64,000 bases of DNA from Rhodobacteraceae bacterium NBU2976 (GTDB taxonomy: Bacteria; Pseudomonadota; Alphaproteobacteria; Rhodobacterales; Rhodobacteraceae), in assembly GCA_023630215.1 (NCBI GenBank), contig JALPRQ010000001.1, forward strand, positions 1,178,001 to 1,242,000. Direction: 5' to 3'. Below, piece by piece: positions 1-64,000 of this stretch. The first letter of the stretch is position 1; the number at the start of each line of letters is the position of its first letter. The position numbers and the translations under genes are program-made. The notes beneath the pieces were generated by a model. It had not been told where the DNA came from, did no database searches, and worked only from the letters and a program-made list of their open reading frames with translations.

Positions 1-2
1 AC

Positions 3-152
3 CGATGCACGTCATGCGGATGTGTGACCCACTGGCAATCCTTGTTTGACAGTCGCATTGCTGTCAATTGTCGTCTTGCCTATCCCAAAGATATTAAAGG
101 TATCCGTATTCGCCATTTTGATGGCGCTGGGCGGTGGGAGTGGTTGGACTAG
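3..152 (+). CDS. GFA-family protein, C-terminal fragment (5' end outside window)
   Basis: The reading frame that begins at base 3 is open to a TAG at 150-152 and encodes the last 49 residues of a protein. The fragment starts with a CTSCGCVTHW motif, continues through RIAVNCRLA and ends GIRIRHFDGAGRWEWLD. This pattern is characteristic of the C-terminal part of the GFA (glutathione-dependent formaldehyde-activating-like) family, a small zinc-binding fold in which CxxCGC-type cysteines bind metal. The catalytic role of most GFA proteins is not known. The gene is convergent with hisH, 14 bases away. The start and N-terminal half cannot be seen. Confidence 0.75.
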   Translation, partial: RCTSCGCVTHWQSLFDSRIAVNCRLAYPKDIKGIRIRHFDGAGRWEWLD

Positions 153-166
153 GTAATTTTGGTGAT

Positions 167-808
167 CTAGGGCTTCCAGCGCAAAAAATTGCCAATCAAT
201 CGCAATCCGGTTTCCTGACTTTTTTCCGGGTGGAATTGGGTTCCGATCAGATTGTCACGACCCACGACTGCAGTGATGGCACCGGCATAATCTGTCGTCG
301 CCAGACACTGGTCGGTTGCGTCGGCTTGAAGATGATAGGAATGCACGAAATAGGCGTGGTCACCATCGCTCAGACCGTCAAACACGGGGTGAGGTTGCAG
401 GAATGTCAGGTCATTCCAACCCATATGCGGAATTTTCAAGTTGGGGTCTGACGGGGCGATTTCCACCACTTCGCCCGGGATCCAGCCAAACCCTTTGGTG
501 TCGTGACCATGTTCACGACCCCAGGTTGCCATCATTTGCATCCCAACGCAGATACCCAAAAAAGGCGTGCCGTGGCGGATGACGCGATCTTCTATTGCTT
601 CGAAAAGACCGTCATATCCCGCCAGCCCTTGGCGGCAATCCGCGAACGCCCCAACGCCGGGTAGGACGATCCGGTCGGCGCGACGCACCAAGTCGGGATC
701 CGACGACACCAGCACCGGGCCGCTGCCGACCTCGGCCGCCATTCGCTGGAAGCTTTTCTCGGCCGAGTGCAGGTTGCCGCTGTCGTAATCGACGATAACG
801 GTGGTCAT
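167..808 (-). CDS. hisH: Imidazole glycerol phosphate synthase, glutaminase subunit HisH
   Basis: HisH supplies ammonia from glutamine to HisF, which makes imidazole glycerol phosphate and AICAR in histidine synthesis. The 213-aa protein has the class I glutamine amidotransferase fold. The nucleophile Cys87 sits in GICVGMQ, and His193 and Glu195 in QFHPEKSQ complete the triad. The N-terminus ([12 protein letters not shown]) and length are typical. Its start overlaps the hisB stop by 4 bases, so the two are translated as a pair on the minus strand. hisA and hisF, usually next in this order, are not on this side of the window; an unrelated GFA gene follows convergently. Confidence 0.97.
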
Positions 809-1398
809 TCGGACAGGGTCCCCTTGGTCGACGGAATGGCGTCGGCTTTCCGTGGATCGGTTTCCAGTGCCACGCGCAGCGCACGTGCGACGGCTTTGAA
901 ACTTGCTTCGGCAATGTGGTGCGAATTGATCCCGTCCAGCCGTTCGATATGCAGGTTCATACCGCTGTTCATAACGAACGCGGTGAAGAACTCACGAACG
1001 AGTTCCGTATCGAAACTGCCGATTTGGCTGGCCGTGAAATCGACCTTCCATGTCAGATAGGCGCGACCGGACATATCAAGCGCCGCACGGATCAGCGTGT
1101 CATCCATCACCAGCAGGCAGGAGCCATAGCGGTTGATGCCGCGCTTATCGCCCATAGCCTGTGCCAAGGCTTTGCCAAGTGCAATGCCGACATCCTCGAC
1201 CGTGTGGTGATCGTCGATGTGTAAATCTCCGTCCGCTTTGACGGTCATATCAATCAGCGCGTGGCGCGAGAGCTGGTCCAGCATATGGTCAAAGAACCCA
1301 ACGCCGGTCTGGTTGTCATAGACACCCGTTCCGTCGAGGTTGATTTCGACCGAAATATCGGTTTCCGCCGTTTTGCGGGTCACCTTGGCTGTGCGCAT
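805..1398 (-). CDS. hisB: Imidazoleglycerol-phosphate dehydratase HisB
   Basis: This monofunctional 197-aa enzyme dehydrates imidazole glycerol phosphate to imidazole acetol phosphate in histidine synthesis. It carries the paired manganese-binding signatures of the family: [13 protein letters not shown] near residue 60 and [11 protein letters not shown] near residue 160. There is no HisB phosphatase domain, as expected outside enterobacteria. It is the first gene of a leftward hisB-hisH unit, with a 4-base overlap. It diverges from copA, and the 123-base gap between them holds the copA promoter and presumably the his promoter. Confidence 0.97.
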
Positions 1399-1467
1399 TC
1401 TCGCCTCCGTCGCTATGGGGCCGCTTATAGGGCGGTGCGTTTTATTAGGAAAGAGGGTTTTATGCCC

Positions 1468-1498
1468 TTGACCTTCCAGTGACTGGAAGGATTATATC
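1468..1498 (+). promoter_or_regulatory. CueR-type promoter of copA
   Basis: A -35 element TTGACC (1468-1473) and a -10 element TATATC (1493-1498) are separated by 19 bases, the overlong spacer typical of MerR-family promoters. The spacer holds a perfect 9-base dyad, CCTTCCAGT-G-ACTGGAAGG (1472-1490), of the CueR operator type. The cognate regulator is encoded at the end of the same operon, so autogenous copper control is very likely. Confidence 0.88.
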
Positions 1499-1521
1499 AG
1501 GTGCCGAAGAAGGAGAATCCC

Positions 1522-3681
1522 ATGAGTCTCGATCAGGCACAGACAACAGAAACAGTGAAATTTGATATCAGCGGCATGACGTGCGCAGGCTGTGCGGGAC
1601 GGGTTGAAAAGGCCCTGTCCGGCGCACCGGGGGTGGTATCGGCATCGGTGAACCTTGCGTTAGAAAATGCGTCGGTCACTTATTACCCGGCGGAGGTGGA
1701 TACCGGAACGATTGCCGAGGCGTCGAACGATGCCGGGTATCCGGCGCATCTGCACGAGGATCATGTCGAAGCGCCATCCAGCAATCGCGATGTATGGGAG
1801 ATGGGGATTGCCATCGCCCTGACCTTGCCACTTGTGGCGCAGATGGTGGCGATGTGGACGGGGATCGGGTTCCATCTGTCCCCGTGGATGGAGTTGGCGC
1901 TGGCCACCCCGGTGCAATTCATCATCGGACGACGGTTTTATAAAGGCGCCTGGCATGCGTTGAAAGCGCGGGCCGGGAATATGGACCAGCTGGTCGTTGT
2001 GGGGACGAGTGCGGCGTTTTTCTACTCGCTCTATTTGTTGCTGACCCAGGGCATGGCGGCCAAGGGGCATTTGTATTTCGAGGCGGCAGCGGTGGTCATC
2101 ACGTTGGTGCTGTTAGGTAAGTTTCTGGAAAGCCGCGCGAAGGCGTCTGCGTCGGCGGCGCTGCGCCAGTTGATGGCGCTGCGCCCGGACGAGGCAACGG
2201 TGCTGCGCGATGGCGTGGAACAGCAGGTGCCGATTGATCAGGTGCGGTTGGGCGACGTGGTTATTGTCCGCCCCGGCGAACGTGTGGCCGTTGATGGCGC
2301 GATTATCGAGGGCGAGAGCGAGCTGGATGAAAGCCTGCTGACCGGGGAACCAATGCCCGTTGCGCGGCATGTCGGTGACGCAGTGATCGCGGGGGCGATC
2401 AATGGATCGGGGTTGCTGCGTGTGGAAACGCGCAAGATCGGGTCGGACACAACACTGGCGCGGATTGCTGATCTGGTGGAACAGGCACAGGTAGGCAAAG
2501 CGCCGATCCAGCGCTTGGTGGATCGGGTGGCCGGGATATTTGTGCCAGTTGTGCTGGTTATCGCTGTTGTGACCTTTGGCGTCTGGTTGGCGATTGGTGG
2601 CGGAGTCGAAGGCGCGCTGACGGCGGCGATCTCTGTCCTGGTGATCGCGTGCCCCTGTGCGCTGGGTCTGGCAACGCCGACGGCACTGGTCGCGGGGACG
2701 GGTGTCGCCGCGAAGCATGGTATTCTGATCCGCAATATCGAAGTTTTGGAGCGGGCGCGCGACATTGACACAGTTGTATTTGACAAGACCGGGACCTTGA
2801 CGATGGGCAAGCCAGAGATTGTCGAAATGAAACCGCTCGACGGGACCGAGGAGGATTTGCTGCGGGTGGCGGCGTCCCTTCAGTCAGGGTCGGAACATCC
2901 GTTGGGCAAAGCGATGGTCGCTGCTGCCGAGGCGCGGGGGCTGACGCTGAGTGCGCCAAAAGGTTTTAAGGCCAGTATCGGGGCGGGGGTCGAAGGATCA
3001 GTTGACGGTGCGAAAGTGATGATCGGACGGCAGGCATATGCTGCTGACGGTGCTGATGCCGCGCTGGCTGATGACATGCTGGATAAGGGTCAGACGGTCG
3101 TCTGGGTCTCGCGCGATGGCGAGGTGCTGGGGTTGATCGGTCTGGCTGATACCGTGCGTGACAGCGCGAAACAGGCGGTGAAGGCGTTGCACGACCGGGG
3201 TATCAAGACGCTGCTGCTGACCGGAGACAATCAGGCAACGGCTGATTTGATCGCGGCGGAGGTCGGGATTGACGAAGTGCGCGCGGAAATGCGGCCACTG
3301 GACAAGGTCAAAGGGATCAAGGCGCTGGTGAAAGAGGGGCGCAAGGTCGCCATGGTTGGCGACGGCGTCAATGACGCCCCCGCACTGGCCGAGGCTGATC
3401 TGGGCATCGCCATGGGCAGCGGCGCAGATGTGGCGCTGGAGACGGCGGGCTTTGTGCTGATGCGAGCGGAGCCGACGCTTGTCGGGGCCTCGCTGGACAT
3501 CGCACAGGCAACGGCGCGGAAAATCCGGCAGAACCTGTTCTGGGCGTTTATTTACAACATCATCGGGATACCGATTGCCGCGATGGGTCTGCTGAACCCT
3601 GCGCTTGCGGGCGCAGCGATGGCGTTTTCCAGCGTATCCGTTGTGTCGAACGCGCTGCTGTTGAAACGATGGAGGCCATAG
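1522..3681 (+). CDS. copA: Copper-exporting P1B-1 ATPase CopA
   Basis: CopA pumps Cu(I) from the cytoplasm across the inner membrane. The start chosen is ATG 1522, because AAGGAG lies 6 bases upstream; this gives 719 aa. One heavy-metal-associated domain is at the N-terminus (GMTCAGC, residues 18-24). The membrane copper site CPC is at 377-379, the phosphorylated Asp is Asp421 in DKTGTLT, the nucleotide domain has SEHPLGKA, and GDGVND follows. The last helices carry YN and MxxSS (MAFSSVSVVSNA), the copper-selective P1B-1 signature. Its stop overlaps the cueR start by one base. Control is by the CueR-type promoter at 1468-1498. Confidence 0.96.
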   Translation: MSLDQAQTTETVKFDISGMTCAGCAGRVEKALSGAPGVVSASVNLALENASVTYYPAEVDTGTIAEASNDAGYPAHLHEDHVEAPSSNRDVWEMGIAIALTLPLVAQMVAMWTGIGFHLSPWMELALATPVQFIIGRRFYKGAWHALKARAGNMDQLVVVGTSAAFFYSLYLLLTQGMAAKGHLYFEAAAVVITLVLLGKFLESRAKASASAALRQLMALRPDEATVLRDGVEQQVPIDQVRLGDVVIVRPGERVAVDGAIIEGESELDESLLTGEPMPVARHVGDAVIAGAINGSGLLRVETRKIGSDTTLARIADLVEQAQVGKAPIQRLVDRVAGIFVPVVLVIAVVTFGVWLAIGGGVEGALTAAISVLVIACPCALGLATPTALVAGTGVAAKHGILIRNIEVLERARDIDTVVFDKTGTLTMGKPEIVEMKPLDGTEEDLLRVAASLQSGSEHPLGKAMVAAAEARGLTLSAPKGFKASIGAGVEGSVDGAKVMIGRQAYAADGADAALADDMLDKGQTVVWVSRDGEVLGLIGLADTVRDSAKQAVKALHDRGIKTLLLTGDNQATADLIAAEVGIDEVRAEMRPLDKVKGIKALVKEGRKVAMVGDGVNDAPALAEADLGIAMGSGADVALETAGFVLMRAEPTLVGASLDIAQATARKIRQNLFWAFIYNIIGIPIAAMGLLNPALAGAAMAFSSVSVVSNALLLKRWRP

Positions 3682-4064
3682 TGAATATTGGTGAGGCTGC
3701 GGAACAGGCAGGGCTACCTGCAAAAACGATCCGATATTACGAGGAAATCGGGCTGGTTGCGCCTGATCGATCTGAAAACGGGTATCGGGATTTTTCCGAT
3801 ACCCATATCCACAAGCTGAAATTCCTGAGCCGGTCACGGAACCTTGGATTTTCAATTGAGGATTGCCGGGTTTTACTGTCGCTTTATGAGGACAAAAACC
3901 GTGCCAGTGGCGAGGTGCGCGACGTAGCAAAGGAGCATCTGTCAGCGATTGAGACAAAAATCGCTGAGCTGCAATCCATGCACGCGACCCTGTCGCATCT
4001 GGTTCATAAATGCCACGGCGATGACCGCCCCGATTGCCCGATATTGGACGAGCTGTCGGCTTAG
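3681..4064 (+). CDS. cueR: MerR-family copper-responsive regulator CueR
   Basis: This 127-aa MerR regulator senses cytoplasmic Cu(I) and activates copA. The start is GTG 3681: GGAGG lies 6 bases upstream and translation then begins VNIGEAAEQAG as in the family. An ATG at 3669 would add four residues without a better ribosome site. The winged HTH has KTIRYYEEIGLV. The metal loop has Cys111 and Cys119 with CHGDDRPDC spacing, and Ser76 sits where CueR-type sensors of monovalent metals have Ser77. It is translationally coupled to copA and convergent with the DUF4198 gene, the two stops overlapping by 4 bases. Confidence 0.94.
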   Translation: MNIGEAAEQAGLPAKTIRYYEEIGLVAPDRSENGYRDFSDTHIHKLKFLSRSRNLGFSIEDCRVLLSLYEDKNRASGEVRDVAKEHLSAIETKIAELQSMHATLSHLVHKCHGDDRPDCPILDELSA

Positions 4065-4855
4065 TCGACAGTAAAGGTCAAGGACGCCCACAGAGAATGC
4101 CACGAGGTGCCGGTTGCTTCTTGGTCCTCCTCGGGCGGGATGACCATTTGCACGCTGTTCAACATATATGTTCCCGACTCCACAGGAATAATCGCCAGAC
4201 CATTGGCATTGGTATAGACGGTCAGCGTCTCCTCGCTGCCCTTGTGAAACACTTCGATTTTGCGACGTGGAAGAGGGTTGCCCATAAAGAACAAACGCAC
4301 GGGCAAACCGCGGCTGATATCGTCCGTATAGGGATTGGCGAGCGCCACAAGTTCGAACGGCATCCCGACGTGAACGTCTTGGCCCACGCCATCGTCAACG
4401 GCGACCAGCGCCTTGACATAGCGGGTATACCCTTCGCCAAAGCCAGTTTCAGGAAGGTTGCGGGCGGCGTGTTCTTCGAGAACCCAGTCAAGTTCCATAT
4501 GTTCGATAAACCGTGCGAACTGATCCGGTTCGGTATAGGTAAGTTTTTGCGTTGCGGCGACATCAACAATGACATTCAAACCCGGTTCGCGTGGCGTGAC
4601 AGCAAGTGAAGGGCGATCACCGGGGCGTAAATCGGGCGCCCAGCTGCCAGCGCCATCAATGATGAAATAGCTTTGATGTTGCGCGGCATCATAGGGATAT
4701 TCATTTCCTTTGAAGTTTTGACCAACGAATACTCCGATCTCCATCACATCTTCGGAGGATATCGTAAAATCGCGGGCTTCCAGCCAGTATTCATGTGCCG
4801 TTGCGGACAAGCCAGTAAACAAAAAGACAGTAAATGAAGCAATTGCACGAAACAT
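4061..4855 (-). CDS. DUF4198 periplasmic protein
   Basis: A 264-aa secreted protein with a signal peptide (MFRAIASFTVFLFTGLSATA) followed at once by HEYWLEARDF, the usual mature start of DUF4198 proteins. The rest is predicted beta-rich (for example PVRLFFMGNPL and NANGLAIIPVESGTY), consistent with an immunoglobulin-like periplasmic domain. DUF4198 proteins are often found beside nickel, cobalt or other metal transport genes, but their biochemical role is unknown. Here the gene diverges from a HupE/UreJ-type membrane protein across 68 bases, which supports a shared metal-related task. It converges on cueR. Confidence 0.8.
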   Translation of the reverse strand: MFRAIASFTVFLFTGLSATAHEYWLEARDFTISSEDVMEIGVFVGQNFKGNEYPYDAAQHQSYFIIDGAGSWAPDLRPGDRPSLAVTPREPGLNVIVDVAATQKLTYTEPDQFARFIEHMELDWVLEEHAARNLPETGFGEGYTRYVKALVAVDDGVGQDVHVGMPFELVALANPYTDDISRGLPVRLFFMGNPLPRRKIEVFHKGSEETLTVYTNANGLAIIPVESGTYMLNSVQMVIPPEEDQEATGTSWHSLWASLTFTVD

Positions 4856-4923
4856 CTGGAAAACCCCCTCTGAGTTGTGCTGTAAAGTTCAAGTCAAACA
4901 CGATTTAGTCAAGGAACATTCTC

Positions 4924-6036
4924 GTGCGTTTTCTATTTGCGGCCCTAACGATCATTTTATTGCCTGTTACGGTGTTGGCACATGCATTGCCCCCCGGAAC
5001 GCTGGATATGCGATTTGGGGATCATCGCTACGAGGCCATTCTGGAATTTTCGTTGGAAGCCGTGATCGCGGGGTTGGATCCGGCATTGGAAGACACCAAC
5101 GAAGCCGAAAATATCGAAGATTACGAAGCGTTGCGGGCATTGGAGCCAGCCGAGTTGCGTGCCGCGTTCAATGATTTCCGCGATCAGTTCCAGTCGCAGA
5201 TCACATTTGAAGTGGATGGTGTTGTTATTCCCTTCGAGATCACCGACGTGATTATCCCCGAGGTTGGGGATGTCGAGCTGTTACGATTGTCGCAGATACA
5301 TCTTGAAAGCAATCTGCCGGAAGCCTCGGAGAGCTTGATCGTATCGTCCAACGAAAACATGAGCAACATCCACCTGCGCGTGTTCACGGCCACCGATGAA
5401 ATCGGTTATGCGAAATTCATGACGCCGGGGGCGTCATCGGACCCGATTTCGTTGACCGGAGTTACGGATCAACCATTCTGGCGGGTGTTCACTTCATATA
5501 TCTTTATTGGGTTTGAACATATCCTGCCGCTGGGGTTGGATCATATTCTGTTTGTTGTCGGCCTGTTCCTGTTATCGACGCAGATGCGACCGCTCTTGTG
5601 GCAGGTTTCGGCCTTTACGCTGGCTCATACGATCACACTTGCATTGGGTATGCTGGGGATTGTGACAATTCCGGCATCTATCGTTGAACCGTTGATCGCG
5701 GCATCTATCATGTATGTGGCAATCGAGAATATCTTCATGTCAAAGCTGAGCCCGTGGCGACCCGCGATCATATTTGTGTTCGGGCTTTTGCACGGATTGG
5801 GATTTGCGGGGGTTTTGACAGAATTTGGTTTGCCAAAAGGGCAGTTCGTATCCGCGCTGATCGGGTTTAATGTCGGGGTCGAATTTGGACAGTTGGCTGT
5901 TATCTTGTTGTGTTTCCTGACCTTTGGATACTGGTTTGGCAAAAAGGCGTGGTATCGAAATGTCATTTCGATTCCGATGTCAGCGGGTATCGCGGTAATC
6001 GCCGGCTACTGGGTGTACGAAAGGGTTTTCCTGTGA
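4924..6036 (+). CDS. HupE/UreJ-family membrane protein with periplasmic N-terminal domain
   Basis: A 370-aa protein with a signal peptide (ending VLAHA), a periplasmic domain to about residue 180, then six or seven membrane helices. The membrane part has HupE/UreJ signatures: FEHILPLGLDHILFVVGLF, FTLAHTITLALG, LLHGLGFAG and FNVGVEFGQL, with conserved histidines. HupE/UreJ members are linked to nickel or cobalt transport, but the long forms with an extracytoplasmic domain are not well characterised. The start is GTG 4924 with AAGGA 8 bases upstream. The stop overlaps the following LprI-like gene by 4 bases. The metal is unknown; proximity to copA-cueR is suggestive only. Confidence 0.82.
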   Translation: MRFLFAALTIILLPVTVLAHALPPGTLDMRFGDHRYEAILEFSLEAVIAGLDPALEDTNEAENIEDYEALRALEPAELRAAFNDFRDQFQSQITFEVDGVVIPFEITDVIIPEVGDVELLRLSQIHLESNLPEASESLIVSSNENMSNIHLRVFTATDEIGYAKFMTPGASSDPISLTGVTDQPFWRVFTSYIFIGFEHILPLGLDHILFVVGLFLLSTQMRPLLWQVSAFTLAHTITLALGMLGIVTIPASIVEPLIAASIMYVAIENIFMSKLSPWRPAIIFVFGLLHGLGFAGVLTEFGLPKGQFVSALIGFNVGVEFGQLAVILLCFLTFGYWFGKKAWYRNVISIPMSAGIAVIAGYWVYERVFL

Positions 6037-6539
6037 CGCGTTGGCTTCTGTTTCTGATGCTGACCTGTCCCGGGATGGCTGTTGCGCAATCCGAAGGGCA
6101 TGAATGGATGTTGGACGAATTGCGGGCGTGCTATGACGCTGCCGAGGATTTTGTCGGCAAAACAGCCTGTATCGGAACCATGTCGTCCAAATGTCAGGAG
6201 ACCGAGGAAGGCGGGTATACCACGTTTGGAATGGCCAGTTGCAACAATGACGAATATCAGGCGTGGGACGTGCTGTTGAACGTGGAATATCAGGCAACGA
6301 AAGCGGCATTTGAGGCATGGGATACTGATGAAGCGGAATATTTTCCGGAATATGCCAACCGGGTTGAAACGCTTCGGGATGCCCAGCGTGCGTGGATCGC
6401 GTTTCGTGATGCCGAATGCGCGCTAGAATATGCCATTTGGGGAAGCGGTTCGATGCGTCACATTGCGGGCACCGGCTGCCTGTTAGATGAAACCGCGAAG
6501 CGCACCATCGCATTGTGGGCGATGCGAGTAACGTATTGA
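6033..6539 (+). CDS. LprI-like (DUF1311) secreted protein
   Basis: The start is GTG 6033, overlapping the HupE/UreJ stop in GTGA; translation then opens with a signal peptide VTRWLLFLMLTCPGMAVAQ. The 168-aa product ends in a DUF1311/LprI-type domain: LRDAQRAWIAFRDAECALE, then GTGCLLDETAKRTIAL. It has several cysteines likely to pair in the periplasm. DUF1311 proteins include a mycobacterial lysozyme inhibitor; whether this one inhibits lysozyme is unknown. It is translationally coupled to the HupE/UreJ gene, and its stop abuts the stop of the convergent GlsB-like gene. Confidence 0.82.
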   Translation: MTRWLLFLMLTCPGMAVAQSEGHEWMLDELRACYDAAEDFVGKTACIGTMSSKCQETEEGGYTTFGMASCNNDEYQAWDVLLNVEYQATKAAFEAWDTDEAEYFPEYANRVETLRDAQRAWIAFRDAECALEYAIWGSGSMRHIAGTGCLLDETAKRTIALWAMRVTY

Positions 6540-6776
6540 TTACTTGCGGGCCGCCGTTGGCACGATAATCAGCGCCCCGGCGGATCCGACAATCGCGTTT
6601 ACACCGGGGCTGCCAAAGCTCCACCCGAACATCACGCGCACCATGAACAGCAACATTACACCCCCGAGGCAGATGATGATGCTGGGAAGAATACCGTTAT
6701 GGGTGAAATTATATTTCTCGGACAGGTATCCCACGATACCGCCAATAATCAGTGATCCAAAGAATGAGAAAAACAT
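6540..6776 (-). CDS. GlsB/YeaQ/YmgE-like small membrane protein
   Basis: A 78-aa hydrophobic protein with three predicted helices. GGIVGYLSEK follows the first helix, ILPSIIICLGGVMLLFMV is the second, and VNAIVGSAGALIIVP the third. The glycine-rich helices resemble the transglycosylase-associated (GlsB/YeaQ) family, whose members are often stress-induced and of unknown function. It lies 51 bases after the YdcH-like gene and probably shares its transcript. Family assignment rests on pattern only. Confidence 0.65.
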   Translation of the reverse strand: MFFSFFGSLIIGGIVGYLSEKYNFTHNGILPSIIICLGGVMLLFMVRVMFGWSFGSPGVNAIVGSAGALIIVPTAARK

Positions 6777-6827
6777 GGCTCTCCCTTTTGACCGGAGTTT
6801 ACCCGATTCATCGAGAGAGCCAAGCGG

Positions 6828-7064
6828 TTAATCCGCCAGAAGCGGCGAAATGCGATCCAGGAGATGTAGGCGCTCTTTGCGCATTTCTTCCAAATGGAAA
6901 TCGTCGGTGGGCTCGACATTGGTTTCCGCACGGTGAATGGCGCGGGTGAGCGCGTGATATTTGTCGCTTAGAACGGCGAATTCTCCGCTCGTGGTTTTCA
7001 AGGCGTGGATCTTATCCTCTTTCCCCGGAAACATGTCATGAAGTTCATTTGGTGTGTGTGACAT
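6828..7064 (-). CDS. YdcH-family (DUF465) small protein
   Basis: A 78-aa charged, helical, soluble protein. The central segment KYHALTRAIHRAETN is the DUF465/YdcH hallmark, followed by the acidic linker and EMRKERLHLLDRI. YdcH-like proteins are common in alphaproteobacteria and have no established function. An AAGGAGG ribosome site precedes the ATG. A perfect 6-base inverted repeat lies upstream at 7112-7129. Confidence 0.85.
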   Translation of the reverse strand: MSHTPNELHDMFPGKEDKIHALKTTSGEFAVLSDKYHALTRAIHRAETNVEPTDDFHLEEMRKERLHLLDRISPLLAD

Positions 7065-7111
7065 AAGTTACCTCCTTCTTTGGAGGTTAGTCTTAAACCA
7101 GCAAGGACATG

Positions 7112-7129
7112 TGACCTTGAGATAGGTCA
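7112..7129. promoter_or_regulatory. Inverted repeat upstream of the YdcH gene
   Basis: TGACCT and AGGTCA form perfect 6-base arms separated by 6 bases in the 75-base gap between the fmt stop and the YdcH start. It could be an operator for the YdcH-GlsB unit. There is no T-run, so a terminator for fmt is less likely. The binding factor is unknown. Confidence 0.35.
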
Positions 7130-7139
7130 AGTTTCATAA

Positions 7140-8045
7140 TTATTCCAGCTGAGTTCCGGCGGGGATTGGGGTGCCGCGCAGGAATGTGTCAACGTCTTGT
7201 GCCCCCTTGCCCGCACGTTGTAGCTGGGTGATCTGCACAGCATCGTCGCCTGTGGCGATGGTCAGTGCGTCGTCAAGTGTAATGCCGGGAGCGCCATTTC
7301 CGGTGGCGAGGCGGCTGTTTAGCGCTTTGATACGTTCGCCGTCGAGTTCAAACCATGCGCCCGGGAAAGGGGAGAGACCGCGGATTTGGCGGTCGATCAC
7401 GGTGGCAGGGCGAGTCCAGTCGATCCGCGCCTCGGCCTTGTCGATCTTGGCGGCGTATGTGACGCCTTCTTCCGATTGCGGAGTGGACGGGAGGGGGAGG
7501 CGGTCGAGAGTTTCGACGATCAGCTTTGCCCCCATTTCGGACAACCGGTCATGGAGGGTTTGCGTGGTGTCGTCGGCACTGATGGGCGTTGACTGGCGCA
7601 GATAAACCGGGCCAGTGTCCAACCCTGCCTCCATCTGCACAATGCAGACACCGGTTTCGGAATCACCCGCCATGATTGCGCGATGGATTGGGGCCGCCCC
7701 ACGCCAGCGCGGAAGCAGCGAAGCATGGATGTTCAGGCAGCCTTGCGTTGGCGCATCGAGGATGGTTTGCGGTAGGATCAGGCCATAGGCGACGACAACG
7801 GCGACGTCGGCGTTCAAGGCGGCGAAGGCGTCGCGGTCCTCTTCCGCCTTGAAATTCTTCGGCGTTCGAACTGGCAAGCCAAGTGCCTCGGCGCGGTGAT
7901 GGACAGGGCTGGGGCGATCTTTCTTGCCGCGACCGGCTGGGCGGGGCGGCTGGGTGTAGACCGCAGCAATTTCATGACCTGCGTTCACAAGTGCGTCCAG
8001 CACAGGCACTGAAAAATCCGGTGTGCCCATGAAGACCAGACGCAT
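7140..8045 (-). CDS. fmt: Methionyl-tRNA formyltransferase
   Basis: Fmt formylates initiator Met-tRNA using 10-formyl-tetrahydrofolate. The 301-aa protein begins [19 protein letters not shown], has the folate and catalytic segment [21 protein letters not shown] with the essential Asn-His, and has the C-terminal tRNA-binding OB-like domain ([19 protein letters not shown]). It overlaps the def stop by one base (TGATG), the classic def-fmt pair that couples formylation and deformylation of nascent chains. Confidence 0.97.
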
Positions 8046-8563
8046 CAGTCGCGCGCCAGTTCTTTTTTCAGTTTCTTCATTTTGTTCGTGATCATGGTGC
8101 GTTTCAACCGCGATATATGATCAATAAACAATATGCCATTCAGATGATCCAGTTCGTGCTGAACGGCGGTGGCGGCCAATGCATCAAACTCGCGTTCCTG
8201 CGGTTTGCCATCCACATCAAGGTAAGCCATGCGCACCTGTTTGGGGCGTGTGACTTCCTCGTACATTTCGGGGATGGAAAGACAGCCTTCTTCGTGGGTG
8301 TTGAGTTCCTCTGACTCCCACGTGATTTCTGGGTTGATCAGGACCATCGGGTCGGCGGGCGCTTCCTTGTCCGACGTGTCAATCACGAAAATACGGCTCA
8401 TCACCCCGATCTGCGGGGCGGCAAGTCCAACGCCGGGGGCGTCATACATGGTTTCCAGCATGTCATCCGCCAATTTACGGATGTTTGCATCCACATTGGA
8501 TACAGGATCACACACCTTTTTCAGGCGCGGGTCGGGATGGATCAGGATCGGTCGTATCGTCAT
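8045..8563 (-). CDS. def: Peptide deformylase
   Basis: Def removes the N-formyl group from nascent proteins. The 172-aa enzyme has all three metal-site motifs in order: [18 protein letters not shown] (Cys ligand) and [11 protein letters not shown] (HEXXH, two His ligands and catalytic Glu). It is co-translated with fmt through a one-base overlap and diverges from the PatB-type gene across about 96 bases. Confidence 0.97.
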
Positions 8564-8659
8564 GATGCCGGATGTAAGCGATCAGCCGCGGCGCTGCAAG
8601 AAGGCTCTTGCCCCTGCCGACTATTTGGGTAGCTTTGCGCGGTAAGACGGGACTTGGAA

Positions 8660-9835
8660 ATGACGTACAATTTTGATGAAGTGATTGACCGGATCGGCAC
8701 CGGATCAAGCAAGTGGGACAAAATGGAATCGCTATACGGGCTGGACCCGCATGAGGGGATTCCAATGTGGGTGGCGGACATGGATTTCAAACCGCCACAA
8801 TCGGTGCTGGGTTGCGTGAAGGATATGGCTGAACACGGGGTGTTTGGCTATGGCGGGGATCACAAAGCCTATACCGAGGCGATATGTGGCTGGATGGAGC
8901 GGCGCCATGGCTGGACGGTCGATCCGACGTGGATTTTCAGCTGTCACGGTATGATGAATGGCATCTCGCTGGCGATCCAGCAGTTCACAAACGAAGGCGA
9001 CGGCGTGATCATTTTCACACCCGTTTATCACGGGTTTATCAGTGCAGTGAACGCGAACAATCGCCGTTTGGTCGAATCTGAATTGATCAACAATAACGGT
9101 CGCCTCGAAATGGATTTCGAGGCATTGGAAACCCTACTGCGCGGCGACGAAAAGTTGGTGATCTTGTGCTCACCTCACAATCCCGGTGGACGGGTCTGGA
9201 CGTATGAGGAATTGCGCGAACTGGGCGCGTTCTGCGCGAAACATGATCTGATTTTGGTGTCAGACGAGGTTCACCATGATCTGGTGTTTACAGGGAATAA
9301 ACATATCCCGATGGCAATGGCGATGCCCGAGATTGTGGATCGCCTGATCACGCTGTCGGGTGCGACGAAAACCTTTAACCTTGCTGGAATGCACACGGGG
9401 AATGTGATCATCGAAGATCCGGATTTACGCAAGGTTTTTAGTGCGGGACTAAGCGCTGGATCGTTGTCACCAAGTGCGATTGGCGTTGCGATGGCGACGG
9501 CTGCCTATAATGGCGGTGATGAATGGCTGACCGAAGTTTTGGACTATCTTGATGGTAACCGGAAAATTTTTGATGCCGGGATGAATGCCATTCCAGGTGT
9601 AGAATCGATGCCATTGCAGGCGACCTATCTGGCATGGGTGGATTTTCGTGGGTTGGGTATGTCAGCAGCCGAGATCAAAGATCGTATCCAAGATACTGCA
9701 AAAATCGCGGTTAGTCCGGGCCCCATATTCGGAAAGGGTGGAGAAGGGTATATGCGCTTCAACCTCGCCACGCGTCGCGCATTGGTGGAAGAGGCAGTGG
9801 ATCGCCTTTCCGCCGCGTTTTCCGACCTTCAGTGA
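8660..9835 (+). CDS. PatB/MalY-type PLP-dependent C-S lyase
   Basis: A 391-aa fold-type I aminotransferase-like enzyme of the MalY/PatB group, which cleaves cystathionine or related cysteine conjugates to a thiol, pyruvate and ammonia. Evidence is the N-terminal WDKMESLYG and PMWVADMDFKPP, the HNPGGRVWTYEEL block, VSDEVHHDL for the PLP ring, and SGATKTFNLAGM with the Schiff-base lysine. The ATG at 8660 is preferred over an in-frame TTG at 8654. The physiological substrate is not evident from the neighbours; a role in methionine metabolism or thiol release is possible. Confidence 0.88.
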   Translation: MTYNFDEVIDRIGTGSSKWDKMESLYGLDPHEGIPMWVADMDFKPPQSVLGCVKDMAEHGVFGYGGDHKAYTEAICGWMERRHGWTVDPTWIFSCHGMMNGISLAIQQFTNEGDGVIIFTPVYHGFISAVNANNRRLVESELINNNGRLEMDFEALETLLRGDEKLVILCSPHNPGGRVWTYEELRELGAFCAKHDLILVSDEVHHDLVFTGNKHIPMAMAMPEIVDRLITLSGATKTFNLAGMHTGNVIIEDPDLRKVFSAGLSAGSLSPSAIGVAMATAAYNGGDEWLTEVLDYLDGNRKIFDAGMNAIPGVESMPLQATYLAWVDFRGLGMSAAEIKDRIQDTAKIAVSPGPIFGKGGEGYMRFNLATRRALVEEAVDRLSAAFSDLQ

Positions 9836-9878
9836 GTTTTGCCATTGCACAAGATTTCATCAGGCATAATGTAGCCCG

Positions 9879-11123
9879 ATGAAAAGTTACTTTTCCCGCG
9901 AGAAAGGTTGGCTGAACAGCGTGACGCCACCGCATGTGGTGACACTGGTTGTGCTGGCCAGCCTGTCGGCTCTGAACATGAACATCATGTTGCCCTCGTT
10001 AAAGGGGATGGCGACCTATTTTTCGACCGATTATGCGGTCGTGCAGCTGACGATCTCGGCTTACCTCGCCTGTACGGCCGTGTTGCAAATCCTGATAGGG
10101 CCCTTGTCTGACCGATATGGGCGGCGACGGGTGCTGATGTGGTCTTTGTGGATATTTCTGGCGGCGACCGTTGGATGCATCTTTTCACCAACTATCGAAA
10201 TTCTGTTGTTTTTCCGCATGCTGTCGGCGGTCGTCGCGTCCGGGATGGTGCTGTCGCGTGCAATTGTTCGGGATGTCAGCGCCCCTGACCAAGCTGCGAG
10301 TATGATCGGTTATGTCACAATGGGCATGGCAATTGTCCCAATGATCGGCCCGATGATCGGTGGCTTTCTGGAGGAAGGGTTTGGCTGGCAGGCCTCGTTC
10401 ATATTTGTGCTGATATTCGGGTCCGCTGCGACATGGCTTATCTGGGCTGATCTTGGAGAGACGAATACCCTGCAATCAACCAGTTTTGCAGCACAGTTTC
10501 GTGCCTATCCTGAATTGATCACCTCGCGTCGGTTTTGGGGATATTCCCTGTCCGCAGGATTTGCATCCGGCGTTTTCTTTGCCTTCATTGGAGGCGCGTC
10601 ATTCGTGGCTGAGGAAGTGTTGTTTTTGTCGCCTGCGCAGTTAGGTATGTATTTTGTGTTCGTTCCCGGTGGCTATATGCTGGGCAACTTCCTGACCGGG
10701 CGCTTTTCTCAACGGATTGGGCTGGACAGGATGATGGCGGCGGGGACGATAATCACCACATTTGCAATACTGATCGCCCTGTTTTTTATTCTGGTTGGCA
10801 TCATCCATCCGCTGACATTTTTCGGTCCGCTTTGCCTGATGGGGCTGGGGAATGGATTGGTTTTGCCAAATGCCAGCGCCGGAACAGTGTCGGTAAAGCC
10901 GCACCTGGCAGGCAGTGCTTCGGGATTGGGGGGCGCGATCATGATCGGTGGTGGGGCTGCCTTGTCGGCAACAACCGGAACTATGCTGACAGTAGAAGCG
11001 GGCGCGTATCCGTTGCTATTGATGATGCTTGGGACTTCGGTTCTTTCGGTTATTACGGCTGGATATGTTCTGTGGGTTGCAAGCCGCGCAGGCGCAACCG
11101 GAGAAGCAGGTTTTGGCGGCTGA
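9879..11123 (+). CDS. Bcr/CflA-family MFS drug exporter
   Basis: A 414-aa protein with about 12 membrane helices. The start of helix 1 (ASLSALNMNIMLPSLKGM), the TISAYLACTAVLQILIGPLS segment and the loop motif DRYGRRRV are typical of the Bcr/CflA branch of the DHA1 family, which exports compounds such as bicyclomycin, chloramphenicol and cysteine-pathway metabolites. It starts 43 bases after the PatB-type lyase. Known Bcr members can export cysteine, so a functional link is possible but unproven. Confidence 0.88.
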   Translation: MKSYFSREKGWLNSVTPPHVVTLVVLASLSALNMNIMLPSLKGMATYFSTDYAVVQLTISAYLACTAVLQILIGPLSDRYGRRRVLMWSLWIFLAATVGCIFSPTIEILLFFRMLSAVVASGMVLSRAIVRDVSAPDQAASMIGYVTMGMAIVPMIGPMIGGFLEEGFGWQASFIFVLIFGSAATWLIWADLGETNTLQSTSFAAQFRAYPELITSRRFWGYSLSAGFASGVFFAFIGGASFVAEEVLFLSPAQLGMYFVFVPGGYMLGNFLTGRFSQRIGLDRMMAAGTIITTFAILIALFFILVGIIHPLTFFGPLCLMGLGNGLVLPNASAGTVSVKPHLAGSASGLGGAIMIGGGAALSATTGTMLTVEAGAYPLLLMMLGTSVLSVITAGYVLWVASRAGATGEAGFGG

Positions 11124-11182
11124 ATGATTGCATTCCCGCATCGGGATCGGCATATTGAGGGCAACAGTTTAGGGAAAACATC

Positions 11183-12145
11183 ATGCAGAATTACCTCGAA
11201 TTCGAGAAGCCATTGGCCGAGATTGAAGGCAAAGCCGCCGAATTGCGGGCGATGGCGCGTCAGGGTGAAGGGGTTGATGTTGGTAACGAAGCCGAGGCGC
11301 TGGATAAGAAAGCCGCGGCGATGTTGGAAAGCCTGTATAAGAACCTGACACCGTGGCAGAAATGCTTGGTTGCGAGGCATCAGGATCGCCCCCATTGCAT
11401 AGACTATATCAATACGCTTTTCACGGAATATACGCCCTTGGCGGGCGACCGGAATTTTGCTGACGATCTGGCGGTAATGGGGGGACTTGCGCGGTTCAAC
11501 GATCAGCCGGTGATGGTGATCGGGCACGAGAAGGGCAACGACACGAAATCCCGGATCGAGCGGAATTTTGGCATGGCGCGCCCCGAAGGTTATCGCAAGG
11601 CGATCCGCCTGATGGATATGGCCGATCGGTTTGGCATTCCGGTGATCACGCTGGTCGATACCCAAGGCGCTTATCCCGGCAAAGGTGCCGAAGAACGCGG
11701 GCAGGCGGAAGCGATTGCTCGGTCGACGGAAAAGTGCCTTCAGATCGGGGTGCCGCTTTTATCGATCGTGATTGGGGAGGGCGGTTCAGGTGGTGCCGTT
11801 GCCTTTGCGACAGCGGATCGTCTGGCGATGCTGGAACATTCGATCTATTCGGTCATTTCCCCCGAGGGCTGTGCGTCAATCCTGTGGAAAGACGGAAGCT
11901 TTGCCCAGGATGCCGCCGAAGCGTTGCGTCTGACCGCACAGGATCTTGTGAAGCTTGGCGTGGCAGACCGGATCATTCAGGAACCGGTGGGCGGCGCGCA
12001 GCGCAATGCCAAGCAGGCAATTAATTCGGTCGGTCTTGCAATTGCGGACATGTTGAAAGAATTGACGCCGCTGAAACCTGCCGAGTTGCGCAAGCAGCGG
12101 CGACAAAAATATTTGAACATGGGAGACAAGGCCCTGGTTGCCTAG
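11183..12145 (+). CDS. accA: Acetyl-CoA carboxylase carboxyltransferase subunit alpha
   Basis: AccA with AccD transfers the carboxyl group from carboxybiotin to acetyl-CoA, giving malonyl-CoA for fatty-acid synthesis. The 320-aa length is standard. Family segments are [17 protein letters not shown] at the N-terminus, [19 protein letters not shown], and the oxyanion-hole region [13 protein letters not shown]. accB, accC and accD are not nearby, as usual in this group. It follows the MFS gene by 59 bases. Confidence 0.97.
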
Positions 12146-12221
12146 GCTGTCCCTAACTGCGTCAAATTTTAGAAAAATACCTCTGGATTTTTTAAGCCAG
12201 TCTTAATCCGACTCGTAGATG

Positions 12222-12246
12222 CTCGTTCGCGTAATAGGCGAACGAG
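12222..12246 (+). promoter_or_regulatory. Perfect inverted repeat covering the ribosome site of the DUF6473 gene
   Basis: CTCGTTCGC (12222-12230) and GCGAACGAG (12238-12246) are perfect 9-base complements around a 7-base loop. The right arm shares its last three bases with the GAGGTGA Shine-Dalgarno (12244-12250) of the next gene. If transcribed, the hairpin would sequester part of the ribosome site. As DNA it could equally be a repressor operator. Confidence 0.55.
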
Positions 12247-12255
12247 GTGAGCGGG

Positions 12256-13050
12256 ATGGGATATGGCACAGCATTAATAGACTCCGGGGAGATTGAATTG
12301 TATCGTTTTGGTCGCAGTCAGCAGGTTTTCCGCGGGCCGCGCCCGTCTCTGAAATCCCCATACATTGCCTTTATCGGTGGGTCGGAACCCTTTGGCAAAT
12401 TTGTGGCGAGTCCTTTTCCAAAACTGGTTCAGAAGAAGATTAAAACTTCCTGCGCAAACTGGGGCACCCCAGGTGCTGGGCCGGGCTTTTTCCTGAAGGA
12501 CCCCGTGATCCTTGAAGCCTGTTCAAACGCTGAAATTTGCGTGGTGCAGGCGATGAACGCGGAACCGCTATCAAATCGAATGTATTCTGTTTTCCCAAGA
12601 CGCAATCAGCGCATTCGGGGGGTTTCAGATGCCTTGAAATCGCTATATCCCAAAACGGATTTCAGTCGGTTCAAATATGTTTCGGCCATGCTGAAACATC
12701 TTCGACAGGAAGACGCAAGAGCGTTTCAGATCGTGCATTCGGAAATGACAGCGGCCTGGATGGCAAGGATGCTGGAACTGTTGGCAGATATTGAAACCAC
12801 AAAGATATTGCTTTGGCTGGATGTGAAGGGGGTGCCCTCGGTGATCACCGAGGATTTGGTGGATTCGCTAGCGCCACATGTCGATCAAGTCTTAAAAATT
12901 CAGATTGATGAAGAGATGCAGGGCGGCATTCTGGGCGGGGCATCACGGGAATCTTTCTGGATGACACGTCCGGTGCACGAATTGGTCGCCAACCGCCTGA
13001 CCCCGTCGATCAAGTCGCTGATGACAGGGAAAAGCGATCTGGTTGCATAA
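12256..13050 (+). CDS. DUF6473-family protein
   Basis: A 264-aa protein of the type annotated as DUF6473 in Rhodobacteraceae. The N-terminal segment PYIAFIGGSEPFGKFVASPF resembles the first strand and turn of a hydrolase-like or glycan-modifying fold, and NWGTPGAGPGFFL follows. A catalytic set is not clear. No signal peptide or membrane segment is seen. ATG 12256 is chosen because GAGGTGA ends 5 bases before it; GTG 12247 would lie inside the ribosome site. The gene is monocistronic between accA and the convergent etfA. The inverted repeat over its ribosome site suggests special control. The function is unknown. Confidence 0.72.
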   Translation: MGYGTALIDSGEIELYRFGRSQQVFRGPRPSLKSPYIAFIGGSEPFGKFVASPFPKLVQKKIKTSCANWGTPGAGPGFFLKDPVILEACSNAEICVVQAMNAEPLSNRMYSVFPRRNQRIRGVSDALKSLYPKTDFSRFKYVSAMLKHLRQEDARAFQIVHSEMTAAWMARMLELLADIETTKILLWLDVKGVPSVITEDLVDSLAPHVDQVLKIQIDEEMQGGILGGASRESFWMTRPVHELVANRLTPSIKSLMTGKSDLVA

Positions 13051-13071
13051 ACCAGATCGCAAAACGCTCAA

Positions 13072-14004
13072 TTATCCAAGCGCTGAAATCAGCTCGGGAA
13101 CCGCGTCGAATAGGTCCGCGACCAATCCGTAATCGGCCACCTGAAATATCGGCGCGTCTTCGTCGGAATTGATGGCGACGATTATCTTGGAATCTTTCAT
13201 CCCGGCCAAATGCTGGATCGCGCCAGAAATGCCCACCGCGATATAAAGCTCGGGGGCGACGACCTTGCCGGTTTGACCAACTTGCCAATCATTCGGGGCA
13301 AAGCCGGAATCAACCGCAGCACGAGACGCCCCAACCGCTGCGCCAAGCGCGTCAGCCAGTTTTTCGATCAACTCAAAATTGTCTTCGGACCCAACACCGC
13401 GCCCGCCCGAAACCACGATCTTGGCGGATGTAAGCTCGGGACGATCGGACGCCTGAGTCTTGTCTTCGATCCATTTCGACTGAGTGTTTTGCGGACTGAC
13501 TGAGAGTGTTTCAACACCTGCCGAACCCGTTTGTGCGACCGCATCAAAACTGGAGGTGCGCACGGTGATCACCTTTATGGCATCGCGGCTTCGCACCGTC
13601 TGGATCGCGTTCCCGGCATAGATGGGTCGTTCAAACGTGTCGCCATCAACAATCCCGGCGACATCCGAAATGATCATCACATCCAATAACGCCGCAACGC
13701 GCGGAAGAACGTTTTTGCCCGAGGCCGTCGCTGGCGCAAGGATATGCGAATATGCTGCGGCAATATCGGCCACCAGCTGAGCAATGGGTTCGGCCAACCC
13801 ATTCGCATAAGCAGGATCATCGGCCAACAGAACCTTGGAAACACCATCCAATTGCGCAGCCGCCTGAGCCGCCGCAGCGCACCCGGTTCCGGCACACAGA
13901 ACAACAACATCGCCCAATTGCTTGGCAGCAGACACGGTTTTCGCGGTTTGATCAACCGCCAAATCCTGTCCGTTGATTTCGGCTAGAACAAGAACAGTCA
14001 TCAC
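13072..14004 (-). CDS. etfA: Electron transfer flavoprotein subunit alpha
   Basis: EtfA binds FAD and, with EtfB, passes electrons from acyl-CoA and other flavin dehydrogenases to ETF-quinone oxidoreductase. The 310-aa protein has the C-terminal FAD domain signature [20 protein letters not shown] followed by [19 protein letters not shown]. It overlaps etfB by 4 bases. It would serve the acyl-CoA dehydrogenase encoded at 46.9-48.7 kb. It converges with the DUF6473 gene, the stops 21 bases apart. Confidence 0.97.
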
Positions 14005-14762
14005 ACCACCCCCGCTTCGTTTTTAAGTTTCTCGACCAGATCATTCACACTGCCAACGCGTACGCCAGCCGAACGGGTTGGCGGTTCGGTGGTGGTCACG
14101 ATTTCCAATCTGGGGGAAATATCGACGCCGAAATCAGCCGCCGTTTTTTCCTCTAGCGGTTTTTTCTTGGCCTTCATGATATTGGGCAAACTGGCATAGC
14201 GTGGTTCGTTCAAGCGCAGGTCCACCGTCACGATGGCGGGCAATTGGACCGAGATTGTCTGTAGGCCGCCATCAACCTCGCGCGTGACGGTCGCGCTGCC
14301 GTCTTCGACCAGGAGCTCGGAAGCATATGTCGCTTGCGGCCAACCCAACAGCGCGGCGAGCATCTGACCCGTCGCATTCATATCATTGTCAATCGCCTGC
14401 TTCCCGGCAATCACGATATCCGGTGCTTCGCTATCGACAACTGCTTTCAACAGTTTGGCGACAGCAAGCGGTTCTAAATCCTGATGAACATCGTCAGCGG
14501 CCACAATCAGAATGGCCCGATCTGCGCCCATCGCGAGTGCTGTTCTGAGCGTCTCTTGCGCCTGCTTGACCCCGATGGAAACGGCGACGATTTCTTCGAT
14601 CTTGCCTGCCTCTTTCAAGCGGATGGCCTCTTCCACTGCAATCTCGTCGAAGGGATTCATCGACATTTTTATATTGGCGAGGTCAACGCCACTTCCATCT
14701 GCTTTAACGCGTGCTTTCACGTTGTAATCGATCACGCGTTTGACGGGCACGAGAGCTTTCAT
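14001..14762 (-). CDS. etfB: Electron transfer flavoprotein subunit beta
   Basis: The 253-aa AMP-binding subunit of ETF. Typical segments are [36 protein letters not shown] and the signature [20 protein letters not shown] that contacts the partner dehydrogenases. A CGGAGG ribosome site precedes the ATG. It is first in the leftward etfBA unit. On its upstream side lies the oppositely oriented ghsA-ghsB pair rather than the adenosyltransferase that, as I recall, often neighbours etfB in this family. Confidence 0.97.
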
Positions 14763-15014
14763 GAATTCGTATCCTCCGAGTATTTGGCGCTGCGCAGTTT
14801 AAACTCACACTGCACAGAATCCCACTTCGTCCTGACTTAATCAATCAATTGCCGTCCCTAGCCGCAAGAGGAACATTGGGTCAAGTTGCACCTGACGCAT
14901 GTCATTCCACAATATTGGCAAATTTAATCAAAAATTAATTACATCCGGATAAACAGGCTGACGCCAGTATTGAAACCGATACGGCCGAACCTCCCTTTCA
15001 GAGAAACAGATATG

Positions 15015-15033
15015 TCGAAGATCAGGTCTTCGA
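15015..15033 (+). promoter_or_regulatory. Leader inverted repeat before ghsA
   Basis: TCGAAGA (15015-15021) and TCTTCGA (15027-15033) are perfect 7-base arms around TCAGG. The repeat ends 4 bases before the AGGAG ribosome site (15038-15042). It may fold in the mRNA leader or be bound as DNA. In Rhodobacter capsulatus the homologous spike genes are under quorum-sensing control, but this dyad is not an obvious lux box. Confidence 0.45.
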
Positions 15034-15047
15034 TGACAGGAGCATTC

Positions 15048-15314
15048 ATGGCGATTGATACGTATAAGAACATGGTTGGTGGGCTGGAAAGCCCGGCACG
15101 CGAAGCCCAAAACATTACTCCAAGTGATTCAAGCGACCTGGTTTTCACCTCGCGGTCTTTGTATATCGGCAGCCCCGGTGACGTGGTCGTACATATGTCG
15201 GGACAGTCTACGCCAACGACGTTTACGGCGGTCCCGACCGGCGTTTTGCCCATTCGCGTTGACCGGGTGCTGGCAAGCGGGACGACCGCAGGCCAAATCG
15301 TGGCCTTGTGGTGA
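15048..15314 (+). CDS. ghsA: GTA head-spike base protein (Rcc01079/GhsA family)
   Basis: The 88-aa protein, started at ATG 15048 with AGGAG 5 bases upstream, matches the small head-spike base protein of the Rhodobacter capsulatus gene transfer agent. Signature segments are ITPSDSSDLVFTSRSLYIG, VLPIRVDRVLASGTTA and the end GQIVALW. In RcGTA, GhsA and GhsB form spikes on the capsid that bind the capsule of recipient cells and are encoded away from the main GTA cluster. ATG 15012 or TTG 14970 are in-frame alternatives but lack a good ribosome site. ghsB starts 4 bases downstream. Confidence 0.85.
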   Translation: MAIDTYKNMVGGLESPAREAQNITPSDSSDLVFTSRSLYIGSPGDVVVHMSGQSTPTTFTAVPTGVLPIRVDRVLASGTTAGQIVALW

Positions 15315-15318
15315 TCGC

Positions 15319-16800
15319 ATGGATCTGGCGCTAAAACTTGGTCTGGATGGACTATCGTTGCGTGGTGGTTCAGCGGGCACGAACGCGGCGATCACCGCCC
15401 TTGGCGCACGCAATGGTTTCGCGATCGATTTTGTAAATGACCGGATGGTGATCAATGACGCGCTTACCCCTGCGAACGCGTATGATGGCTCACCAGTGTC
15501 AAAGCTTACACAATATGGTGTGGACGCTTACGAGATTGACGACGTCAAAGGGCTGAACCTGTCGGCTTCACGCGACTTTGGGATTGCGCTAGCGACCAGC
15601 CTGTTCCCGTTTAATCCTGGTGCAATTCACGTCTATGCGCGTTTCGAATTGAACGCGGCTGACCATAGCGATCAACGCTATTTGTTTATGGTCGACAATG
15701 CCGGCAATGATCGCTTTGCAATCTATACGACAACGGGTGGACCGTTTCGGTGGGTGACTGCGGATGGAAACAGCGCGGATACCGAAATCTCTGGCTTGTC
15801 ATTGACCGGACAAGTTGAAATGCGGATGACGGTTGGCGCAGATACCTATGGGCGCACATGGGTTGATGATGGCGGTGTGCAGACCAACGACAATCTGCAT
15901 CAAATCGCCGCCGCCACCCCGACACATGTTGGGATCGGGGGTTACCCCGATCAGGCATTTCGCCTGCTCGATGGCTATTTGGCCGAGATTGCTGTGATCT
16001 GCGAAGATATTCCAATCGAAAAACGGCTTAGCCTGAGCCCTTATCCGGCATTATTTGCAGCGGAAGGCGACAGCCATACGTTCAACGTGTCTATTGGATT
16101 AAGCCCTGCCGACTTTTATCCGGCGCAAATTGGCGTCAGTCGGGGAATGGTGGTAAGAAACGTCGGGGCATCCGGGGATAGCTCGTCACATATGTTGGCC
16201 GATGTTTCGAATTTTCTGGCAGGTGGCGCGCCGGATATTGGCTGCATTTATGCGGGCTCAAATGATATGGACACGACAATATCCCCAACACCTGCGCCCA
16301 CAGATACGGTGTTTTCTGTTGTGGATATCAGCAAACACACGGTGGGAGGGCACGTGTTGGTTAACGGGGAAAGCCGTGTCATCAGCAGCATTTCCGGGTC
16401 TGAGATCACACTAACCACACCGCTGACAGAAGCGCCACTTGTGGGCGCTGTGGTGGAAGTCGATACGACGGCGAATATCCGCGCCTGGATTCAAGCCGTT
16501 TCTGCCGCCGGGGTCCCGGATATCTATGTGGTCGGTGCACATTATCTGAATTTTGCCAGCGGTGGCGATACGACCGAAGGGGAACAGTCCTTGCGCGCAG
16601 CGTTGCGATCAAAACAACTGGCAGCGGCGACGGCAGAGTCCGTTACTTATGTTGATACCTATGCTTTCATGCGGCAACGCATTCTGGATGGCTTTGTGGC
16701 ACAGGGTGACTGGGCGGTCTGGCATCAAGGCGCCGCAGACACACATCTTACCGCCGCTGGAGAACAGGAAATCGCCAATGCCATTCTGGCAGAATTATAG
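15319..16800 (+). CDS. ghsB: GTA head-spike fibre (GhsB position) with LamG-like and SGNH hydrolase domains
   Basis: A 493-aa protein directly after ghsA. Residues 1-60 are a probable capsid-attachment segment. Residues 75-230 look like a concanavalin/LamG jelly roll (AIHVYARFELN, RYLFMVDNAGNDRFAIYTT). From 248 on there is an SGNH/GDSL hydrolase: Ser252 in EGDSHTFN, a second-block NVGASGDSS, Asn315 in AGSNDMD, and Asp474 and His476 in DTHLT. A beta-rich insertion of about 65 residues (320-388) interrupts the hydrolase. By position this is the spike fibre that contacts the recipient surface; an esterase acting on capsule or LPS acyl groups is inferred. The stop nearly abuts the convergent adenosyltransferase gene. 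Confidence 0.78.
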   Translation: MDLALKLGLDGLSLRGGSAGTNAAITALGARNGFAIDFVNDRMVINDALTPANAYDGSPVSKLTQYGVDAYEIDDVKGLNLSASRDFGIALATSLFPFNPGAIHVYARFELNAADHSDQRYLFMVDNAGNDRFAIYTTTGGPFRWVTADGNSADTEISGLSLTGQVEMRMTVGADTYGRTWVDDGGVQTNDNLHQIAAATPTHVGIGGYPDQAFRLLDGYLAEIAVICEDIPIEKRLSLSPYPALFAAEGDSHTFNVSIGLSPADFYPAQIGVSRGMVVRNVGASGDSSSHMLADVSNFLAGGAPDIGCIYAGSNDMDTTISPTPAPTDTVFSVVDISKHTVGGHVLVNGESRVISSISGSEITLTTPLTEAPLVGAVVEVDTTANIRAWIQAVSAAGVPDIYVVGAHYLNFASGGDTTEGEQSLRAALRSKQLAAATAESVTYVDTYAFMRQRILDGFVAQGDWAVWHQGAADTHLTAAGEQEIANAILAEL

Positions 16801-16801
16801 A

Positions 16802-17371
16802 TTAGCGATTGGCGCCGGGGGTCCATAGCAGATCGTCGGCACCATTATCATTGGCCACCCGCGAGGCCACAAAAAACCAGTCTGACAACCGGTTCAGAAA
16901 GGTCACCGCATGGGGGTTCACCGGTGTTTCCAACGACAGGGCAACGGTCAATCGTTCAGCGCGCCGACATACAGTGCGACAAAGATGGAGATGCGCTGCC
17001 AGTGCGGATCCCCCCGGGAGGACAAAACTCTTGAGTGGGGACAGGGCTGTGTTCATCGCATCAATTTCTTGTTCCAGCCGTTCAGTTTGCTGAGCAACCA
17101 TCCGCAAGGGCGTATAGTCCAGCGTGTGATCATTTCCTTCCGGACGACATAAATCTGCGCCAAGATCGAACAGATCGTTCTGAATGCGCTCTAACTGCGT
17201 TTCAAAATCCTCGACGGCATAAAGACGCGCGATACCAATGGTTGCGTTCACTTCGTCCACGGTGCCGTAGGCGTCGACCCGAAGGGAGTGTTTGGGAACG
17301 CGTGTGCCATCGCCCAGTCCCGTGTCACCACGATCGCCGGTTCGGGTATAGATGCGATTTAGCGTAACCAT
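16802..17371 (-). CDS. PduO-type cob(I)yrinic acid a,c-diamide adenosyltransferase
   Basis: This 189-aa enzyme moves adenosyl from ATP to cob(I)alamin or a precursor, giving the coenzyme B12 form. The N-terminal ATP loop IYTRTGDRGDTGLGDGTRV, the HLHLCRTVCRRAERLTVAL helix and FLNRLSDWFFVASR define the PduO/MMAB family; it is not the CobA/BtuR type. It overlaps the twin-TM gene by one base. Its 3' end faces ghsB with one base between the stop codons. Confidence 0.93.
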   Translation of the reverse strand: MVTLNRIYTRTGDRGDTGLGDGTRVPKHSLRVDAYGTVDEVNATIGIARLYAVEDFETQLERIQNDLFDLGADLCRPEGNDHTLDYTPLRMVAQQTERLEQEIDAMNTALSPLKSFVLPGGSALAAHLHLCRTVCRRAERLTVALSLETPVNPHAVTFLNRLSDWFFVASRVANDNGADDLLWTPGANR

Positions 17372-17574
17372 TAGCTTTTCCCCCGGAAAAATATGAAAAT
17401 TAGGATTAGGATGATTGCGACCGCTTGCAGACCAATTCGCCAGCGCATCACCTTATTGGCATGCTTGCGATTCCAGTCCCCACCCCGGGTAAACCCGATC
17501 AGGCCAAATGTCAGCACACCCAGCACCGCAAGGCAGGCAATTATAACAAGTATAAAAAGCGGGTCAGACCACAT
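17371..17574 (-). CDS. Twin-transmembrane HIG1-like protein
   Basis: A 67-aa protein with two membrane helices (ILVIIACLAVLGVLTFGLIG and IGLQAVAIILILIFIFF) separated by a basic loop GGDWNRKHANKVMRWRI. This matches the HIG1-domain twin-transmembrane proteins of alphaproteobacteria; mitochondrial relatives associate with respiratory complexes. The bacterial role is unknown. It is translated with the adenosyltransferase through a one-base overlap. Confidence 0.8.
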   Translation of the reverse strand: MWSDPLFILVIIACLAVLGVLTFGLIGFTRGGDWNRKHANKVMRWRIGLQAVAIILILIFIFFRGKS

Positions 17575-17584
17575 GAGTTTTTCC

Positions 17585-18412
17585 TTACTGCTTTTGCAAG
17601 ATCTTGTCCAACCAGCGTGTTGGTAAGGTGCGTTTCAACAAATTGGCGCCATAAGTCGCCGTTGTTACCATATATCGCGGTTTAGGGCGCGGGGTTTCAA
17701 GGGCGTGGATCAGCTTTTTTGTCACAGCGGAGGGCGGCAATTCGAAGCGGTCCGGTTTTGGATTGGGATTGTTAAGGCGTTTTTTCAGTTCGGCCTCGTA
17801 AATGTCTCGGCGATAGGCTTTCTTCCAGTCGATCCACTTCTCGAACTGTATTGCTGCATTACGCCGGAACTCTGTCGGAATTGGACCAGGTTCGATTAGT
17901 ATAAATTTTATTTCACTATCTGCATGCTCCATCCGCTGCGCATCGACCAGCGCCTCTAATGCGGACTTTGTTGCACAATAGGCTCCGCGATAAGGGGTGG
18001 AAATGAACCCTAGCACCGAAGAATTGAAAATAATTCGTCCATGTCCCTGTCTTCGCATGATCGGCAGGATCAAATTGGAAAGTTCGATTTGTCCAAATAC
18101 ATTCGTGTTAAAAATATCGCTCAGCGCCTCGCGTTGCAGGTCTTCGACGGCGCCGGGAATTGCGTAAGCGCCATTGTTGAACAGGGCGTCAAGTGTCCCG
18201 CCTGTCACCTCTAGCGTTTGTGCCAAGGCCGCTTTTATCGAAGCACTGTCTTGGTAATCCAGTTTGAAGCTGGTCAAACCCTCGCCCCGCAACCGCGCGC
18301 AATCGCTGTCCTTGCGACAGGTCGCAATCACCCTCCAGCCGCGTTCGTGCAGACGGTGGGCCGCATCATAACCGATGCCCGACGAACAACCGGTAATCAA
18401 TATGGATTGCAT
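17585..18412 (-). CDS. SDR-family NAD(P)-dependent oxidoreductase
   Basis: A 275-aa classical short-chain dehydrogenase. The cofactor loop TGCSSGIG is near the N-terminus, NNGAYAIPG follows, a catalytic Ser is in [10 protein letters not shown], and the active pair is Tyr and Lys in [14 protein letters not shown] 18412 has AAGGA 7 bases upstream, better than GTG 18415. The extended C-terminus ([18 protein letters not shown]) is seen in the group that acts on lipid-like or steroid-like substrates; the substrate is unknown. It diverges from parC. Confidence 0.88.
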
Positions 18413-18523
18413 CACGTTTTCCTTCTTGTCTGGACTTTTCTAGCAAGGGCGAAATTTGCCCCGAAGGCAAGGCATTTCCTTTTCCTACTGGACCCCATAA
18501 TTCGGTCGCGATACACAACATCT

Positions 18524-20776
18524 ATGAACAAGGATAACGACACCCCCGATATACCCGATATGGGAGAGACGTTGGTCGAGCCGCTTCAGCGCGCGCTAGG
18601 GGATCGGTATCTTACCTATGCCTTGTCCACCATTATGAATCGGGCGCTGCCTGATGCGCGTGATGGGCTTAAGCCGGTTCATCGGCGCATTCTTTTTGCC
18701 ATGCGCGAACTGAAGCTAAGTGCGACCAGTGGTTTCAGAAAATCGGCGAAAATTTCGGGCGATGTGATGGGCAACTACCATCCGCATGGCAACCAGGCGA
18801 TTTATGACGCCATGGTCAGGTTGGCACAGGATTTCAACGTGCGCTATCCGCTGGTCGATGGACAGGGGAATTTTGGCAATATCGATGGCGATAATCCCGC
18901 GGCAGAGCGCTATACCGAAGCGCGACTGACCGAAGCGGCCGAAGCCCTGATGGAGGGACTGTCCGACGATGCGGTCGATTTTCGCGACAATTACGACGGC
19001 ACCCTGCAAGAACCGATCGTGCTGCCGGCCGCCTATCCCAATCTATTGGCAAACGGGGCCAGCGGGATCGCGGTCGGGATGGCAACCAATATCCCGCCTC
19101 ACAATATCAGCGAATTATGTGACGCAGCGTTACACTTAATCAAATCCCCGAATGCGCGCGACGAAACGCTGCTCGACTATGTTCCCGGCCCGGATTTTCC
19201 GACCGGCGGCATATTGGTGGAACCACGCGAGTCGATCCTTGCCAGCTACAAGACGGGACGTGGTTCGTTCCGTCTTCGCGCCCGATGGGAGGTCGAAGAC
19301 CTAGGCCGTGGCACCTGGCAGATCGTCGTTACGGAAATTCCCTATCAGGTGCAGAAATCCAAGCTGATTGAAAAAATCGCCGAGATTATCAACGCCAAGA
19401 AAATCCCAATTCTCGCGGATATCCGGGATGAATCTGCCGAAGATATCCGCCTGATACTGGAGCCAAGATCGAAAACCGTAGATCCCTCTGTCTTGATGGA
19501 GACCCTGTTCCGTCAGTCCGATCTGGAAACCAGATTTGCCTTGAATATGAACGTGTTGATCGATGGGCTCACACCTCAGGTTTCGTCCTTAAAGGAGGTG
19601 CTGCGCGCCTTTATCGACCATCGGCGCGAGGTTTTGATCCGCCGGTCACGCTTTCGGATGGGCAAAATTGATGCACGGCTCGAAGTGCTTGAAGGGTATA
19701 TTGTTGCCTTTCTCAATCTCGACCGGGTTATTGAAATTATTCGCAACGAGGACGAGCCAAAACCCATTCTGATGGCCGAGTTCGAATTGTCTGATGTTCA
19801 GGCTGAAGCGATCTTGAATATGCGCCTACGCTCGTTGCGCAAACTCGAAGAAATGGAACTTCGCCGCGAATTGGATTCCTTGCAGATTGAACGGGCTGAC
19901 CTCGAAGACCTGCTGCAAGACGAGGATATGCAGTGGAAACGGATTTCGGATCAACTGCGTGAGGTGAAAAAGAAGTTTGGCAAGGATGCTGTAAATGGCG
20001 CGCGTCGTACCGATCTTGCTGAGGCACCAGAGATCGAAGACGTGCCGATCGAAGCGATGATCGAAAAAGAACCTATCACGATTGTCTGTTCACAGATGGG
20101 ATGGATACGCGCCATGAAGGGGCATATCGATCTGGCCTCTGAACTGAAATTCAAGGATGGTGATGAAGGACGGTTCGCGTTTCATGCCGAGACGACAGAC
20201 AAGCTGATTGCATTTGCATCGAACGGGCGGTTCTATACGCTTGGTTGTGCCAATCTGCCCGGTGGACGCGGTATGGGAGAGCCGATCCGGTTAATGGTCG
20301 ACATCCCGAACGAATCCGAAATTGTCAGTTTGTTTATCTTTGAACCAAATCGAAAGCTGTTGGTTGCATCAAGCTTTGGCGACGGATTTATTGTTCCAGA
20401 ACAAGATGTTGAGGCGCAAACCCGAAGTGGTAAACAGGTGCTGAATGTCAAAGATGGCGGCAAGGCAAGGGTATGTCGACCGGTAACGGGTGATCATGTC
20501 GCCTGTGTGGGGCTGAACCGCAAACTGTTGATCTTCCCGCTAAGCGAATTGCCGGAAATGGCACGTGGTAAAGGGGTACGACTGCAAAAATATGCGGATG
20601 CTGACGGACAACTTTGCGACGCAAAGACGTTCGACCTAGCCCAAGGTCTCAGCTGGCTGGATCCGGCCGGGCGCACGCGGACAGAAATGGAACTGGGTGA
20701 TTGGCTTGGCAAGCGGGCCAGCGCCGGACGTATGGCACCGCGCGGATTCCCGCGGGATAATCATTTTACTGACTAG
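18524..20776 (+). CDS. parC: DNA topoisomerase IV subunit A ParC
   Basis: ParC cuts and rejoins DNA to decatenate daughter chromosomes. The start ATG 18524 gives 750 aa. The catalytic Tyr130 is in ERYTEARLT. The helical QRDR segment reads [19 protein letters not shown], with Asn90, Gln91 and Asp95 at the positions of E. coli Asp79, Ser80 and Glu84. A GyrA-type C-terminal beta-pinwheel is only partial, with [18 protein letters not shown] resembling one blade motif, which fits ParC rather than GyrA. parE is not nearby. An EamA exporter starts 2 bases after the stop. Confidence 0.96.
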
Positions 20777-20778
20777 TA

Positions 20779-21663
20779 ATGGAAGCCTGGATCCCTATCA
20801 CGATCACCGCCGCCGCGCTGCAAAACGTGCGCTCCACATTGCAAAAACATCTGAAAGGGCAATTGTCCAATAATGGGGCGACCTTGTCGCGCTTCCTGTT
20901 TGGTGTTCCTGTGGTGTTGGTGTTGATTTTCGGGTTACGTGTGACAGGAACCCGGTTACCGACACCAAATCTTTCATTTCTGATCACAACCGGCATCGGT
21001 GGCGTTGCACAGATCCTCGCAACGGCCTTGTTGCTCTATTCCTTTTCTTTGCGGAATTTCGCAGTTGGAACAGCCTTTTCCAAGACCGAGGTGCTGCAAT
21101 CCGCGATCTTTGGCCTGGTGATCCTGGGGGATCAGATCAGTTGGGCGGCCGCTTTTGCCATTTTGATCTCTATGTGCGGTATTGTGCTTTTGACCAGCCA
21201 CAAGGCGTTTCGAGGTGGAATCTTCAATATTTCAGCGGGTGTTGGACTGTTGAGTGGTGCGTTATTTGCCGTTGCTGCAATTTGTTATCGGGCTTCAACC
21301 TTGGCATTGAGCGAAGGGGGATATGTTGAACGTGCGGCGTTAACCCTCGGATATGTCATCATTTTTCAAACGATTCTGTTAGGCGCTTGGTTGGTATGGC
21401 GAGAGCCGGGCGAATTGAAACGGGTCCTGCGTACCTGGCGTATATCGATGTGGGTTGGGATTTGCGGCGCGCTTGCTTCATTTGGATGGTTTGCGGCGAT
21501 GACGCTTCAGAACGCCGCCTTTGTCAAGGCGTTGGGACAGGTGGAAATGTTGTTTACGGTCCTTGTGTCGCTGTTTTTCTTTCGCGAGGTGCCGTCACTG
21601 CGCGAGTGGGGCGGGATCATCCTCACCACTCTCGGGATCGTCCTCTTGCTGTTGTGGCGTTAA
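20779..21663 (+). CDS. EamA/DMT-family transporter
   Basis: A 294-aa protein with about ten membrane helices in two EamA-like repeats, a drug/metabolite exporter type. Segments such as LLLYSFSLRNFAVGTAFSKTE and LQNAAFVKALGQVEMLFTVL have the conserved glutamate-bearing ends of repeat helices. The substrate cannot be told. It follows parC after 2 bases. Its last 69 bases overlap the 3' end of the convergent TauA-like gene, so the last helix (GGIILTTLGIVLLLLWR) is antisense to that protein's acidic tail. Confidence 0.85.
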   Translation: MEAWIPITITAAALQNVRSTLQKHLKGQLSNNGATLSRFLFGVPVVLVLIFGLRVTGTRLPTPNLSFLITTGIGGVAQILATALLLYSFSLRNFAVGTAFSKTEVLQSAIFGLVILGDQISWAAAFAILISMCGIVLLTSHKAFRGGIFNISAGVGLLSGALFAVAAICYRASTLALSEGGYVERAALTLGYVIIFQTILLGAWLVWREPGELKRVLRTWRISMWVGICGALASFGWFAAMTLQNAAFVKALGQVEMLFTVLVSLFFFREVPSLREWGGIILTTLGIVLLLLWR

Positions 21664-22656
21664 GTTCAGTTGCTGCGATTCAGCATGTAACTCTTGTAAA
21701 TATCTTGTGTTTACAAGGCGTTCCAAATCGTCAGCCGGTTGTGACAGGGTGGCATTTTCCAAGTAGAATTCCGATAGCCCTTGCATTACATTCATCAAGG
21801 TTTCGGTCATCATGTTGCCGTCGATTTTATCGGAGACGCTGGGAAAGGTAAACAGGTTTAGTATTGAATTACTAGAGTCTGCAGACAGATTTACCAGTGT
21901 GGGAAGATAAGGCAATATCGGGTCTGGATAACGATTAAAATCATCGTTTATCTCGTTGATAACGCGAAGAAAAGACACCACCAATTCAGCATTCGCCTGG
22001 GCATAGAAATCTTCGGTCAGGATAAGGTCATATTGGGCAATTTCGGGTTGCGCCAAAAAGGCATCGTCAAACACCGCGCGTCCACGTGCGTTAAGCGTCG
22101 CTTGCGAAGCGCCCCAAGCGCAGGCGGCATCGATCTTGCCGGACAGATAAGCGCCTGTTGCCTCTTGCGGGCTCATGTTCACCAGTTGCAAACGTTTCGG
22201 ATCCAGACCCAACGTGCCGGCGAAGCGCTCCAGCGTGTAATGCACATGGGTTCCAATCGGAATGGCGACATCAATGTCCAGCAATTGTTCAGGTGTTTCC
22301 GGGGAAATGTTCAGTCGCGGGCGCGTAACGCAGGTTTCGGCAAGCGTATATACAACTGCTATGTCAATGATACTAATGGATTTTCCTTGTATTGCTGCTG
22401 CAATTACCGGGGTCATTCCGACCCCAAGACCAAATTGCACCTCGCCCCGATCAATCGCATTAATCAGCGTTTGGCTGTCATTGAACGCCTGCCAGATAAC
22501 AGTGGTGCCCAAGGCAGCGTCAAATGCGCCAGTCTGACGTCCGTAATGGGCAGGAAGGGGCCATTCGTTGAAATACCCCACGACAATACGTTGCTGCGCC
22601 TCGGCGGCAGTTGCAAATATACCCGCCAGCAAAACACCGATCCAACCAAGTTTCAT
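21595..22656 (-). CDS. TauA-like (NitT/TauT) periplasmic substrate-binding protein
   Basis: A 353-aa secreted protein: signal peptide MKLGWIGVLLAGIFATAAEA, then RIVVGYFNEWPLPAHYGRQ and the NitT/TauT binding-protein pattern (VQFGLGVGMTPVIAAAIQG, SGKIDAACAWG). This matches taurine-binding TauA proteins. The permease and ATPase genes are missing on both sides, so it must use a distant transporter or act as an orphan receptor. The last 20 or so residues (QQQEDDPESGEDDPAPLAQ) form an acidic tail that overlaps the convergent EamA gene; it looks like an extension after loss of an earlier stop. Confidence 0.85.
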   Translation of the reverse strand: MKLGWIGVLLAGIFATAAEAQQRIVVGYFNEWPLPAHYGRQTGAFDAALGTTVIWQAFNDSQTLINAIDRGEVQFGLGVGMTPVIAAAIQGKSISIIDIAVVYTLAETCVTRPRLNISPETPEQLLDIDVAIPIGTHVHYTLERFAGTLGLDPKRLQLVNMSPQEATGAYLSGKIDAACAWGASQATLNARGRAVFDDAFLAQPEIAQYDLILTEDFYAQANAELVVSFLRVINEINDDFNRYPDPILPYLPTLVNLSADSSNSILNLFTFPSVSDKIDGNMMTETLMNVMQGLSEFYLENATLSQPADDLERLVNTRYLQELHAESQQLNLTPQQQEDDPESGEDDPAPLAQ

Positions 22657-22888
22657 ATGTCACGCCTTTGCATCGTCCCGGTTTTTGCCCCTCTATATCG
22701 CTAAATTAGGGTGGCAGTAAACCTTTTCGCGCTTTTAAAACTTTCAGAAAACAAACAGAAACTATCAAAAAACTCTTCAAAACAAACATGAAACGAACAA
22801 CGCTCAGGAAAACCTCAAAGTTACATATTTTTTCCGCGAACACCTGCACCCGATTGACAAGTTTGATTATCTGGTCAGAGATTGAGGG
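22657..22888. promoter_or_regulatory. AT-rich divergent promoter region, TauA-like gene / puuA1
   Basis: This 232-base gap is notably AT-rich for the window, with A-runs around 22740-22800. A TTGACA -35-like element at about 22855-22860 points towards puuA1, with TTGATTATCTGGTCAG after it; no strong -10 is clear. No gene is seen here. It must hold the promoters of both divergent genes. Confidence 0.4.
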
Positions 22889-24250
22889 ATGAATCTAAAG
22901 AGTCCTCAGAGTAGCGATATCGACTGGCTGCGTGCCAACCCGGATATTTCCAGCATCAGGGCGGCGGTGGTCGACCTGAACGGTATCTGGCGCGGAAAGC
23001 GTCTGCCGGTGCAACAAGCGGAAAAAACCTTGCGGGAGGGCATTCGAATGCCACTCTCGATCAGCGCCGAAGATATCTGGGGCGAAGATGTCGAAGATAA
23101 TCCGATGATTTTCGATGCTGGTGATTTGGACGGCTTTGCCCGTCCGACGGGTCGCGGTCTGTTACCCTCGGATTGGCTAGCACGTTCGACCGCGCTTATA
23201 CCGTTATGGATGTGGGAGGAGGATGGCTCGCCTTCTTCTGTAGACCCTAGACAAGTGCTGGCACGGGTTCTGGACCGTTATCGTGCCCTTGAACTGACAC
23301 CCGTCACCGCGTTGGAGTTGGAATTTTACTTGATTGGGCATTCGGACAAATATCCAAACAAGCCTATCTCGCCCCTGACTTCGCGCCGCCTGGATGGGGA
23401 CGCGATTATGTCGCTGGACATGGTCGATCATTTCGAGGGGTTTTTTGCCGATGTTTATGCGGCATGTGCGGCGCATGACATTCGGGTGGATGCCGCGATA
23501 TCCGAAGGCGGAGCCGGGCAATTCGAGGTAAATCTCCTTCATTCACCTGATCCGTTACGAACGGCCGATGACGCGACCTTTTTCAAACGGTTCGTCAAGG
23601 GCATAGCGCGCAAACACGGGTTTGCGGCCTCCTTCATGGCCAAACCGTATCTGGAGCAGGCGGGCAGCGGGATGCATCTGCATTTCAGTGTGCTGGACAA
23701 ACATGGCAATAATATTTTCGACAATGGCAGTGAAGAAGGTGCGCCGACCCTGTTATATGCGGTTAATGGTCTGATGGAGGGTCTAGTCGAGTCGACGTTG
23801 TTATTTGCGCCGCATTTGAATTCCTATCGCCGCATGGCGCCCGGGTCGCATGCGCCAACGGGTATCTGTTGGGGATATGAAAACCGAACAGCCGCGATAC
23901 GCATTCCCGGCGGTCCGCCCGAGGCCAAACGTATCGAACATCGTGTCGCGGGTTCGGACAGCAATCCCTATCTGGTGGTCGCTGCCGTACTCGGGGCTGC
24001 GCTCGAGGGGATCGAAGCGGCGAAAATGCCCGTCGACCCGATCGAAGGGGACGCCTATTCCGCCGATTTACCCCAATTGCCCGAACATTGGCCCAAGGCG
24101 ATCAAGGCTTTCGAGAATGGAAAAATGTGCAAACGGATTTTCCCACCGCTTATGCACGAGGTTTATACGCTGATGAAAAAGCAGGAATTGAACGGTTTTT
24201 CATCACGTATGGGTGAATTTGAGGTCTCGACCTACCTCGAAACCGTCTGA
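22889..24250 (+). CDS. puuA: Glutamine synthetase-like gamma-glutamylpolyamine synthetase, copy 1
   Basis: A 453-aa member of the PuuA branch of the glutamine synthetase superfamily, which joins glutamate to putrescine or a related amine with ATP. Active-site segments are TALELEFYLI, EGGAGQFEVNLLHS, FMAKPYLEQAGSGMHLHFS, and RTAAIRIPGG with NPYLVVAAVLGAAL. The N-terminal VVDLNGIWRGKRLPV is typical of this branch and not of GlnA. It opens the polyamine block, followed by potFGHI, speB, a second copy of equal length and puuB. The amine each copy uses is unknown. Confidence 0.87.
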   Translation: MNLKSPQSSDIDWLRANPDISSIRAAVVDLNGIWRGKRLPVQQAEKTLREGIRMPLSISAEDIWGEDVEDNPMIFDAGDLDGFARPTGRGLLPSDWLARSTALIPLWMWEEDGSPSSVDPRQVLARVLDRYRALELTPVTALELEFYLIGHSDKYPNKPISPLTSRRLDGDAIMSLDMVDHFEGFFADVYAACAAHDIRVDAAISEGGAGQFEVNLLHSPDPLRTADDATFFKRFVKGIARKHGFAASFMAKPYLEQAGSGMHLHFSVLDKHGNNIFDNGSEEGAPTLLYAVNGLMEGLVESTLLFAPHLNSYRRMAPGSHAPTGICWGYENRTAAIRIPGGPPEAKRIEHRVAGSDSNPYLVVAAVLGAALEGIEAAKMPVDPIEGDAYSADLPQLPEHWPKAIKAFENGKMCKRIFPPLMHEVYTLMKKQELNGFSSRMGEFEVSTYLETV

Positions 24251-24265
24251 ACCAGAAAAACCACT

Positions 24266-24286
24266 TGCGGGACACTCAATCCCGCA
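24266..24286 (+). terminator. Hairpin after puuA1
   Basis: TGCGGGA and TCCCGCA form a 7-base stem around CACTCAA, 16 bases after the puuA1 stop. There is no clear T-run, so this is at most a weak or attenuating terminator before potF. Confidence 0.4.
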
Positions 24287-24349
24287 TTCTAATTCAGACA
24301 TCACCACCGCCAAAACGGTGTAACGGGCTTATTAGTAGGGAGAATGCCG

Positions 24350-25441
24350 ATGAAACGCTTCATCACAGCAACGAGTGTGCTGGCGATTCTGTCGACCCAA
24401 GCGGTCGCGCAGGAAGAGCCAGTGGTCAATGTTTACAACTGGTCGGATTATATCGCCGAAGACACGATCGAAAAGTTCGAGGCCGAAACCGGGATCAAGG
24501 TTGTCTATGACGTTTATGACAGCAACGAGGTTCTGGAAGCCAAGATGCTGACCGGGAATTCCGGTTATGATGTGGTTGTGCCAACGTCCGACTTTTTGCA
24601 GCGTCAAGTGGCTGCGGGCGCGTATCAGCCGCTCGACAAATCCAAACTGCCGAACCTTGTCAATATGGACGAAGCCTTGATGGCCAACGCCGCAGCATAT
24701 GACGAAGGCAATACGCATTCGGTGATTTATATGTGGGGCACAACCGGTATCGGCTATAACACAGCGATGATCGCAGAACGTCTTGGCGAAGATTACGAAG
24801 TCAACAGCTGGGATCTTGTGTTCAATCCGGAAATCGCAGCGAAGGTTGCGGATTGTGGGATCAGCTTTCTGGATGCTCCAACCGAAATCCTACCGGCAGC
24901 AATGAACTATCTTGGCCTAGATCCACGCTCGACGAGCGCTGACGATATGCAGGCTGGCGCAGAGTTGTTGCAGACGGTGCGTGACAATATCCGCTATTTC
25001 CATTCCTCGCAGTATATCAATGATCTTGCGAATGGCGACATATGCGTTTCTGTGGGTTGGTCGGGCGATATTTTCATCGCACAAGCCCGCGCCGCCGAGG
25101 CAGAAAATGGCGTTGAAATTGCCTATGTCATTCCGAACGAAGGCGCGTTGCAGTGGTTCGACCTGATGGCTATTCCGGTTGACGCCCCTCATCCCGATAA
25201 TGCGCACAAGTTCATTAACTTTATCATGGATGCGCAGATCACAGCCGATATCACCAACTACGTCTGGTATGCGAATGGTAACGCCGCGTCGATGCCGCTG
25301 GTGGACGAGGAAATCACCTCTGACCCGGGGATTTTTCCAACCGAAGAAGCCAAGGCGCATCTGTGGGGGTCAAAGGTTTACGATGCCCGCACGGACCGTT
25401 TGGTTACGCGGCTCTGGACAGAGATCAAGACCGGTCAGTAA
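24350..25441 (+). CDS. potF: Polyamine ABC transporter, periplasmic binding protein
   Basis: A 363-aa PotD/PotF-family protein. ATG 24350 is chosen because AGGGAG ends 7 bases upstream. It has a signal peptide (MKRFITATSVLAILSTQAVAQ), then VVNVYNWSDYIAEDTIEKFE, the standard mature start of the family. Aromatic and acidic residues expected around a polyamine pocket are present (YMWGTTGIGYN, SVGWSGDIFIA). Putrescine, spermidine or agmatine are possible; agmatine is hinted by the agmatinase in the same operon. A strong hairpin separates it from the ATPase gene. Confidence 0.9.
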   Translation: MKRFITATSVLAILSTQAVAQEEPVVNVYNWSDYIAEDTIEKFEAETGIKVVYDVYDSNEVLEAKMLTGNSGYDVVVPTSDFLQRQVAAGAYQPLDKSKLPNLVNMDEALMANAAAYDEGNTHSVIYMWGTTGIGYNTAMIAERLGEDYEVNSWDLVFNPEIAAKVADCGISFLDAPTEILPAAMNYLGLDPRSTSADDMQAGAELLQTVRDNIRYFHSSQYINDLANGDICVSVGWSGDIFIAQARAAEAENGVEIAYVIPNEGALQWFDLMAIPVDAPHPDNAHKFINFIMDAQITADITNYVWYANGNAASMPLVDEEITSDPGIFPTEEAKAHLWGSKVYDARTDRLVTRLWTEIKTGQ

Positions 25442-25448
25442 AGTAACA

Positions 25449-25472
25449 GGGCGGGGCGTATCAGCCCCGCCC
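25449..25472 (+). promoter_or_regulatory. Intercistronic hairpin between potF and the ATPase gene
   Basis: GGGCGGGGC and GCCCCGCCC form a perfect 9-base GC stem with the loop GTATCA, starting 8 bases after the potF stop. With no T-run it probably protects the potF mRNA 3' end or partly attenuates, giving more binding protein than transporter. Confidence 0.65.
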
Positions 25473-25489
25473 GCATTATGAGGGGACAC

Positions 25490-26620
25490 ATGGCCGATTC
25501 TGCGATTGCTGCCGAAACCAAACCCTGGCGGTCCGGCACTGCCGAGCCGTTTATCCGCATCCAGAATATCTCCAAAATCTTTGGCGACTTTACCGCGGTC
25601 GATGACGTCTCGCTTGATATCTATAAGGGAGAGCTGTTCTGCCTGTTGGGCGGATCGGGCTGCGGAAAATCGACATTGCTGCGCATGTTGGCTGGGTTTG
25701 AAACGCCAACTCAGGGCTCGATCACGATTGATGGTCAGAACGTTGCTGGTGTCCCGGCATCTGAACGCCCCACCAACATGATGTTCCAATCCTATGCGCT
25801 GTTCCCACACATGTCGGTAGAGAAAAACGTCGCTTATGGGTTGCTGCGCGAGGGCGTGCCGAAAGAACAGGCGATGGCCCGGACGGCAGAGATGCTTAAC
25901 CTTGTGAAGCTGGGCAATTTTGCCAAACGCAAGCCGCATCAATTGTCCGGCGGTCAGCAGCAGCGTGTGGCACTGGCGCGTGCGCTGATCAAACAACCGA
26001 AATTGCTGCTGCTCGACGAACCGTTGGGCGCATTGGATAAGAAACTCCGCGAAGAAACCCAGTTCGAATTGATCCGCATTCAGGAATCCCTTGGCGTGAC
26101 GTTTATCGTTGTCACCCATGATCAAGAAGAGGCGATGACCCTTTCGACCCGCATTGGCGTCATGAACGAAGGCAAAATCGTACAAGTTGGCGAACCCGAA
26201 GAGATTTACGAACACCCAAACTCGCGCTTTGTGGCGGATTTTATCGGGACCGTGAACCTGTTTCAGGGACGGGTGGACGTTGTCGCCCCGAACGAAATGC
26301 GTATTACCGGCACCGAAGCCGGAGACCTGATTACCAAACCAATCGAAGGGTTAAGCGCCAAACAAACCGTCTCGCTAGCGCTTCGCCCGGAGCGGATCAG
26401 CATCAGCCGTGAGGCAACAAGCGCTGCCAACTGCATTCCCGGCTTTGTCGAGGAAGTCGCCTATCTGGGCAACCTGTCGATCTATCGCGTGAATATTGCG
26501 TCTGGAAAGACCATCAAGGTGACACTCTCCAACCTGGATATCGAGGGGGAACCAATCACCTGGCACGAGGATGTCTTCCTTAGCTGGAATGCCGGTAGTG
26601 GCGTGGTGCTAACAACATGA
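25490..26620 (+). CDS. potG: Polyamine ABC transporter, ATPase
   Basis: The 376-aa energy subunit of the import system. Walker A is GGSGCGKST, the signature is LSGGQQQRVALARAL, Walker B is LLLLDEPLGALD and the switch His is in VVTHDQEEAMTLS. The C-terminal part is a TOBE domain (SLALRPERISIS). ATG 25490 is preferred: AGGGGA lies close upstream. The last 4 bases overlap the first permease gene. Confidence 0.92.
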   Translation: MADSAIAAETKPWRSGTAEPFIRIQNISKIFGDFTAVDDVSLDIYKGELFCLLGGSGCGKSTLLRMLAGFETPTQGSITIDGQNVAGVPASERPTNMMFQSYALFPHMSVEKNVAYGLLREGVPKEQAMARTAEMLNLVKLGNFAKRKPHQLSGGQQQRVALARALIKQPKLLLLDEPLGALDKKLREETQFELIRIQESLGVTFIVVTHDQEEAMTLSTRIGVMNEGKIVQVGEPEEIYEHPNSRFVADFIGTVNLFQGRVDVVAPNEMRITGTEAGDLITKPIEGLSAKQTVSLALRPERISISREATSAANCIPGFVEEVAYLGNLSIYRVNIASGKTIKVTLSNLDIEGEPITWHEDVFLSWNAGSGVVLTT

Positions 26621-27549
26621 GCCTGAGTGACACACAGAATGGTCGCACCGCCAGCCTATTGCGCAAGATGGGATTTTCCGGGCGCGGACTGGTGATTGCC
26701 GTGCCAACGCTGTGGCTGTTGGTATTCTTTCTGATCCCGTTTCTTGTGGTCCTGAAAATATCGGTCGCGGAACCTTTGATTGCCCGTCCGCCCTATTCCC
26801 CGCTGTTCGTCGAAGGACCGGATGGCTGGTCGATCAAGGCGACACTCAGCAATTACGCCTACCTGTTGGAAGACAGCCTTTATATCAAGGCATACTGGTC
26901 TTCTATCAAAATCGCCTTTTTCTCGACGATCCTGACGCTGCTGGTCGGATATCCGATGGCCTATTATATTGCGCGGTCGCAAGAACCCAAACGATCCCTG
27001 TTGCTGCTGTTGATCGTGTTGCCTTTCTGGACGTCCTTCCTGCTACGCGTTTATGCATGGATCGGCATTCTAAAGGCGAACGGGACGCTGAACGGATTGC
27101 TGATCAGCCTTGGCATCATCAATGAACCGCTGATCATTTTGCAGACTGACATCGCCGTCTATATCGGTGTTGTTTACACTTATCTACCTTTCATGATCCT
27201 GCCTCTATATGCGAACCTCGTAAAGCTGGACGGGTCGCTGTTGGAGGCGTCCGCCGATCTTGGCGCCAGTCCGATATCGACATTCTTTCGCATAACGCTG
27301 CCACTATCGCTGCCCGGTATCATTGCCGGGTCGATGCTGGTCTTCATCCCGGTAATTGGGGAATATGTGATCCCAGCACTGCTGGGCGGCCCCGACACGT
27401 TGATGATCGGCAAGGTGCTATGGACCGAATTCTTCAACAACCGCGACTGGCCCGTTGCCAGTGCCGTGGCGATCGCCATGCTAATTGCGGTTGTGGTGCC
27501 GGTGATGTTCCTGCGCATGGCCCAAACCAAGGCGGAGGAGAACGCATGA
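26617..27549 (+). CDS. potH: Polyamine ABC transporter, permease 1
   Basis: A 310-aa inner-membrane permease with six helices of the PotB/PotH type, including a large periplasmic segment after helix 1 (PYSPLFVEGPDGWSIK). The ATPase-contact EAA loop reads EASADLGASPISTFFRITLPLS. The start overlaps the ATPase stop and the end overlaps potI (ATGA both times). Confidence 0.92.
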   Translation: MSLSDTQNGRTASLLRKMGFSGRGLVIAVPTLWLLVFFLIPFLVVLKISVAEPLIARPPYSPLFVEGPDGWSIKATLSNYAYLLEDSLYIKAYWSSIKIAFFSTILTLLVGYPMAYYIARSQEPKRSLLLLLIVLPFWTSFLLRVYAWIGILKANGTLNGLLISLGIINEPLIILQTDIAVYIGVVYTYLPFMILPLYANLVKLDGSLLEASADLGASPISTFFRITLPLSLPGIIAGSMLVFIPVIGEYVIPALLGGPDTLMIGKVLWTEFFNNRDWPVASAVAIAMLIAVVVPVMFLRMAQTKAEENA

Positions 27550-28340
27550 GACGGTCTTATTTCCTCCCCATCGCGGCACTTGTGGGGTTTCTTTTCCTTT
27601 ACATCCCCATCATCTCGCTGGTGATTTATTCGTTTAACGACAGCAAGCTTGTCACCGTCTGGGGTGGCTGGACAACCAAATGGTATGGGGAGCTGTTTCG
27701 CGATCCACAAATCCTGGGCGCTGCGTGGATCAGTCTGAAAATCGGCGTGATCTCGGCTACGATCGCCACCATTCTTGGCACCATTGCTGCCTTGGTCCTG
27801 ACCCGTTTCGGCAAGGTTCGCGTGCGTGGTTTGTTGACCGGTATGGTCACCGCCCCGCTGGTTATGCCCGAAGTCATCACCGGCCTGTCGCTGCTGTTGC
27901 TGTTCGTCGCGATGGAAATCGCGCTGGGTTGGCCCGCACAGCGCGGGGTGCTGACCATCACCATTGCCCATATCACCTTTTGCATGGCCTATGTCGCTGT
28001 GGTCGTTCAATCGCGACTTGTCGATATGGACGACAGTATCGAGGAAGCCGCCGCCGATCTTGGCGCCAAACCCGTCCGCGTTTTTTTTGACATCACTCTG
28101 CCAATGATTGCGCCCGCGCTGATCTCTGGCTGGTTGCTCAGCTTTACGCTGTCCCTTGACGATCTGGTCATCGCCAGCTTCGTGTCCGGCCCCGGATCGT
28201 CAACCCTGCCGATGGTGATCTTTTCCAAAGTCAAACTGGGCGTCAGCCCCGACATCAATGCGCTTGCGACGCTGATCATTCTCTTTGTCGCTATCGGGAT
28301 CACTGGCGCGTGGTTCTTCATGAGGAAACAACTGAAATGA
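27546..28340 (+). CDS. potI: Polyamine ABC transporter, permease 2
   Basis: A 264-aa permease of the PotC/PotI type. It begins MRRSYFLPIAALVGFLFLY at ATG 27546, has six helices, and carries the EAA loop EAAADLGAKPVRVFFDITLP. It pairs with the preceding permease to form the channel. It overlaps both neighbours by 4 bases, so the four transporter genes and speB are tightly coupled. Confidence 0.92.
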   Translation: MRRSYFLPIAALVGFLFLYIPIISLVIYSFNDSKLVTVWGGWTTKWYGELFRDPQILGAAWISLKIGVISATIATILGTIAALVLTRFGKVRVRGLLTGMVTAPLVMPEVITGLSLLLLFVAMEIALGWPAQRGVLTITIAHITFCMAYVAVVVQSRLVDMDDSIEEAAADLGAKPVRVFFDITLPMIAPALISGWLLSFTLSLDDLVIASFVSGPGSSTLPMVIFSKVKLGVSPDINALATLIILFVAIGITGAWFFMRKQLK

Positions 28341-29299
28341 GTGGCGATCAGGCCTTCCGCGCGACCTCCAACCGGGGCCGCGACGTCGAAATGACCTATG
28401 GCGGTGCGACCAGTTTTCTGCGCCGCCGTTATACGCGTGATCTGACGGATGTTGATGTGGTTGTCAGCGGTGTGCCCTATGATGCGTCCGTCACCTACCG
28501 CCCCGGTTGCCGTCTTGGTCCACGCGCCATTCGTGCAGCATCGGTGCAATTGGCGGAACTGAAAGCCTTCCCCTTTGGCTTTGACCCGTTCGAAACCCTG
28601 TCGGTTATCGACTATGGCGACTGCATGATCGACCCGCACCACCCGGAAACCGTAACCCCAGCCATTCAGGAGCATGCGGCGCAGATCGTCGCAAGCGGTG
28701 CAAAAATGCTGACACTGGGTGGCGACCATTATACTGCCTATCCGCTGCTGAAAGCGCATGCCGAAAAATATGGCCCGGTCGCGTTGCTGCAATTCGATGC
28801 CCATTGCGACACGTGGGAGGATGACCCGACCCGTCTGGATCACGGCACCATGTTTGGCCGTGCAGCACAGGAAGGGATCGTCGATGTGTCTAAGTCTACG
28901 CAAATCGGCCTAAGAACCTATAATGATAGCGATTATGGTTTTGAGATCCTGACCGCGCCGTGGGTTCACCGAAACGGAATCGATGCCGCGCTGAAAATTA
29001 TCAAGGACCGGGCAGGGGATGCACCGCTTTATATCAGCTTTGATATCGACGGGCTGGACCCCGCCTTTGCGCCGGGTACCGGAACCCCTGTGATTGGTGG
29101 TCTGACCAATTGGCAGGCTTTGGAGTTGATCCGCGGCCTCGGCTCGCTTAATCTCATTGGCATGGATGTGGTCGAGGTCTCACCCCCTTACGACCATGCC
29201 GAAATCACTGCCATCGCAGCGGCCACAGTGGCGCACGACTGGCTGTGCCTTCTGGCGCAGAAAAAGGGTGCGAAAGGAAAGCCGGTCGGTCGGCTCTAA
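28337..29299 (+). CDS. speB: Agmatinase-family ureohydrolase SpeB
   Basis: A 320-aa arginase-superfamily enzyme that hydrolyses agmatine to putrescine and urea. The binuclear manganese ligands are in GGDHYTAY, FDAHCDTW and SFDIDGLDPAFAPGTGTP. It is translated directly from the end of potI (ATGA overlap). Co-transcription with a polyamine importer and gamma-glutamyl ligases fits uptake of agmatine, conversion to putrescine, then the gamma-glutamyl route. Related ureohydrolases act on guanidinobutyrate, which cannot be excluded. Confidence 0.88.
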   Translation: MSGDQAFRATSNRGRDVEMTYGGATSFLRRRYTRDLTDVDVVVSGVPYDASVTYRPGCRLGPRAIRAASVQLAELKAFPFGFDPFETLSVIDYGDCMIDPHHPETVTPAIQEHAAQIVASGAKMLTLGGDHYTAYPLLKAHAEKYGPVALLQFDAHCDTWEDDPTRLDHGTMFGRAAQEGIVDVSKSTQIGLRTYNDSDYGFEILTAPWVHRNGIDAALKIIKDRAGDAPLYISFDIDGLDPAFAPGTGTPVIGGLTNWQALELIRGLGSLNLIGMDVVEVSPPYDHAEITAIAAATVAHDWLCLLAQKKGAKGKPVGRL

Positions 29300-29307
29300 G
29301 GTGTAAA

Positions 29308-30669
29308 ATGTCAAATATGGATTATGTGTCGAAATTCCCGGCGGCAACGCAGGAATGGCTGTCGGACAAACGTGTCGAGGAGGTGGAATGCATCATCTCG
29401 GACTTTGTCGGCATGTCGCGCGGCAAGGCGATGCCCTCGACAACCTTTAACCGGTCTGAACGTATGTTCATGCCCACCTCGATTTTCTATCAGACGATCG
29501 ACGGCGAATATGTCGATATGGAGATCGAAGACCAATGGACCGAAATGGACATGGTCTTGAAACCCGATTTTTCGACCGGAGTCGCCGCACCTTGGGCGCG
29601 CGATATCACCGTGCAGGTGATCCATGACGTGTTCGACACCAAGGGGAAACCCATCGGCCTTGCCCCACGCAACGTTTTGAAACGCGTCGTAGAGCTTTAC
29701 AAGGACGAAGGCTGGACACCCGTTGTCGCGCCCGAGATTGAATTCTACCTAACTAAGCCCAACCTGAACCCTGCCGAACCGATTGAACCACCGGTGGGTC
29801 GGACCGGGCGCCCGATGGTTAGCCGTCAGGCGTATTCGATGGCGGCAGTCGATGAATACGGCCCGGTGATCGACGATATTTACGATTTCGCCGATGACAT
29901 GGGATACGAAATTGACACGATCATTCAGGAAGGTGGTTCGGGCCAGCTGGAAATCAATCTGGTCCATGGCGATCCGGTAACGCTGGCCGATCAGGTTTTC
30001 TATTTCAAACGCCTGATCCGCGAGGCGGCACTGCGCAATGATTGTTTCGCGACCTTTATGGCCAAGCCAATTCAGGATGAACCGGGCAGTGCGATGCATA
30101 TCCACCAGTCGGTGATCGACAAGAATGGCAAGAATATCTTCAACGGCCCCGATGACAAGGAAACCGACGCGTTTCACCATTTCATCGCGGGTCAGCAGCG
30201 CTATATCCCAAATGCGATCAGCCTGCTGGCGCCATATGTCAATTCTTACCGTCGCTATGTGGCGTCGGGCTCTGCCCCCATCAATCTGGAATGGGGAGAG
30301 GATAACCGCACCACGGGCATCCGTATCCCGATCGCCAAGCCCGAAGCACGGCGCGTCGAAAACCGGGTGACGGGGATGGATGCGAACCCCTACCTGGCGC
30401 TCGCCGCCTCGCTCGCTTGTGGATATCTGGGGCTGAAAAACAAGCTGAAACCCCGCCGCAAACAAAAACGCGAGGCTTATGAACTGCCTCGCGCCCTGCC
30501 GCGTTCGTTGTTGGAAGGGTTGGACCTGTTCAATGGTGCGCCCGAGCTCGAAGAGGTGCTGGGCAAGCATTTTTGTGATGTCTACAAGGCCGTGAAACGG
30601 CATGAAGCCCTTGCGTTCCTCGAAGTTATCAGCCCGTGGGAGCGGGAGCATCTGCTTCTGAATGTCTGA
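29308..30669 (+). CDS. puuA: Glutamine synthetase-like gamma-glutamylpolyamine synthetase, copy 2
   Basis: The second PuuA-type ligase, also 453 aa but clearly diverged from the copy at 22.9 kb. Active-site segments are PEIEFYLTKP, EGGSGQLEINLVHGD, MAKPIQDEPGSAMHIHQS and NRTTGIRIPIAKPEARRVEN. The N-terminal region has IISDFVGMSRGKAMP and a PTSIFYQTIDGEYV segment that copy 1 lacks. The C-terminus carries a basic insert (KNKLKPRRKQKREAYELPRA). puuB starts on the last base of its stop, so this copy probably works with puuB on gamma-glutamylputrescine. Confidence 0.88.
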   Translation: MSNMDYVSKFPAATQEWLSDKRVEEVECIISDFVGMSRGKAMPSTTFNRSERMFMPTSIFYQTIDGEYVDMEIEDQWTEMDMVLKPDFSTGVAAPWARDITVQVIHDVFDTKGKPIGLAPRNVLKRVVELYKDEGWTPVVAPEIEFYLTKPNLNPAEPIEPPVGRTGRPMVSRQAYSMAAVDEYGPVIDDIYDFADDMGYEIDTIIQEGGSGQLEINLVHGDPVTLADQVFYFKRLIREAALRNDCFATFMAKPIQDEPGSAMHIHQSVIDKNGKNIFNGPDDKETDAFHHFIAGQQRYIPNAISLLAPYVNSYRRYVASGSAPINLEWGEDNRTTGIRIPIAKPEARRVENRVTGMDANPYLALAASLACGYLGLKNKLKPRRKQKREAYELPRALPRSLLEGLDLFNGAPELEEVLGKHFCDVYKAVKRHEALAFLEVISPWEREHLLLNV

Positions 30670-31970
30670 TGGATCTGCTCACGGCAAATGACCGGCAGGG
30701 GGAATATCCGTCCTCTTACTATGCCGCAACAGCCATCCCGCTGGACCCGTTCCCGGCGCTTGATGGCGATGCGGATTGCGATGTGTGTGTGGTGGGCGGC
30801 GGCTATACTGGCCTCTCCACCGCGCTACATCTTGCGAAACAGGGCTTTGACGTCATTCTGCTAGAGGCCCAACGGGTGGGATTCGGCGCTTCGGGGCGCA
30901 ATGGCGGTCAGGTTGGCTCGGGTCAGCGGGTGGAACAGCCGGAGCTGGAAAAACTGGTCGGAACGGACCATGCTCGACAGCTTTGGGATTTGGCTGAAGA
31001 GTCCAAATCCACCGTCCGCGATCTGATCACCGAATATGCGATCCCCTGTGCCTACAAACCGGGGGTGCTTCACGCCGAACTAAAGGCCAAGAACATGCCG
31101 CATTATCAGGCCGAAGTGGAAAAGCTGCGCAATGACTATGGCTATGATCAGATCGAGTATCTGGATGGCGTCGCGATCCGTGATGCCTTGGGCACCGACG
31201 TCTATGCCGGGGGGACGATCGACCATGGGGCAGGGCATCTTCACCCGTTGAATTTTGCACTGGGTCTGGCGCAAGCAGCGCGCGATGCCGGGGTGAAAAT
31301 CTATGAAAATACCCGTGTCACCGGCATATCCCACGCCGATCCCGCCAAAGTGACAACACCAGTTGGCACTGTCACCGCCAAATTTGTGGCGCTGGGCTGC
31401 AACGGATATCTGGGTCATCTCGACCCCAAGGTCGCCGCCCATGTCATGCCGATCAACAATTTCATTGTCGCCACCGAACCATTGGGCGCTGATACTGCTC
31501 GCAGTTTGATCGGCGATGATGTCGCCGTCGCTGACAGTAAGTTCGTCGTCAATTACTATCGGTTGAGCGAGGATCACCGTTTGCTTTTTGGCGGTGGTGA
31601 AAGTTATGGCTATAAGTTCCCGAAAGACATCACTGCCAAAGCGCGCCAGCCAATGCTGGAAGTCTACCCGCAGTTGCGCGACGTCAAAATCGACTATGCT
31701 TGGGGTGGGACATTGGCAATCACGATGAACCGATTGCCAGACTTCCGTCGCATCGCGCCAAACATCCTGTCGGCGTCGGGATATTCCGGCCACGGGGTCG
31801 CCATGGCAGTATTGGCGGGCAAACTGATGGCCGAAGCTATCACAGGTCAGGCATCCCGATTCGACATCATGTCCCGTATCCCGATTCGTCGATTCCCTGG
31901 CGGTGCTGCACTTCGCTCGCCATTATTAGTTCTGGCCATGCTTTGGTTCAGTTTTCGGGACAGACTTTAA
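30669..31970 (+). CDS. puuB: Gamma-glutamylputrescine oxidase-like FAD oxidoreductase
   Basis: A 433-aa DAO-family flavoenzyme. The FAD-binding motif is CDVCVVGGGYTGLSTALHLA, followed by GASGRNGGQVGSGQR, the substrate-site loop seen in PuuB. It oxidises gamma-glutamylputrescine to the aldehyde and hydrogen peroxide. The TGATG junction with puuA2 implies translational coupling. The next steps (PuuC-type dehydrogenase and PuuD-type hydrolase) are not encoded in this window. Confidence 0.88.
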   Translation: MDLLTANDRQGEYPSSYYAATAIPLDPFPALDGDADCDVCVVGGGYTGLSTALHLAKQGFDVILLEAQRVGFGASGRNGGQVGSGQRVEQPELEKLVGTDHARQLWDLAEESKSTVRDLITEYAIPCAYKPGVLHAELKAKNMPHYQAEVEKLRNDYGYDQIEYLDGVAIRDALGTDVYAGGTIDHGAGHLHPLNFALGLAQAARDAGVKIYENTRVTGISHADPAKVTTPVGTVTAKFVALGCNGYLGHLDPKVAAHVMPINNFIVATEPLGADTARSLIGDDVAVADSKFVVNYYRLSEDHRLLFGGGESYGYKFPKDITAKARQPMLEVYPQLRDVKIDYAWGGTLAITMNRLPDFRRIAPNILSASGYSGHGVAMAVLAGKLMAEAITGQASRFDIMSRIPIRRFPGGAALRSPLLVLAMLWFSFRDRL

Positions 31971-32011
31971 TCAATTCTTACGTCATTCCGTCCTTTACTT
32001 CGTCATTTTGA

Positions 32012-32030
32012 CGTTTACGCCGAGTAAACG
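32012..32030 (+). promoter_or_regulatory. Inverted repeat upstream of oppA
   Basis: CGTTTAC and GTAAACG are perfect 7-base arms around GCCGA in the 177-base gap between puuB and oppA. It lies about 120 bases before the oppA start. It may be an operator for the opp operon or a weak terminator for puuB; no T-run follows. Confidence 0.4.
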
Positions 32031-32147
32031 GTTGAATGCACCCATACACTGGCGCAATCTCTTGCCATGGTTTGCTTGCCTTAAAGTACGGGCCGAGAAC
32101 CCGTAACCAGTAAGCCAACGAAACAAAACAAACTTGGAGGATTGTCT

Positions 32148-33779
32148 ATGAGCCACTTTGCCAAATCTCTGGCAGCTGGCGCTTTTGCGGCATCCCTGAC
32201 GGCATCTTTTGCATATGCCGCAGGTACCCACCCGGTCACCGGGGAAGCGCTTGCTGACGAACAAATCTTTACCTACCGTGTGCTCGACGAGCACAGCTCG
32301 GTTGACCCGCAGATCGTCGAAGACGTGTCGGGTTCGGAAATCGTTCGTGACCTGTTCGAAGGTCTTTATAATCAGGACGCTGACGGTAACCTCGTCCCGG
32401 GTGTTGCCCTGTCGCACGAGCTGTCCGAAGACAAGCTAACCTACACCTTCACGCTTCGCCCCGAAGCCAAATGGTCCGACGGCAACCCCGTCACGGCTGG
32501 CGATTTCGAATATGCGTGGAAGCGTCTGGCTGATCCGGAACTCGCTTCGCCTTACCAGTGGTTCATCGAAGTGATGGGCCTGAAAAATGGTGGCGCAGTT
32601 ATGGCTGGCGAAATGGGTCTTGATGACCTTGGCGTCAAAGCACTGGACGACCACACGCTGGAAGTGCAGCTCGAAGTTCCGCTGTCCTACTTCCCGCTGA
32701 CAACGACCCATGCCTCCACCTTCCCATCCCCGAAATGGGTGATTGACGAGTTTGGTGAAGAATGGACCAAGCCGGAAAACATCGTGTCCAACGGCGCCTA
32801 TGTTCTGACCGAACATGTGCCGCAGGAACGTTCGGTACGTTCGCGTAACGAAATGTACTGGAACAATGAAAACACCATCATTGAACAGACAATCGCGCTG
32901 GTCATCAACGATGAAAACACCGCGCTGACGCGTTACCTCGCTGGCGAGTTGGACCGGACCGAAGTTCCGACCGGTCAGTATCCGCGTCTGGCCGAGGAAT
33001 ATCCGGATGAGGCTCTGTCCTTCCCGCGTCTGTGTTCCTACTACTACACGTTCAACCTGTCTGACTCCGGTCCCGAGGCGTTCAAAGATGTCCGCGTCCG
33101 TCAGGCGCTGTCCTATGCCATCGACCGTTCGATCATCACGGATAACGTGTTGCAGGGCGGACAGTATGAAGCCTTCACCTTTACACCGGGTGCGACCGCG
33201 AACTTCGAAGTTCCCGAGGTGGCTTTCGGTCAGATGACACAGGCCGAGCGTGACGCCAAAGCACAGGAACTGCTGGCCGAGGCTGGATATGGTCCGGACA
33301 ACCCGTTGTCCTTCTCTATGATCTACAACACGTCCGAAGGTCACAAAAAGATCGCGATCGCCATGTCGCAAATGTGGAAACAGAAGCTGGGCGTAGAAGT
33401 CGAGCTGGGCAACATGGAATGGCAGGTCTTCCTTGAAGAGCGTGGCAACCAGAACTTCGAACTGGCTCGTGGTGCATGGTGCGGCGACTATAACGAAGCG
33501 TCGACCTTCCTCGACCTCGTTCAGTCCGGCTCCGGTTACAATGACGGCAAATATAGCAATGCCGAAGTTGACCAGCTGCTGGCTGACGCCAAAACCTCCG
33601 AAGATCCGAGCGCGAACTACACCCGCGTAGAGCAGATCATCGCCGAGGAAATGCCGATCATCCCGATCTATCACTATACCAACGTGTATATGATGAATCC
33701 GGCCCTGAAAGGCAGCTGGCCGGTCCAGAACGTAGAGCAGAACTGGTACTCCAAGGACCTCTACTTCACGGCTGACTAA
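32148..33779 (+). CDS. oppA: Oligopeptide ABC transporter, periplasmic binding protein
   Basis: A 543-aa family-5 (OppA/MppA-like) binding protein. ATG 32148 has GGAGG 7 bases upstream. The signal peptide ends FAYA-AGTHP. Mature motifs include DEHSSVDPQIVEDVSGSEI, RDLFEGLYNQDADGNLVPG and VRQALSYAIDRSIITDNVL. It is the first gene of oppABCDF and is followed by a 14-base-stem hairpin, consistent with excess synthesis of the binding protein. Peptide length preference cannot be read from sequence. Confidence 0.92.
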   Translation: MSHFAKSLAAGAFAASLTASFAYAAGTHPVTGEALADEQIFTYRVLDEHSSVDPQIVEDVSGSEIVRDLFEGLYNQDADGNLVPGVALSHELSEDKLTYTFTLRPEAKWSDGNPVTAGDFEYAWKRLADPELASPYQWFIEVMGLKNGGAVMAGEMGLDDLGVKALDDHTLEVQLEVPLSYFPLTTTHASTFPSPKWVIDEFGEEWTKPENIVSNGAYVLTEHVPQERSVRSRNEMYWNNENTIIEQTIALVINDENTALTRYLAGELDRTEVPTGQYPRLAEEYPDEALSFPRLCSYYYTFNLSDSGPEAFKDVRVRQALSYAIDRSIITDNVLQGGQYEAFTFTPGATANFEVPEVAFGQMTQAERDAKAQELLAEAGYGPDNPLSFSMIYNTSEGHKKIAIAMSQMWKQKLGVEVELGNMEWQVFLEERGNQNFELARGAWCGDYNEASTFLDLVQSGSGYNDGKYSNAEVDQLLADAKTSEDPSANYTRVEQIIAEEMPIIPIYHYTNVYMMNPALKGSWPVQNVEQNWYSKDLYFTAD

Positions 33780-33793
33780 GCTGATCTAAAACC

Positions 33794-33824
33794 GAAGACA
33801 CCGCACATATTGTGCGGTGTCTTC
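33794..33824 (+). promoter_or_regulatory. Intercistronic hairpin between oppA and oppB
   Basis: GAAGACACCGCACA and TGTGCGGTGTCTTC form a perfect 14-base stem with the loop TAT, starting 14 bases after the oppA stop. No T-run follows, so it is more likely an mRNA-stabilising or partially attenuating element than a full terminator. Confidence 0.75.
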
Positions 33825-33879
33825 ACGTATGCCGGTCGGGGGCATCGCCTGAACCGCGACATTTACGGGGCTTATCGTC

Positions 33880-34803
33880 ATGTTGAATTATGTCATCAAG
33901 CGCATCGCGATCGCGATACCGACGCTACTTATTTTGATTGTGATCTCTTTTGTGCTGATGCACGCGGCACCCGGCGGGCCGTTCAATTCCGAAAAACCGC
34001 TGCCACCACAGGTTCTGGCGAATATCGAGGCGAAATACGGCCTTGATCAGCCCTTGTGGAAACAGATGGTCAACTATGTTGTTGGCCTCGTCACAGAATT
34101 CGATATGGGCCCGTCCTTTAAATACAAGGACCGTTCGGTGAACGAGATCATCGCGCAAGGCTTCCCGATCACAATCACCTATGGCGTCCTATCCTTTATT
34201 GTCGCTGTTACCGTGGGGGTATCGTTGGGGGCAATCGCTGCTATCCGTCAGAACACATGGATCGATTATCTTGCCGTCGGGATATCCATCGGCGCACAGG
34301 TGCTGCCGAACTTCGTCATGGCGCCGCTTCTGGTGCTGACCTTTACCCTCTGGCTCGGCTGGCTGCCCGGCGGCGGCTGGAACGGGGGGCAATGGCAATA
34401 TCTGATCATGCCGGTCATCGCGCTTTCGACCAGCTATATGGCGTCCATCGCGCGTATCACCCGGTCTTCGATGCTAGAGGTGTTGAACACCAACTATATC
34501 CGCACGGCCACGGCCAAGGGCTTGCCGGCCAAAACCATCTTTTTCCGCCACGCGCTGAAACCGGCAATGCTGCCGGTGATTTCCTATCTTGGACCAGCCT
34601 TCGTGGGGATGATCACCGGGTCAGTTGTGATCGACATGTATTTCTCGACCGGTGGTATGGGGCAGTTTTTTGTGAACTCGGCCCTGACGCGTGACTATTC
34701 AGTTATGATGGGGATCACCATCCTGATCGGCCTGCTGACCATTATGTTCAACCTCGTCGTCGACCTGCTTTACGCATGGATCGACCCGAAAATCCGCTAC
34801 TGA
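33880..34803 (+). CDS. oppB: Oligopeptide ABC transporter permease OppB
   Basis: A 307-aa permease with the OppB-type N-terminus (MLNYVIKRIAIAIPTLLILI), a periplasmic segment with GLDQPLWKQMVNYVVGL, and the EAA-type loop RTATAKGLPAKTIFFRHALK. Six helices are expected. It follows the oppA hairpin and precedes oppC by 11 bases. Confidence 0.93.
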   Translation: MLNYVIKRIAIAIPTLLILIVISFVLMHAAPGGPFNSEKPLPPQVLANIEAKYGLDQPLWKQMVNYVVGLVTEFDMGPSFKYKDRSVNEIIAQGFPITITYGVLSFIVAVTVGVSLGAIAAIRQNTWIDYLAVGISIGAQVLPNFVMAPLLVLTFTLWLGWLPGGGWNGGQWQYLIMPVIALSTSYMASIARITRSSMLEVLNTNYIRTATAKGLPAKTIFFRHALKPAMLPVISYLGPAFVGMITGSVVIDMYFSTGGMGQFFVNSALTRDYSVMMGITILIGLLTIMFNLVVDLLYAWIDPKIRY

Positions 34804-34814
34804 GGGAGGACACG

Positions 34815-35744
34815 ATGTTAGTTGATTCCCAAAAAGTTGGCGATCTAGCCGAAAACCTCGCCAAAATGGACGAGGTGAAAGGGCGCTCTCTGTGGGGCGA
34901 CGCATTGCGCCGGTTTAAGCAGAACAAGGCGGCGATGGTGTCGCTGATCATCCTGACGCTTGTAATCCTGTTTTCCCTGACCGGTCAGTTTCTGACCCCG
35001 TGGTCAAACGAAGAAATTGACTGGAACATCATGGGCAATGTGGCCGAGATGGGAAAACCATCTTTTGAAACAGGCCACTATTTCGGGGCTGACGATCTGG
35101 GTCGCGACCTGTATGCACGTGTCGTTCAGGGGTCGCGCATTTCCCTTATGGTGGGCGTCGTCGGCGCGTTGATCGCTGTGATCGTGGGCACACTTTACGG
35201 CGCGGTGGCCGGATATGTCGGCGGGCGCACGGACCAGATCATGATGCGGATCGTCGATATCCTGATGTCGATCCCCTACATGTTCGTTCTGATCCTGCTG
35301 CTGGTGGTGTTTGGCCGCTCGGTTGTCATGCTGTTCGTCGGCATCGGCCTAATTTCCTGGCTGGATATGAGCCGCATCGTGCGCGGCCAGACCCTGACCA
35401 TCAAGAACAAGGAATTTGTCGAGGCAGCACAGGCCATGGGTGTCCCGGGCTTCAAGATCATCATGAAACATATCGTTCCGAACCTGCTGGGTGTGGTCGC
35501 CGTTTACGCCACGCTGCTGGTCCCCGGCATGATCCTGACGGAAAGCTTTATTTCTTTCCTTGGCCTTGGGGTGCAGGAACCGTCTACCAGTTGGGGCGCG
35601 CTGATTTCCGAAGGGGCAGGGACGATTCAGTATGGCACGCCATGGCAGCTCTGGTTCCCGCTGGCGTTTTTCGTCGTCAGCCTGTTCTGTTTCTTCTTTA
35701 TCGGTGACGGTCTGCGTGACGCGCTCGACCCAAAGGATCGGTGA
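34815..35744 (+). CDS. oppC: Oligopeptide ABC transporter permease OppC
   Basis: A 309-aa permease. ATG 34815 has GGGAGGA upstream. It shows the OppC pattern: N-terminal amphipathic stretch, SLWGDALRRFKQNKAAMVSL before helix 1, the periplasmic HYFGADDLGRDLYARVVQGS signature, and EAAQAMGVPGFKIIMKHIVP as the ATPase contact. oppD starts one base after its stop. Confidence 0.93.
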   Translation: MLVDSQKVGDLAENLAKMDEVKGRSLWGDALRRFKQNKAAMVSLIILTLVILFSLTGQFLTPWSNEEIDWNIMGNVAEMGKPSFETGHYFGADDLGRDLYARVVQGSRISLMVGVVGALIAVIVGTLYGAVAGYVGGRTDQIMMRIVDILMSIPYMFVLILLLVVFGRSVVMLFVGIGLISWLDMSRIVRGQTLTIKNKEFVEAAQAMGVPGFKIIMKHIVPNLLGVVAVYATLLVPGMILTESFISFLGLGVQEPSTSWGALISEGAGTIQYGTPWQLWFPLAFFVVSLFCFFFIGDGLRDALDPKDR

Positions 35745-35745
35745 T

Positions 35746-36720
35746 ATGAGCTTACTTGAAGTCCGCGACCTCAACGTCAAATTCAACACGCCGGATGGCG
35801 AGGTCCACGCCGTCAAAAACATGAACTTCTCGATGGAGGAGGGGGAAACCCTCGCCATCGTCGGCGAGTCCGGTTCCGGTAAAAGCCAGGCGGTGTTCGC
35901 GATGATCGGCCTGTTGGCCCGCAACGGCTATGCCTCCGGCAGCGTTATGTTCGAGGGGACTGAAATCCTGAACCTCCACGGTCCGGCCCTGAACAAAATC
36001 CGTGCCGCGAAAATCTCGATGATCTTTCAGGACCCGATGACCTCGCTAAATCCTTACATGCGGGTGTCCGACCAGATGGCCGAGGTGCTGGTCCATCATA
36101 AAGGCATGTCCAAATCCGCCGCGATTGCGGAATCGGTCAAGATGCTGGACGCGGTGAAAATCCCCGAGGCAAAATCGCGCATCACCATGTATCCGCACGA
36201 ATTCTCGGGCGGGATGCGCCAGCGCGTCATGATCGCGATGTCGCTTTTGTGTCAGCCAAAGCTGTTGATCGCGGACGAACCGACGACCGCGCTGGACGTG
36301 ACCGTGCAGGCGCAGATCATGCAATTGTTGGACGACATCCAGAAAGATTTCGGCACCGCCATTATCCTGATTACACACGACCTTGGCGTGGTTGCCGGGT
36401 CCACCCATGACACGCTGGTCATGTATGGGGGTCAGGTGATGGAGGATGCGCCAACTGACGAACTGTTCGCGCACCCGACGCACCCTTATACGCGTGGCCT
36501 TTTGTCCGCTGTTCCGCGTCTGGATCAGGACAATGAAACGCTTAACACCATTCCGGGCAGTCCGCCGAACATGATGAATATGCCCAAAGGCTGCCCGTTC
36601 TATGGACGCTGCGAATACCGGTTGGATGTCTGCGTCGACACACTGCCGCCGCTGACGGAAATCCCCGGCCATGCCGGCCATTTCCGCGCCTGCAACGTGC
36701 CCGTGGAGGACATAAAATGA
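35746..36720 (+). CDS. oppD: Oligopeptide ABC transporter ATPase OppD
   Basis: A 324-aa ATPase. Walker A is GESGSGKSQ, the signature is FSGGMRQRVMIAMSL, Walker B is LLIADEPTTALD and the switch is ILITHDLGVVAG. The C-terminal oligopeptide domain holds a cysteine cluster (GCPFYGRCEYRLDVC), which in related DppD-type proteins binds an iron-sulfur cluster. It ends in a 4-base overlap with oppF. Confidence 0.93.
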   Translation: MSLLEVRDLNVKFNTPDGEVHAVKNMNFSMEEGETLAIVGESGSGKSQAVFAMIGLLARNGYASGSVMFEGTEILNLHGPALNKIRAAKISMIFQDPMTSLNPYMRVSDQMAEVLVHHKGMSKSAAIAESVKMLDAVKIPEAKSRITMYPHEFSGGMRQRVMIAMSLLCQPKLLIADEPTTALDVTVQAQIMQLLDDIQKDFGTAIILITHDLGVVAGSTHDTLVMYGGQVMEDAPTDELFAHPTHPYTRGLLSAVPRLDQDNETLNTIPGSPPNMMNMPKGCPFYGRCEYRLDVCVDTLPPLTEIPGHAGHFRACNVPVEDIK

Positions 36721-37700
36721 GCGAGACAATCATGCAGGTCCAGGACCTGAAAGTCTATTTCGACGTTCTTCCACAAGGCGCCATGCCGTGGACAAAACCC
36801 CGCAGATTGCGGGCCGTTGACGGGGTGACGTTCGATCTTAAGGCGGGTGAAACGCTGGGCATCGTCGGTGAGTCCGGGTGTGGCAAATCCACGCTCGCCC
36901 GCGCGGTCATTCGCATGATCCCGGCTGAGGCTGGATCGGTTCTGTGGTTGGGTCAGGAACTTCTGAAATTCGACAAGAAACAATTGCGCAATCAGCGCAA
37001 ACAGGTCCAGATGATCTTTCAGGATCCGCTGGCCAGTCTGAACCCGCGCATGAATATTGGCGAGATCATTGCCGAACCTCTGAAAACCCATTATCCAGAA
37101 ACGCCCAAGGCCGAAATCAAACAACGTGTCCGCGAAGTGATGGAAAAGGTCGGTCTGCTGCCGAACCTCGTTAACCGTTACCCGCACGAGTTTTCCGGCG
37201 GCCAATGTCAGCGTATCGGCATCGCCCGGGCGCTGATCATGAAGCCGAAACTGATTATTTGTGACGAGCCCGTCTCGGCGCTGGACGTGTCGATTCAGGC
37301 GCAAGTTGTGAACCTGTTAAAGGAATTGCAGGACGAGATGGGGCTAAGCCTGATCTTCATTGCCCATGACTTGTCTATTGTGAAACATATCTCGACACGG
37401 ATCATGGTGCTTTACTTGGGCAATATGGTGGAGCTGTCGGACAGCGCTGACCTTTACGCCCACCCGCGTCACCCTTATACGCAGGCGCTGATCTCGGCCG
37501 TGCCGATCCCCGACCCCGAGATTGAACGGAACAAGGAGGTTATCCTGATCGAAGGTGACCTGCCATCGCCGATCAATCCGCCCTCGGGATGCGTGTTCCG
37601 CACCCGTTGCCCGCGTGCCGCGGACCTGTGCGCCCAGCAGAAACCGGAATGGAGGGATGCCGGCGACGGGCACATGGTCGCCTGCCATTTCCACGACTGA
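36717..37700 (+). CDS. oppF: Oligopeptide ABC transporter ATPase OppF
   Basis: A 327-aa second ATPase of the system. Walker A is GESGCGKST, the signature is FSGGQCQRIGIARAL, Walker B is LIICDEPVSALD and the switch is FIAHDLSIVKHI. The C-terminal domain again has a cysteine cluster (GCVFRTRCPRAADLC). It is the last gene of the opp operon; three palindromic repeats follow in the 158-base gap before the convergent TetA-like gene. Confidence 0.93.
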   Translation: MSETIMQVQDLKVYFDVLPQGAMPWTKPRRLRAVDGVTFDLKAGETLGIVGESGCGKSTLARAVIRMIPAEAGSVLWLGQELLKFDKKQLRNQRKQVQMIFQDPLASLNPRMNIGEIIAEPLKTHYPETPKAEIKQRVREVMEKVGLLPNLVNRYPHEFSGGQCQRIGIARALIMKPKLIICDEPVSALDVSIQAQVVNLLKELQDEMGLSLIFIAHDLSIVKHISTRIMVLYLGNMVELSDSADLYAHPRHPYTQALISAVPIPDPEIERNKEVILIEGDLPSPINPPSGCVFRTRCPRAADLCAQQKPEWRDAGDGHMVACHFHD

Positions 37701-37705
37701 TGCAC

Positions 37706-37725
37706 CAATTGCCACGTGGCAATTG
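37706..37725. repeat. Palindromic repeat, copy 1 of 3
   Basis: CAATTGCCACGTGGCAATTG is a perfect 20-base palindrome 5 bases after the oppF stop. The core ATTGCCACGTGGCAAT recurs at 37843-37860 and, with one central change, at 37811-37826. The stem has no T-run. Confidence 0.85.
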
Positions 37726-37810
37726 AAGTGAACGTATCCCGGTTTCCTGTCGGAACAGACTGTTGTGGATTGTGAATCGAGCGCAAGGACCGCGCGACAC
37801 AACAAGCGCG

Positions 37811-37826
37811 ATTGCCAAGTGGCAAT
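37811..37826. repeat. Palindromic repeat, copy 2 of 3 (imperfect)
   Basis: ATTGCCAAGTGGCAAT matches copies 1 and 3 except for A instead of C at the left centre, so the central CACGTG is broken. It is 105 bases from copy 1 start to start. Confidence 0.8.
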
Positions 37827-37842
37827 TCCGCCAGCCTTACCC

Positions 37843-37860
37843 AATTGCCACGTGGCAATT
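37843..37860. repeat. Palindromic repeat, copy 3 of 3
   Basis: AATTGCCACGTGGCAATT is an 18-base perfect palindrome that reaches into the TAA stop of the convergent TetA-like gene (37859-37861). It is 16 bases after copy 2. The copies flank the junction of two convergent transcription units. Confidence 0.85.
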
Positions 37861-39082
37861 ACGGTGTTTGTGGAGAAACCCCATCCTGTTTGGGAATGCG
37901 GATCAACAGGATCAGCGCCAGTAATGTCAACGCCGCAGCGACCAGGAATGGTGCCCCCGGAAGGTAAATCGGCGCGTCTGGTTTGGTGAATATCCGGAAC
38001 GTCACCGGCATGATCAGCAACGAGATGATCATACCGACAGAGGCCAGCGATCCCAAAATTCCCTGAAGCTCCCCTTGTTCGTCATCGCCGACGCGGTTGG
38101 CCATCATGGCAGAGATCGCAGGCCCTGCCACTTCGGACACGGCCAAAACCGGGATGAAGGCAAAGATCATCCAGCCGTCCTTGATAAACACCAGAACGAT
38201 CCCGCTGAAGATTGCGGCAATCAAGCCGATTTCGGTTGTGCGCCGTTCGCCGAAATTCTTGATCATCGGACGGATCGCACCCCCCTGCATGAACACAACT
38301 GCCAATCCATAGGCCGCAAGCGAGAAGCCGACCATCCCCTCGCTCCATTTGAAGGCCTCGATGGTGTAAAAGCTCCAGATTGCGGGATAGACCATGTGCG
38401 CGATGTCAAAAAACAACACTACCATGAACAAACCCATCAAGGCAGGCATCTGGCGGATGCGCATAAACGCCCCGAATGGATTGGCGCGATGCCACTGGAA
38501 CGGACGGCGGTTTTCCGGTTTCAGGGATTCCGGCAAAACAAAATAGCCAAACACGGCATTCACAAGCGCCAGCGCCGCCGCCGCATAGAAAGGTGCCCGC
38601 GTTCCGTATTCCCCGAGCAGGCCGCCGATCGCAGGGCCAATAATGAACCCAATCCCAAAGGCTGCCCCAACCAGTCCAAAATTCGCGGCCCGGTTTTCCT
38701 TGGACGAGACATCCGCCAGAAAGGCGGTCGCGGTCGTATAGGTTGCCCCCATAATCCCGGCGATGATCCGCGCCAGGAACAGCAACCAGATGGTCGGCGC
38801 AATCGCATGCAAAAGGTAATCCACCCCCATGATGAACATGGATACCAGCAATACGGGCCGCCGTCCTACCTTGTCCGACAGATTGCCAACGATCGGCATA
38901 AACAGGAATTGCATGATGGCAAAGGTGAACATCAGCGCTCCACCCCAAATGGCCGCGCCTGATATATCCTGCCCCGTCAGCTCGCGCACAAGTGCCGGCG
39001 TCACGGGCATGATCAGCCCTACACCCATCGCGTCGATAATCACCGTGATGACGATGAAGATAAATGGCAGCCTGTCCCGCAT
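37859..39082 (-). CDS. TetA-like MFS exporter (DHA1 family)
   Basis: A 407-aa protein with 12 helices. Helix 1 ends IDAMGVGLIMPVTPALV, the loop 2-3 motif is GNLSDKVGRRPVLL and helix 5 has GIGFIIGPAIGGLLGEYG, all shared with TetA-class exporters. ATG 39082 is preferred to TTG 39094. It diverges from the ABM-PadR pair across a 165-base region with two dyads, so PadR control is likely. The substrate is unknown; this is not evidence of tetracycline resistance. Confidence 0.87.
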   Translation of the reverse strand: MRDRLPFIFIVITVIIDAMGVGLIMPVTPALVRELTGQDISGAAIWGGALMFTFAIMQFLFMPIVGNLSDKVGRRPVLLVSMFIMGVDYLLHAIAPTIWLLFLARIIAGIMGATYTTATAFLADVSSKENRAANFGLVGAAFGIGFIIGPAIGGLLGEYGTRAPFYAAAALALVNAVFGYFVLPESLKPENRRPFQWHRANPFGAFMRIRQMPALMGLFMVVLFFDIAHMVYPAIWSFYTIEAFKWSEGMVGFSLAAYGLAVVFMQGGAIRPMIKNFGERRTTEIGLIAAIFSGIVLVFIKDGWMIFAFIPVLAVSEVAGPAISAMMANRVGDDEQGELQGILGSLASVGMIISLLIMPVTFRIFTKPDAPIYLPGAPFLVAAALTLLALILLIRIPKQDGVSPQTP

Positions 39083-39175
39083 GTCTGTCCCCAAAATGTT
39101 TGGTTTCAGGTAGGCGCAGGGGGCGGGGCATACAAGCAGAAAAGTTTATTGGCAGACATTTTGAGGGTTGAAAGA

Positions 39176-39191
39176 TAGTAATTAGTTACTA
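39176..39191. promoter_or_regulatory. Operator-like dyad between TetA-like and ABM-PadR genes
   Basis: TAGTAA and TTACTA are perfect 6-base arms around TTAG. It lies centrally in the divergent intergenic region, so one bound factor could act on both promoters. PadR is the obvious candidate. Confidence 0.5.
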
Positions 39192-39201
39192 AATACACGA
39201 T

Positions 39202-39227
39202 ACTGACCGATACTTCAGTCGGCCAGT
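39202..39227. promoter_or_regulatory. Second inverted repeat upstream of the ABM gene
   Basis: ACTGACCGA and TCGGCCAGT are 9-base arms with one mismatch around 8 bases. It ends about 20 bases before the ABM start and could be an operator overlapping the promoter or a leader hairpin. Confidence 0.45.
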
Positions 39228-39247
39228 CTGAATGACGAGGAAATAAC

Positions 39248-39568
39248 ATGACCAACAAGCTTTATACCTTCGTTTCCGTCTCCACCGCGAAGGAGGGACG
39301 GTTCGATGATCTTGTGCGGATTACACAAAAACCTCCGGTTTTTATGGATGATGCGATTGAGGGCGTGCGCGCCTATCAGGTCAGCGCGGATCGCGAACGA
39401 AATTCCGTAATCGTGTGGGCGACATTTGACGACAAGGAAACATTGTACGACTATCTTGCCACCGCCGAAGGCAACGAAAACCACGGCGACCCCAAAGAGA
39501 TGGAGGAGATCATCGAAACGTTCGTCATGTACGACCTTGAACCGGTTGTGGAGCGTCTGACCGCGTGA
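39248..39568 (+). CDS. ABM-like dimeric alpha/beta-barrel protein (putative monooxygenase)
   Basis: A 106-aa protein with the antibiotic-biosynthesis-monooxygenase fold pattern: LYTFVSVSTAKEGRFDDLVR, then GVRAYQVSADRERNSVIVWATFD split over two strands, and a final acidic helix. Known members include cofactor-free quinol monooxygenases and haem-degrading enzymes, but many are uncharacterised. The stop overlaps the PadR start (GTGA). Together with the divergent exporter this looks like a small stress or detoxification unit for an aromatic or quinone-like compound (inference). Confidence 0.7.
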   Translation: MTNKLYTFVSVSTAKEGRFDDLVRITQKPPVFMDDAIEGVRAYQVSADRERNSVIVWATFDDKETLYDYLATAEGNENHGDPKEMEEIIETFVMYDLEPVVERLTA

Positions 39569-40065
39569 GCCTGTCCGATGCAAGAGAATTGGCGGTGCTG
39601 TCGGTGCTCCATGCGCATCCGGCACATGGTTATGCCATTTCGAAAGCATTTGATTCTGGCCCGCTGGCCCTATTGGGGCTTTCGCGCCACGCGATTTACC
39701 GGATCATAGACCGGTTTCAGCGCCGGGGGTGGGTGACGGGCGAGGTTGACAGTTCGAACGCCTTCCCGGATCGCGAGATCCTGACCCTGACGCCGGATGG
39801 CCAGCGCGCGTTTCAGGATATGTTGACCGAGGTCAGCGATGGCATCCCGCATTCCGTCTCGCCAATATTGGCGGTGACAATGGTACTGGATGCTGGCCAA
39901 ACGCTGCCACGCGACACGCTGCAAACTTTGCTGCAATCCCGGATCGATACCCTGACCCGGATGCAGGACGACGCGCATGCCGAGACCCTGTCCATGCGCG
40001 TGTCCCAAGACATCCTTCGTGCAGAAATCGACGTGTTGCAGGCGGCACTCGCGGCTGTTCCTTAG
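39565..40065 (+). CDS. PadR-family transcriptional regulator
   Basis: A 166-aa regulator starting at GTG 39565. The N-terminal winged helix reads LAVLSVLHAHPAHGYAISKAF, LSRHAIYRIIDRFQRRGWV and the wing LTPDGQRAF, which is the PadR pattern. The C-terminal helices are the dimer and effector domain. PadR proteins normally repress neighbouring genes until a small molecule, often aromatic, binds. Its likely targets are its own operon and the divergent TetA-like gene. Confidence 0.85.
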   Translation: MSLSDARELAVLSVLHAHPAHGYAISKAFDSGPLALLGLSRHAIYRIIDRFQRRGWVTGEVDSSNAFPDREILTLTPDGQRAFQDMLTEVSDGIPHSVSPILAVTMVLDAGQTLPRDTLQTLLQSRIDTLTRMQDDAHAETLSMRVSQDILRAEIDVLQAALAAVP

Positions 40066-40093
40066 TCGGAGAGGTTGCGGTAGGGTGCTGCCA

Positions 40094-41914
40094 CTACTCC
40101 ACCGTTACCGATTTCGCGAGGTTTCGCGGCTGATCCACATCCGTGCCTTTTTCGACCGCCGTGTGATAGGCGATCAATTGGGCCGGGATGGCATAGACCA
40201 TCGGGGCGACCAGCGGGTCGCATTCCGGCATGATGATGGTTTTCCACACGCCTTTGCTGACCTCGGCCGCGCCTTTTTCGTCTGTGACCAACAGGATTTT
40301 ACCGCCGCGTGCCATGACTTCTTCCATGTTTGAGACGGTCTTGTCGAACAGGTCGCCTGACGGGGCAAAGACGATCACCGGGACCTGATCGTCGATCAGG
40401 GCGATGGGGCCATGTTTCAGTTCACCAGACGGATAGCCCTCGGCATGGATATAGGAGAGTTCTTTAAGTTTCAGCGCCCCCTCCAGCGCCAGCGGGAATA
40501 GCGAACCGCGGCCAAGGAACAGGATGTCGGTCGCTTTAGCGAGATCACGGCTTGCCGCCTCAATCGCGTTCTCGGCGGCGATGGCGTCGGAAACCAGTCG
40601 CGGCGCAGACATAAGTGTCTGAACCAGCGCGATTTCTTGCGTGTTGTCGATGACACCACGTTGCCGTGCGGCGAGGATGGCGAGGGATGCCAGCACCGAC
40701 AATTGGCAGGTGAAGGCCTTGGTCGAGGCGACCGCAATTTCAGGTCCCGCCAAGATTTGCAGTGTGTCGTCGGCCTCGCGCTCCATCGAACTGGCCGGGG
40801 TGTTGACGATGGCAAGCGTTCTGGCGGCCTTTCCGGTGGCGTATTTTAGCGCGGCCAGTGTGTCGGCGGTTTCGCCGGATTGCGAGATTACGATCATACC
40901 CTCTCGCCCGTTCAGCGGCGGCTCGCGGTAGCGGAACTCGCTGGCGATGTCGATCTCGACGGGCAGGCGGGCGATCTGTTCGAACCAGTATTTCGCGACA
41001 TTGGCGGCCAGATACGCGGTGCCGCAGGCGACGATCACCAGACGATCATAGCTGGAAAAATCGAGGCTGACGGGAGGCTGCACATTCTCGCGGTCCTGCG
41101 TCAGGTAATGCGAGAGCGCTACGGCCATGACGGAGGGTTGTTCGTGAATTTCCTTGGCCATGAAGTGGCGATAATTGCCCTTGTCGACGCGCACAGCGTC
41201 AACATTGACCAGTTGCAATTCGCGGTTGGCGCGATTGCCAAGCGCATCGTAGATCGTGACGTTCTGGCGGGTCAGGACGGCCCAGTCACCTTCCTCTAGA
41301 TAAGTGATGCGATTGGTCATTGGCCCAAGCGCCATTGCATCGGAACCGATGAACATTTCCCCATCGCCATGCCCAATGGCGAGCGGTGATCCACGTCGGG
41401 CGGCGATCAACAGGTCGTCCTCTCCTTCAAACATGAAGGCAAGCGCAAAGGCTCCTTCAAGGCGGGCAATGGTCGCCCCGGCCGCGTCGACAGGCGACAT
41501 GCCGTCGGCCATAAGATAAGCGCAAAGCTGGGCGACGACTTCGGTGTCGGTTTCGGTTTCAAATACGATACCGTTCGCGACCAGCTCGTCCCGCAGGCGG
41601 GCGAAGTTTTCGATGATGCCATTGTGAACAACTGCCACAGGACCAGCTTTGTGCGGATGGGCGTTGGTCTCGTTGGCGGCACCATGTGTGGCCCAGCGAG
41701 TGTGACCGATGCCGATCAGGCCTTCGACGGGGTTGGCGGCCAGCACATTTTCCAGTTCCGACAGTTTACCAACCGCCCGGCGGCGGTGCATTTCGCCGTT
41801 ATGCAGCGTTGCAATTCCAGCGCTGTCATAGCCGCGATATTCCAGCCGCCGCAAGGTTTCCACGATGGTGGGGGAGGCTTCGGATTTGCCCAAAACGCCA
41901 ATAATGCCGCACAT
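40094..41914 (-). CDS. glmS: Glutamine-fructose-6-phosphate aminotransferase GlmS
   Basis: GlmS makes glucosamine-6-phosphate from fructose-6-phosphate and glutamine, the first step to UDP-GlcNAc. The start ATG 41914 (GAGGAG 7 bases upstream) gives 606 aa and places the catalytic Cys2 in MCGIIGVLG. The glutaminase domain has RLEYRGYDSAGIA and HTRWATHG. Two SIS domains follow (VACGTAYLAANVAKY, LFLGRGSLFPLALEGALKLK), and the C-terminus ends NLAKSVTVE as required. glmU is not adjacent. No glmS ribozyme is seen. Confidence 0.97.
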   Translation of the reverse strand: MCGIIGVLGKSEASPTIVETLRRLEYRGYDSAGIATLHNGEMHRRRAVGKLSELENVLAANPVEGLIGIGHTRWATHGAANETNAHPHKAGPVAVVHNGIIENFARLRDELVANGIVFETETDTEVVAQLCAYLMADGMSPVDAAGATIARLEGAFALAFMFEGEDDLLIAARRGSPLAIGHGDGEMFIGSDAMALGPMTNRITYLEEGDWAVLTRQNVTIYDALGNRANRELQLVNVDAVRVDKGNYRHFMAKEIHEQPSVMAVALSHYLTQDRENVQPPVSLDFSSYDRLVIVACGTAYLAANVAKYWFEQIARLPVEIDIASEFRYREPPLNGREGMIVISQSGETADTLAALKYATGKAARTLAIVNTPASSMEREADDTLQILAGPEIAVASTKAFTCQLSVLASLAILAARQRGVIDNTQEIALVQTLMSAPRLVSDAIAAENAIEAASRDLAKATDILFLGRGSLFPLALEGALKLKELSYIHAEGYPSGELKHGPIALIDDQVPVIVFAPSGDLFDKTVSNMEEVMARGGKILLVTDEKGAAEVSKGVWKTIIMPECDPLVAPMVYAIPAQLIAYHTAVEKGTDVDQPRNLAKSVTVE

Positions 41915-41954
41915 AATCTGCTCCTCAATTGCCTCTGCCGGGCGGTTTCGGGTT

Positions 41955-41982
41955 ACTATGCCCGAAGCGGTGGGCGAGGCAA
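41955..41982 (-). promoter_or_regulatory. Possible glmS promoter
   Basis: Reading leftward, TTGCCT (41982-41977) and CATAGT (41960-41955) are separated by 16 bases, about 40 bases upstream of the glmS start. Both elements are imperfect. The rest of the 242-base gap to fadJ holds no gene. Confidence 0.3.
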
Positions 41983-42100
41983 GCCTGTGTTCACGCAATG
42001 GGTGCGGATGTCACCTTTTGTGAAGTTTGTGCAGATTTTGCGCAGGATGATAAATCTGGAGTTAACAATGACAGCGACCGAGCCTGGGCAGTTGCGAAGC

Positions 42101-42119
42101 ACCCTCCCGTCGGGAGGGT
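42101..42119. terminator. Hairpin 2 after the fad operon
   Basis: ACCCTCCC and GGGAGGGT form a perfect 8-base stem with a 3-base loop, the second of two adjacent hairpins downstream of fadJ on the minus strand. There is no T-run. Confidence 0.5.
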
Positions 42120-42125
42120 CGGGCG

Positions 42126-42148
42126 CGGGCCAAGAAGGGCTTGGCCCG
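42126..42148. terminator. Hairpin 1 after the fad operon
   Basis: CGGGCCAAG and CTTGGCCCG form a perfect 9-base stem with a 5-base loop, starting 8 bases after the fadJ stop in the leftward direction. It probably marks the 3' end of the fad operon mRNA, though a T-run is missing. Confidence 0.6.
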
Positions 42149-42156
42149 ACCAGGTG

Positions 42157-44358
42157 TTAAGCGGCCTTCTGCTCTGCTCCAAAACGACCATAGAAGCTCT
42201 GGCCTTTATCTGCCATTTCGCGCAGCAGTTTTGGCGTGGCGAACCGTTTGCCGAAGCTTTCCGTCAGCCCGTCACAAATCTCGACCGCTTTGCCTGCCCC
42301 CAGAATATCCAGCCAGCTGAACGGACCGCCCGACCATGGCATAAAGCCCCAGCCTAGGATGGCGCCCACGTCACCCTCACGTATGTCCATCAGGACATTT
42401 TCTTCGAGCGCGCGAACCGCCTCCAGCGTCTGGATCATCGCCAGTCGGTGCTGCACAGTGGTGAGGTCCGGCTGCACGTCCGCCACGGGCCAGTAGTCGC
42501 CCAGCGTCGGCCACAGGCCCTGACGTTTGCCCGCCTCGTCATATTCATAGAAACCCGCTTTAGCCTTGCGTCCCGCGCGACCTTCGTCGAACATTTTGAA
42601 CAGTACGGCATCCACATCATCGTCAGGATAGGCGTCACCCATCGCGGCTTTGGTCGCCTTGGCGATCTTCACGCCCAGATCGAGGGAGATTTCGTCCATC
42701 AACTGAAGCGGCCCTAGCGGCATGCCCAGTTGCCGCGCGGCATTTTCGATCAGCGCGGGGTTCACGCCCTCGGCCAGCATCCGCGCGCCTTCGTTCAGGT
42801 ACGGAATAATACAGCGGTTGGCATAGAAGAAGCGCGCGTCATTGACCACGATCGGCGTCTTGCGGATCTGGCGCACATAGTCGAGCGCCTTGGCCACCGC
42901 GCGATCCCCGGTTTCTTTGCCGCGAATGATTTCGACCAGCATCATCTTGTCGACGGGGCTGAAGAAGTGAATCCCGATAAACTGGTCAGGGCGCGAAGAC
43001 GCCTTGGCCAGATCGGAAATCGGCAGGGTAGAGGTGTTGGTCGCAAAGATACAATCCGTCGGAATGATGGCTTCAACCTTTTGTGTCATCTCGGCTTTGA
43101 CCTTCGGGTCCTCGAACACCGCTTCGACGATCAGATCACAGTTTTTCAGCGCTTCGAGATCGGTGGTCGCTGTAATACGGTCCAGCACTTGCGCCTTCTT
43201 CTCCTCTGTCACCTTTTTGCGCTGCATACCCTTGTCGAGGATCCCTTCGGAGTAGGATTTGCCGCGATCCGCGGCCTCCTGCGCCTGATCGATCAGCACA
43301 ACCTCGATCCCAGCATTGGCGGAGACATAGGCGATACCGGCCCCCATCATACCCGCGCCCAATACGCCAACCTTCTTCACCTTCTGGTCCAGCGCGTCGG
43401 GCCGCACGGCCCCTTTTTCCAGCGCGGATTTGTTGATGAACAGGGAACGGATCATTGCGGACGAAGACGGGTTCATCAGGACGTTGGTGAACCACCGCGC
43501 CTCGATCTTCAACGCGGTGTCAAACGGGACCAGCGCCCCTTCGTAAACCGCGCTCAACAAGGCCTTGGCGGCCGGGTAAACGCCCTGTGTTTTGCCATTC
43601 ACCATGGCGGAGGCACCCACAAAGGTCATGTAGCCGGCGGGATGATACGGCTCCCCGCCCGGCATTTTGTAGCCCTTCAGATCCCACGGCTTGATCGTGT
43701 CCGCCTGCGTTGCGTTCAGCACCCATTCACGGGCACGGGTCATCAGCTCGTCCGGGGCGACAACCTCGTCAATCAAGCCAGCGGCCTTGGCGCGGGTCGG
43801 GTCAACGGTTTTGCCTTCCAGCAGGTAAGGCGAGGCCGCCATAGCGCCCAACATCCGCGTCAGGCGGGTTGTGCCGCCAGCACCCGGGAAAATACCAACC
43901 ATGATCTCTGGCAGGCCGATCTTGGCCTTTGGATTGTCCGCCGCGATGCGGTAATGGCAGGACAGCGCCAGTTCGTACCCGATCCCCAGTGCCGTGCCGG
44001 GGGAGGCCCAGACCGTCGGTTTGCCGCCTTTCTTGGTTTTGAAATCCATCCCGGCGAGTTCGATTTTGCGTTCCAGCTTGTGGAAGCCCATGATCCCGTC
44101 GAACAGCCCTTGCGCCGGATTGTCACCCGCCTGTTCCTTCATCTGCGCGATGACGTTAAGGTCCATGCCCCCCGCAAAGTCCGGCTTGGCGGAGGTCAGG
44201 ATGATGCCCTTCACAGCTTCATCCGCATGCGCCTCGTCGAACAGGTCCGACAGTTCCTGCATACCGGCGTAGGACAGGACGTTCATGCTCTTGTTCGGCA
44301 CGTCCCATAAAATGGTGGCGATACCGTCAGCATCTACGTCGTAATGAAATTCGCTCAT
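42157..44358 (-). CDS. fadJ: Bifunctional enoyl-CoA hydratase/3-hydroxyacyl-CoA dehydrogenase
   Basis: A 733-aa FadB/FadJ-type enzyme that hydrates enoyl-CoA and oxidises L-3-hydroxyacyl-CoA to 3-ketoacyl-CoA. The N-terminal crotonase part has ILTSAKPDFAGGMDLNVI and GLPEIMVGIFPGAGGTTRL. The central Rossmann motif is GVLGAGMMGAGIAYVSANAG. The dehydrogenase part has TNTSTLPISDLA and GIHFFSPVDKMMLVEII. The thiolase partner is encoded upstream in the same operon. It starts one base after the cupin stop, and two hairpins follow. Confidence 0.95.
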   Translation of the reverse strand: MSEFHYDVDADGIATILWDVPNKSMNVLSYAGMQELSDLFDEAHADEAVKGIILTSAKPDFAGGMDLNVIAQMKEQAGDNPAQGLFDGIMGFHKLERKIELAGMDFKTKKGGKPTVWASPGTALGIGYELALSCHYRIAADNPKAKIGLPEIMVGIFPGAGGTTRLTRMLGAMAASPYLLEGKTVDPTRAKAAGLIDEVVAPDELMTRAREWVLNATQADTIKPWDLKGYKMPGGEPYHPAGYMTFVGASAMVNGKTQGVYPAAKALLSAVYEGALVPFDTALKIEARWFTNVLMNPSSSAMIRSLFINKSALEKGAVRPDALDQKVKKVGVLGAGMMGAGIAYVSANAGIEVVLIDQAQEAADRGKSYSEGILDKGMQRKKVTEEKKAQVLDRITATTDLEALKNCDLIVEAVFEDPKVKAEMTQKVEAIIPTDCIFATNTSTLPISDLAKASSRPDQFIGIHFFSPVDKMMLVEIIRGKETGDRAVAKALDYVRQIRKTPIVVNDARFFYANRCIIPYLNEGARMLAEGVNPALIENAARQLGMPLGPLQLMDEISLDLGVKIAKATKAAMGDAYPDDDVDAVLFKMFDEGRAGRKAKAGFYEYDEAGKRQGLWPTLGDYWPVADVQPDLTTVQHRLAMIQTLEAVRALEENVLMDIREGDVGAILGWGFMPWSGGPFSWLDILGAGKAVEICDGLTESFGKRFATPKLLREMADKGQSFYGRFGAEQKAA

Positions 44359-44359
44359 A

Positions 44360-44826
44360 TCAGTCTCCTTTTGGAAGGATTTCGGTGCCGTCGGCGCGGT
44401 GGAACCTGCGGCCTTCGGCGTTATGGGTCATGATGACATCATGGTCCGGGTAATGGACCACACCGTCTTTGGCGCGGGTGCCGACGACCAACATGGTCGC
44501 AGGCCGATCTGACCGGTTTACAAGACAATGCCCAACCGGGCTGCCCGCTGCCCATGCGGCAGCGTCGCCCGCGCTGAGGATGGTTTCCTCGTCCTCGATC
44601 AGCACCAGCGTACCGTCGAGGATGTAGATCAATTCGTCTTCTGTTTCATGCCAATGTCGGTGGGAGGAGGACGAACCCGGCTCCAGCCGTTCCAGATGTG
44701 CGCCGAACTGGGTCAAACCAGCCTGATCGCCAAGCGGCAGTTCAGCAGAAGGGCCAAGATTGATGCCCGTGATCCGGTTTGGTGTGCCCGGAAATTCTTC
44801 CCAGCCTGACATATCGAGTTTGGGCA

Positions 44827-44827
<1 letters not shown>
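44360..44827 (-). CDS. Cupin-domain protein in the fad operon
   Basis: A 155-aa single-domain cupin starting at ATG 44827, on the last base of the thiolase stop. The metal motif is HRHWHETEDELIYILDG, with the second motif AAWAAGSPVGHCLVN. Cupins of this size may be isomerases, dioxygenases or small-molecule sensors; no specific activity can be assigned. Its tight embedding between thiolase and fadJ suggests a role with acyl-CoA intermediates or the lipid substrates. Confidence 0.82.
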
Positions 44828-46038
<1,211 letters not shown>

Positions 46039-46050
46039 ATTTCCTCCAGT

Positions 46051-46677
46051 TCAGACGACGACCTCTTTGGTCGGCATCAAGTCATACGGGTGTTTCCAGC
46101 CGGGTTGGGCGGCGATGCGGTCCAGCCAGGCGTCGATATTGGGATAATCTTTGCGCTCGAAGCCGAACGGTTCGGGGTAGAACAGGTAGCCACAGCAGGA
46201 AATGTCGGCCAGCGTGATACTGTCGCCGACCAGCCAGTCTCGCCCCTCCAGCGCCATGTCGAGGGTCGTGAGCGCGGCTTTGACGCGGCCCTGCATAAAG
46301 GCAATTGCCTCTGCCGGGCGTTTGGCTTCGGGCAGGAAATTCATGATGAATCGCGTTGCACCCGCTTGCGAGGACATTTTGTGATTGTCCCACAGCACCC
46401 AGCGCAGCACTTCGTACTTTTCCTCCTGCGTCTTGCCGTCAAACTTCCCGGTCAGGCGGGCGATGTGATATTGCATCACGCCGGACTGGGTGAAGGTGCG
46501 GTCGCCGTCGATCAGCACGGGGACTTCGCCCATGACGTTGATCTTGCGGAATTCGGGGGTGCGAGCCTCGCCGTTGAAGAAATCGACGAAGATCGGCTCC
46601 CATTCGATGTCGGCCAGCGCCAGTGTCAGGGCGGCCTTGTAGCTGTTGCCGGATTGGCCGAAGCAGTATAATTTCAT
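46051..46677 (-). CDS. Glutathione S-transferase family protein
   Basis: A 208-aa protein starting MKLYCFGQSGNSYKAALTL at ATG 46677. The thioredoxin-like N-domain has GEVPVLIDGDRTFTQSGVM, with the Ser that binds the glutathione gamma-glutamyl group, and a helical C-domain has LEGRDWLVGDSITLADI. The reaction is unknown. In this operon it may remove reactive enals or act as an isomerase during lipid breakdown (inference). Confidence 0.88.
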   Translation of the reverse strand: MKLYCFGQSGNSYKAALTLALADIEWEPIFVDFFNGEARTPEFRKINVMGEVPVLIDGDRTFTQSGVMQYHIARLTGKFDGKTQEEKYEVLRWVLWDNHKMSSQAGATRFIMNFLPEAKRPAEAIAFMQGRVKAALTTLDMALEGRDWLVGDSITLADISCCGYLFYPEPFGFERKDYPNIDAWLDRIAAQPGWKHPYDLMPTKEVVV

Positions 46678-46698
46678 CTCTCTCCCCAAAGATTGTTG

Positions 46699-46917
46699 TT
46701 ACATTTTGCCTTTTGGTGCGCCGTATTCGGCGATGAAGTCGCGAAACACCACGTCCAACTTGTCGGCGTCGGCATAATCGTCCAACCGCTCTAACAGCAC
46801 CGTCAGCAGGTAGTTATTGCCGAGGTTATAGGCCTCGTTCAGTGCCCGAAGACGCGCGTAGGCGTCCTCGGTCAGGTTCATTGAGCGCCGGACTGGCAGG
46901 GTCAGACGCTTCGCCAT
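46699..46917 (-). CDS. 72-aa protein of the fad operon, function unknown
   Basis: A small soluble helical protein starting at ATG 46917, which overlaps the acyl-CoA dehydrogenase stop (TGATG). It begins [20 protein letters not shown] and continues with ARLRALNEAYNLGNNYLLTV. The N-terminal strand plus helices resemble the size and shape of a ribbon-helix-helix protein, but no confident domain is recognised. Translational coupling argues it is a real gene. It could be a small regulator or a chaperone for the dehydrogenase. Confidence 0.7.
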   Translation of the reverse strand: MAKRLTLPVRRSMNLTEDAYARLRALNEAYNLGNNYLLTVLLERLDDYADADKLDVVFRDFIAEYGAPKGKM

Positions 46918-48695
46918 CAAAACGCTTCAGCGGCCAGCGACATCACCGGCTCGGCACCCGACTGGATGCGGGCCAGACAGAGCGCTGTTTCCGGCAGTTG
47001 CCGCGCCATATAATAGCGTCCGGTCGCCAGTTTGTTCTCGTAAAATGCCGTGTCGGAGGCGCCATTTTCCAAGGCTTCCATCGACGCTTTGGCCATCTGC
47101 GCCCACATCAGACCCAAGCAGACATGCCCGAACAGGTGCATGAAGTCGCTGGACCCGGCCAGTGCCGCGTGCGGGTTTTTCATACCTTCCTGCATGAAAT
47201 ACATCGCTGCTGCTTGCAGATCCTTGGACCCGGCTTTGAGCGGGTCGAGGAAATCGCGTTTCAGTTCGGCGTTGCCTTCGTTCTCCTTGATGAAGGATTT
47301 TACGATATCAAAGAACGCCATCACATGCTTGCCGCCGTCTGCCGCCAGTTTGCGACCCACAAGGTCCAGCGCCTGAACGCCGTTAGCGCCTTCGTAAATC
47401 ATCGGGATGCGGGCATCGCGCACAAACTGGCTGGCGCCAGTTTCTTCGATATAGCCGTGACCGCCGTAAAGCTGTTGCGCCTTGACGGTGCTGTCAAAGC
47501 CTTTGTCCGTCAGAAACCCCTTGATGACTGGGGTCAGCAGAGAGATCAGCCCTTCGGCATCCGCATCATGGGCGCGGGCAGCGCGGTCGATCAGGGTGCC
47601 GCCGTAAAGGATAAAGGCGCGTCCGCCCTCGACAAAAGATTTCTGGTCCATCAGGGCGCGACGCACGTCGGGATGGACGATAATCGGGTCCGCCGGACCT
47701 TCCGGGTTCTTCGGGCCGGTCACATCACGGCCTTGCAGCCGTTCCTTGGCATAGGCAGCGGCGTTTTCATAGGCCACAGCCGCCATTGCAACCCCTTGAA
47801 GACCCACGGAAATCCGGGCTTCGTTCATCATGGTGAACATAGCGCGGAGGCCCTTGTGCTCCTCACCCAGCAGATAACCGGTAGAGCCGTCATAGTTCAT
47901 AACACAGGTAGAGGACCCGTGAATGCCCATCTTCTCTTCCAGTTTGGAACAGACGACGTTGTTATGGTTGCCGAGCGAACCATCCTCGTTGACGATAAAT
48001 TTCGGCACGATGAACAGGGAAATCCCCTTCACGCCATCCGGACCGCCGGGGATTTTCGCCAGCACCAGGTGTATGATGTTTTCGGCCATGTCGTGATCGC
48101 CTGAAGAGATGAAAATCTTCGTCCCGGTGATCGCATAGGTCCCATCGTCCTGTGGCACGGCCTTGGTGCGCAACAGGCCCAGATCGGTGCCGGAATGCGG
48201 CTCCGTCAGGTTCATGGTTGCGGTCCATTCGGCGGTGACCATTTTCGGCAGGAAGGTGTTTTTCTGTTCTTCGGTCCCGTAAGCATGGATCGTTGAATAG
48301 GCGCCATGCGTCAGGCCAGCATACATGTTGAGACCCATATTTGCAGACACCTGCATTTCGCCCACGGCGGCGGACAGGATATAGGGCATGCCTTGCCCGC
48401 CATATTCCGGATCACAATCCAGCGTCGGCCAGCCGCCTTCGCGGAGCTGATCAAAAGCTTCCTTGAACCCTGTCGGTGTGCGAACGACACCGTTTTCCAG
48501 ACGGCACCCTTCGACATCGCCGATATGGTTCAGTGGGTGAAGTACATCGCGGCAGAGCTTGCCGGATTCTTCCAGCACGGCCGAGGTAAAGTCGGGTTCC
48601 AGCTCGTCATAGCCCGGAATGTCACTGTCCTGCACCTTGAGGACATCGTGAAGAATGAAGTGGAAATCCTTGAGGGGCGGGGTGTAGGTTGTCAT
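46917..48695 (-). CDS. Acyl-CoA dehydrogenase, long (DmdC-like) type
   Basis: A 592-aa flavoenzyme of the long acyl-CoA dehydrogenase type with extra N- and C-terminal domains, the architecture shared by roseobacterial DmdC and fatty-acid FadE-like enzymes. Family blocks are [53 protein letters not shown] and [17 protein letters not shown]. The operon with thiolase and FadJ points to fatty acyl-CoA rather than 3-methylmercaptopropionyl-CoA. Electrons would go to EtfBA, encoded at 13-14.8 kb. It starts 12 bases after the merR stop. Confidence 0.9.
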
Positions 48696-48707
48696 TCGGG
48701 CCTCCGG

Positions 48708-49106
48708 TTATTCTGCGGCGAGCTTAACACCGCGGTGTGACAGTTCGGTTTCGAACCATGTCAGCTGTTCTTTGAGATCGTCGATGGCTTCGTTCAGCTC
48801 GTCGCGCTGTTCTTCCATGACCTGCAAGCGTTCCTGCGCCAATTCATAGGTTTTGGTCAGCTGTGTCGTCTGCTGATCCCCCAGATCATAGAGGTTCAAG
48901 AGCTGACGAATTTCTTCGAGGCTGAATCCAAACCGTTTGCCCTGCAGGATCAGTTTCAGGCGGGCGCGGTCGCGTTTGGTGAACAGGCGTTTTTGACCCT
49001 CGCGGATCGGGAAAATCAATTCTTTGGCTTCGTAAAAACGTAATGTGCGGGGGGTAACATCAAATTTGTCGCACATCTGGCCGATGGTCATCAGATCGTC
49101 GGTCAT
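48708..49106 (-). CDS. LiuR-type MerR regulator of acyl-CoA degradation
   Basis: A 132-aa MerR-family regulator. ATG 49106 has GGAGAG upstream and gives MTDDLMTIGQMCDKFDVTPR, with TLRFYEAKELIFP for the HTH and wing. The C-terminal coiled coil (LQVMEEQRDELNEAIDDLKE) has no metal cysteines, as in LiuR-type sensors of acyl-CoA or branched-chain metabolites. It is the first gene of the seven-gene leftward operon, and two LiuR-like boxes lie 30-62 bases upstream. Confidence 0.87.
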   Translation of the reverse strand: MTDDLMTIGQMCDKFDVTPRTLRFYEAKELIFPIREGQKRLFTKRDRARLKLILQGKRFGFSLEEIRQLLNLYDLGDQQTTQLTKTYELAQERLQVMEEQRDELNEAIDDLKEQLTWFETELSHRGVKLAAE

Positions 49107-49135
49107 GAGGAGTCTCTCCATGGCTGCGGTTATCC

Positions 49136-49151
49136 TTTACGTCAACGTAAG
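49136..49151. promoter_or_regulatory. LiuR-like operator box 1
   Basis: TTTACGTCAACGTAAG contains the perfect dyad TTACGT-CA-ACGTAA and closely matches the TTTACGT-N2-ACGTAAA motif described for LiuR regulators. It lies 30 bases before the merR start codon. Confidence 0.75.
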
Positions 49152-49152
49152 G

Positions 49153-49168
49153 TTTACGTGAAGGTAAT
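49153..49168. promoter_or_regulatory. LiuR-like operator box 2
   Basis: TTTACGTGAAGGTAAT is a second, degenerate copy of the same dyad (TTACGT-GA-AGGTAA, one mismatch), 17 bases from box 1 start to start. Tandem sites of graded strength suggest cooperative binding. Confidence 0.6.
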
Positions 49169-49270
49169 GCAACTCACGGTTTCGTGAACGTCGCGTCAAC
49201 CTGCGGGTTGGCAGGCTGATGGCGATATACAGCATTTCAAGATAATTTTGACCAACCGCAGAACGCGCAG

Positions 49271-49540
49271 TTATGCGCACCCGTGGGTCACTTTCGCGTC
49301 GATACAGGCGGGCTGTTTGCCGTGCACCCGTGTCGGTGAGGGAGGATATTTTGCCAGAAATTTCGCGGGTCGATGCGGACGGCGGGTGAAATCGCCGCCG
49401 CAATTCGGGCATTTGCCACCAAGGCGCGTTTCCACACAGTCGGCACAGAATGTGCATTCGAACGTGCAGATCATCGCATCCGTCGCCTCGGGGGGCAGGT
49501 CTTTGTCACAGCATTCGCAATTGGGTTTGAGTATCAGCAT
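49271..49540 (-). CDS. DUF1272 zinc-ribbon-like protein
   Basis: An 89-aa protein with the DUF1272 cysteine pattern: CECCDKDLPPEATDAMICTF, then ECTFCADCVE and KCPNCGGDFTRRPHRP. The cysteines should bind one or two zinc ions. The C-terminal 20 residues (THGCA end) look like a variable tail. The function is unknown. It diverges from the GlxA-type regulator by 59 bases. Confidence 0.88.
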   Translation of the reverse strand: MLILKPNCECCDKDLPPEATDAMICTFECTFCADCVETRLGGKCPNCGGDFTRRPHRPAKFLAKYPPSPTRVHGKQPACIDAKVTHGCA

Positions 49541-49599
49541 GGTTTGGCTCCTTTCGATTTTCCTAGAATACGGAAATCGGATATGGCATAAATGACAGT

Positions 49600-50571
49600 A
49601 TGACCTCGAAACCTGCCAAACTGATCGTTTTTGTTGTCTTCCCCGGCGTGAAGTTGTTGGACCTGACAGGGCCGTTGCAGGTGTTTTCGGATGCGGTGCT
49701 GTTTCAAAAGGCCGGGTATGAGGTCAAAGTCGTGTCCCGAACTGGCGGGATGATCGCCAGCGACACCCCGATGCCCGTCACCACGATGCCACTCGGGGAT
49801 GTGACGGGCCGGATTGATACGCTGATCATCGCTGGGGGTGGCGGCGTATTTGAGGCGGTCAAAGATACGCGTTTCCTTGATGAAATTCGGCTTCTGGCCG
49901 GCCGCAGTCGGCGCATCGGGTCCATTTGCACCGGCGCCTTTGCGTTGGCGCATGCGGGATTACTGTCAGGACGTCGCGCCGTCACGCATTGGAAGTCTTG
50001 CGATTTGTTGCGGGACAGTTTCGCGGATATTGACGTAGAGGAGGATGCGATTTTTGTCCGGGACGGGGACATCTGGACTTCCGCAGGGGTGACCGCGGGG
50101 ATCGATATGAGTCTGGCGATGGTGGCGGACGATATTGGCCGCGCAGCGGCGTTGGCGCTGGCGCGGAACCTTGTTTGTTACATGGTGCGCCCGGGTGGGC
50201 AGTCGCAGTTCAGCACGTCACTACAGTATCAACTGGAAAGCGCGTCAGGCCGGTTCGAAGCGCTGAACGCCTGGATCGCGGACAATCTGGAATCCCCACT
50301 GACGGTAGAGGATTTGGCGGAAAAGGCGATGATGAGCCCCCGCAATTTCGCCCGCCTGTATCGCGCGGAAACCGGGATCACCCCTGCCAAAGCGGTGGAG
50401 GGGATGCGGGTGGAGGCCGCCTGCCGTCTGCTGGAGGAATCCGACTTGCCGCTCGCCATAATTGCCAGTCGCTGCGGGTTTCATGATGATGAACGGTTCC
50501 GCCGCGCCTTCACCCGGGCACTTAATATCGCGCCCGGGGAATATCGTCAGCGTTTCGGTCGCGCCGCCTGA
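49600..50571 (+). CDS. GlxA-family transcriptional regulator (DJ-1/PfpI plus AraC)
   Basis: A 323-aa regulator. Residues 1 to about 190 are a DJ-1/PfpI-like domain with the elbow Cys in GSICTGAFALAHAGLL. The C-terminal AraC domain has two HTHs, the second ending AIIASRCGFHDDERFRRAFTR. Family members control amine, carnitine, choline and related catabolism; the ligand here is unknown. Its TGA stop abuts the TCA (stop) of convergent mntX. Confidence 0.9.
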   Translation: MTSKPAKLIVFVVFPGVKLLDLTGPLQVFSDAVLFQKAGYEVKVVSRTGGMIASDTPMPVTTMPLGDVTGRIDTLIIAGGGGVFEAVKDTRFLDEIRLLAGRSRRIGSICTGAFALAHAGLLSGRRAVTHWKSCDLLRDSFADIDVEEDAIFVRDGDIWTSAGVTAGIDMSLAMVADDIGRAAALALARNLVCYMVRPGGQSQFSTSLQYQLESASGRFEALNAWIADNLESPLTVEDLAEKAMMSPRNFARLYRAETGITPAKAVEGMRVEAACRLLEESDLPLAIIASRCGFHDDERFRRAFTRALNIAPGEYRQRFGRAA

Positions 50572-51717
50572 TCAGTTCATGAAGCCGGGTGCAAACAGGT
50601 AGAACCCGTAGCCCACAATCACCGCCGGGATGGTGGAATAAAGCGTCGCCATGATCGCTGCCTTGGGGTTAAGCGCTATCGCGGGGAAGAGCGCATCACC
50701 GTCGTTGGAAATCGCATTACCGATCAGTGCGGCAAAGGGGATCAGCCCGTTAATATAGAGCGTCGTTACCAGCACCTGCGGCCCACATCCCGGGATCAAC
50801 CCGATCAGGATCCCCATCAGCGGCAAGAGGGGTGCCACCGAGGCGAACAGGGTTTGCAAATCCACGCCGGTGAAGGTCACAATATAATCATAGGCAAGAT
50901 ACGCCCCGATCACCCAGACGGAGATGAAGCTCGTTTCCTCGGCCGCGCGAGTGAGGGGGGAGTCATTCTGATGTGTCATTGCCTGCACCGGCGAGGTTGC
51001 CCAGATAAAGAGCCCAATCGCGGTTCCGAACAGTCCTGTCAGCGGCAGCAGCAGGCCGTAAGTTGCCTCTAGATCAACCTGCGCAAGCTGCGAGACACCC
51101 ATGATCAGGCCCGGCACGACCATCGCGACGTAGATCACGTCTTTCCAACGTGTGCGCCCAATAAACGGGGCAAGGTCACAGCTGGCAACGGCCCGACCGC
51201 GGTAATCAAAACTGTTATAGCGATCAACAAGATAGCCTGTAAGGATACCCACGACGAAGGACAGCGGCAGCACCACCAGTGCAGCATCGGGACGGGTCGC
51301 GATCAGCAGGAAAGCGGCGTCCCCCATCGTTGCCGTCAGCGTTGCCACAACTGCGCCGAAACCTACATTGCCAGACGTATAGGCCGCCACCACCACGACC
51401 GCGCCACCACAGCCGGGGATCGCCCCCAACAGCGCCGCCATTGGCACCTGAAAACCGCGTGCGTTACGCAACGCCTCTCCGAGATTGAAGTTGAACAGGC
51501 GTTCGGCCCCGTAAAAGATCAGCAGGGTTGTCGCCACGAAGGCCGAGACCTGCACATAGGCGTCCGTCATCAAGCCGCGGGTCAACGCTCCCAGTTCGCC
51601 GGGCGCGGCAGCTAGCGCCAGAAATGCCAATGCCACCAGCAGTCGTTTCAGGCGAAACGGGCCGATTTTTTCGGGCAAACCGAAGGTGGATTTTTCTGTG
51701 ACGATGTCCGTCGGCAT
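50572..51717 (-). CDS. mntX: MntX-type putative manganese transporter
   Basis: A 381-aa protein with about ten membrane helices and two copies of an IPGCG motif (residues 100-104 and about 315-320), each opening an inverted repeat unit (AIPGCGGAVVVVAA, LIPGCGPQVLVTT). This fits the MntX/ArsP_2-like family, which in roseobacters was described as a manganese uptake system. A Fur/Mur-like dyad lies 18-40 bases upstream of the start. If the family name fails, a heavy-metal permease of the same fold is the alternative. Confidence 0.75.
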   Translation of the reverse strand: MPTDIVTEKSTFGLPEKIGPFRLKRLLVALAFLALAAAPGELGALTRGLMTDAYVQVSAFVATTLLIFYGAERLFNFNLGEALRNARGFQVPMAALLGAIPGCGGAVVVVAAYTSGNVGFGAVVATLTATMGDAAFLLIATRPDAALVVLPLSFVVGILTGYLVDRYNSFDYRGRAVASCDLAPFIGRTRWKDVIYVAMVVPGLIMGVSQLAQVDLEATYGLLLPLTGLFGTAIGLFIWATSPVQAMTHQNDSPLTRAAEETSFISVWVIGAYLAYDYIVTFTGVDLQTLFASVAPLLPLMGILIGLIPGCGPQVLVTTLYINGLIPFAALIGNAISNDGDALFPAIALNPKAAIMATLYSTIPAVIVGYGFYLFAPGFMN

Positions 51718-51734
51718 ATTGTTTAATCCTGCAC

Positions 51735-51757
51735 TTGCGAATTATTCTCAATTGCAA
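51735..51757. promoter_or_regulatory. Mur/Fur-like box upstream of mntX
   Basis: TTGCGAAT...AATTGCAA forms an imperfect 23-base dyad with TTGC/GCAA ends and an AT-rich core, the size of Fur-family sites. Mur represses manganese uptake genes in alphaproteobacteria. Confidence 0.5.
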
Positions 51758-51828
51758 GATAGTGATTTGGCTGGAATATGCAAGCAGAATCATAACACAT
51801 TCACCATTCAGTGAGATCGGGGCAAGGC

Positions 51829-53166
51829 ATGAGCACAGAAAACGAGCAGATCACCAGCAAACGGGTGTTGAATGTCGCGATCCCGATTGTGATCTCTAAT
51901 GCGACTTATCCCATCCTTGGAGCCGTTGATACGGGCGTGGTCGGCCAGATTGGTGAGGCCGCCCCGATAGGCGCAGTGGGCATCGGGGCGATCACGCTGT
52001 CGATGGTGTTCTGGATCTTTGGCTTCTTGCGGATGGGCACAACGGGGTTGGTTGCGCAGGCCCGCGGGTCCGGCGATGTTGGTGAAACCGGCGCGCTTTT
52101 GGTGCGGGGCTTGATGATTGGGTTCGCGGGCGGGCTGCTGTTTATTCTGCTGCAACTGCCGTTATTCTGGGGGGCGTTCCAAATCTCGCCCGCATCACCG
52201 GAAGTCGAAGCGCTGGCACGTGACTATCTTGGCATTCGTATCTGGGGAGGGCCGGCGGCGATTGCGCTTTACGCGATTACCGGCTGGCTGATCGCGCTGG
52301 AACGCACGCGGGCGGTGCTGGTCCTTCAGGTGTTTATCAACGGCATGAATATCGTGCTTGATCTGTGGTTTGTCCTTGGACTCGATTGGGGTGTCGAGGG
52401 GGTGGCGATTGCCACGCTGATCTCGGAATGGAGCGGCTTGCTGCTGGGGCTCTGGCTGTGTAGGGCGGCCTTTGCCGGAGATCAGTGGCGCGATTGGGCG
52501 CGGGTATTTGACCGGGTAAAAATCAAACGCATGGCGGTGGTGAATACGGATATCATGATCCGCTCGCTGCTGTTGCAGGCCAGTTTCCTGAGTTTCATGT
52601 TCCTTGGTGCGGGGCTGGGGGATGTGACACTCGCCTCGAACCAGATCTTGATGCAATTTGTTTCGATTACGGCCTTTGCGCTGGATGGGTTCGCCTTCGC
52701 AGCCGAGGCTTTGGTGGGTCAGGCGCTGGGCGCAAAGAACCGGGCACAATTGCGCCGCGCCGCGCTGCTGTCCAGTTACTGGGCCTTTGGATCGGCGATT
52801 GTGTTGGCGCTTGGGTTCGCGTTGATCGGGCCGTGGATGATCGATGTCATGTCCAAAGCCCCCGAAGTTCAGGTTGAGGCACGGGTTTACCTTTGGTGGA
52901 TGATCCTGTTCCCGCTGATTGGCCTGCCCAGCTGGATGTTCGATGGGATATTTATCGGGGCGACCCGCACGCGCGATATGCGCGTGGCGATGTTCCAGTC
53001 GGTTGTTGTTTACACCGTCAGCCTGATCGTGACGGTGCCATTGCTGGGGAACCACGGGCTGTGGTTGTCGATGTTCATCTTCGTGGTTGCGCGCGCGCTG
53101 ACGCTCTGGCGGTATTATCCGGGGTTAGAGGCAGAGGCGACATCACCAAATATATCCAATGCCTGA
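51829..53166 (+). CDS. MATE-family efflux transporter (DinF-like)
   Basis: A 445-aa protein with about 12 helices. Start ATG 51829 (MSTENEQITSKRVL). N-lobe signatures are IPIVISNATYPILGAVDTGV and LRMGTTGLVAQA; the C-lobe has ALDGFAFAAEALVGQALGAK, typical of the DinF branch. The first lobe lacks a clear signal for sodium versus proton coupling. The substrate is unknown. It converges with the secreted orphan downstream and diverges from mntX. Confidence 0.9.
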   Translation: MSTENEQITSKRVLNVAIPIVISNATYPILGAVDTGVVGQIGEAAPIGAVGIGAITLSMVFWIFGFLRMGTTGLVAQARGSGDVGETGALLVRGLMIGFAGGLLFILLQLPLFWGAFQISPASPEVEALARDYLGIRIWGGPAAIALYAITGWLIALERTRAVLVLQVFINGMNIVLDLWFVLGLDWGVEGVAIATLISEWSGLLLGLWLCRAAFAGDQWRDWARVFDRVKIKRMAVVNTDIMIRSLLLQASFLSFMFLGAGLGDVTLASNQILMQFVSITAFALDGFAFAAEALVGQALGAKNRAQLRRAALLSSYWAFGSAIVLALGFALIGPWMIDVMSKAPEVQVEARVYLWWMILFPLIGLPSWMFDGIFIGATRTRDMRVAMFQSVVVYTVSLIVTVPLLGNHGLWLSMFIFVVARALTLWRYYPGLEAEATSPNISNA

Positions 53167-53229
53167 CCCCGGATCGTTTGCCAGCTGATCATTTTCAAAG
53201 GCCCGACGGAGTATTTGAAGCGTGGATTC

Positions 53230-54147
53230 CTAGCGAATAATCGCAGAACAATCCGGGGAAATGGTGAAACCGGCGTCTGTCCCGGCGATTTCGACAAGGG
53301 TTACGCTTGGGCTGCAATCCTCACTCACGAAGAAGGGGACTTCGAACAATGTCTTTCCCAACCGGAAAGCAATACGATACTGACCTGTCATGGAGAGCCG
53401 ATACGTATAGGTGCCGGTTTGATCCCCCCTTGAAAGATTAATAAGATTCCAAGGGATATCGGTGGCATTTTCATTTGGCGTGATGGTGACTGGAACGGTT
53501 GCCAACAGGACAGGATCAGATTTGGAGTTCAAAATCGTCGATACGCTGGTGGAATCGAAGGGCACCAGACTTCCTTCATTTGTCACAAACAAGGGCACAT
53601 TGTTGTAGCCGCCGAGGCTCAGATACCATTGCGAGTCATACGGGAGCAGGATTTTCGAGCCATCGCATATTGTTGCGTTTCTTTCGGAGCTATCGAGAAT
53701 AATTTCTGATCCTGCATAATATTCGATTGTCCAAGCTGAAAACCCGTTTTCAACAACAGTCAGTTCGCGCAAATTCATTGTAAGCGTCGCGATATTGTTG
53801 TCTGTACCTAGGACGAGCGTGCTGGAAGGGATCATATCTTCGGCAAAGGTGACGAGCGCCTCGTCACTGAATTCAAGAAATATGGGAGAGTGATGCGCCT
53901 TCATTTCAAATTGGTAGGCACCGACAGTGACTTCTGACGTGCAATTCCCAAGATAGTAGGGGGTCGCATCCTTGTGTCCGGGGTAGGGCAGCATGTGTTG
54001 ATCGCAATCCGGCAACGCAACAAACCGGTCATTCTGCAGCAAGCGCCAATACCCGCAGAAATTTCCAAATTCTGTTTGAAAGGGAATAACCTGTGCAGAC
54101 AAAGATGACGCGACAATAGAAAAGAAAACAAAGAGAAACCTGAACAT
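53230..54147 (-). CDS. Secreted cysteine-bearing orphan protein
   Basis: A 305-aa protein with a signal peptide (MFRFLFVFFSIVASSLSAQ) and an excellent GGAGG ribosome site, so it is a real gene. Cysteines occur in NFCGYWRLL, PDCDQHM, GNCTSEV, TICDGSK, EDCSPSV and PDCSAII, suggesting disulfides. No domain is recognised; the chain is predicted beta-rich with no membrane helix after the signal. Its base composition is visibly more AT-rich than the neighbours, which hints at acquisition. It stands alone between the convergent MATE gene and arsC. Confidence 0.72.
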   Translation of the reverse strand: MFRFLFVFFSIVASSLSAQVIPFQTEFGNFCGYWRLLQNDRFVALPDCDQHMLPYPGHKDATPYYLGNCTSEVTVGAYQFEMKAHHSPIFLEFSDEALVTFAEDMIPSSTLVLGTDNNIATLTMNLRELTVVENGFSAWTIEYYAGSEIILDSSERNATICDGSKILLPYDSQWYLSLGGYNNVPLFVTNEGSLVPFDSTSVSTILNSKSDPVLLATVPVTITPNENATDIPWNLINLSRGDQTGTYTYRLSMTGQYRIAFRLGKTLFEVPFFVSEDCSPSVTLVEIAGTDAGFTISPDCSAIIR

Positions 54148-54187
54148 ATTATCCTCCTAAATATTCAACCTAGCATCTGTATTGAGG

Positions 54188-54535
54188 TTAGAGAATATCT
54201 TTCACCGTTTCTGGTGGGCGGCCAATCACGGCTTTGCCGTTGGCAAAGACAACTGGGCGTTCGATCAGTTCGGGATGCGCGACCATGGCGTCGATTAGTG
54301 AGTCATTGTCGGCGTCCTTCAGGTTCAGCTCCTTGTAAATCGTCTCACGTTTGCGGATAAAATCGGCAGCGTCGATTTCCAGCAATTCTAGCGCATGTAT
54401 CAGTTCATCGCGTGTTGGCACGTCGACCTTGTAGAAAATAACAACTGGATCCAGACCTGCATCCGTCAACAGCGCAAGCGTCTGGCGGGATTTGGAGCAG
54501 CGGGGGTTGTGCCAGATGATGGGTCTTACAGCCAT
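54188..54535 (-). CDS. arsC: Arsenate reductase (glutaredoxin-type) ArsC family
   Basis: A 115-aa ArsC/YfgD-family protein. The active Cys is in [11 protein letters not shown], the arginine-bearing loop is [20 protein letters not shown], and the fold length is standard. It reduces arsenate with glutathione in characterised members, but without arsB or acr3 nearby it may be a housekeeping YfgD-like form. It overlaps the pyrD 3' end by 10 bases. Confidence 0.88.
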
Positions 54536-55569
54536 GGTTCTACCTGTGTGCCAACTGCTTGGGCGACCGAGTCAAACCCGTCGCGTTTTAATAAATCATC
54601 AAGACCGCGGGCAATATCAGCACCAAGCGTGATCCCATGAAAGACCATCGCTGTGTAGAGCTGAACCGCCGAGGCTCCGGCGCGAATTTTCGTATAAGCC
54701 TGCTCGGCCGAGCCAATCCCACCCACACCTATCAGCGGAAGCCGGGTTAGTGTGGACAAACGTGCAAGGATACGCGTGGATTTGTCAAACAGCGGTTGTC
54801 CAGACAAACCGCCAGCTTCGTCCTTGTGCGCGCTTTGTAGACCAGACCGGGAGAGAGTGGTGTTGGTCGCGATTATACCGCTGATCCCGGTGGCATGGGC
54901 AGCGGCGACAATGTCCTCAAGCTCGGTCTGCGACAGGTCTGGGGCGATTTTCAAAAAGATCGGCCGAGTGTACGTGTTTGCGTCCATCACACCTTGTAAC
55001 AGACTGACAAGGGCAGCTTTGCCCTGCAGGTCACGCAACTTCTCGGTATTTGGCGAGGAAACGTTGACCGTCGCAAAATCAACATACGCACCACAATGCG
55101 AAAGGACGGTGGCGAAATCGGCGGCGCGGTCCTCGCTGTCCTTGTTTGCGCCCAGATTGATCCCCAGAATGCCCTGAGGGTGAGTTGCGAGGCGCGTCGC
55201 GATCACCTCCATCCCGTCATTGTTAAAGCCAAACCTGTTGATTGCAGCACTGTCTTCGGTCAAGCGAAACAGGCGCGGGCGCGGGTTGCCCGGTTGCGGG
55301 CGCGGGGTGACTGCACCGATTTCCACGAATCCGAACCCGCTGGCCAGAAGTGGGCGCACGGCGGTTGCATTCTTGTCAAATCCTGCTGCCAGACCGACCG
55401 GATTGGGCAATTTGAGCCCGGCAATGTCCGTATCCAGTCGCGAGGAACGCACGGGCCCCGGGGTCGGAGTCAGGCCCAGTTGCAACGCCCGTAGCGCCAG
55501 CCCATGCGCCCGTTCCGGGTCGAGCGAGCGCATCAGCGGCATGCCAAATTTCTGTAACGCGGCCTTCAT
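54526..55569 (-). CDS. pyrD: Dihydroorotate dehydrogenase (quinone)
   Basis: Class 2 PyrD oxidises dihydroorotate to orotate and passes electrons to quinone at the inner membrane. ATG 55569 (AAGG 6 bases upstream) gives 347 aa. Evidence is [20 protein letters not shown], the catalytic Ser in [11 protein letters not shown], and the FMN segment [16 protein letters not shown]. The N-terminal helices are the quinone-channel extension. It overlaps the DUF952 stop by 4 bases. Confidence 0.96.
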
Positions 55570-55904
55570 CGCCATCCTTCAGGGAAAATGTGCCCCGTCT
55601 TGCCAAGCGGCAATGGCTTATCCCAGACGACGTCTGACAGGTGCAATGTACGGTATAGGTGCGGGAACAAAGCGCCGCCGCGAGAGAGTTCCCACCGCAA
55701 ATCTGGCACCATGCTATCGGTATCAATGCCCAGAAGTGTCAGGTCATCCTCACCGGCAAAATGTTTTTGTACGGTCTCCTCGACCTGCTCAGCGGTCGAG
55801 AAATGTATATACCCATCCGCGATATCGATCGGGGCGCCATCTGTTTGGCCATTGCTTTGCAGATCGGCCCATTCGTTCGCGCGGAAAACTTTGTAAATGA
55901 TCAT
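55566..55904 (-). CDS. DUF952-family protein
   Basis: A 112-aa protein with the DUF952 pattern: [40 protein letters not shown], and [18 protein letters not shown]. The fold is related to ADP-ribosyltransferase-like domains, but its function is unknown. It is first in a leftward unit with pyrD and arsC (4-base overlap with pyrD), a common context in Rhodobacteraceae. Confidence 0.88.
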
Positions 55905-56038
55905 GCCTCTTCATGATCCGGTGTAAATCACCCGTCAAGCATGAAGTATTTGTAGATTCAGCCGAGTTTCCGGTACGGCAGGTTTGCACGACTCAGGCTA
56001 AGGGTGTTTAATCCCCTCATCACACTTGGAGGGTACTC

Positions 56039-57604
56039 ATGAAAACCAATCTGATCTTGTCAGCGGCGTCTGTGTTTGCATTGACGGCAACCACCGCCTT
56101 GGCTGACTTTGAACTGACCATTTTGCACACCAACGATTTCCATGCGCGCTTTGAACCGATCAGCGCGTTTGACAGCGGCTGTTCTGACGAAGACAACGCT
56201 GCAGGCGAATGCTTTGGTGGCACCGCACGTTTGGTCACCGCAATTGAAGAGGCCCGCGCCCGGGCAGAAAACGTGATCCTTGTAGATGGCGGCGACCAGT
56301 TCCAGGGTTCGTTGTTCTACACCTATTACAAGGGCGCGATGGCGGCCGAGTTCATGAACAAGCTCGGCTATGACGCGATGACCGTGGGCAACCACGAATT
56401 CGACGACGGGCCGGAAGTGCTGCGTGGCTTTGTCGATAGCGTCAATTTCCCGATCCTAATGTCGAATGCCGACTTCTCGCAAGAGGATTTGCTGGTCGGA
56501 GCGATCAAGAAATCCTATGTCATCGAAGTGGGTGGCGAGATTATCGGCCTGATCGGCCTGACGCCGCAGGATACGGATGAACTGGCCAGCCCGGGTGACA
56601 ATATCAACTTCCTCGACCCGGTGGAATCGGTGCAGCATCAAGTTGATGCGCTGACCGATATGGGCGTGAACAAGATCATCGTTCTGTCGCATTCCGGCTA
56701 TAACGTAGACAAGCGCGTTGCGGCGGAAACCACCGGCGTTGACGTGATCGTGGGTGGTCACACCAACACGTATCTGTCGAACCTGGACGAAGACGCTGCA
56801 GGCAAGTACCCGACCATGGTTGGCGATACCGCTATCGTATCGGCCTATGCATATGGCAAATTCTTGGGCGAGCTGAACGTCTATTTCGATGACAATGGCA
56901 AAGTGCTGAGCGCCTTTGGTGAGCCGCTGATCATGGATGGCAACGTGGCCGAGGACGCGGACACGGTTGCGCGCATCGACGAACTGGCGATCCCACTGGA
57001 TGAAATCCGGAACGAGGTTGTGGCTCAGACAGTTGCGCCGATTGATGGGTCACGGGAAAACTGCCGCGCCATGGAATGCGAGATGGGCAACCTTGTTGCC
57101 GACGCCATGTTGGCTCGTGTGGCCGATCAGGGTATCCAGATCGCGATTGCAAACGGTGGTGGACTGCGTGCCTCGATTGATGCGGGTGAAGTCACCATGG
57201 GCGAAGTTCTGACGGTTCTGCCGTTCCAGAACACGCTGGCAACCTTCCAGATTTCCGGGGCCGGTGTTGTTGCTGCCCTTGAAAATGGTGTCAGCCAGGT
57301 CGAAGAAGGCGCAGGTCGTTTCCCGCAGGTGGCAGGTCTGACCTATGCCTTTGATGCGACTGCCGAGCCGGGTAGCCGTGTTTCCGACGTGATGGTCGGT
57401 GGCGAACCGATTGACCCTGATGCGATCTATGGTGTTGTGACCAACAACTATGTGCGCGGTGGCGGTGACGGCTATGCGATTTTCGCAACGGATGCCATGA
57501 ACGCATATGATTATGGTCCATCGCTGGAAGAAGTTGTTGCAGATTATATGGCTGAGAATGGAGAATATACGCCCTATTTGGATGGTCGTATTACGCTCAA
57601 GTAA
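56039..57604 (+). CDS. Periplasmic 5'-nucleotidase / UshA-like metallophosphatase
   Basis: A 521-aa secreted enzyme: signal peptide (MKTNLILSAASVFALTATTALA), then the calcineurin-type metal motifs ILHTNDFHARF, VDGGDQFQGS, GNHEFDDGPE and VGGHTN. The C-terminal substrate domain has IANGGGLRASIDAGEVTMG and VLPFQNTLATFQI. It should release phosphate and nucleosides from extracellular nucleotides. It is monocistronic, with a strong terminator. No Pho box is apparent upstream. Confidence 0.93.
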   Translation: MKTNLILSAASVFALTATTALADFELTILHTNDFHARFEPISAFDSGCSDEDNAAGECFGGTARLVTAIEEARARAENVILVDGGDQFQGSLFYTYYKGAMAAEFMNKLGYDAMTVGNHEFDDGPEVLRGFVDSVNFPILMSNADFSQEDLLVGAIKKSYVIEVGGEIIGLIGLTPQDTDELASPGDNINFLDPVESVQHQVDALTDMGVNKIIVLSHSGYNVDKRVAAETTGVDVIVGGHTNTYLSNLDEDAAGKYPTMVGDTAIVSAYAYGKFLGELNVYFDDNGKVLSAFGEPLIMDGNVAEDADTVARIDELAIPLDEIRNEVVAQTVAPIDGSRENCRAMECEMGNLVADAMLARVADQGIQIAIANGGGLRASIDAGEVTMGEVLTVLPFQNTLATFQISGAGVVAALENGVSQVEEGAGRFPQVAGLTYAFDATAEPGSRVSDVMVGGEPIDPDAIYGVVTNNYVRGGGDGYAIFATDAMNAYDYGPSLEEVVADYMAENGEYTPYLDGRITLK

Positions 57605-57624
57605 TCAACAAACCTATATTTACG

Positions 57625-57654
57625 AAAAGGCGCGGAGAAGTCCGCGCCTTTTTT
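57625..57654 (+). terminator. Rho-independent terminator after the 5'-nucleotidase gene
   Basis: AAAAGGCGCGGA and TCCGCGCCTTTT pair in a 12-base stem with the loop GAAG, followed by further T residues. It is the clearest intrinsic terminator in the window. Confidence 0.92.
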
Positions 57655-57678
57655 ACGCTTTGACCAAAAATTTTTTGA

Positions 57679-57720
57679 TTTTCTTTTGACATACCGACCT
57701 GTCGGATTGTCAAAAGAAAA
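57679..57720. promoter_or_regulatory. 42-base nested palindrome, likely TetR-type operator
   Basis: Outer arms TTTTCTTTTGACA (57679-57691) and TGTCAAAAGAAAA (57708-57720) are perfect complements. Inside them CCGAC and GTCGG (57694-57705) form a second perfect dyad around CT; only the two bases between inner and outer arms fail to pair. Both outer arms contain TTGACA. It lies upstream of a decayed coding remnant and a TetR gene. Confidence 0.65.
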
Positions 57721-57724
57721 GGCA

Positions 57725-57930
57725 ATGAAATCCGTTCCGATCCTAGGATTCCTTCATCATGTATTTGGTGAGAGGCAATATGTTGCAGAGCTGACGTTGA
57801 TCATCAGTGTCTCGGCAGCTTGATCGTCATTCACTTTGATAATGTGTTCGGGCAGATAAGTTGGCGAACCGCAATCGCGGTTCTGTTGATCTTTGATATC
57901 GCCGCCGGACCCAGCCTATTGGTGACGTGA
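57725..57930 (+). pseudogene. Frameshifted remnant of a small membrane protein
   Basis: ATG 57725 opens a frame reading MKSVPILGFLHHVFGERQYV and ending at TGA 57821-57823. A frame shifted by one base continues from 57820 with LIVIHFDNVFGQISWRTAIA and a hydrophobic stretch to TGA 57928-57930. Joined, the two parts give a short protein with two membrane segments separated by a conserved-looking loop, as expected for a single gene broken by a one-base change. The C-terminal part also appears lost. The family is not recognised with confidence. Confidence 0.5.
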
Positions 57931-57967
57931 ACGCGCATTTGATGTTTCGACCGCGAGAAATGACACG

Positions 57968-58498
57968 ATGACAACAGCCCGGGATCAGATTCTGAGTATC
58001 GCCGATATTCTGACTCAAAGTGGGTTTTCCAAGGGGGCTCTCTATCATCATTTCAAGGATAAGGACGCATTGTTCGATGCAACAATCGACCAATTTTTCC
58101 TGCGGTTTTTCGAGGTCGGGCGTCCAGAGGATTCCGAGGAAACGTTGCTGGATGTTTTGCGCGATCTGGCCGATGGTTATGTGCGCCTGTTCGCGGCGAT
58201 AGAAGGTCTGACCAGCGATCGCACACGCTATTATCGGTTCGTGTTTGCCATTCTACCAATGGTTCGCGTCGAGATGACGGAACAGCTTGCCCAGGTGAGA
58301 CTGCGCCTTGTGAATGCGGCCGCGAGAGATCAGGCAAATGGGGATTTTGGGTCCGATCTTGATCCTGCGCGAATCGCCGATCTGTGCCTGTCTGCAATCG
58401 AGGGGACGGGTGTCCTTTTGGCGCTGGAACAGGACAAGGACGTCCAGCTGGCGTTTGCCGAAATGGTTCGCAATGTGCAAATTGCATTGCATATTTAA
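57968..58498 (+). CDS. TetR-family regulator with an apparently shortened HTH
   Basis: A 176-aa TetR/AcrR-like protein. The N-terminus MTTARDQILS passes straight to IADILTQSGFSKGALYHHF. In ordinary TetR proteins about 15-17 residues, completing helix 1 and starting helix 2, lie between these two elements. The recognition helix and the rest of the ligand domain (DKDALFDATIDQFF onwards) look intact. An in-frame deletion is the simplest reading, and DNA binding may be lost. The upstream palindrome and the frameshifted remnant fit a decaying regulator-target locus. Confidence 0.7.
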   Translation: MTTARDQILSIADILTQSGFSKGALYHHFKDKDALFDATIDQFFLRFFEVGRPEDSEETLLDVLRDLADGYVRLFAAIEGLTSDRTRYYRFVFAILPMVRVEMTEQLAQVRLRLVNAAARDQANGDFGSDLDPARIADLCLSAIEGTGVLLALEQDKDVQLAFAEMVRNVQIALHI

Positions 58499-58887
58499 GC
58501 GCTTTGAATCCTTACGCGTGTATTTTGTCTTATTTCGGTCGCATTTGGAGCGGTTCTGTCACATTCAAATGCGCGAATTCCAGAAAATACCTTTTTTGCG
58601 CCCTGCGTGTGCCCGGTTCAATTTGCATATTGATCCTGCAAACAGAGGCGGACGTCTCTAGTCCCCAAGTAAACGGTTTCGTCTCTGTCTGCACCAGTGA
58701 GTACCAAGTGAGTAACGAGTTCGCGTGTCTATGTCGTTGTTAGAACGCAGCATTGAGTGAGCAGAGTGAGTCCCTTTTAACCTGTGCTTACAAATTTGTA
58801 TCGAGTGTCCTAGTAACCGTTGTTTTGTATTACAACATGTTCGATAGCCGCAGCGTATTCGCTGCGGCTATTGCTGTTAAAAAGGGA
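58499..58887. other. Gene-free 389-base stretch
   Basis: No supportable gene is seen between the TetR-like gene and the zinc-ribbon gene; open frames here lack ribosome sites and family patterns. It contains short GAGTGAG/GTGAGTA repeats (around 58695-58770), a TACAAATTTGTA palindrome at 58789-58800, and the hairpin listed separately. Confidence 0.6.
58844..58871. terminator. Hairpin at the 3' end of the XpaC-TelA cluster
   Basis: ATAGCCGCAGCG and CGCTGCGGCTAT form a perfect 12-base stem with the loop TATT, 16 bases beyond the stop of the leftward zinc-ribbon gene. A T-run is missing in either direction, but position and strength suggest an operon 3' end. Confidence 0.65.
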
Positions 58888-60015
58888 TCAGAAGCGGGTG
58901 CCAGTCGAGTCGCCGTTCAAATACACGATATAGCCGATAATCGCGGCAAGCAGCGCCGCGAGGGTTGCGGCAAACAGGATTTTCCAGACTGACCAAGGCC
59001 GATCCCCTTTGACCGCGCCGGTGCGGGCATTGACCACGAACCGGTAAGTCTTGCCCCGATACTTGTAGGCCGCCAGCCAGACCGGTAGCAGGATATGTTT
59101 GAAGGTCACGTCTTTGACGGTCGTATTAATGTCATGCACACGCTGACGATCCCCGCCAATATCGAACTTTACGTCTCGCAGGATCGTGCGGTCCATGATG
59201 TCGCGGGCCTCGACAAAACCTTCCTCTAGCGTGACGGCGTAGCCTTCGGCGCGAAAGCCAGCGAGATATTCCGGGCTGTAAGGTTCCAATGCGGACAGGT
59301 CCCACGGTGCAAGCGCGTCTGTATAGGCCTTTGGCAGGCTGCGCGATGCCAGCACCAGCACATCGTCAAAGAACCGCGCCACACGGCCAGATTTTGGCGT
59401 CCAGCGGATTTTTTGCACGCGCTGCTGACGTGTTTGCGGCTTGCCATCCACCATGACCCGCACGGTGTGCGTTTCGTAATAGACCGTGCCACGTTCCCCA
59501 CGATAGCTGGATTTTGTATCTGCGTCATAGGTCCAGTAGGGCACATATATTCCCTGCATCCGCCGCCCAGCGCGGACATAGTCTTTCATCCCATTTGGCG
59601 CAAACCACAGGCTGCCCATCCAGCGGCTCATCGCTGAACGCGCATCCTTTTCTGACAGGGCAAAGGGCAGAACGCCCTTGGGTTTGATATGGCGATGGGT
59701 TCCGGTGCCAATCACAACCGGTGTGGCACAGAACGGGCATTCGGTTGCGTGATCTTCGCCTTTGAATTCCACCTCTGCCCCGCAATTGGGGCATTTGGAG
59801 ATACGGGTCTCCTCCATCTCCGCCTCGGGCAGATCGGCGTTCAGCGCACGGTGGAAATCCAGTTCCTTGATCGCGCCGCCTTTCCAGGGGCCATCGTCGA
59901 TTTCTTCGACCGCACCGCAATGGTCACAGGTCAGGTTGCCCGCATTTGGGTCAAACCGCATATCCGCGCCACATTGGAGGCACGGAAATCTGTGCTCTGC
60001 GCTGTCCTCGGACAT
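58888..60015 (-). CDS. Double zinc-ribbon protein with C-terminal membrane anchor
   Basis: A 375-aa protein. Two zinc ribbons at the N-terminus use Cys12, Cys15, Cys30, Cys33 and Cys75, Cys78, Cys93, Cys96. A middle domain has YVPYWTYDADTKSSYRGERG and LPVWLAAYKYRGKTYRFVVN, then one membrane helix near residues 343-365. Databases often label such proteins TFIIB zinc-ribbon or primosomal N'-like because of the ribbons alone; no helicase motifs are present. It is last in the XpaC-TelA-DUF2927-SPFH cluster, 6 bases after the SPFH gene. The role is unknown. Confidence 0.8.
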   Translation of the reverse strand: MSEDSAEHRFPCLQCGADMRFDPNAGNLTCDHCGAVEEIDDGPWKGGAIKELDFHRALNADLPEAEMEETRISKCPNCGAEVEFKGEDHATECPFCATPVVIGTGTHRHIKPKGVLPFALSEKDARSAMSRWMGSLWFAPNGMKDYVRAGRRMQGIYVPYWTYDADTKSSYRGERGTVYYETHTVRVMVDGKPQTRQQRVQKIRWTPKSGRVARFFDDVLVLASRSLPKAYTDALAPWDLSALEPYSPEYLAGFRAEGYAVTLEEGFVEARDIMDRTILRDVKFDIGGDRQRVHDINTTVKDVTFKHILLPVWLAAYKYRGKTYRFVVNARTGAVKGDRPWSVWKILFAATLAALLAAIIGYIVYLNGDSTGTRF

Positions 60016-60021
60016 GTCGGA

Positions 60022-61113
60022 TTAGCTGGCGGGCGGAGGCGGCGGCATCACGGTGAAGAGCTGCGCCAGTTCCATGATATCCTCGGCCGGTTTCCAGCCG
60101 TCCTGACCGGCAGACCAGACGAGGGTTTCGCGGGTGAAACTGCCATCAGCGGCCATCCGACCCAACGTCGCGCGGGAAAATGGCCCTTTGGCCTCTCCAC
60201 TCTCAGCCAGATGCCAGACCTTTTCGGCGGGTGGGGGCGGGGGGACCTGTGCGGCAGGTGCGGTCTGTTGGGCCAACTGGCCTGCCATCATCATGCCCAT
60301 ACCAACACCCAGCCCTTCGCCCATGCCGCCACCGGCAGGGTTTTTGGCCGCCTCGGTCATCGCTTCGGCTGCCGAGAACTGCGTATACCGCCCCAGATCG
60401 CCGACAATTCCCATCGAGGTGCGCTTGTCCATCGCGGCCTCCACTTCGGGCGGAAGAGAAATGTTCTCGATATAAAACTCTGGCATTTCCATGCCGTATT
60501 CCGCCAGCTGCGGGCTGACCTTCGCTGCGATCAGCTTGCCGAGGTCCAGCGTATTTGCGGCCATGTCCAGCACCGGAATGCCGCTGCCCGCCAGCGCGTT
60601 CGATGACAGCGCCACGATGATATTGCGAATCTGATAGCTGATCTCGTCGGTGGTGAATTCGCCATCCGTCCCGACAATCTCGCGCAGGAATTTCGCCGGA
60701 TCGGTCACGCGGATCGTGTAGGTGCCATAGGCGCGCATACGCACGGGCCCGAATTCGGGATCGCGACACATGATCGGGTTCTTTGTGCCCCATTTCAGGT
60801 CTTGAAACCGGGTCGTATTGACGAAATAAATTTCGGACTTGAACGGGCTCTTGAACCCGTGATCCCAATGCTGAAGCGTGGTCAGGATCGGCATGTTGTT
60901 GGTTTCCAGCATATAAAGGCCGGGGGTAAACACGTCGGCCAGCTGACCCTCGTGGACAAACACTGCCGCTTGTCCTTCGCGGACCGTCAGCTTGGCGCCG
61001 TATTTGATTTCGTGCCCTTCACGTTCGAACCGCCAGACAAGCGTGTCGTTCGTATCATCCGTGTGATGGATGACGTCGATAAACTCACCCATCAGAAAAT
61101 CCAGAATTCCCAT
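60022..61113 (-). CDS. SPFH-domain protein with C-terminal GYF-like domain
   Basis: A 363-aa protein starting MGILDFLMGEFIDVIHHTDD. The SPFH-like core spans roughly residues 30-240 (VREGQAAVFVHEGQLADVFT, MRAYGTYTIRVTDPAKFLRE). A glycine/methionine-rich linker (GGGMGEGLGVGMGMMMAG) and a proline stretch lead to a GYF_2-like domain near 298-350 (KVWHLAESGEAKGPFSRATL, then LVWSAGQDGWKPAED). SPFH proteins form membrane-microdomain rings or vesicle-associated cages. No transmembrane helix is clear, as in the YdjI-type members. Confidence 0.85.
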   Translation of the reverse strand: MGILDFLMGEFIDVIHHTDDTNDTLVWRFEREGHEIKYGAKLTVREGQAAVFVHEGQLADVFTPGLYMLETNNMPILTTLQHWDHGFKSPFKSEIYFVNTTRFQDLKWGTKNPIMCRDPEFGPVRMRAYGTYTIRVTDPAKFLREIVGTDGEFTTDEISYQIRNIIVALSSNALAGSGIPVLDMAANTLDLGKLIAAKVSPQLAEYGMEMPEFYIENISLPPEVEAAMDKRTSMGIVGDLGRYTQFSAAEAMTEAAKNPAGGGMGEGLGVGMGMMMAGQLAQQTAPAAQVPPPPPAEKVWHLAESGEAKGPFSRATLGRMAADGSFTRETLVWSAGQDGWKPAEDIMELAQLFTVMPPPPPAS

Positions 61114-61205
61114 GCCCTTACTCCTATCCCTTAGGTGGCTTTGTCGTTATTTAGGCGTTGGCGTCAACCAAACCAATAGCTTTTCCGCTTTTCAAGTAAC
61201 ATGTC

Positions 61206-62096
61206 CTAGGTTCCCCCTGCGACGTCATGGGCGATTTCCGGCAGAAGCGGCAGGGCTTGTTCCACGCTCATCCCGGCTTTCAAACGGGGATCATACAACA
61301 TCTGAAGCAATAATTCGTCATGCAGGGTCAACAAGGCGAATTCTTCGTCATCGTTGAAAATTGACGGGCGTGCCGTGCGGCTGTCGTTGGAAAGCCCCAT
61401 CGCTTGGGTCATCTCCTCGTGTATACAGGAGGTGCGCATCAGGTCACCATGTTCAGACTTGATCAGGATGATCGAGCGACCATACACCCCCTTTTGCCCC
61501 TGCACGGGAAAGGCAAAAGCCGCACAAAAGATATTGACCGGACTGTTCATGAACGCGTCGACAACGGCCTGACTGATCCCGGGATAGCGTTGAGGCAGGT
61601 TGGCTGCAAATTCACGCTGCTCTGCACGGTTTAGAAACAGCACAAGCATATTGGCCGAAGCTTCGTCCGCAACACGCATATCAACCCCCGAGATTGTGGA
61701 TAGGCGCTGGGTAAAGGCAATTACCTCGGCGCGATCACGCGCCTGAACTTGGGGCGGAGTCGACTCGCCAAAGATTGTGGCGACACGGATGGGCGATTCC
61801 CAGCGGCGCAGATGTGTTTCGGATTGCCTCTCGACATAGCGACCATCGCGAACCGTATATTCATCATAAAGCGCAATCCGGACAAAGTTTTCGACCAGAT
61901 CCCGTTCCGAAAATGGTGCGTCAGCGGGGGCGGTATCGGTGCGCAGTCGGCCATCGTTTAGCAATGCCTGTTCTGCACGCTGATAGAATACAGCCAGCGC
62001 GGCATCATCTTGTTCCAATGCTGTGGTTATGGGCGCGGTGCAGCCCAACAACAATGCAAGCGGCACGATACAGGCAAGCTTTAGCAGATGCGGCAC
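61206..62096 (-). CDS. DUF2927 lipoprotein
   Basis: A 296-aa lipoprotein when started at GTG 62096, which has GGGA 6 bases upstream and gives MPHLLKLACIVPLALLLGC with lipobox LLLGC (Cys19). A GTG at 62126 would add ten residues with no ribosome site. The DUF2927 part has FVRIALYDEY, RVATIFGESTPPQ and CIHEEMTQAMGL, whose HEEMTQ resembles a metallopeptidase helix, but activity is unproven. It sits between telA and the SPFH gene. Confidence 0.82.
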   Translation of the reverse strand: MPHLLKLACIVPLALLLGCTAPITTALEQDDAALAVFYQRAEQALLNDGRLRTDTAPADAPFSERDLVENFVRIALYDEYTVRDGRYVERQSETHLRRWESPIRVATIFGESTPPQVQARDRAEVIAFTQRLSTISGVDMRVADEASANMLVLFLNRAEQREFAANLPQRYPGISQAVVDAFMNSPVNIFCAAFAFPVQGQKGVYGRSIILIKSEHGDLMRTSCIHEEMTQAMGLSNDSRTARPSIFNDDEEFALLTLHDELLLQMLYDPRLKAGMSVEQALPLLPEIAHDVAGGT

Positions 62097-62149
62097 GACA
62101 CGTCCCAAAGTTAAGGTCCATCCCACCTGACGGGGATGGACCGATGATA

Positions 62150-63340
62150 TTAGTCGTCCAGACTATCGCCCAGATTGTGACCAGACGCCGTGCCCGATGA
62201 TTTGGCCGCGGCAAGTTTGTTTTTCAGCTCGTCTTCCATATGCTGAAGCTCTTTCTCGGCCTCGGCGCGTTTGGCTTTGCCTTCGTCGGCAATGCGTAAG
62301 CTGTCCTCGATCGTTTCAATCAAGTTGGCGTTGGCCGCCTTGATCGCTTCGATGTCAAACACACCGCGCTCCATCTGTTCGCGGACCTCGATATTGGCTT
62401 GCTTCAGATTTTCTGCGTTCGAGGTCAGCAAATCGTTGGTCAGGTCGGTTGCTTCCTTGACCACGGCCGCCGCTTCGCGGGACCGGTGGATCGTCACAGC
62501 CTGCGCCAACTGGGTTTCCCAGAGCGGCACCGTGTTGACCAGTGTCGAGTTTATCTTGGTCACCAACGACTTGTCGTTTTCCTGCACCAAGCGGATCGAG
62601 GGCAGCGATTGCATCGTCACCTGACGCGTCAGCTTCAGATCATGCACCCGGCGTTCCAGATCGTCGCGGGCGGCGCGTAGATCGCGAAGCTCCTGCGCCT
62701 TGATCACACCTTGATCTTCGGGCGCGTCCGCGACTTCTTTCTCCTTGGCTGGGATGTCATTCGCATCCAGCATCTTCAGCTTTTCTTCGCCAGCCGCGAT
62801 GTAAAGTGCTAACTCGTCATAGAAATCGAGGGTTTTTTCGTAAAGCTTATCCAGCGATTTGATATCTTTTAGCAGGATCGTTTCGTGCTCGTGCAATTTC
62901 TCGGTGATATTGTCGATCTGTCCTTGCACGGTTTCATATTTCGCCATGAATACGGCCATTGGCTTGGCCCGCCCAAGCAGCTTTTCCCACCAGCTTTGTT
63001 TGCGGTTGGGATCAAGCTCATCGACCGAGAATCCGCGTAGCGACGTCACCATCTCGCGCAGGCTGGCGCCCGCCGGTCCGACATCCTTGTTGCGCACGCC
63101 GGATAACATTTCCTGCGAGATTACCTGCAATTCAGCCTGCGCACCCGACCCGAACTGGATGATCGACTGGGTGTTGGTCATGTCCAGTTCAGCCATGCGT
63201 TTACTGATGGCGGCTTTTTCTTCGACACTGGCACTTTCGACGACAATCAGTTCACCCTTGGGCTCGGGCAGTAGGGTTGCAGTGACGGCTTCTACTTCTT
63301 TCAACGTGGCTTCGGCCTTGGCACGGATATCATCACTCAT
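62150..63340 (-). CDS. telA: TelA-family toxic-anion-resistance protein
   Basis: A 396-aa protein of the TelA/KlaA family, named for tellurite resistance of plasmid loci. It is mostly helical with long coiled coils, for example ISKRMAELDMTNTQSIIQFG, the ELDPNRKQSWWEKLLGRAKP segment before the membrane-proximal region, and QVTMQSLPSIRLVQENDKSL. TelA proteins occur with XpaC and Ter systems in stress or conflict loci; their biochemistry is unknown. It starts 11 bases after XpaC on the same strand. Confidence 0.92.
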   Translation of the reverse strand: MSDDIRAKAEATLKEVEAVTATLLPEPKGELIVVESASVEEKAAISKRMAELDMTNTQSIIQFGSGAQAELQVISQEMLSGVRNKDVGPAGASLREMVTSLRGFSVDELDPNRKQSWWEKLLGRAKPMAVFMAKYETVQGQIDNITEKLHEHETILLKDIKSLDKLYEKTLDFYDELALYIAAGEEKLKMLDANDIPAKEKEVADAPEDQGVIKAQELRDLRAARDDLERRVHDLKLTRQVTMQSLPSIRLVQENDKSLVTKINSTLVNTVPLWETQLAQAVTIHRSREAAAVVKEATDLTNDLLTSNAENLKQANIEVREQMERGVFDIEAIKAANANLIETIEDSLRIADEGKAKRAEAEKELQHMEDELKNKLAAAKSSGTASGHNLGDSLDD

Positions 63341-63351
63341 TTTATGTCTCC

Positions 63352-64000
63352 TCAGCGGGCGGGAAGCCCTTCTCGTTCCAGTCGTTCACGAAGTACTTCA
63401 ATTTCGATTTCAAGATCATCCTTGTCGTCGAGCATGAGTTTTTCGCGGTGGGTGTTAAAGCTGATCTCCAGATCGTCGAGCAGCTTCTCATAATCGGCCT
63501 TGGCCGCAGCATCGCGGGACCGTTCATTCAGATTGGCATATTTGATGGTCGCGTCACGGGCTCCGTTCAGATAGACGCCCAGAAATTTGCGTGCGCGGGA
63601 CAGATCACGCGGGTCTTCCTCGACGGCTTTCAGCATGTCACGGACCGCTGCCCCAAACTGTTCCACCTTTGCCTCTAGCGGACGATCTTTGAACCGGCTG
63701 GCGGCGGTGTGGATTTCGCTTAGCGTTTTCTCGGCTTTTTCGATGGCGCGCGCGGCGCGATCAACTTCAAATTCATTCTGTTCGGTCATTCCCTTCTTGC
63801 GCATCGGGTCCAAACCAAAGGCTGACAGATGCGCGACCGAGGCGATTATCCCCATCCCAAGCGAAGCGATAAAAGGCTGTATCCATGCAATCCACGCAGC
63901 AATCAAAACCCCGAGTCCGGTCAACACAGCGGCAAACATTTTGCGCGGGATCATCGGTGGGCGGGCAATCTTGCGCGCGTGATAGGCTTCTTCGGCCTTC
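63352..64000 (-). CDS. XpaC-family (5-bromo-4-chloroindolyl phosphate hydrolysis) protein, 5' end outside window
   Basis: The reading frame is open through the right edge of the window, so the ATG at 63954 is internal; upstream codons encode KAEEAYHARKIARPP in frame, and at least 215 residues are present. A pair of membrane helices (AAVLTGLGVLIAAWIAWI, FIASLGMGIIASVAHLSAFG) is followed by a charged helical domain with SRARKFLGVYLNGARDATIK, the XpaC pattern. It is upstream of and coupled in order to telA, as in many genomes. The phosphatase name comes from an indirect assay; the function is unknown. Confidence 0.88.
   Translation of the reverse strand, partial: KAEEAYHARKIARPPMIPRKMFAAVLTGLGVLIAAWIAWIQPFIASLGMGIIASVAHLSAFGLDPMRKKGMTEQNEFEVDRAARAIEKAEKTLSEIHTAASRFKDRPLEAKVEQFGAAVRDMLKAVEEDPRDLSRARKFLGVYLNGARDATIKYANLNERSRDAAAKADYEKLLDDLEISFNTHREKLMLDDKDDLEIEIEVLRERLEREGLPAR

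Follow-up and report, generated by a model that had tools for sequence, protein, structure and literature searches.

It is quite probable that two adjacent genes, ghsA and ghsB, make up the GTA head spike of the genus studied here, a spike in which the fibre would plug its base, bind polysaccharide and remove ester groups. In the available portions of the published descriptions, GTA head spikes are presented as capsule binders, and the esterase-like fibre is the new part of the present reading. The literature matches listed, from which subscription journals are mostly absent, include no report of a GTA head spike with an esterase or SGNH domain.

The ghsAB locus and its base protein

The window (the whole 64-kb stretch of DNA that was analysed) contains a gap of 2,039 bp between etfB (14001..14762, minus strand), the left flank of the insertion, and the PduO-type adenosyltransferase gene (16802..17371, minus strand), the right flank. 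The gap is filled by two plus-strand genes, ghsA (15048..15314, 88 aa) and then ghsB (15319..16800, 493 aa), separated by 4 bp, and the adenosyltransferase gene converges on ghsB, 1 bp from its stop. The start of ghsB was placed at 15319, the mechanical ORF start at 15055 being overlong. The layout agrees with the sequence-only reading, which had described an 88-aa ORF and a long ORF on the strand opposite to both flanking genes. The adenosyltransferase matched TIGR00636 above its cut-off (E 3.2e-56), as did the product of a twin_helix gene at 17371–17574 with NF033233, and etfA and etfB matched ETF models, both under the curated cut-offs. The G+C content of ghsA (0.57) and ghsB (0.54) is like that of the window (0.56). 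Ten neighbour proteins scanned between 7.1 and 24.2 kb included no virion family, their PHROG matches being metabolic, of unknown function or lacking, which fits the earlier statement that other phage or GTA genes are missing nearby.

By its profile matches, GhsA is a spike base protein of the Rcc01079 family. Its match to NF048002 (‘spike base protein, RCAP_Rcc01079 family’) spans the full length of the profile (E 3.2e-26, 91.4 bits, cut-off 28), and it also matched phrog_12296 (E 2.7e-22) and the solved RcGTA spike base PDB 6tb9 (E 5.8e-10). The identity first assigned to the 88-aa protein, Rcc01079/GhsA-type, is strongly upheld by the first of these matches. Relatives of ghsA are also present in 84 phage records, so the base family by itself is no proof of a GTA role.

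The N-terminal alternating-leucine peptide of GhsB, MDLALKLGLDGLSL (15319..15360, plus strand), is proposed to correspond to the ‘five-point star’ by which the RcGTA base pentamer is plugged. In RcGTA, according to the accessible part of the source, residues 2–10 of the fibre enter the base pentamer, and alternating Ile/Leu side chains occupy pockets of five base proteins (PMC7296036). The GhsB peptide has four alternating leucines and a fifth that is off by one residue, not five strictly alternating ones. The star pattern was found in all nine genus fibres and in 13 of the 24 adjacent partners in other genera, being missing in the remaining 11, as compared with 51 of 669 control ORFs (Fisher P 1e-8 for the 13 of 24), the controls being ORFs of the same loci with the partners counted in. 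The 24 adjacent ORFs derive from 28 other-genus ghsA loci, four of which had no adjacent ORF of at least 100 aa, and the other-genus proteins with a star-type start are 151 to 1385 aa long. A ghsB orthologue follows ghsA in all nine genus loci (the G123 copy is frameshifted). Both the leucine-rich start and this constant position support the large ORF as a spike-fibre candidate.

Domains of the fibre and their predicted action

The identification of a fibre in the sequence-only reading stands; it overlooked the alternating-leucine anchor peptide and two domains, a probable lectin-like one and an SGNH one. The lectin-like beta domain (15406..16008, plus strand, approximate boundaries) is probably of the concanavalin A/laminin G type. 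PF13385 was matched above the cut-off in L155, a homologue 46–48% identical to GhsB (E 2.3e-7), and was not matched in GhsB itself in the Pfam scan. Foldseek matches of the GhsB model include sialidases and a sialidase lectin domain, the aligned part not being displayed. The model has a pLDDT of 72.9 overall, with parts of the beta domain below 60. A first model, based on seven close homologues, reached 54.6 and was for that reason left out of the fold search; the higher value was obtained after adding three homologues of 46–54% identity. GhsB had no sequence match to any PDB chain at E <=1.

The C-terminal domain of GhsB (residues 241–493; 16039..16797, plus strand) belongs to the SGNH/GDSL hydrolase superfamily, as judged by its modelled fold and its Ser, Gly, Asn and His residues. 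Its blocks III and V are separated by a beta insertion, and it matched PF13472 (Lipase_GDSL_2; E 6.5e-11, 43.5 bits, cut-off 32.9), a family that was above the cut-off in five of the six GhsB-type proteins scanned and below it in L091. The model was aligned with acetylxylan esterase 7ddy (Z 20.4, rmsd 3.2, 184 residues), and near-equal scores were given by other carbohydrate esterases, GDSL lipases and thioesterase I; the fold matches thus do not single out acetyl groups as the substrate. In the SGNH part, pLDDT over ten-residue blocks ranges from 53 (residues 251–260, which include the nucleophile) to 98.

Block I is GDSH with the nucleophile Ser252 (16066..16077, plus strand), block III is GSND with the oxyanion-hole Asn315 (16255..16266, plus strand), and block V is D-T-H with His476 (16738..16746, plus strand). 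Block I, Asn315 and Asp316 of block III, and T475, H476 and L477 around block V are invariant in all ten aligned homologues, as is Gly283, whose designation as the block II residue was the analyst's choice. The Asp expected in a DxxH motif, three residues before the His, is absent in ten of ten homologues, where Ala, Thr, Ser or Gly occupies the position, the residue two before the His being Asp or Asn. GhsB is therefore not classed as a canonical Ser-His-Asp SGNH enzyme.

With the DxxH Asp missing, the SGNH domain could be a binder only, that is, a dead or vestigial enzyme serving a GTA head spike as a second carbohydrate-binding surface, and the R. capsulatus fibre indeed works by capsule binding according to the available part of its description (PMC10218006). 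It is nevertheless unlikely that the domain is dead, as homologues down to 46% identity all keep Ser252, Gly283, Asn315 and His476, and a dead pocket would need none of them. Besides, Ser-His dyads lacking the block V Asp are described, in the accessible portion of the source, for CE2 esterases and SsEst (PMC9487903). It is likely, from the conserved residues, that the SGNH domain of GhsB is active as an esterase.

If ghsAB encodes an esterase-bearing head spike, GhsA pentamers would sit on the capsid vertices, and the N-terminal peptide of GhsB would plug each of them. The lectin-like domain would hold the surface polysaccharide of the recipient, the capsule-binding role being transferred by analogy from R. 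capsulatus, and the SGNH domain would free this polysaccharide of O-acetyl or similar ester groups. Such holding and ester removal may allow the particle to bind reversibly and to move towards the cell. GhsB probably deacetylates the recipient surface polysaccharide, its catalysis being predicted. The GTA head, if this is true, would be an enzymatic device resembling a tailspike, and the fibre would offer a testable handle on the recipients that a GTA can reach.

Descent of the locus and its relation to the GTA core cluster

The sole GTA-TIM match of the genome is at G000:C1:1520810. Within the 19.9 kb surrounding this match are the genes for terminase, portal, HK97 capsid, connector, tail tube, DUF2460 and hub proteins, an NlpC/P60 match just under the cut-off and a GTA-TIM megatron with the Rcc01698 C-terminal domain. 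The capsid protein was aligned with RcGTA Rcc01687 over 383 residues (E 5.5e-182). About 316 kb separate the spike locus (ghsA at 1193048) from the terminase gene (1509419), both on one contig; the genome thus does possess the core cluster that the reading of the pair as a remote GTA locus implies.

Within the genus, ghsA was present in nine of 13 genomes, adjoining etfB and located no more than 4 bp upstream of ghsB in all nine, with the adenosyltransferase gene 3' of ghsB, in one case cut by the contig end. In G130, etfB beside the pair is limited by the contig to its first 19 codons. The etfB site was assembled in ten of the 13 genomes, with the pair in nine and a remnant in the tenth (G124); the three others, G121, G125 and G128, lack ghsA and gave no etfB match, so the site is unassembled there. 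One genome, G131, has three etfB copies (including L100 and L101), and the spike pair was found only at the C3 copy. The comparison with other genera covered 21 etfB loci with flanks of at most 1.5 kb, out of a larger number of etfB matches, and neither ghsA nor ghsB was found in any of them. The adenosyltransferase gene was an etfB neighbour at 127–921 bp in 15 of these loci and was not found within the flanks compared in the other six. Conversely, etfA, etfB and the adenosyltransferase gene were absent from all 29 other-genus ghsA loci (up to 1.5 kb). The spacing in other genera corroborates the proposed insertion between etfB and the adenosyltransferase gene, and the occupancy of the site within the genus refines it: with nine of ten assembled sites carrying the pair and the tenth a decayed copy, the insertion dates back to the ancestor of the genus and is not recent.

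The identity of the two genes between genomes correlates with that of housekeeping genes (r 0.91 for ghsA and 0.97 for ghsB, 21 pairs of seven genomes), and dN/dS (NG86) was about 0.06–0.09 in five pairs with dS of 0.6–1.6. By these measures, ghsA and ghsB are inherited vertically under purifying selection. Taken with the distribution of sites, the simplest reading is a single entry before the sampled genomes diverged, followed by maintenance through selection.

The pair and the GTA core cluster share their fate in nine of the ten genus genomes with an assembled site: eight have both, and G124 (98% complete) has neither. At the G124 site ghsA is gone, and only codons 332–493 of ghsB persist. 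Sequence search found no GTA-TIM or GTA capsid in this genome, which keeps the two genes found ahead of the cluster in the genome of the window, then a terminase scrap with two stops, and no further GTA cluster protein matched the contig carrying that scrap. The co-loss represents a single event. The tenth genome, G130 (72% complete, 200 contigs), has an intact pair and gave no GTA-TIM, capsid or terminase match; as the three lie in one cluster, a single gap in the assembly could account for this result, or not. In the family sample, ghsA was found in 35 of 120 genomes and GTA-TIM in 104, with both in 34 of the 35 (P 0.023; the exception is G114), a weak association because GTA-TIM is so widespread.

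The same comparisons bear on another explanation, according to which the pair is part of a prophage, or a prophage remnant, and not of a GTA. The phage records mentioned above, including those where relatives of ghsA stand beside the capsid gene of the immuto phage and near the tail genes of RcapNL, speak for it, as does G130 with its pair and no GTA core gene found. A prophage is nevertheless very improbable, given the ten neighbours devoid of virion families, the single chromosomal site in nine of ten genus genomes with vertical descent and purifying selection, and the loss of both pair and GTA core in G124. Moreover, a search of 50,697 phage records with GhsB gave only partial matches (19–22% of its length), in Gordonia phages, and no full-length relative of ghsB was found in pattern-seeded IMG/VR, plasmid or phage searches.

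Relatives of GhsB were found in three of 247 other family genomes: in G001 downstream of a second ghsA copy that occupies another site, in G057 on a contig separate from that of ghsA, and in G182 (83% complete), which gave no ghsA match and whose ghsB-like gene encodes a tandem of two lectin-like domains. In G057 and G182 the genes (L154 and L155) encode SGNH fibres without an adjacent ghsA, with neighbours that appear by eye to be shikimate-pathway and recombinase genes. GhsB matched none of the 29 other-genus ghsA loci in a tblastn search. Among 385 genomes of the class, apart from its own genome, there were ten weak matches confined to about residues 228–335 and hence of no use for deepening the alignment. 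That the two genes form a secreted or cell-surface esterase system with no link to a particle, as the frequency of SGNH esterases as cell enzymes and the unpaired ghsB-like genes of G057 and G182 might suggest, is hardly credible in view of an N-terminus with the pattern of base-binding fibres and no signal peptide evident by eye, and of ghsA lying at most 4 bp upstream in G001 as in all nine genus loci.

A CtrA-type box, TTAA-N7-TTAA, is located at 14924..14938 (plus strand), 124 bp 5' of the ghsA start. The window contains two exact copies, whereas 0.31 are expected and five of 100 shuffles reach two. A CtrA-type site with no more than one mismatch was found 55–160 bp 5' of ghsA in all nine genus loci; when whole spacers were shuffled, the mean was 2.15 loci and none of 300 shuffles reached nine, although these shuffles ignore the relatedness of the loci. 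The box spacer is shared with etfB, so CtrA control of ghsAB is suggestive only. In five relatives the exact box is positioned about 17 bp from the etfB start, and these boxes were discounted as evidence on ghsA. The head-spike genes of R. capsulatus are triggered by CtrA-P together with GafA, as stated in the accessible part of PMC9638019, and late expression via CtrA would be plausible here from the box-like sequences.

A CtrA-type box common to the promoters of the GTA core and ghsA was considered and dropped as evidence because it occurs in so few core regions (exact in one of seven, with one mismatch in one more). This is in line with PMC6363796, the available part of which reports no binding of CtrA to the RcGTA core promoter. 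Across the genus, the region of the core promoter shows good conservation, with TTGACA-like and TATACC-like elements discernible by eye. The exact TTAA-N7-TTAA in the core promoter region of the genome itself (L071 6128–6142) is missing in six relatives, one of which has a one-mismatch site.

The only other exact box of the window lies about 40 bp 5' of the start of a DUF6473 gene (12192–13050, plus strand; PF20078, E 2.7e-69) adjoining etfA. This gene is kept in all six of the other genus pair loci that reach that far and is represented by fragments in G124, where the GTA is lost; SGNH-like motifs can be seen by eye in its product. The literature searched contained no mention of the term DUF6473. 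The gene may be GTA-linked or CtrA-regulated.

Head-spike fibres in other genera, phages and R. capsulatus

The Pfam scan of fibres adjacent to ghsA in other genera covered 18 of the 24 ORFs, six short ones (109–212 aa), one with the star pattern, being omitted. A sialic-acid-type acetylesterase domain was found above the cut-off in two of the 18 (L081 and L086) and a laminin-G domain in L084. Below the cut-off, GDSL_2 was matched in L078 and laminin-G in L109, and 13 of the 18 had no Pfam match. It can be tentatively suggested, at slightly less than even chances, that the GTA head spikes of Rhodobacteraceae are an exchangeable turret, where a fixed base and a leucine-star plug carry swapped bodies, some of them esterases, and that the turret of the present genus deacetylates the recipient capsule and so helps to set gene-exchange partners. 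Spike fibres with differing bodies could be found by a simple sequence criterion, a base gene combined with a leucine-star fibre gene.

One of the nearest known counterparts of the pair is the RcGTA head spike, GhsA/GhsB (Rcc01079/Rcc01080). Both systems have a base of the same family, a small locus of base and fibre genes apart from the core cluster, a fibre with an alternating hydrophobic N-terminal peptide and a GTA core cluster in the genome. The loci differ in their neighbours: the R. capsulatus genes numbered directly after the spike pair, rcc01081–01086, are capsule genes according to the available text of PMC10218006, whereas etfB and the adenosyltransferase gene flank the pair here. 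The fibres differ as well, the RcGTA fibre being 325 aa long and modelled by AlphaFold as a beta-rich protein of two domains in the accessible parts of PMC7296036 and PMC10218006, and GhsB having 493 aa and an SGNH domain.

Of the four phage records examined, two have a star-type start in the gene that follows the spike base. Rhodobacter phage RcapNL shares the base family, and the protein encoded next starts with MGLGLGIGLGL, but the pair is within a phage genome, near tail genes, and the body of the partner is 144 aa. The Flavobacterium immuto phage likewise has a base of this family and then a protein starting with MYIGLGISL, but here too the pair belongs to a phage genome, and the partner body has no GDSL match. 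The immuto base (L131 3992–5915) is 50.6% identical to GhsA and is encoded directly behind the major capsid gene; by eye, the alternating hydrophobic start of the next protein is followed by repeats. In phages DSS3P8 and RHph_Y25, the gene after the spike base lacks a star-type start.

The SGNH protein of Pseudomonas phage LIT1 and the tailspike of Cyanopodophage Pan3, two examples of phage fibres and spikes that bear an SGNH domain, are fold matches to the GhsB model, but their sequence identity is 14–15%, and the Pan3 protein is tail-borne, the position of the LIT1 protein not being stated. The RcGTA tailspike TspA is similar in being GTA-borne, acting on biofilm material and having a remote locus, and differs in being a loosely baseplate-bound trimer with a beta-helix domain, off the head, according to the accessible part of its description (PMC13420450).
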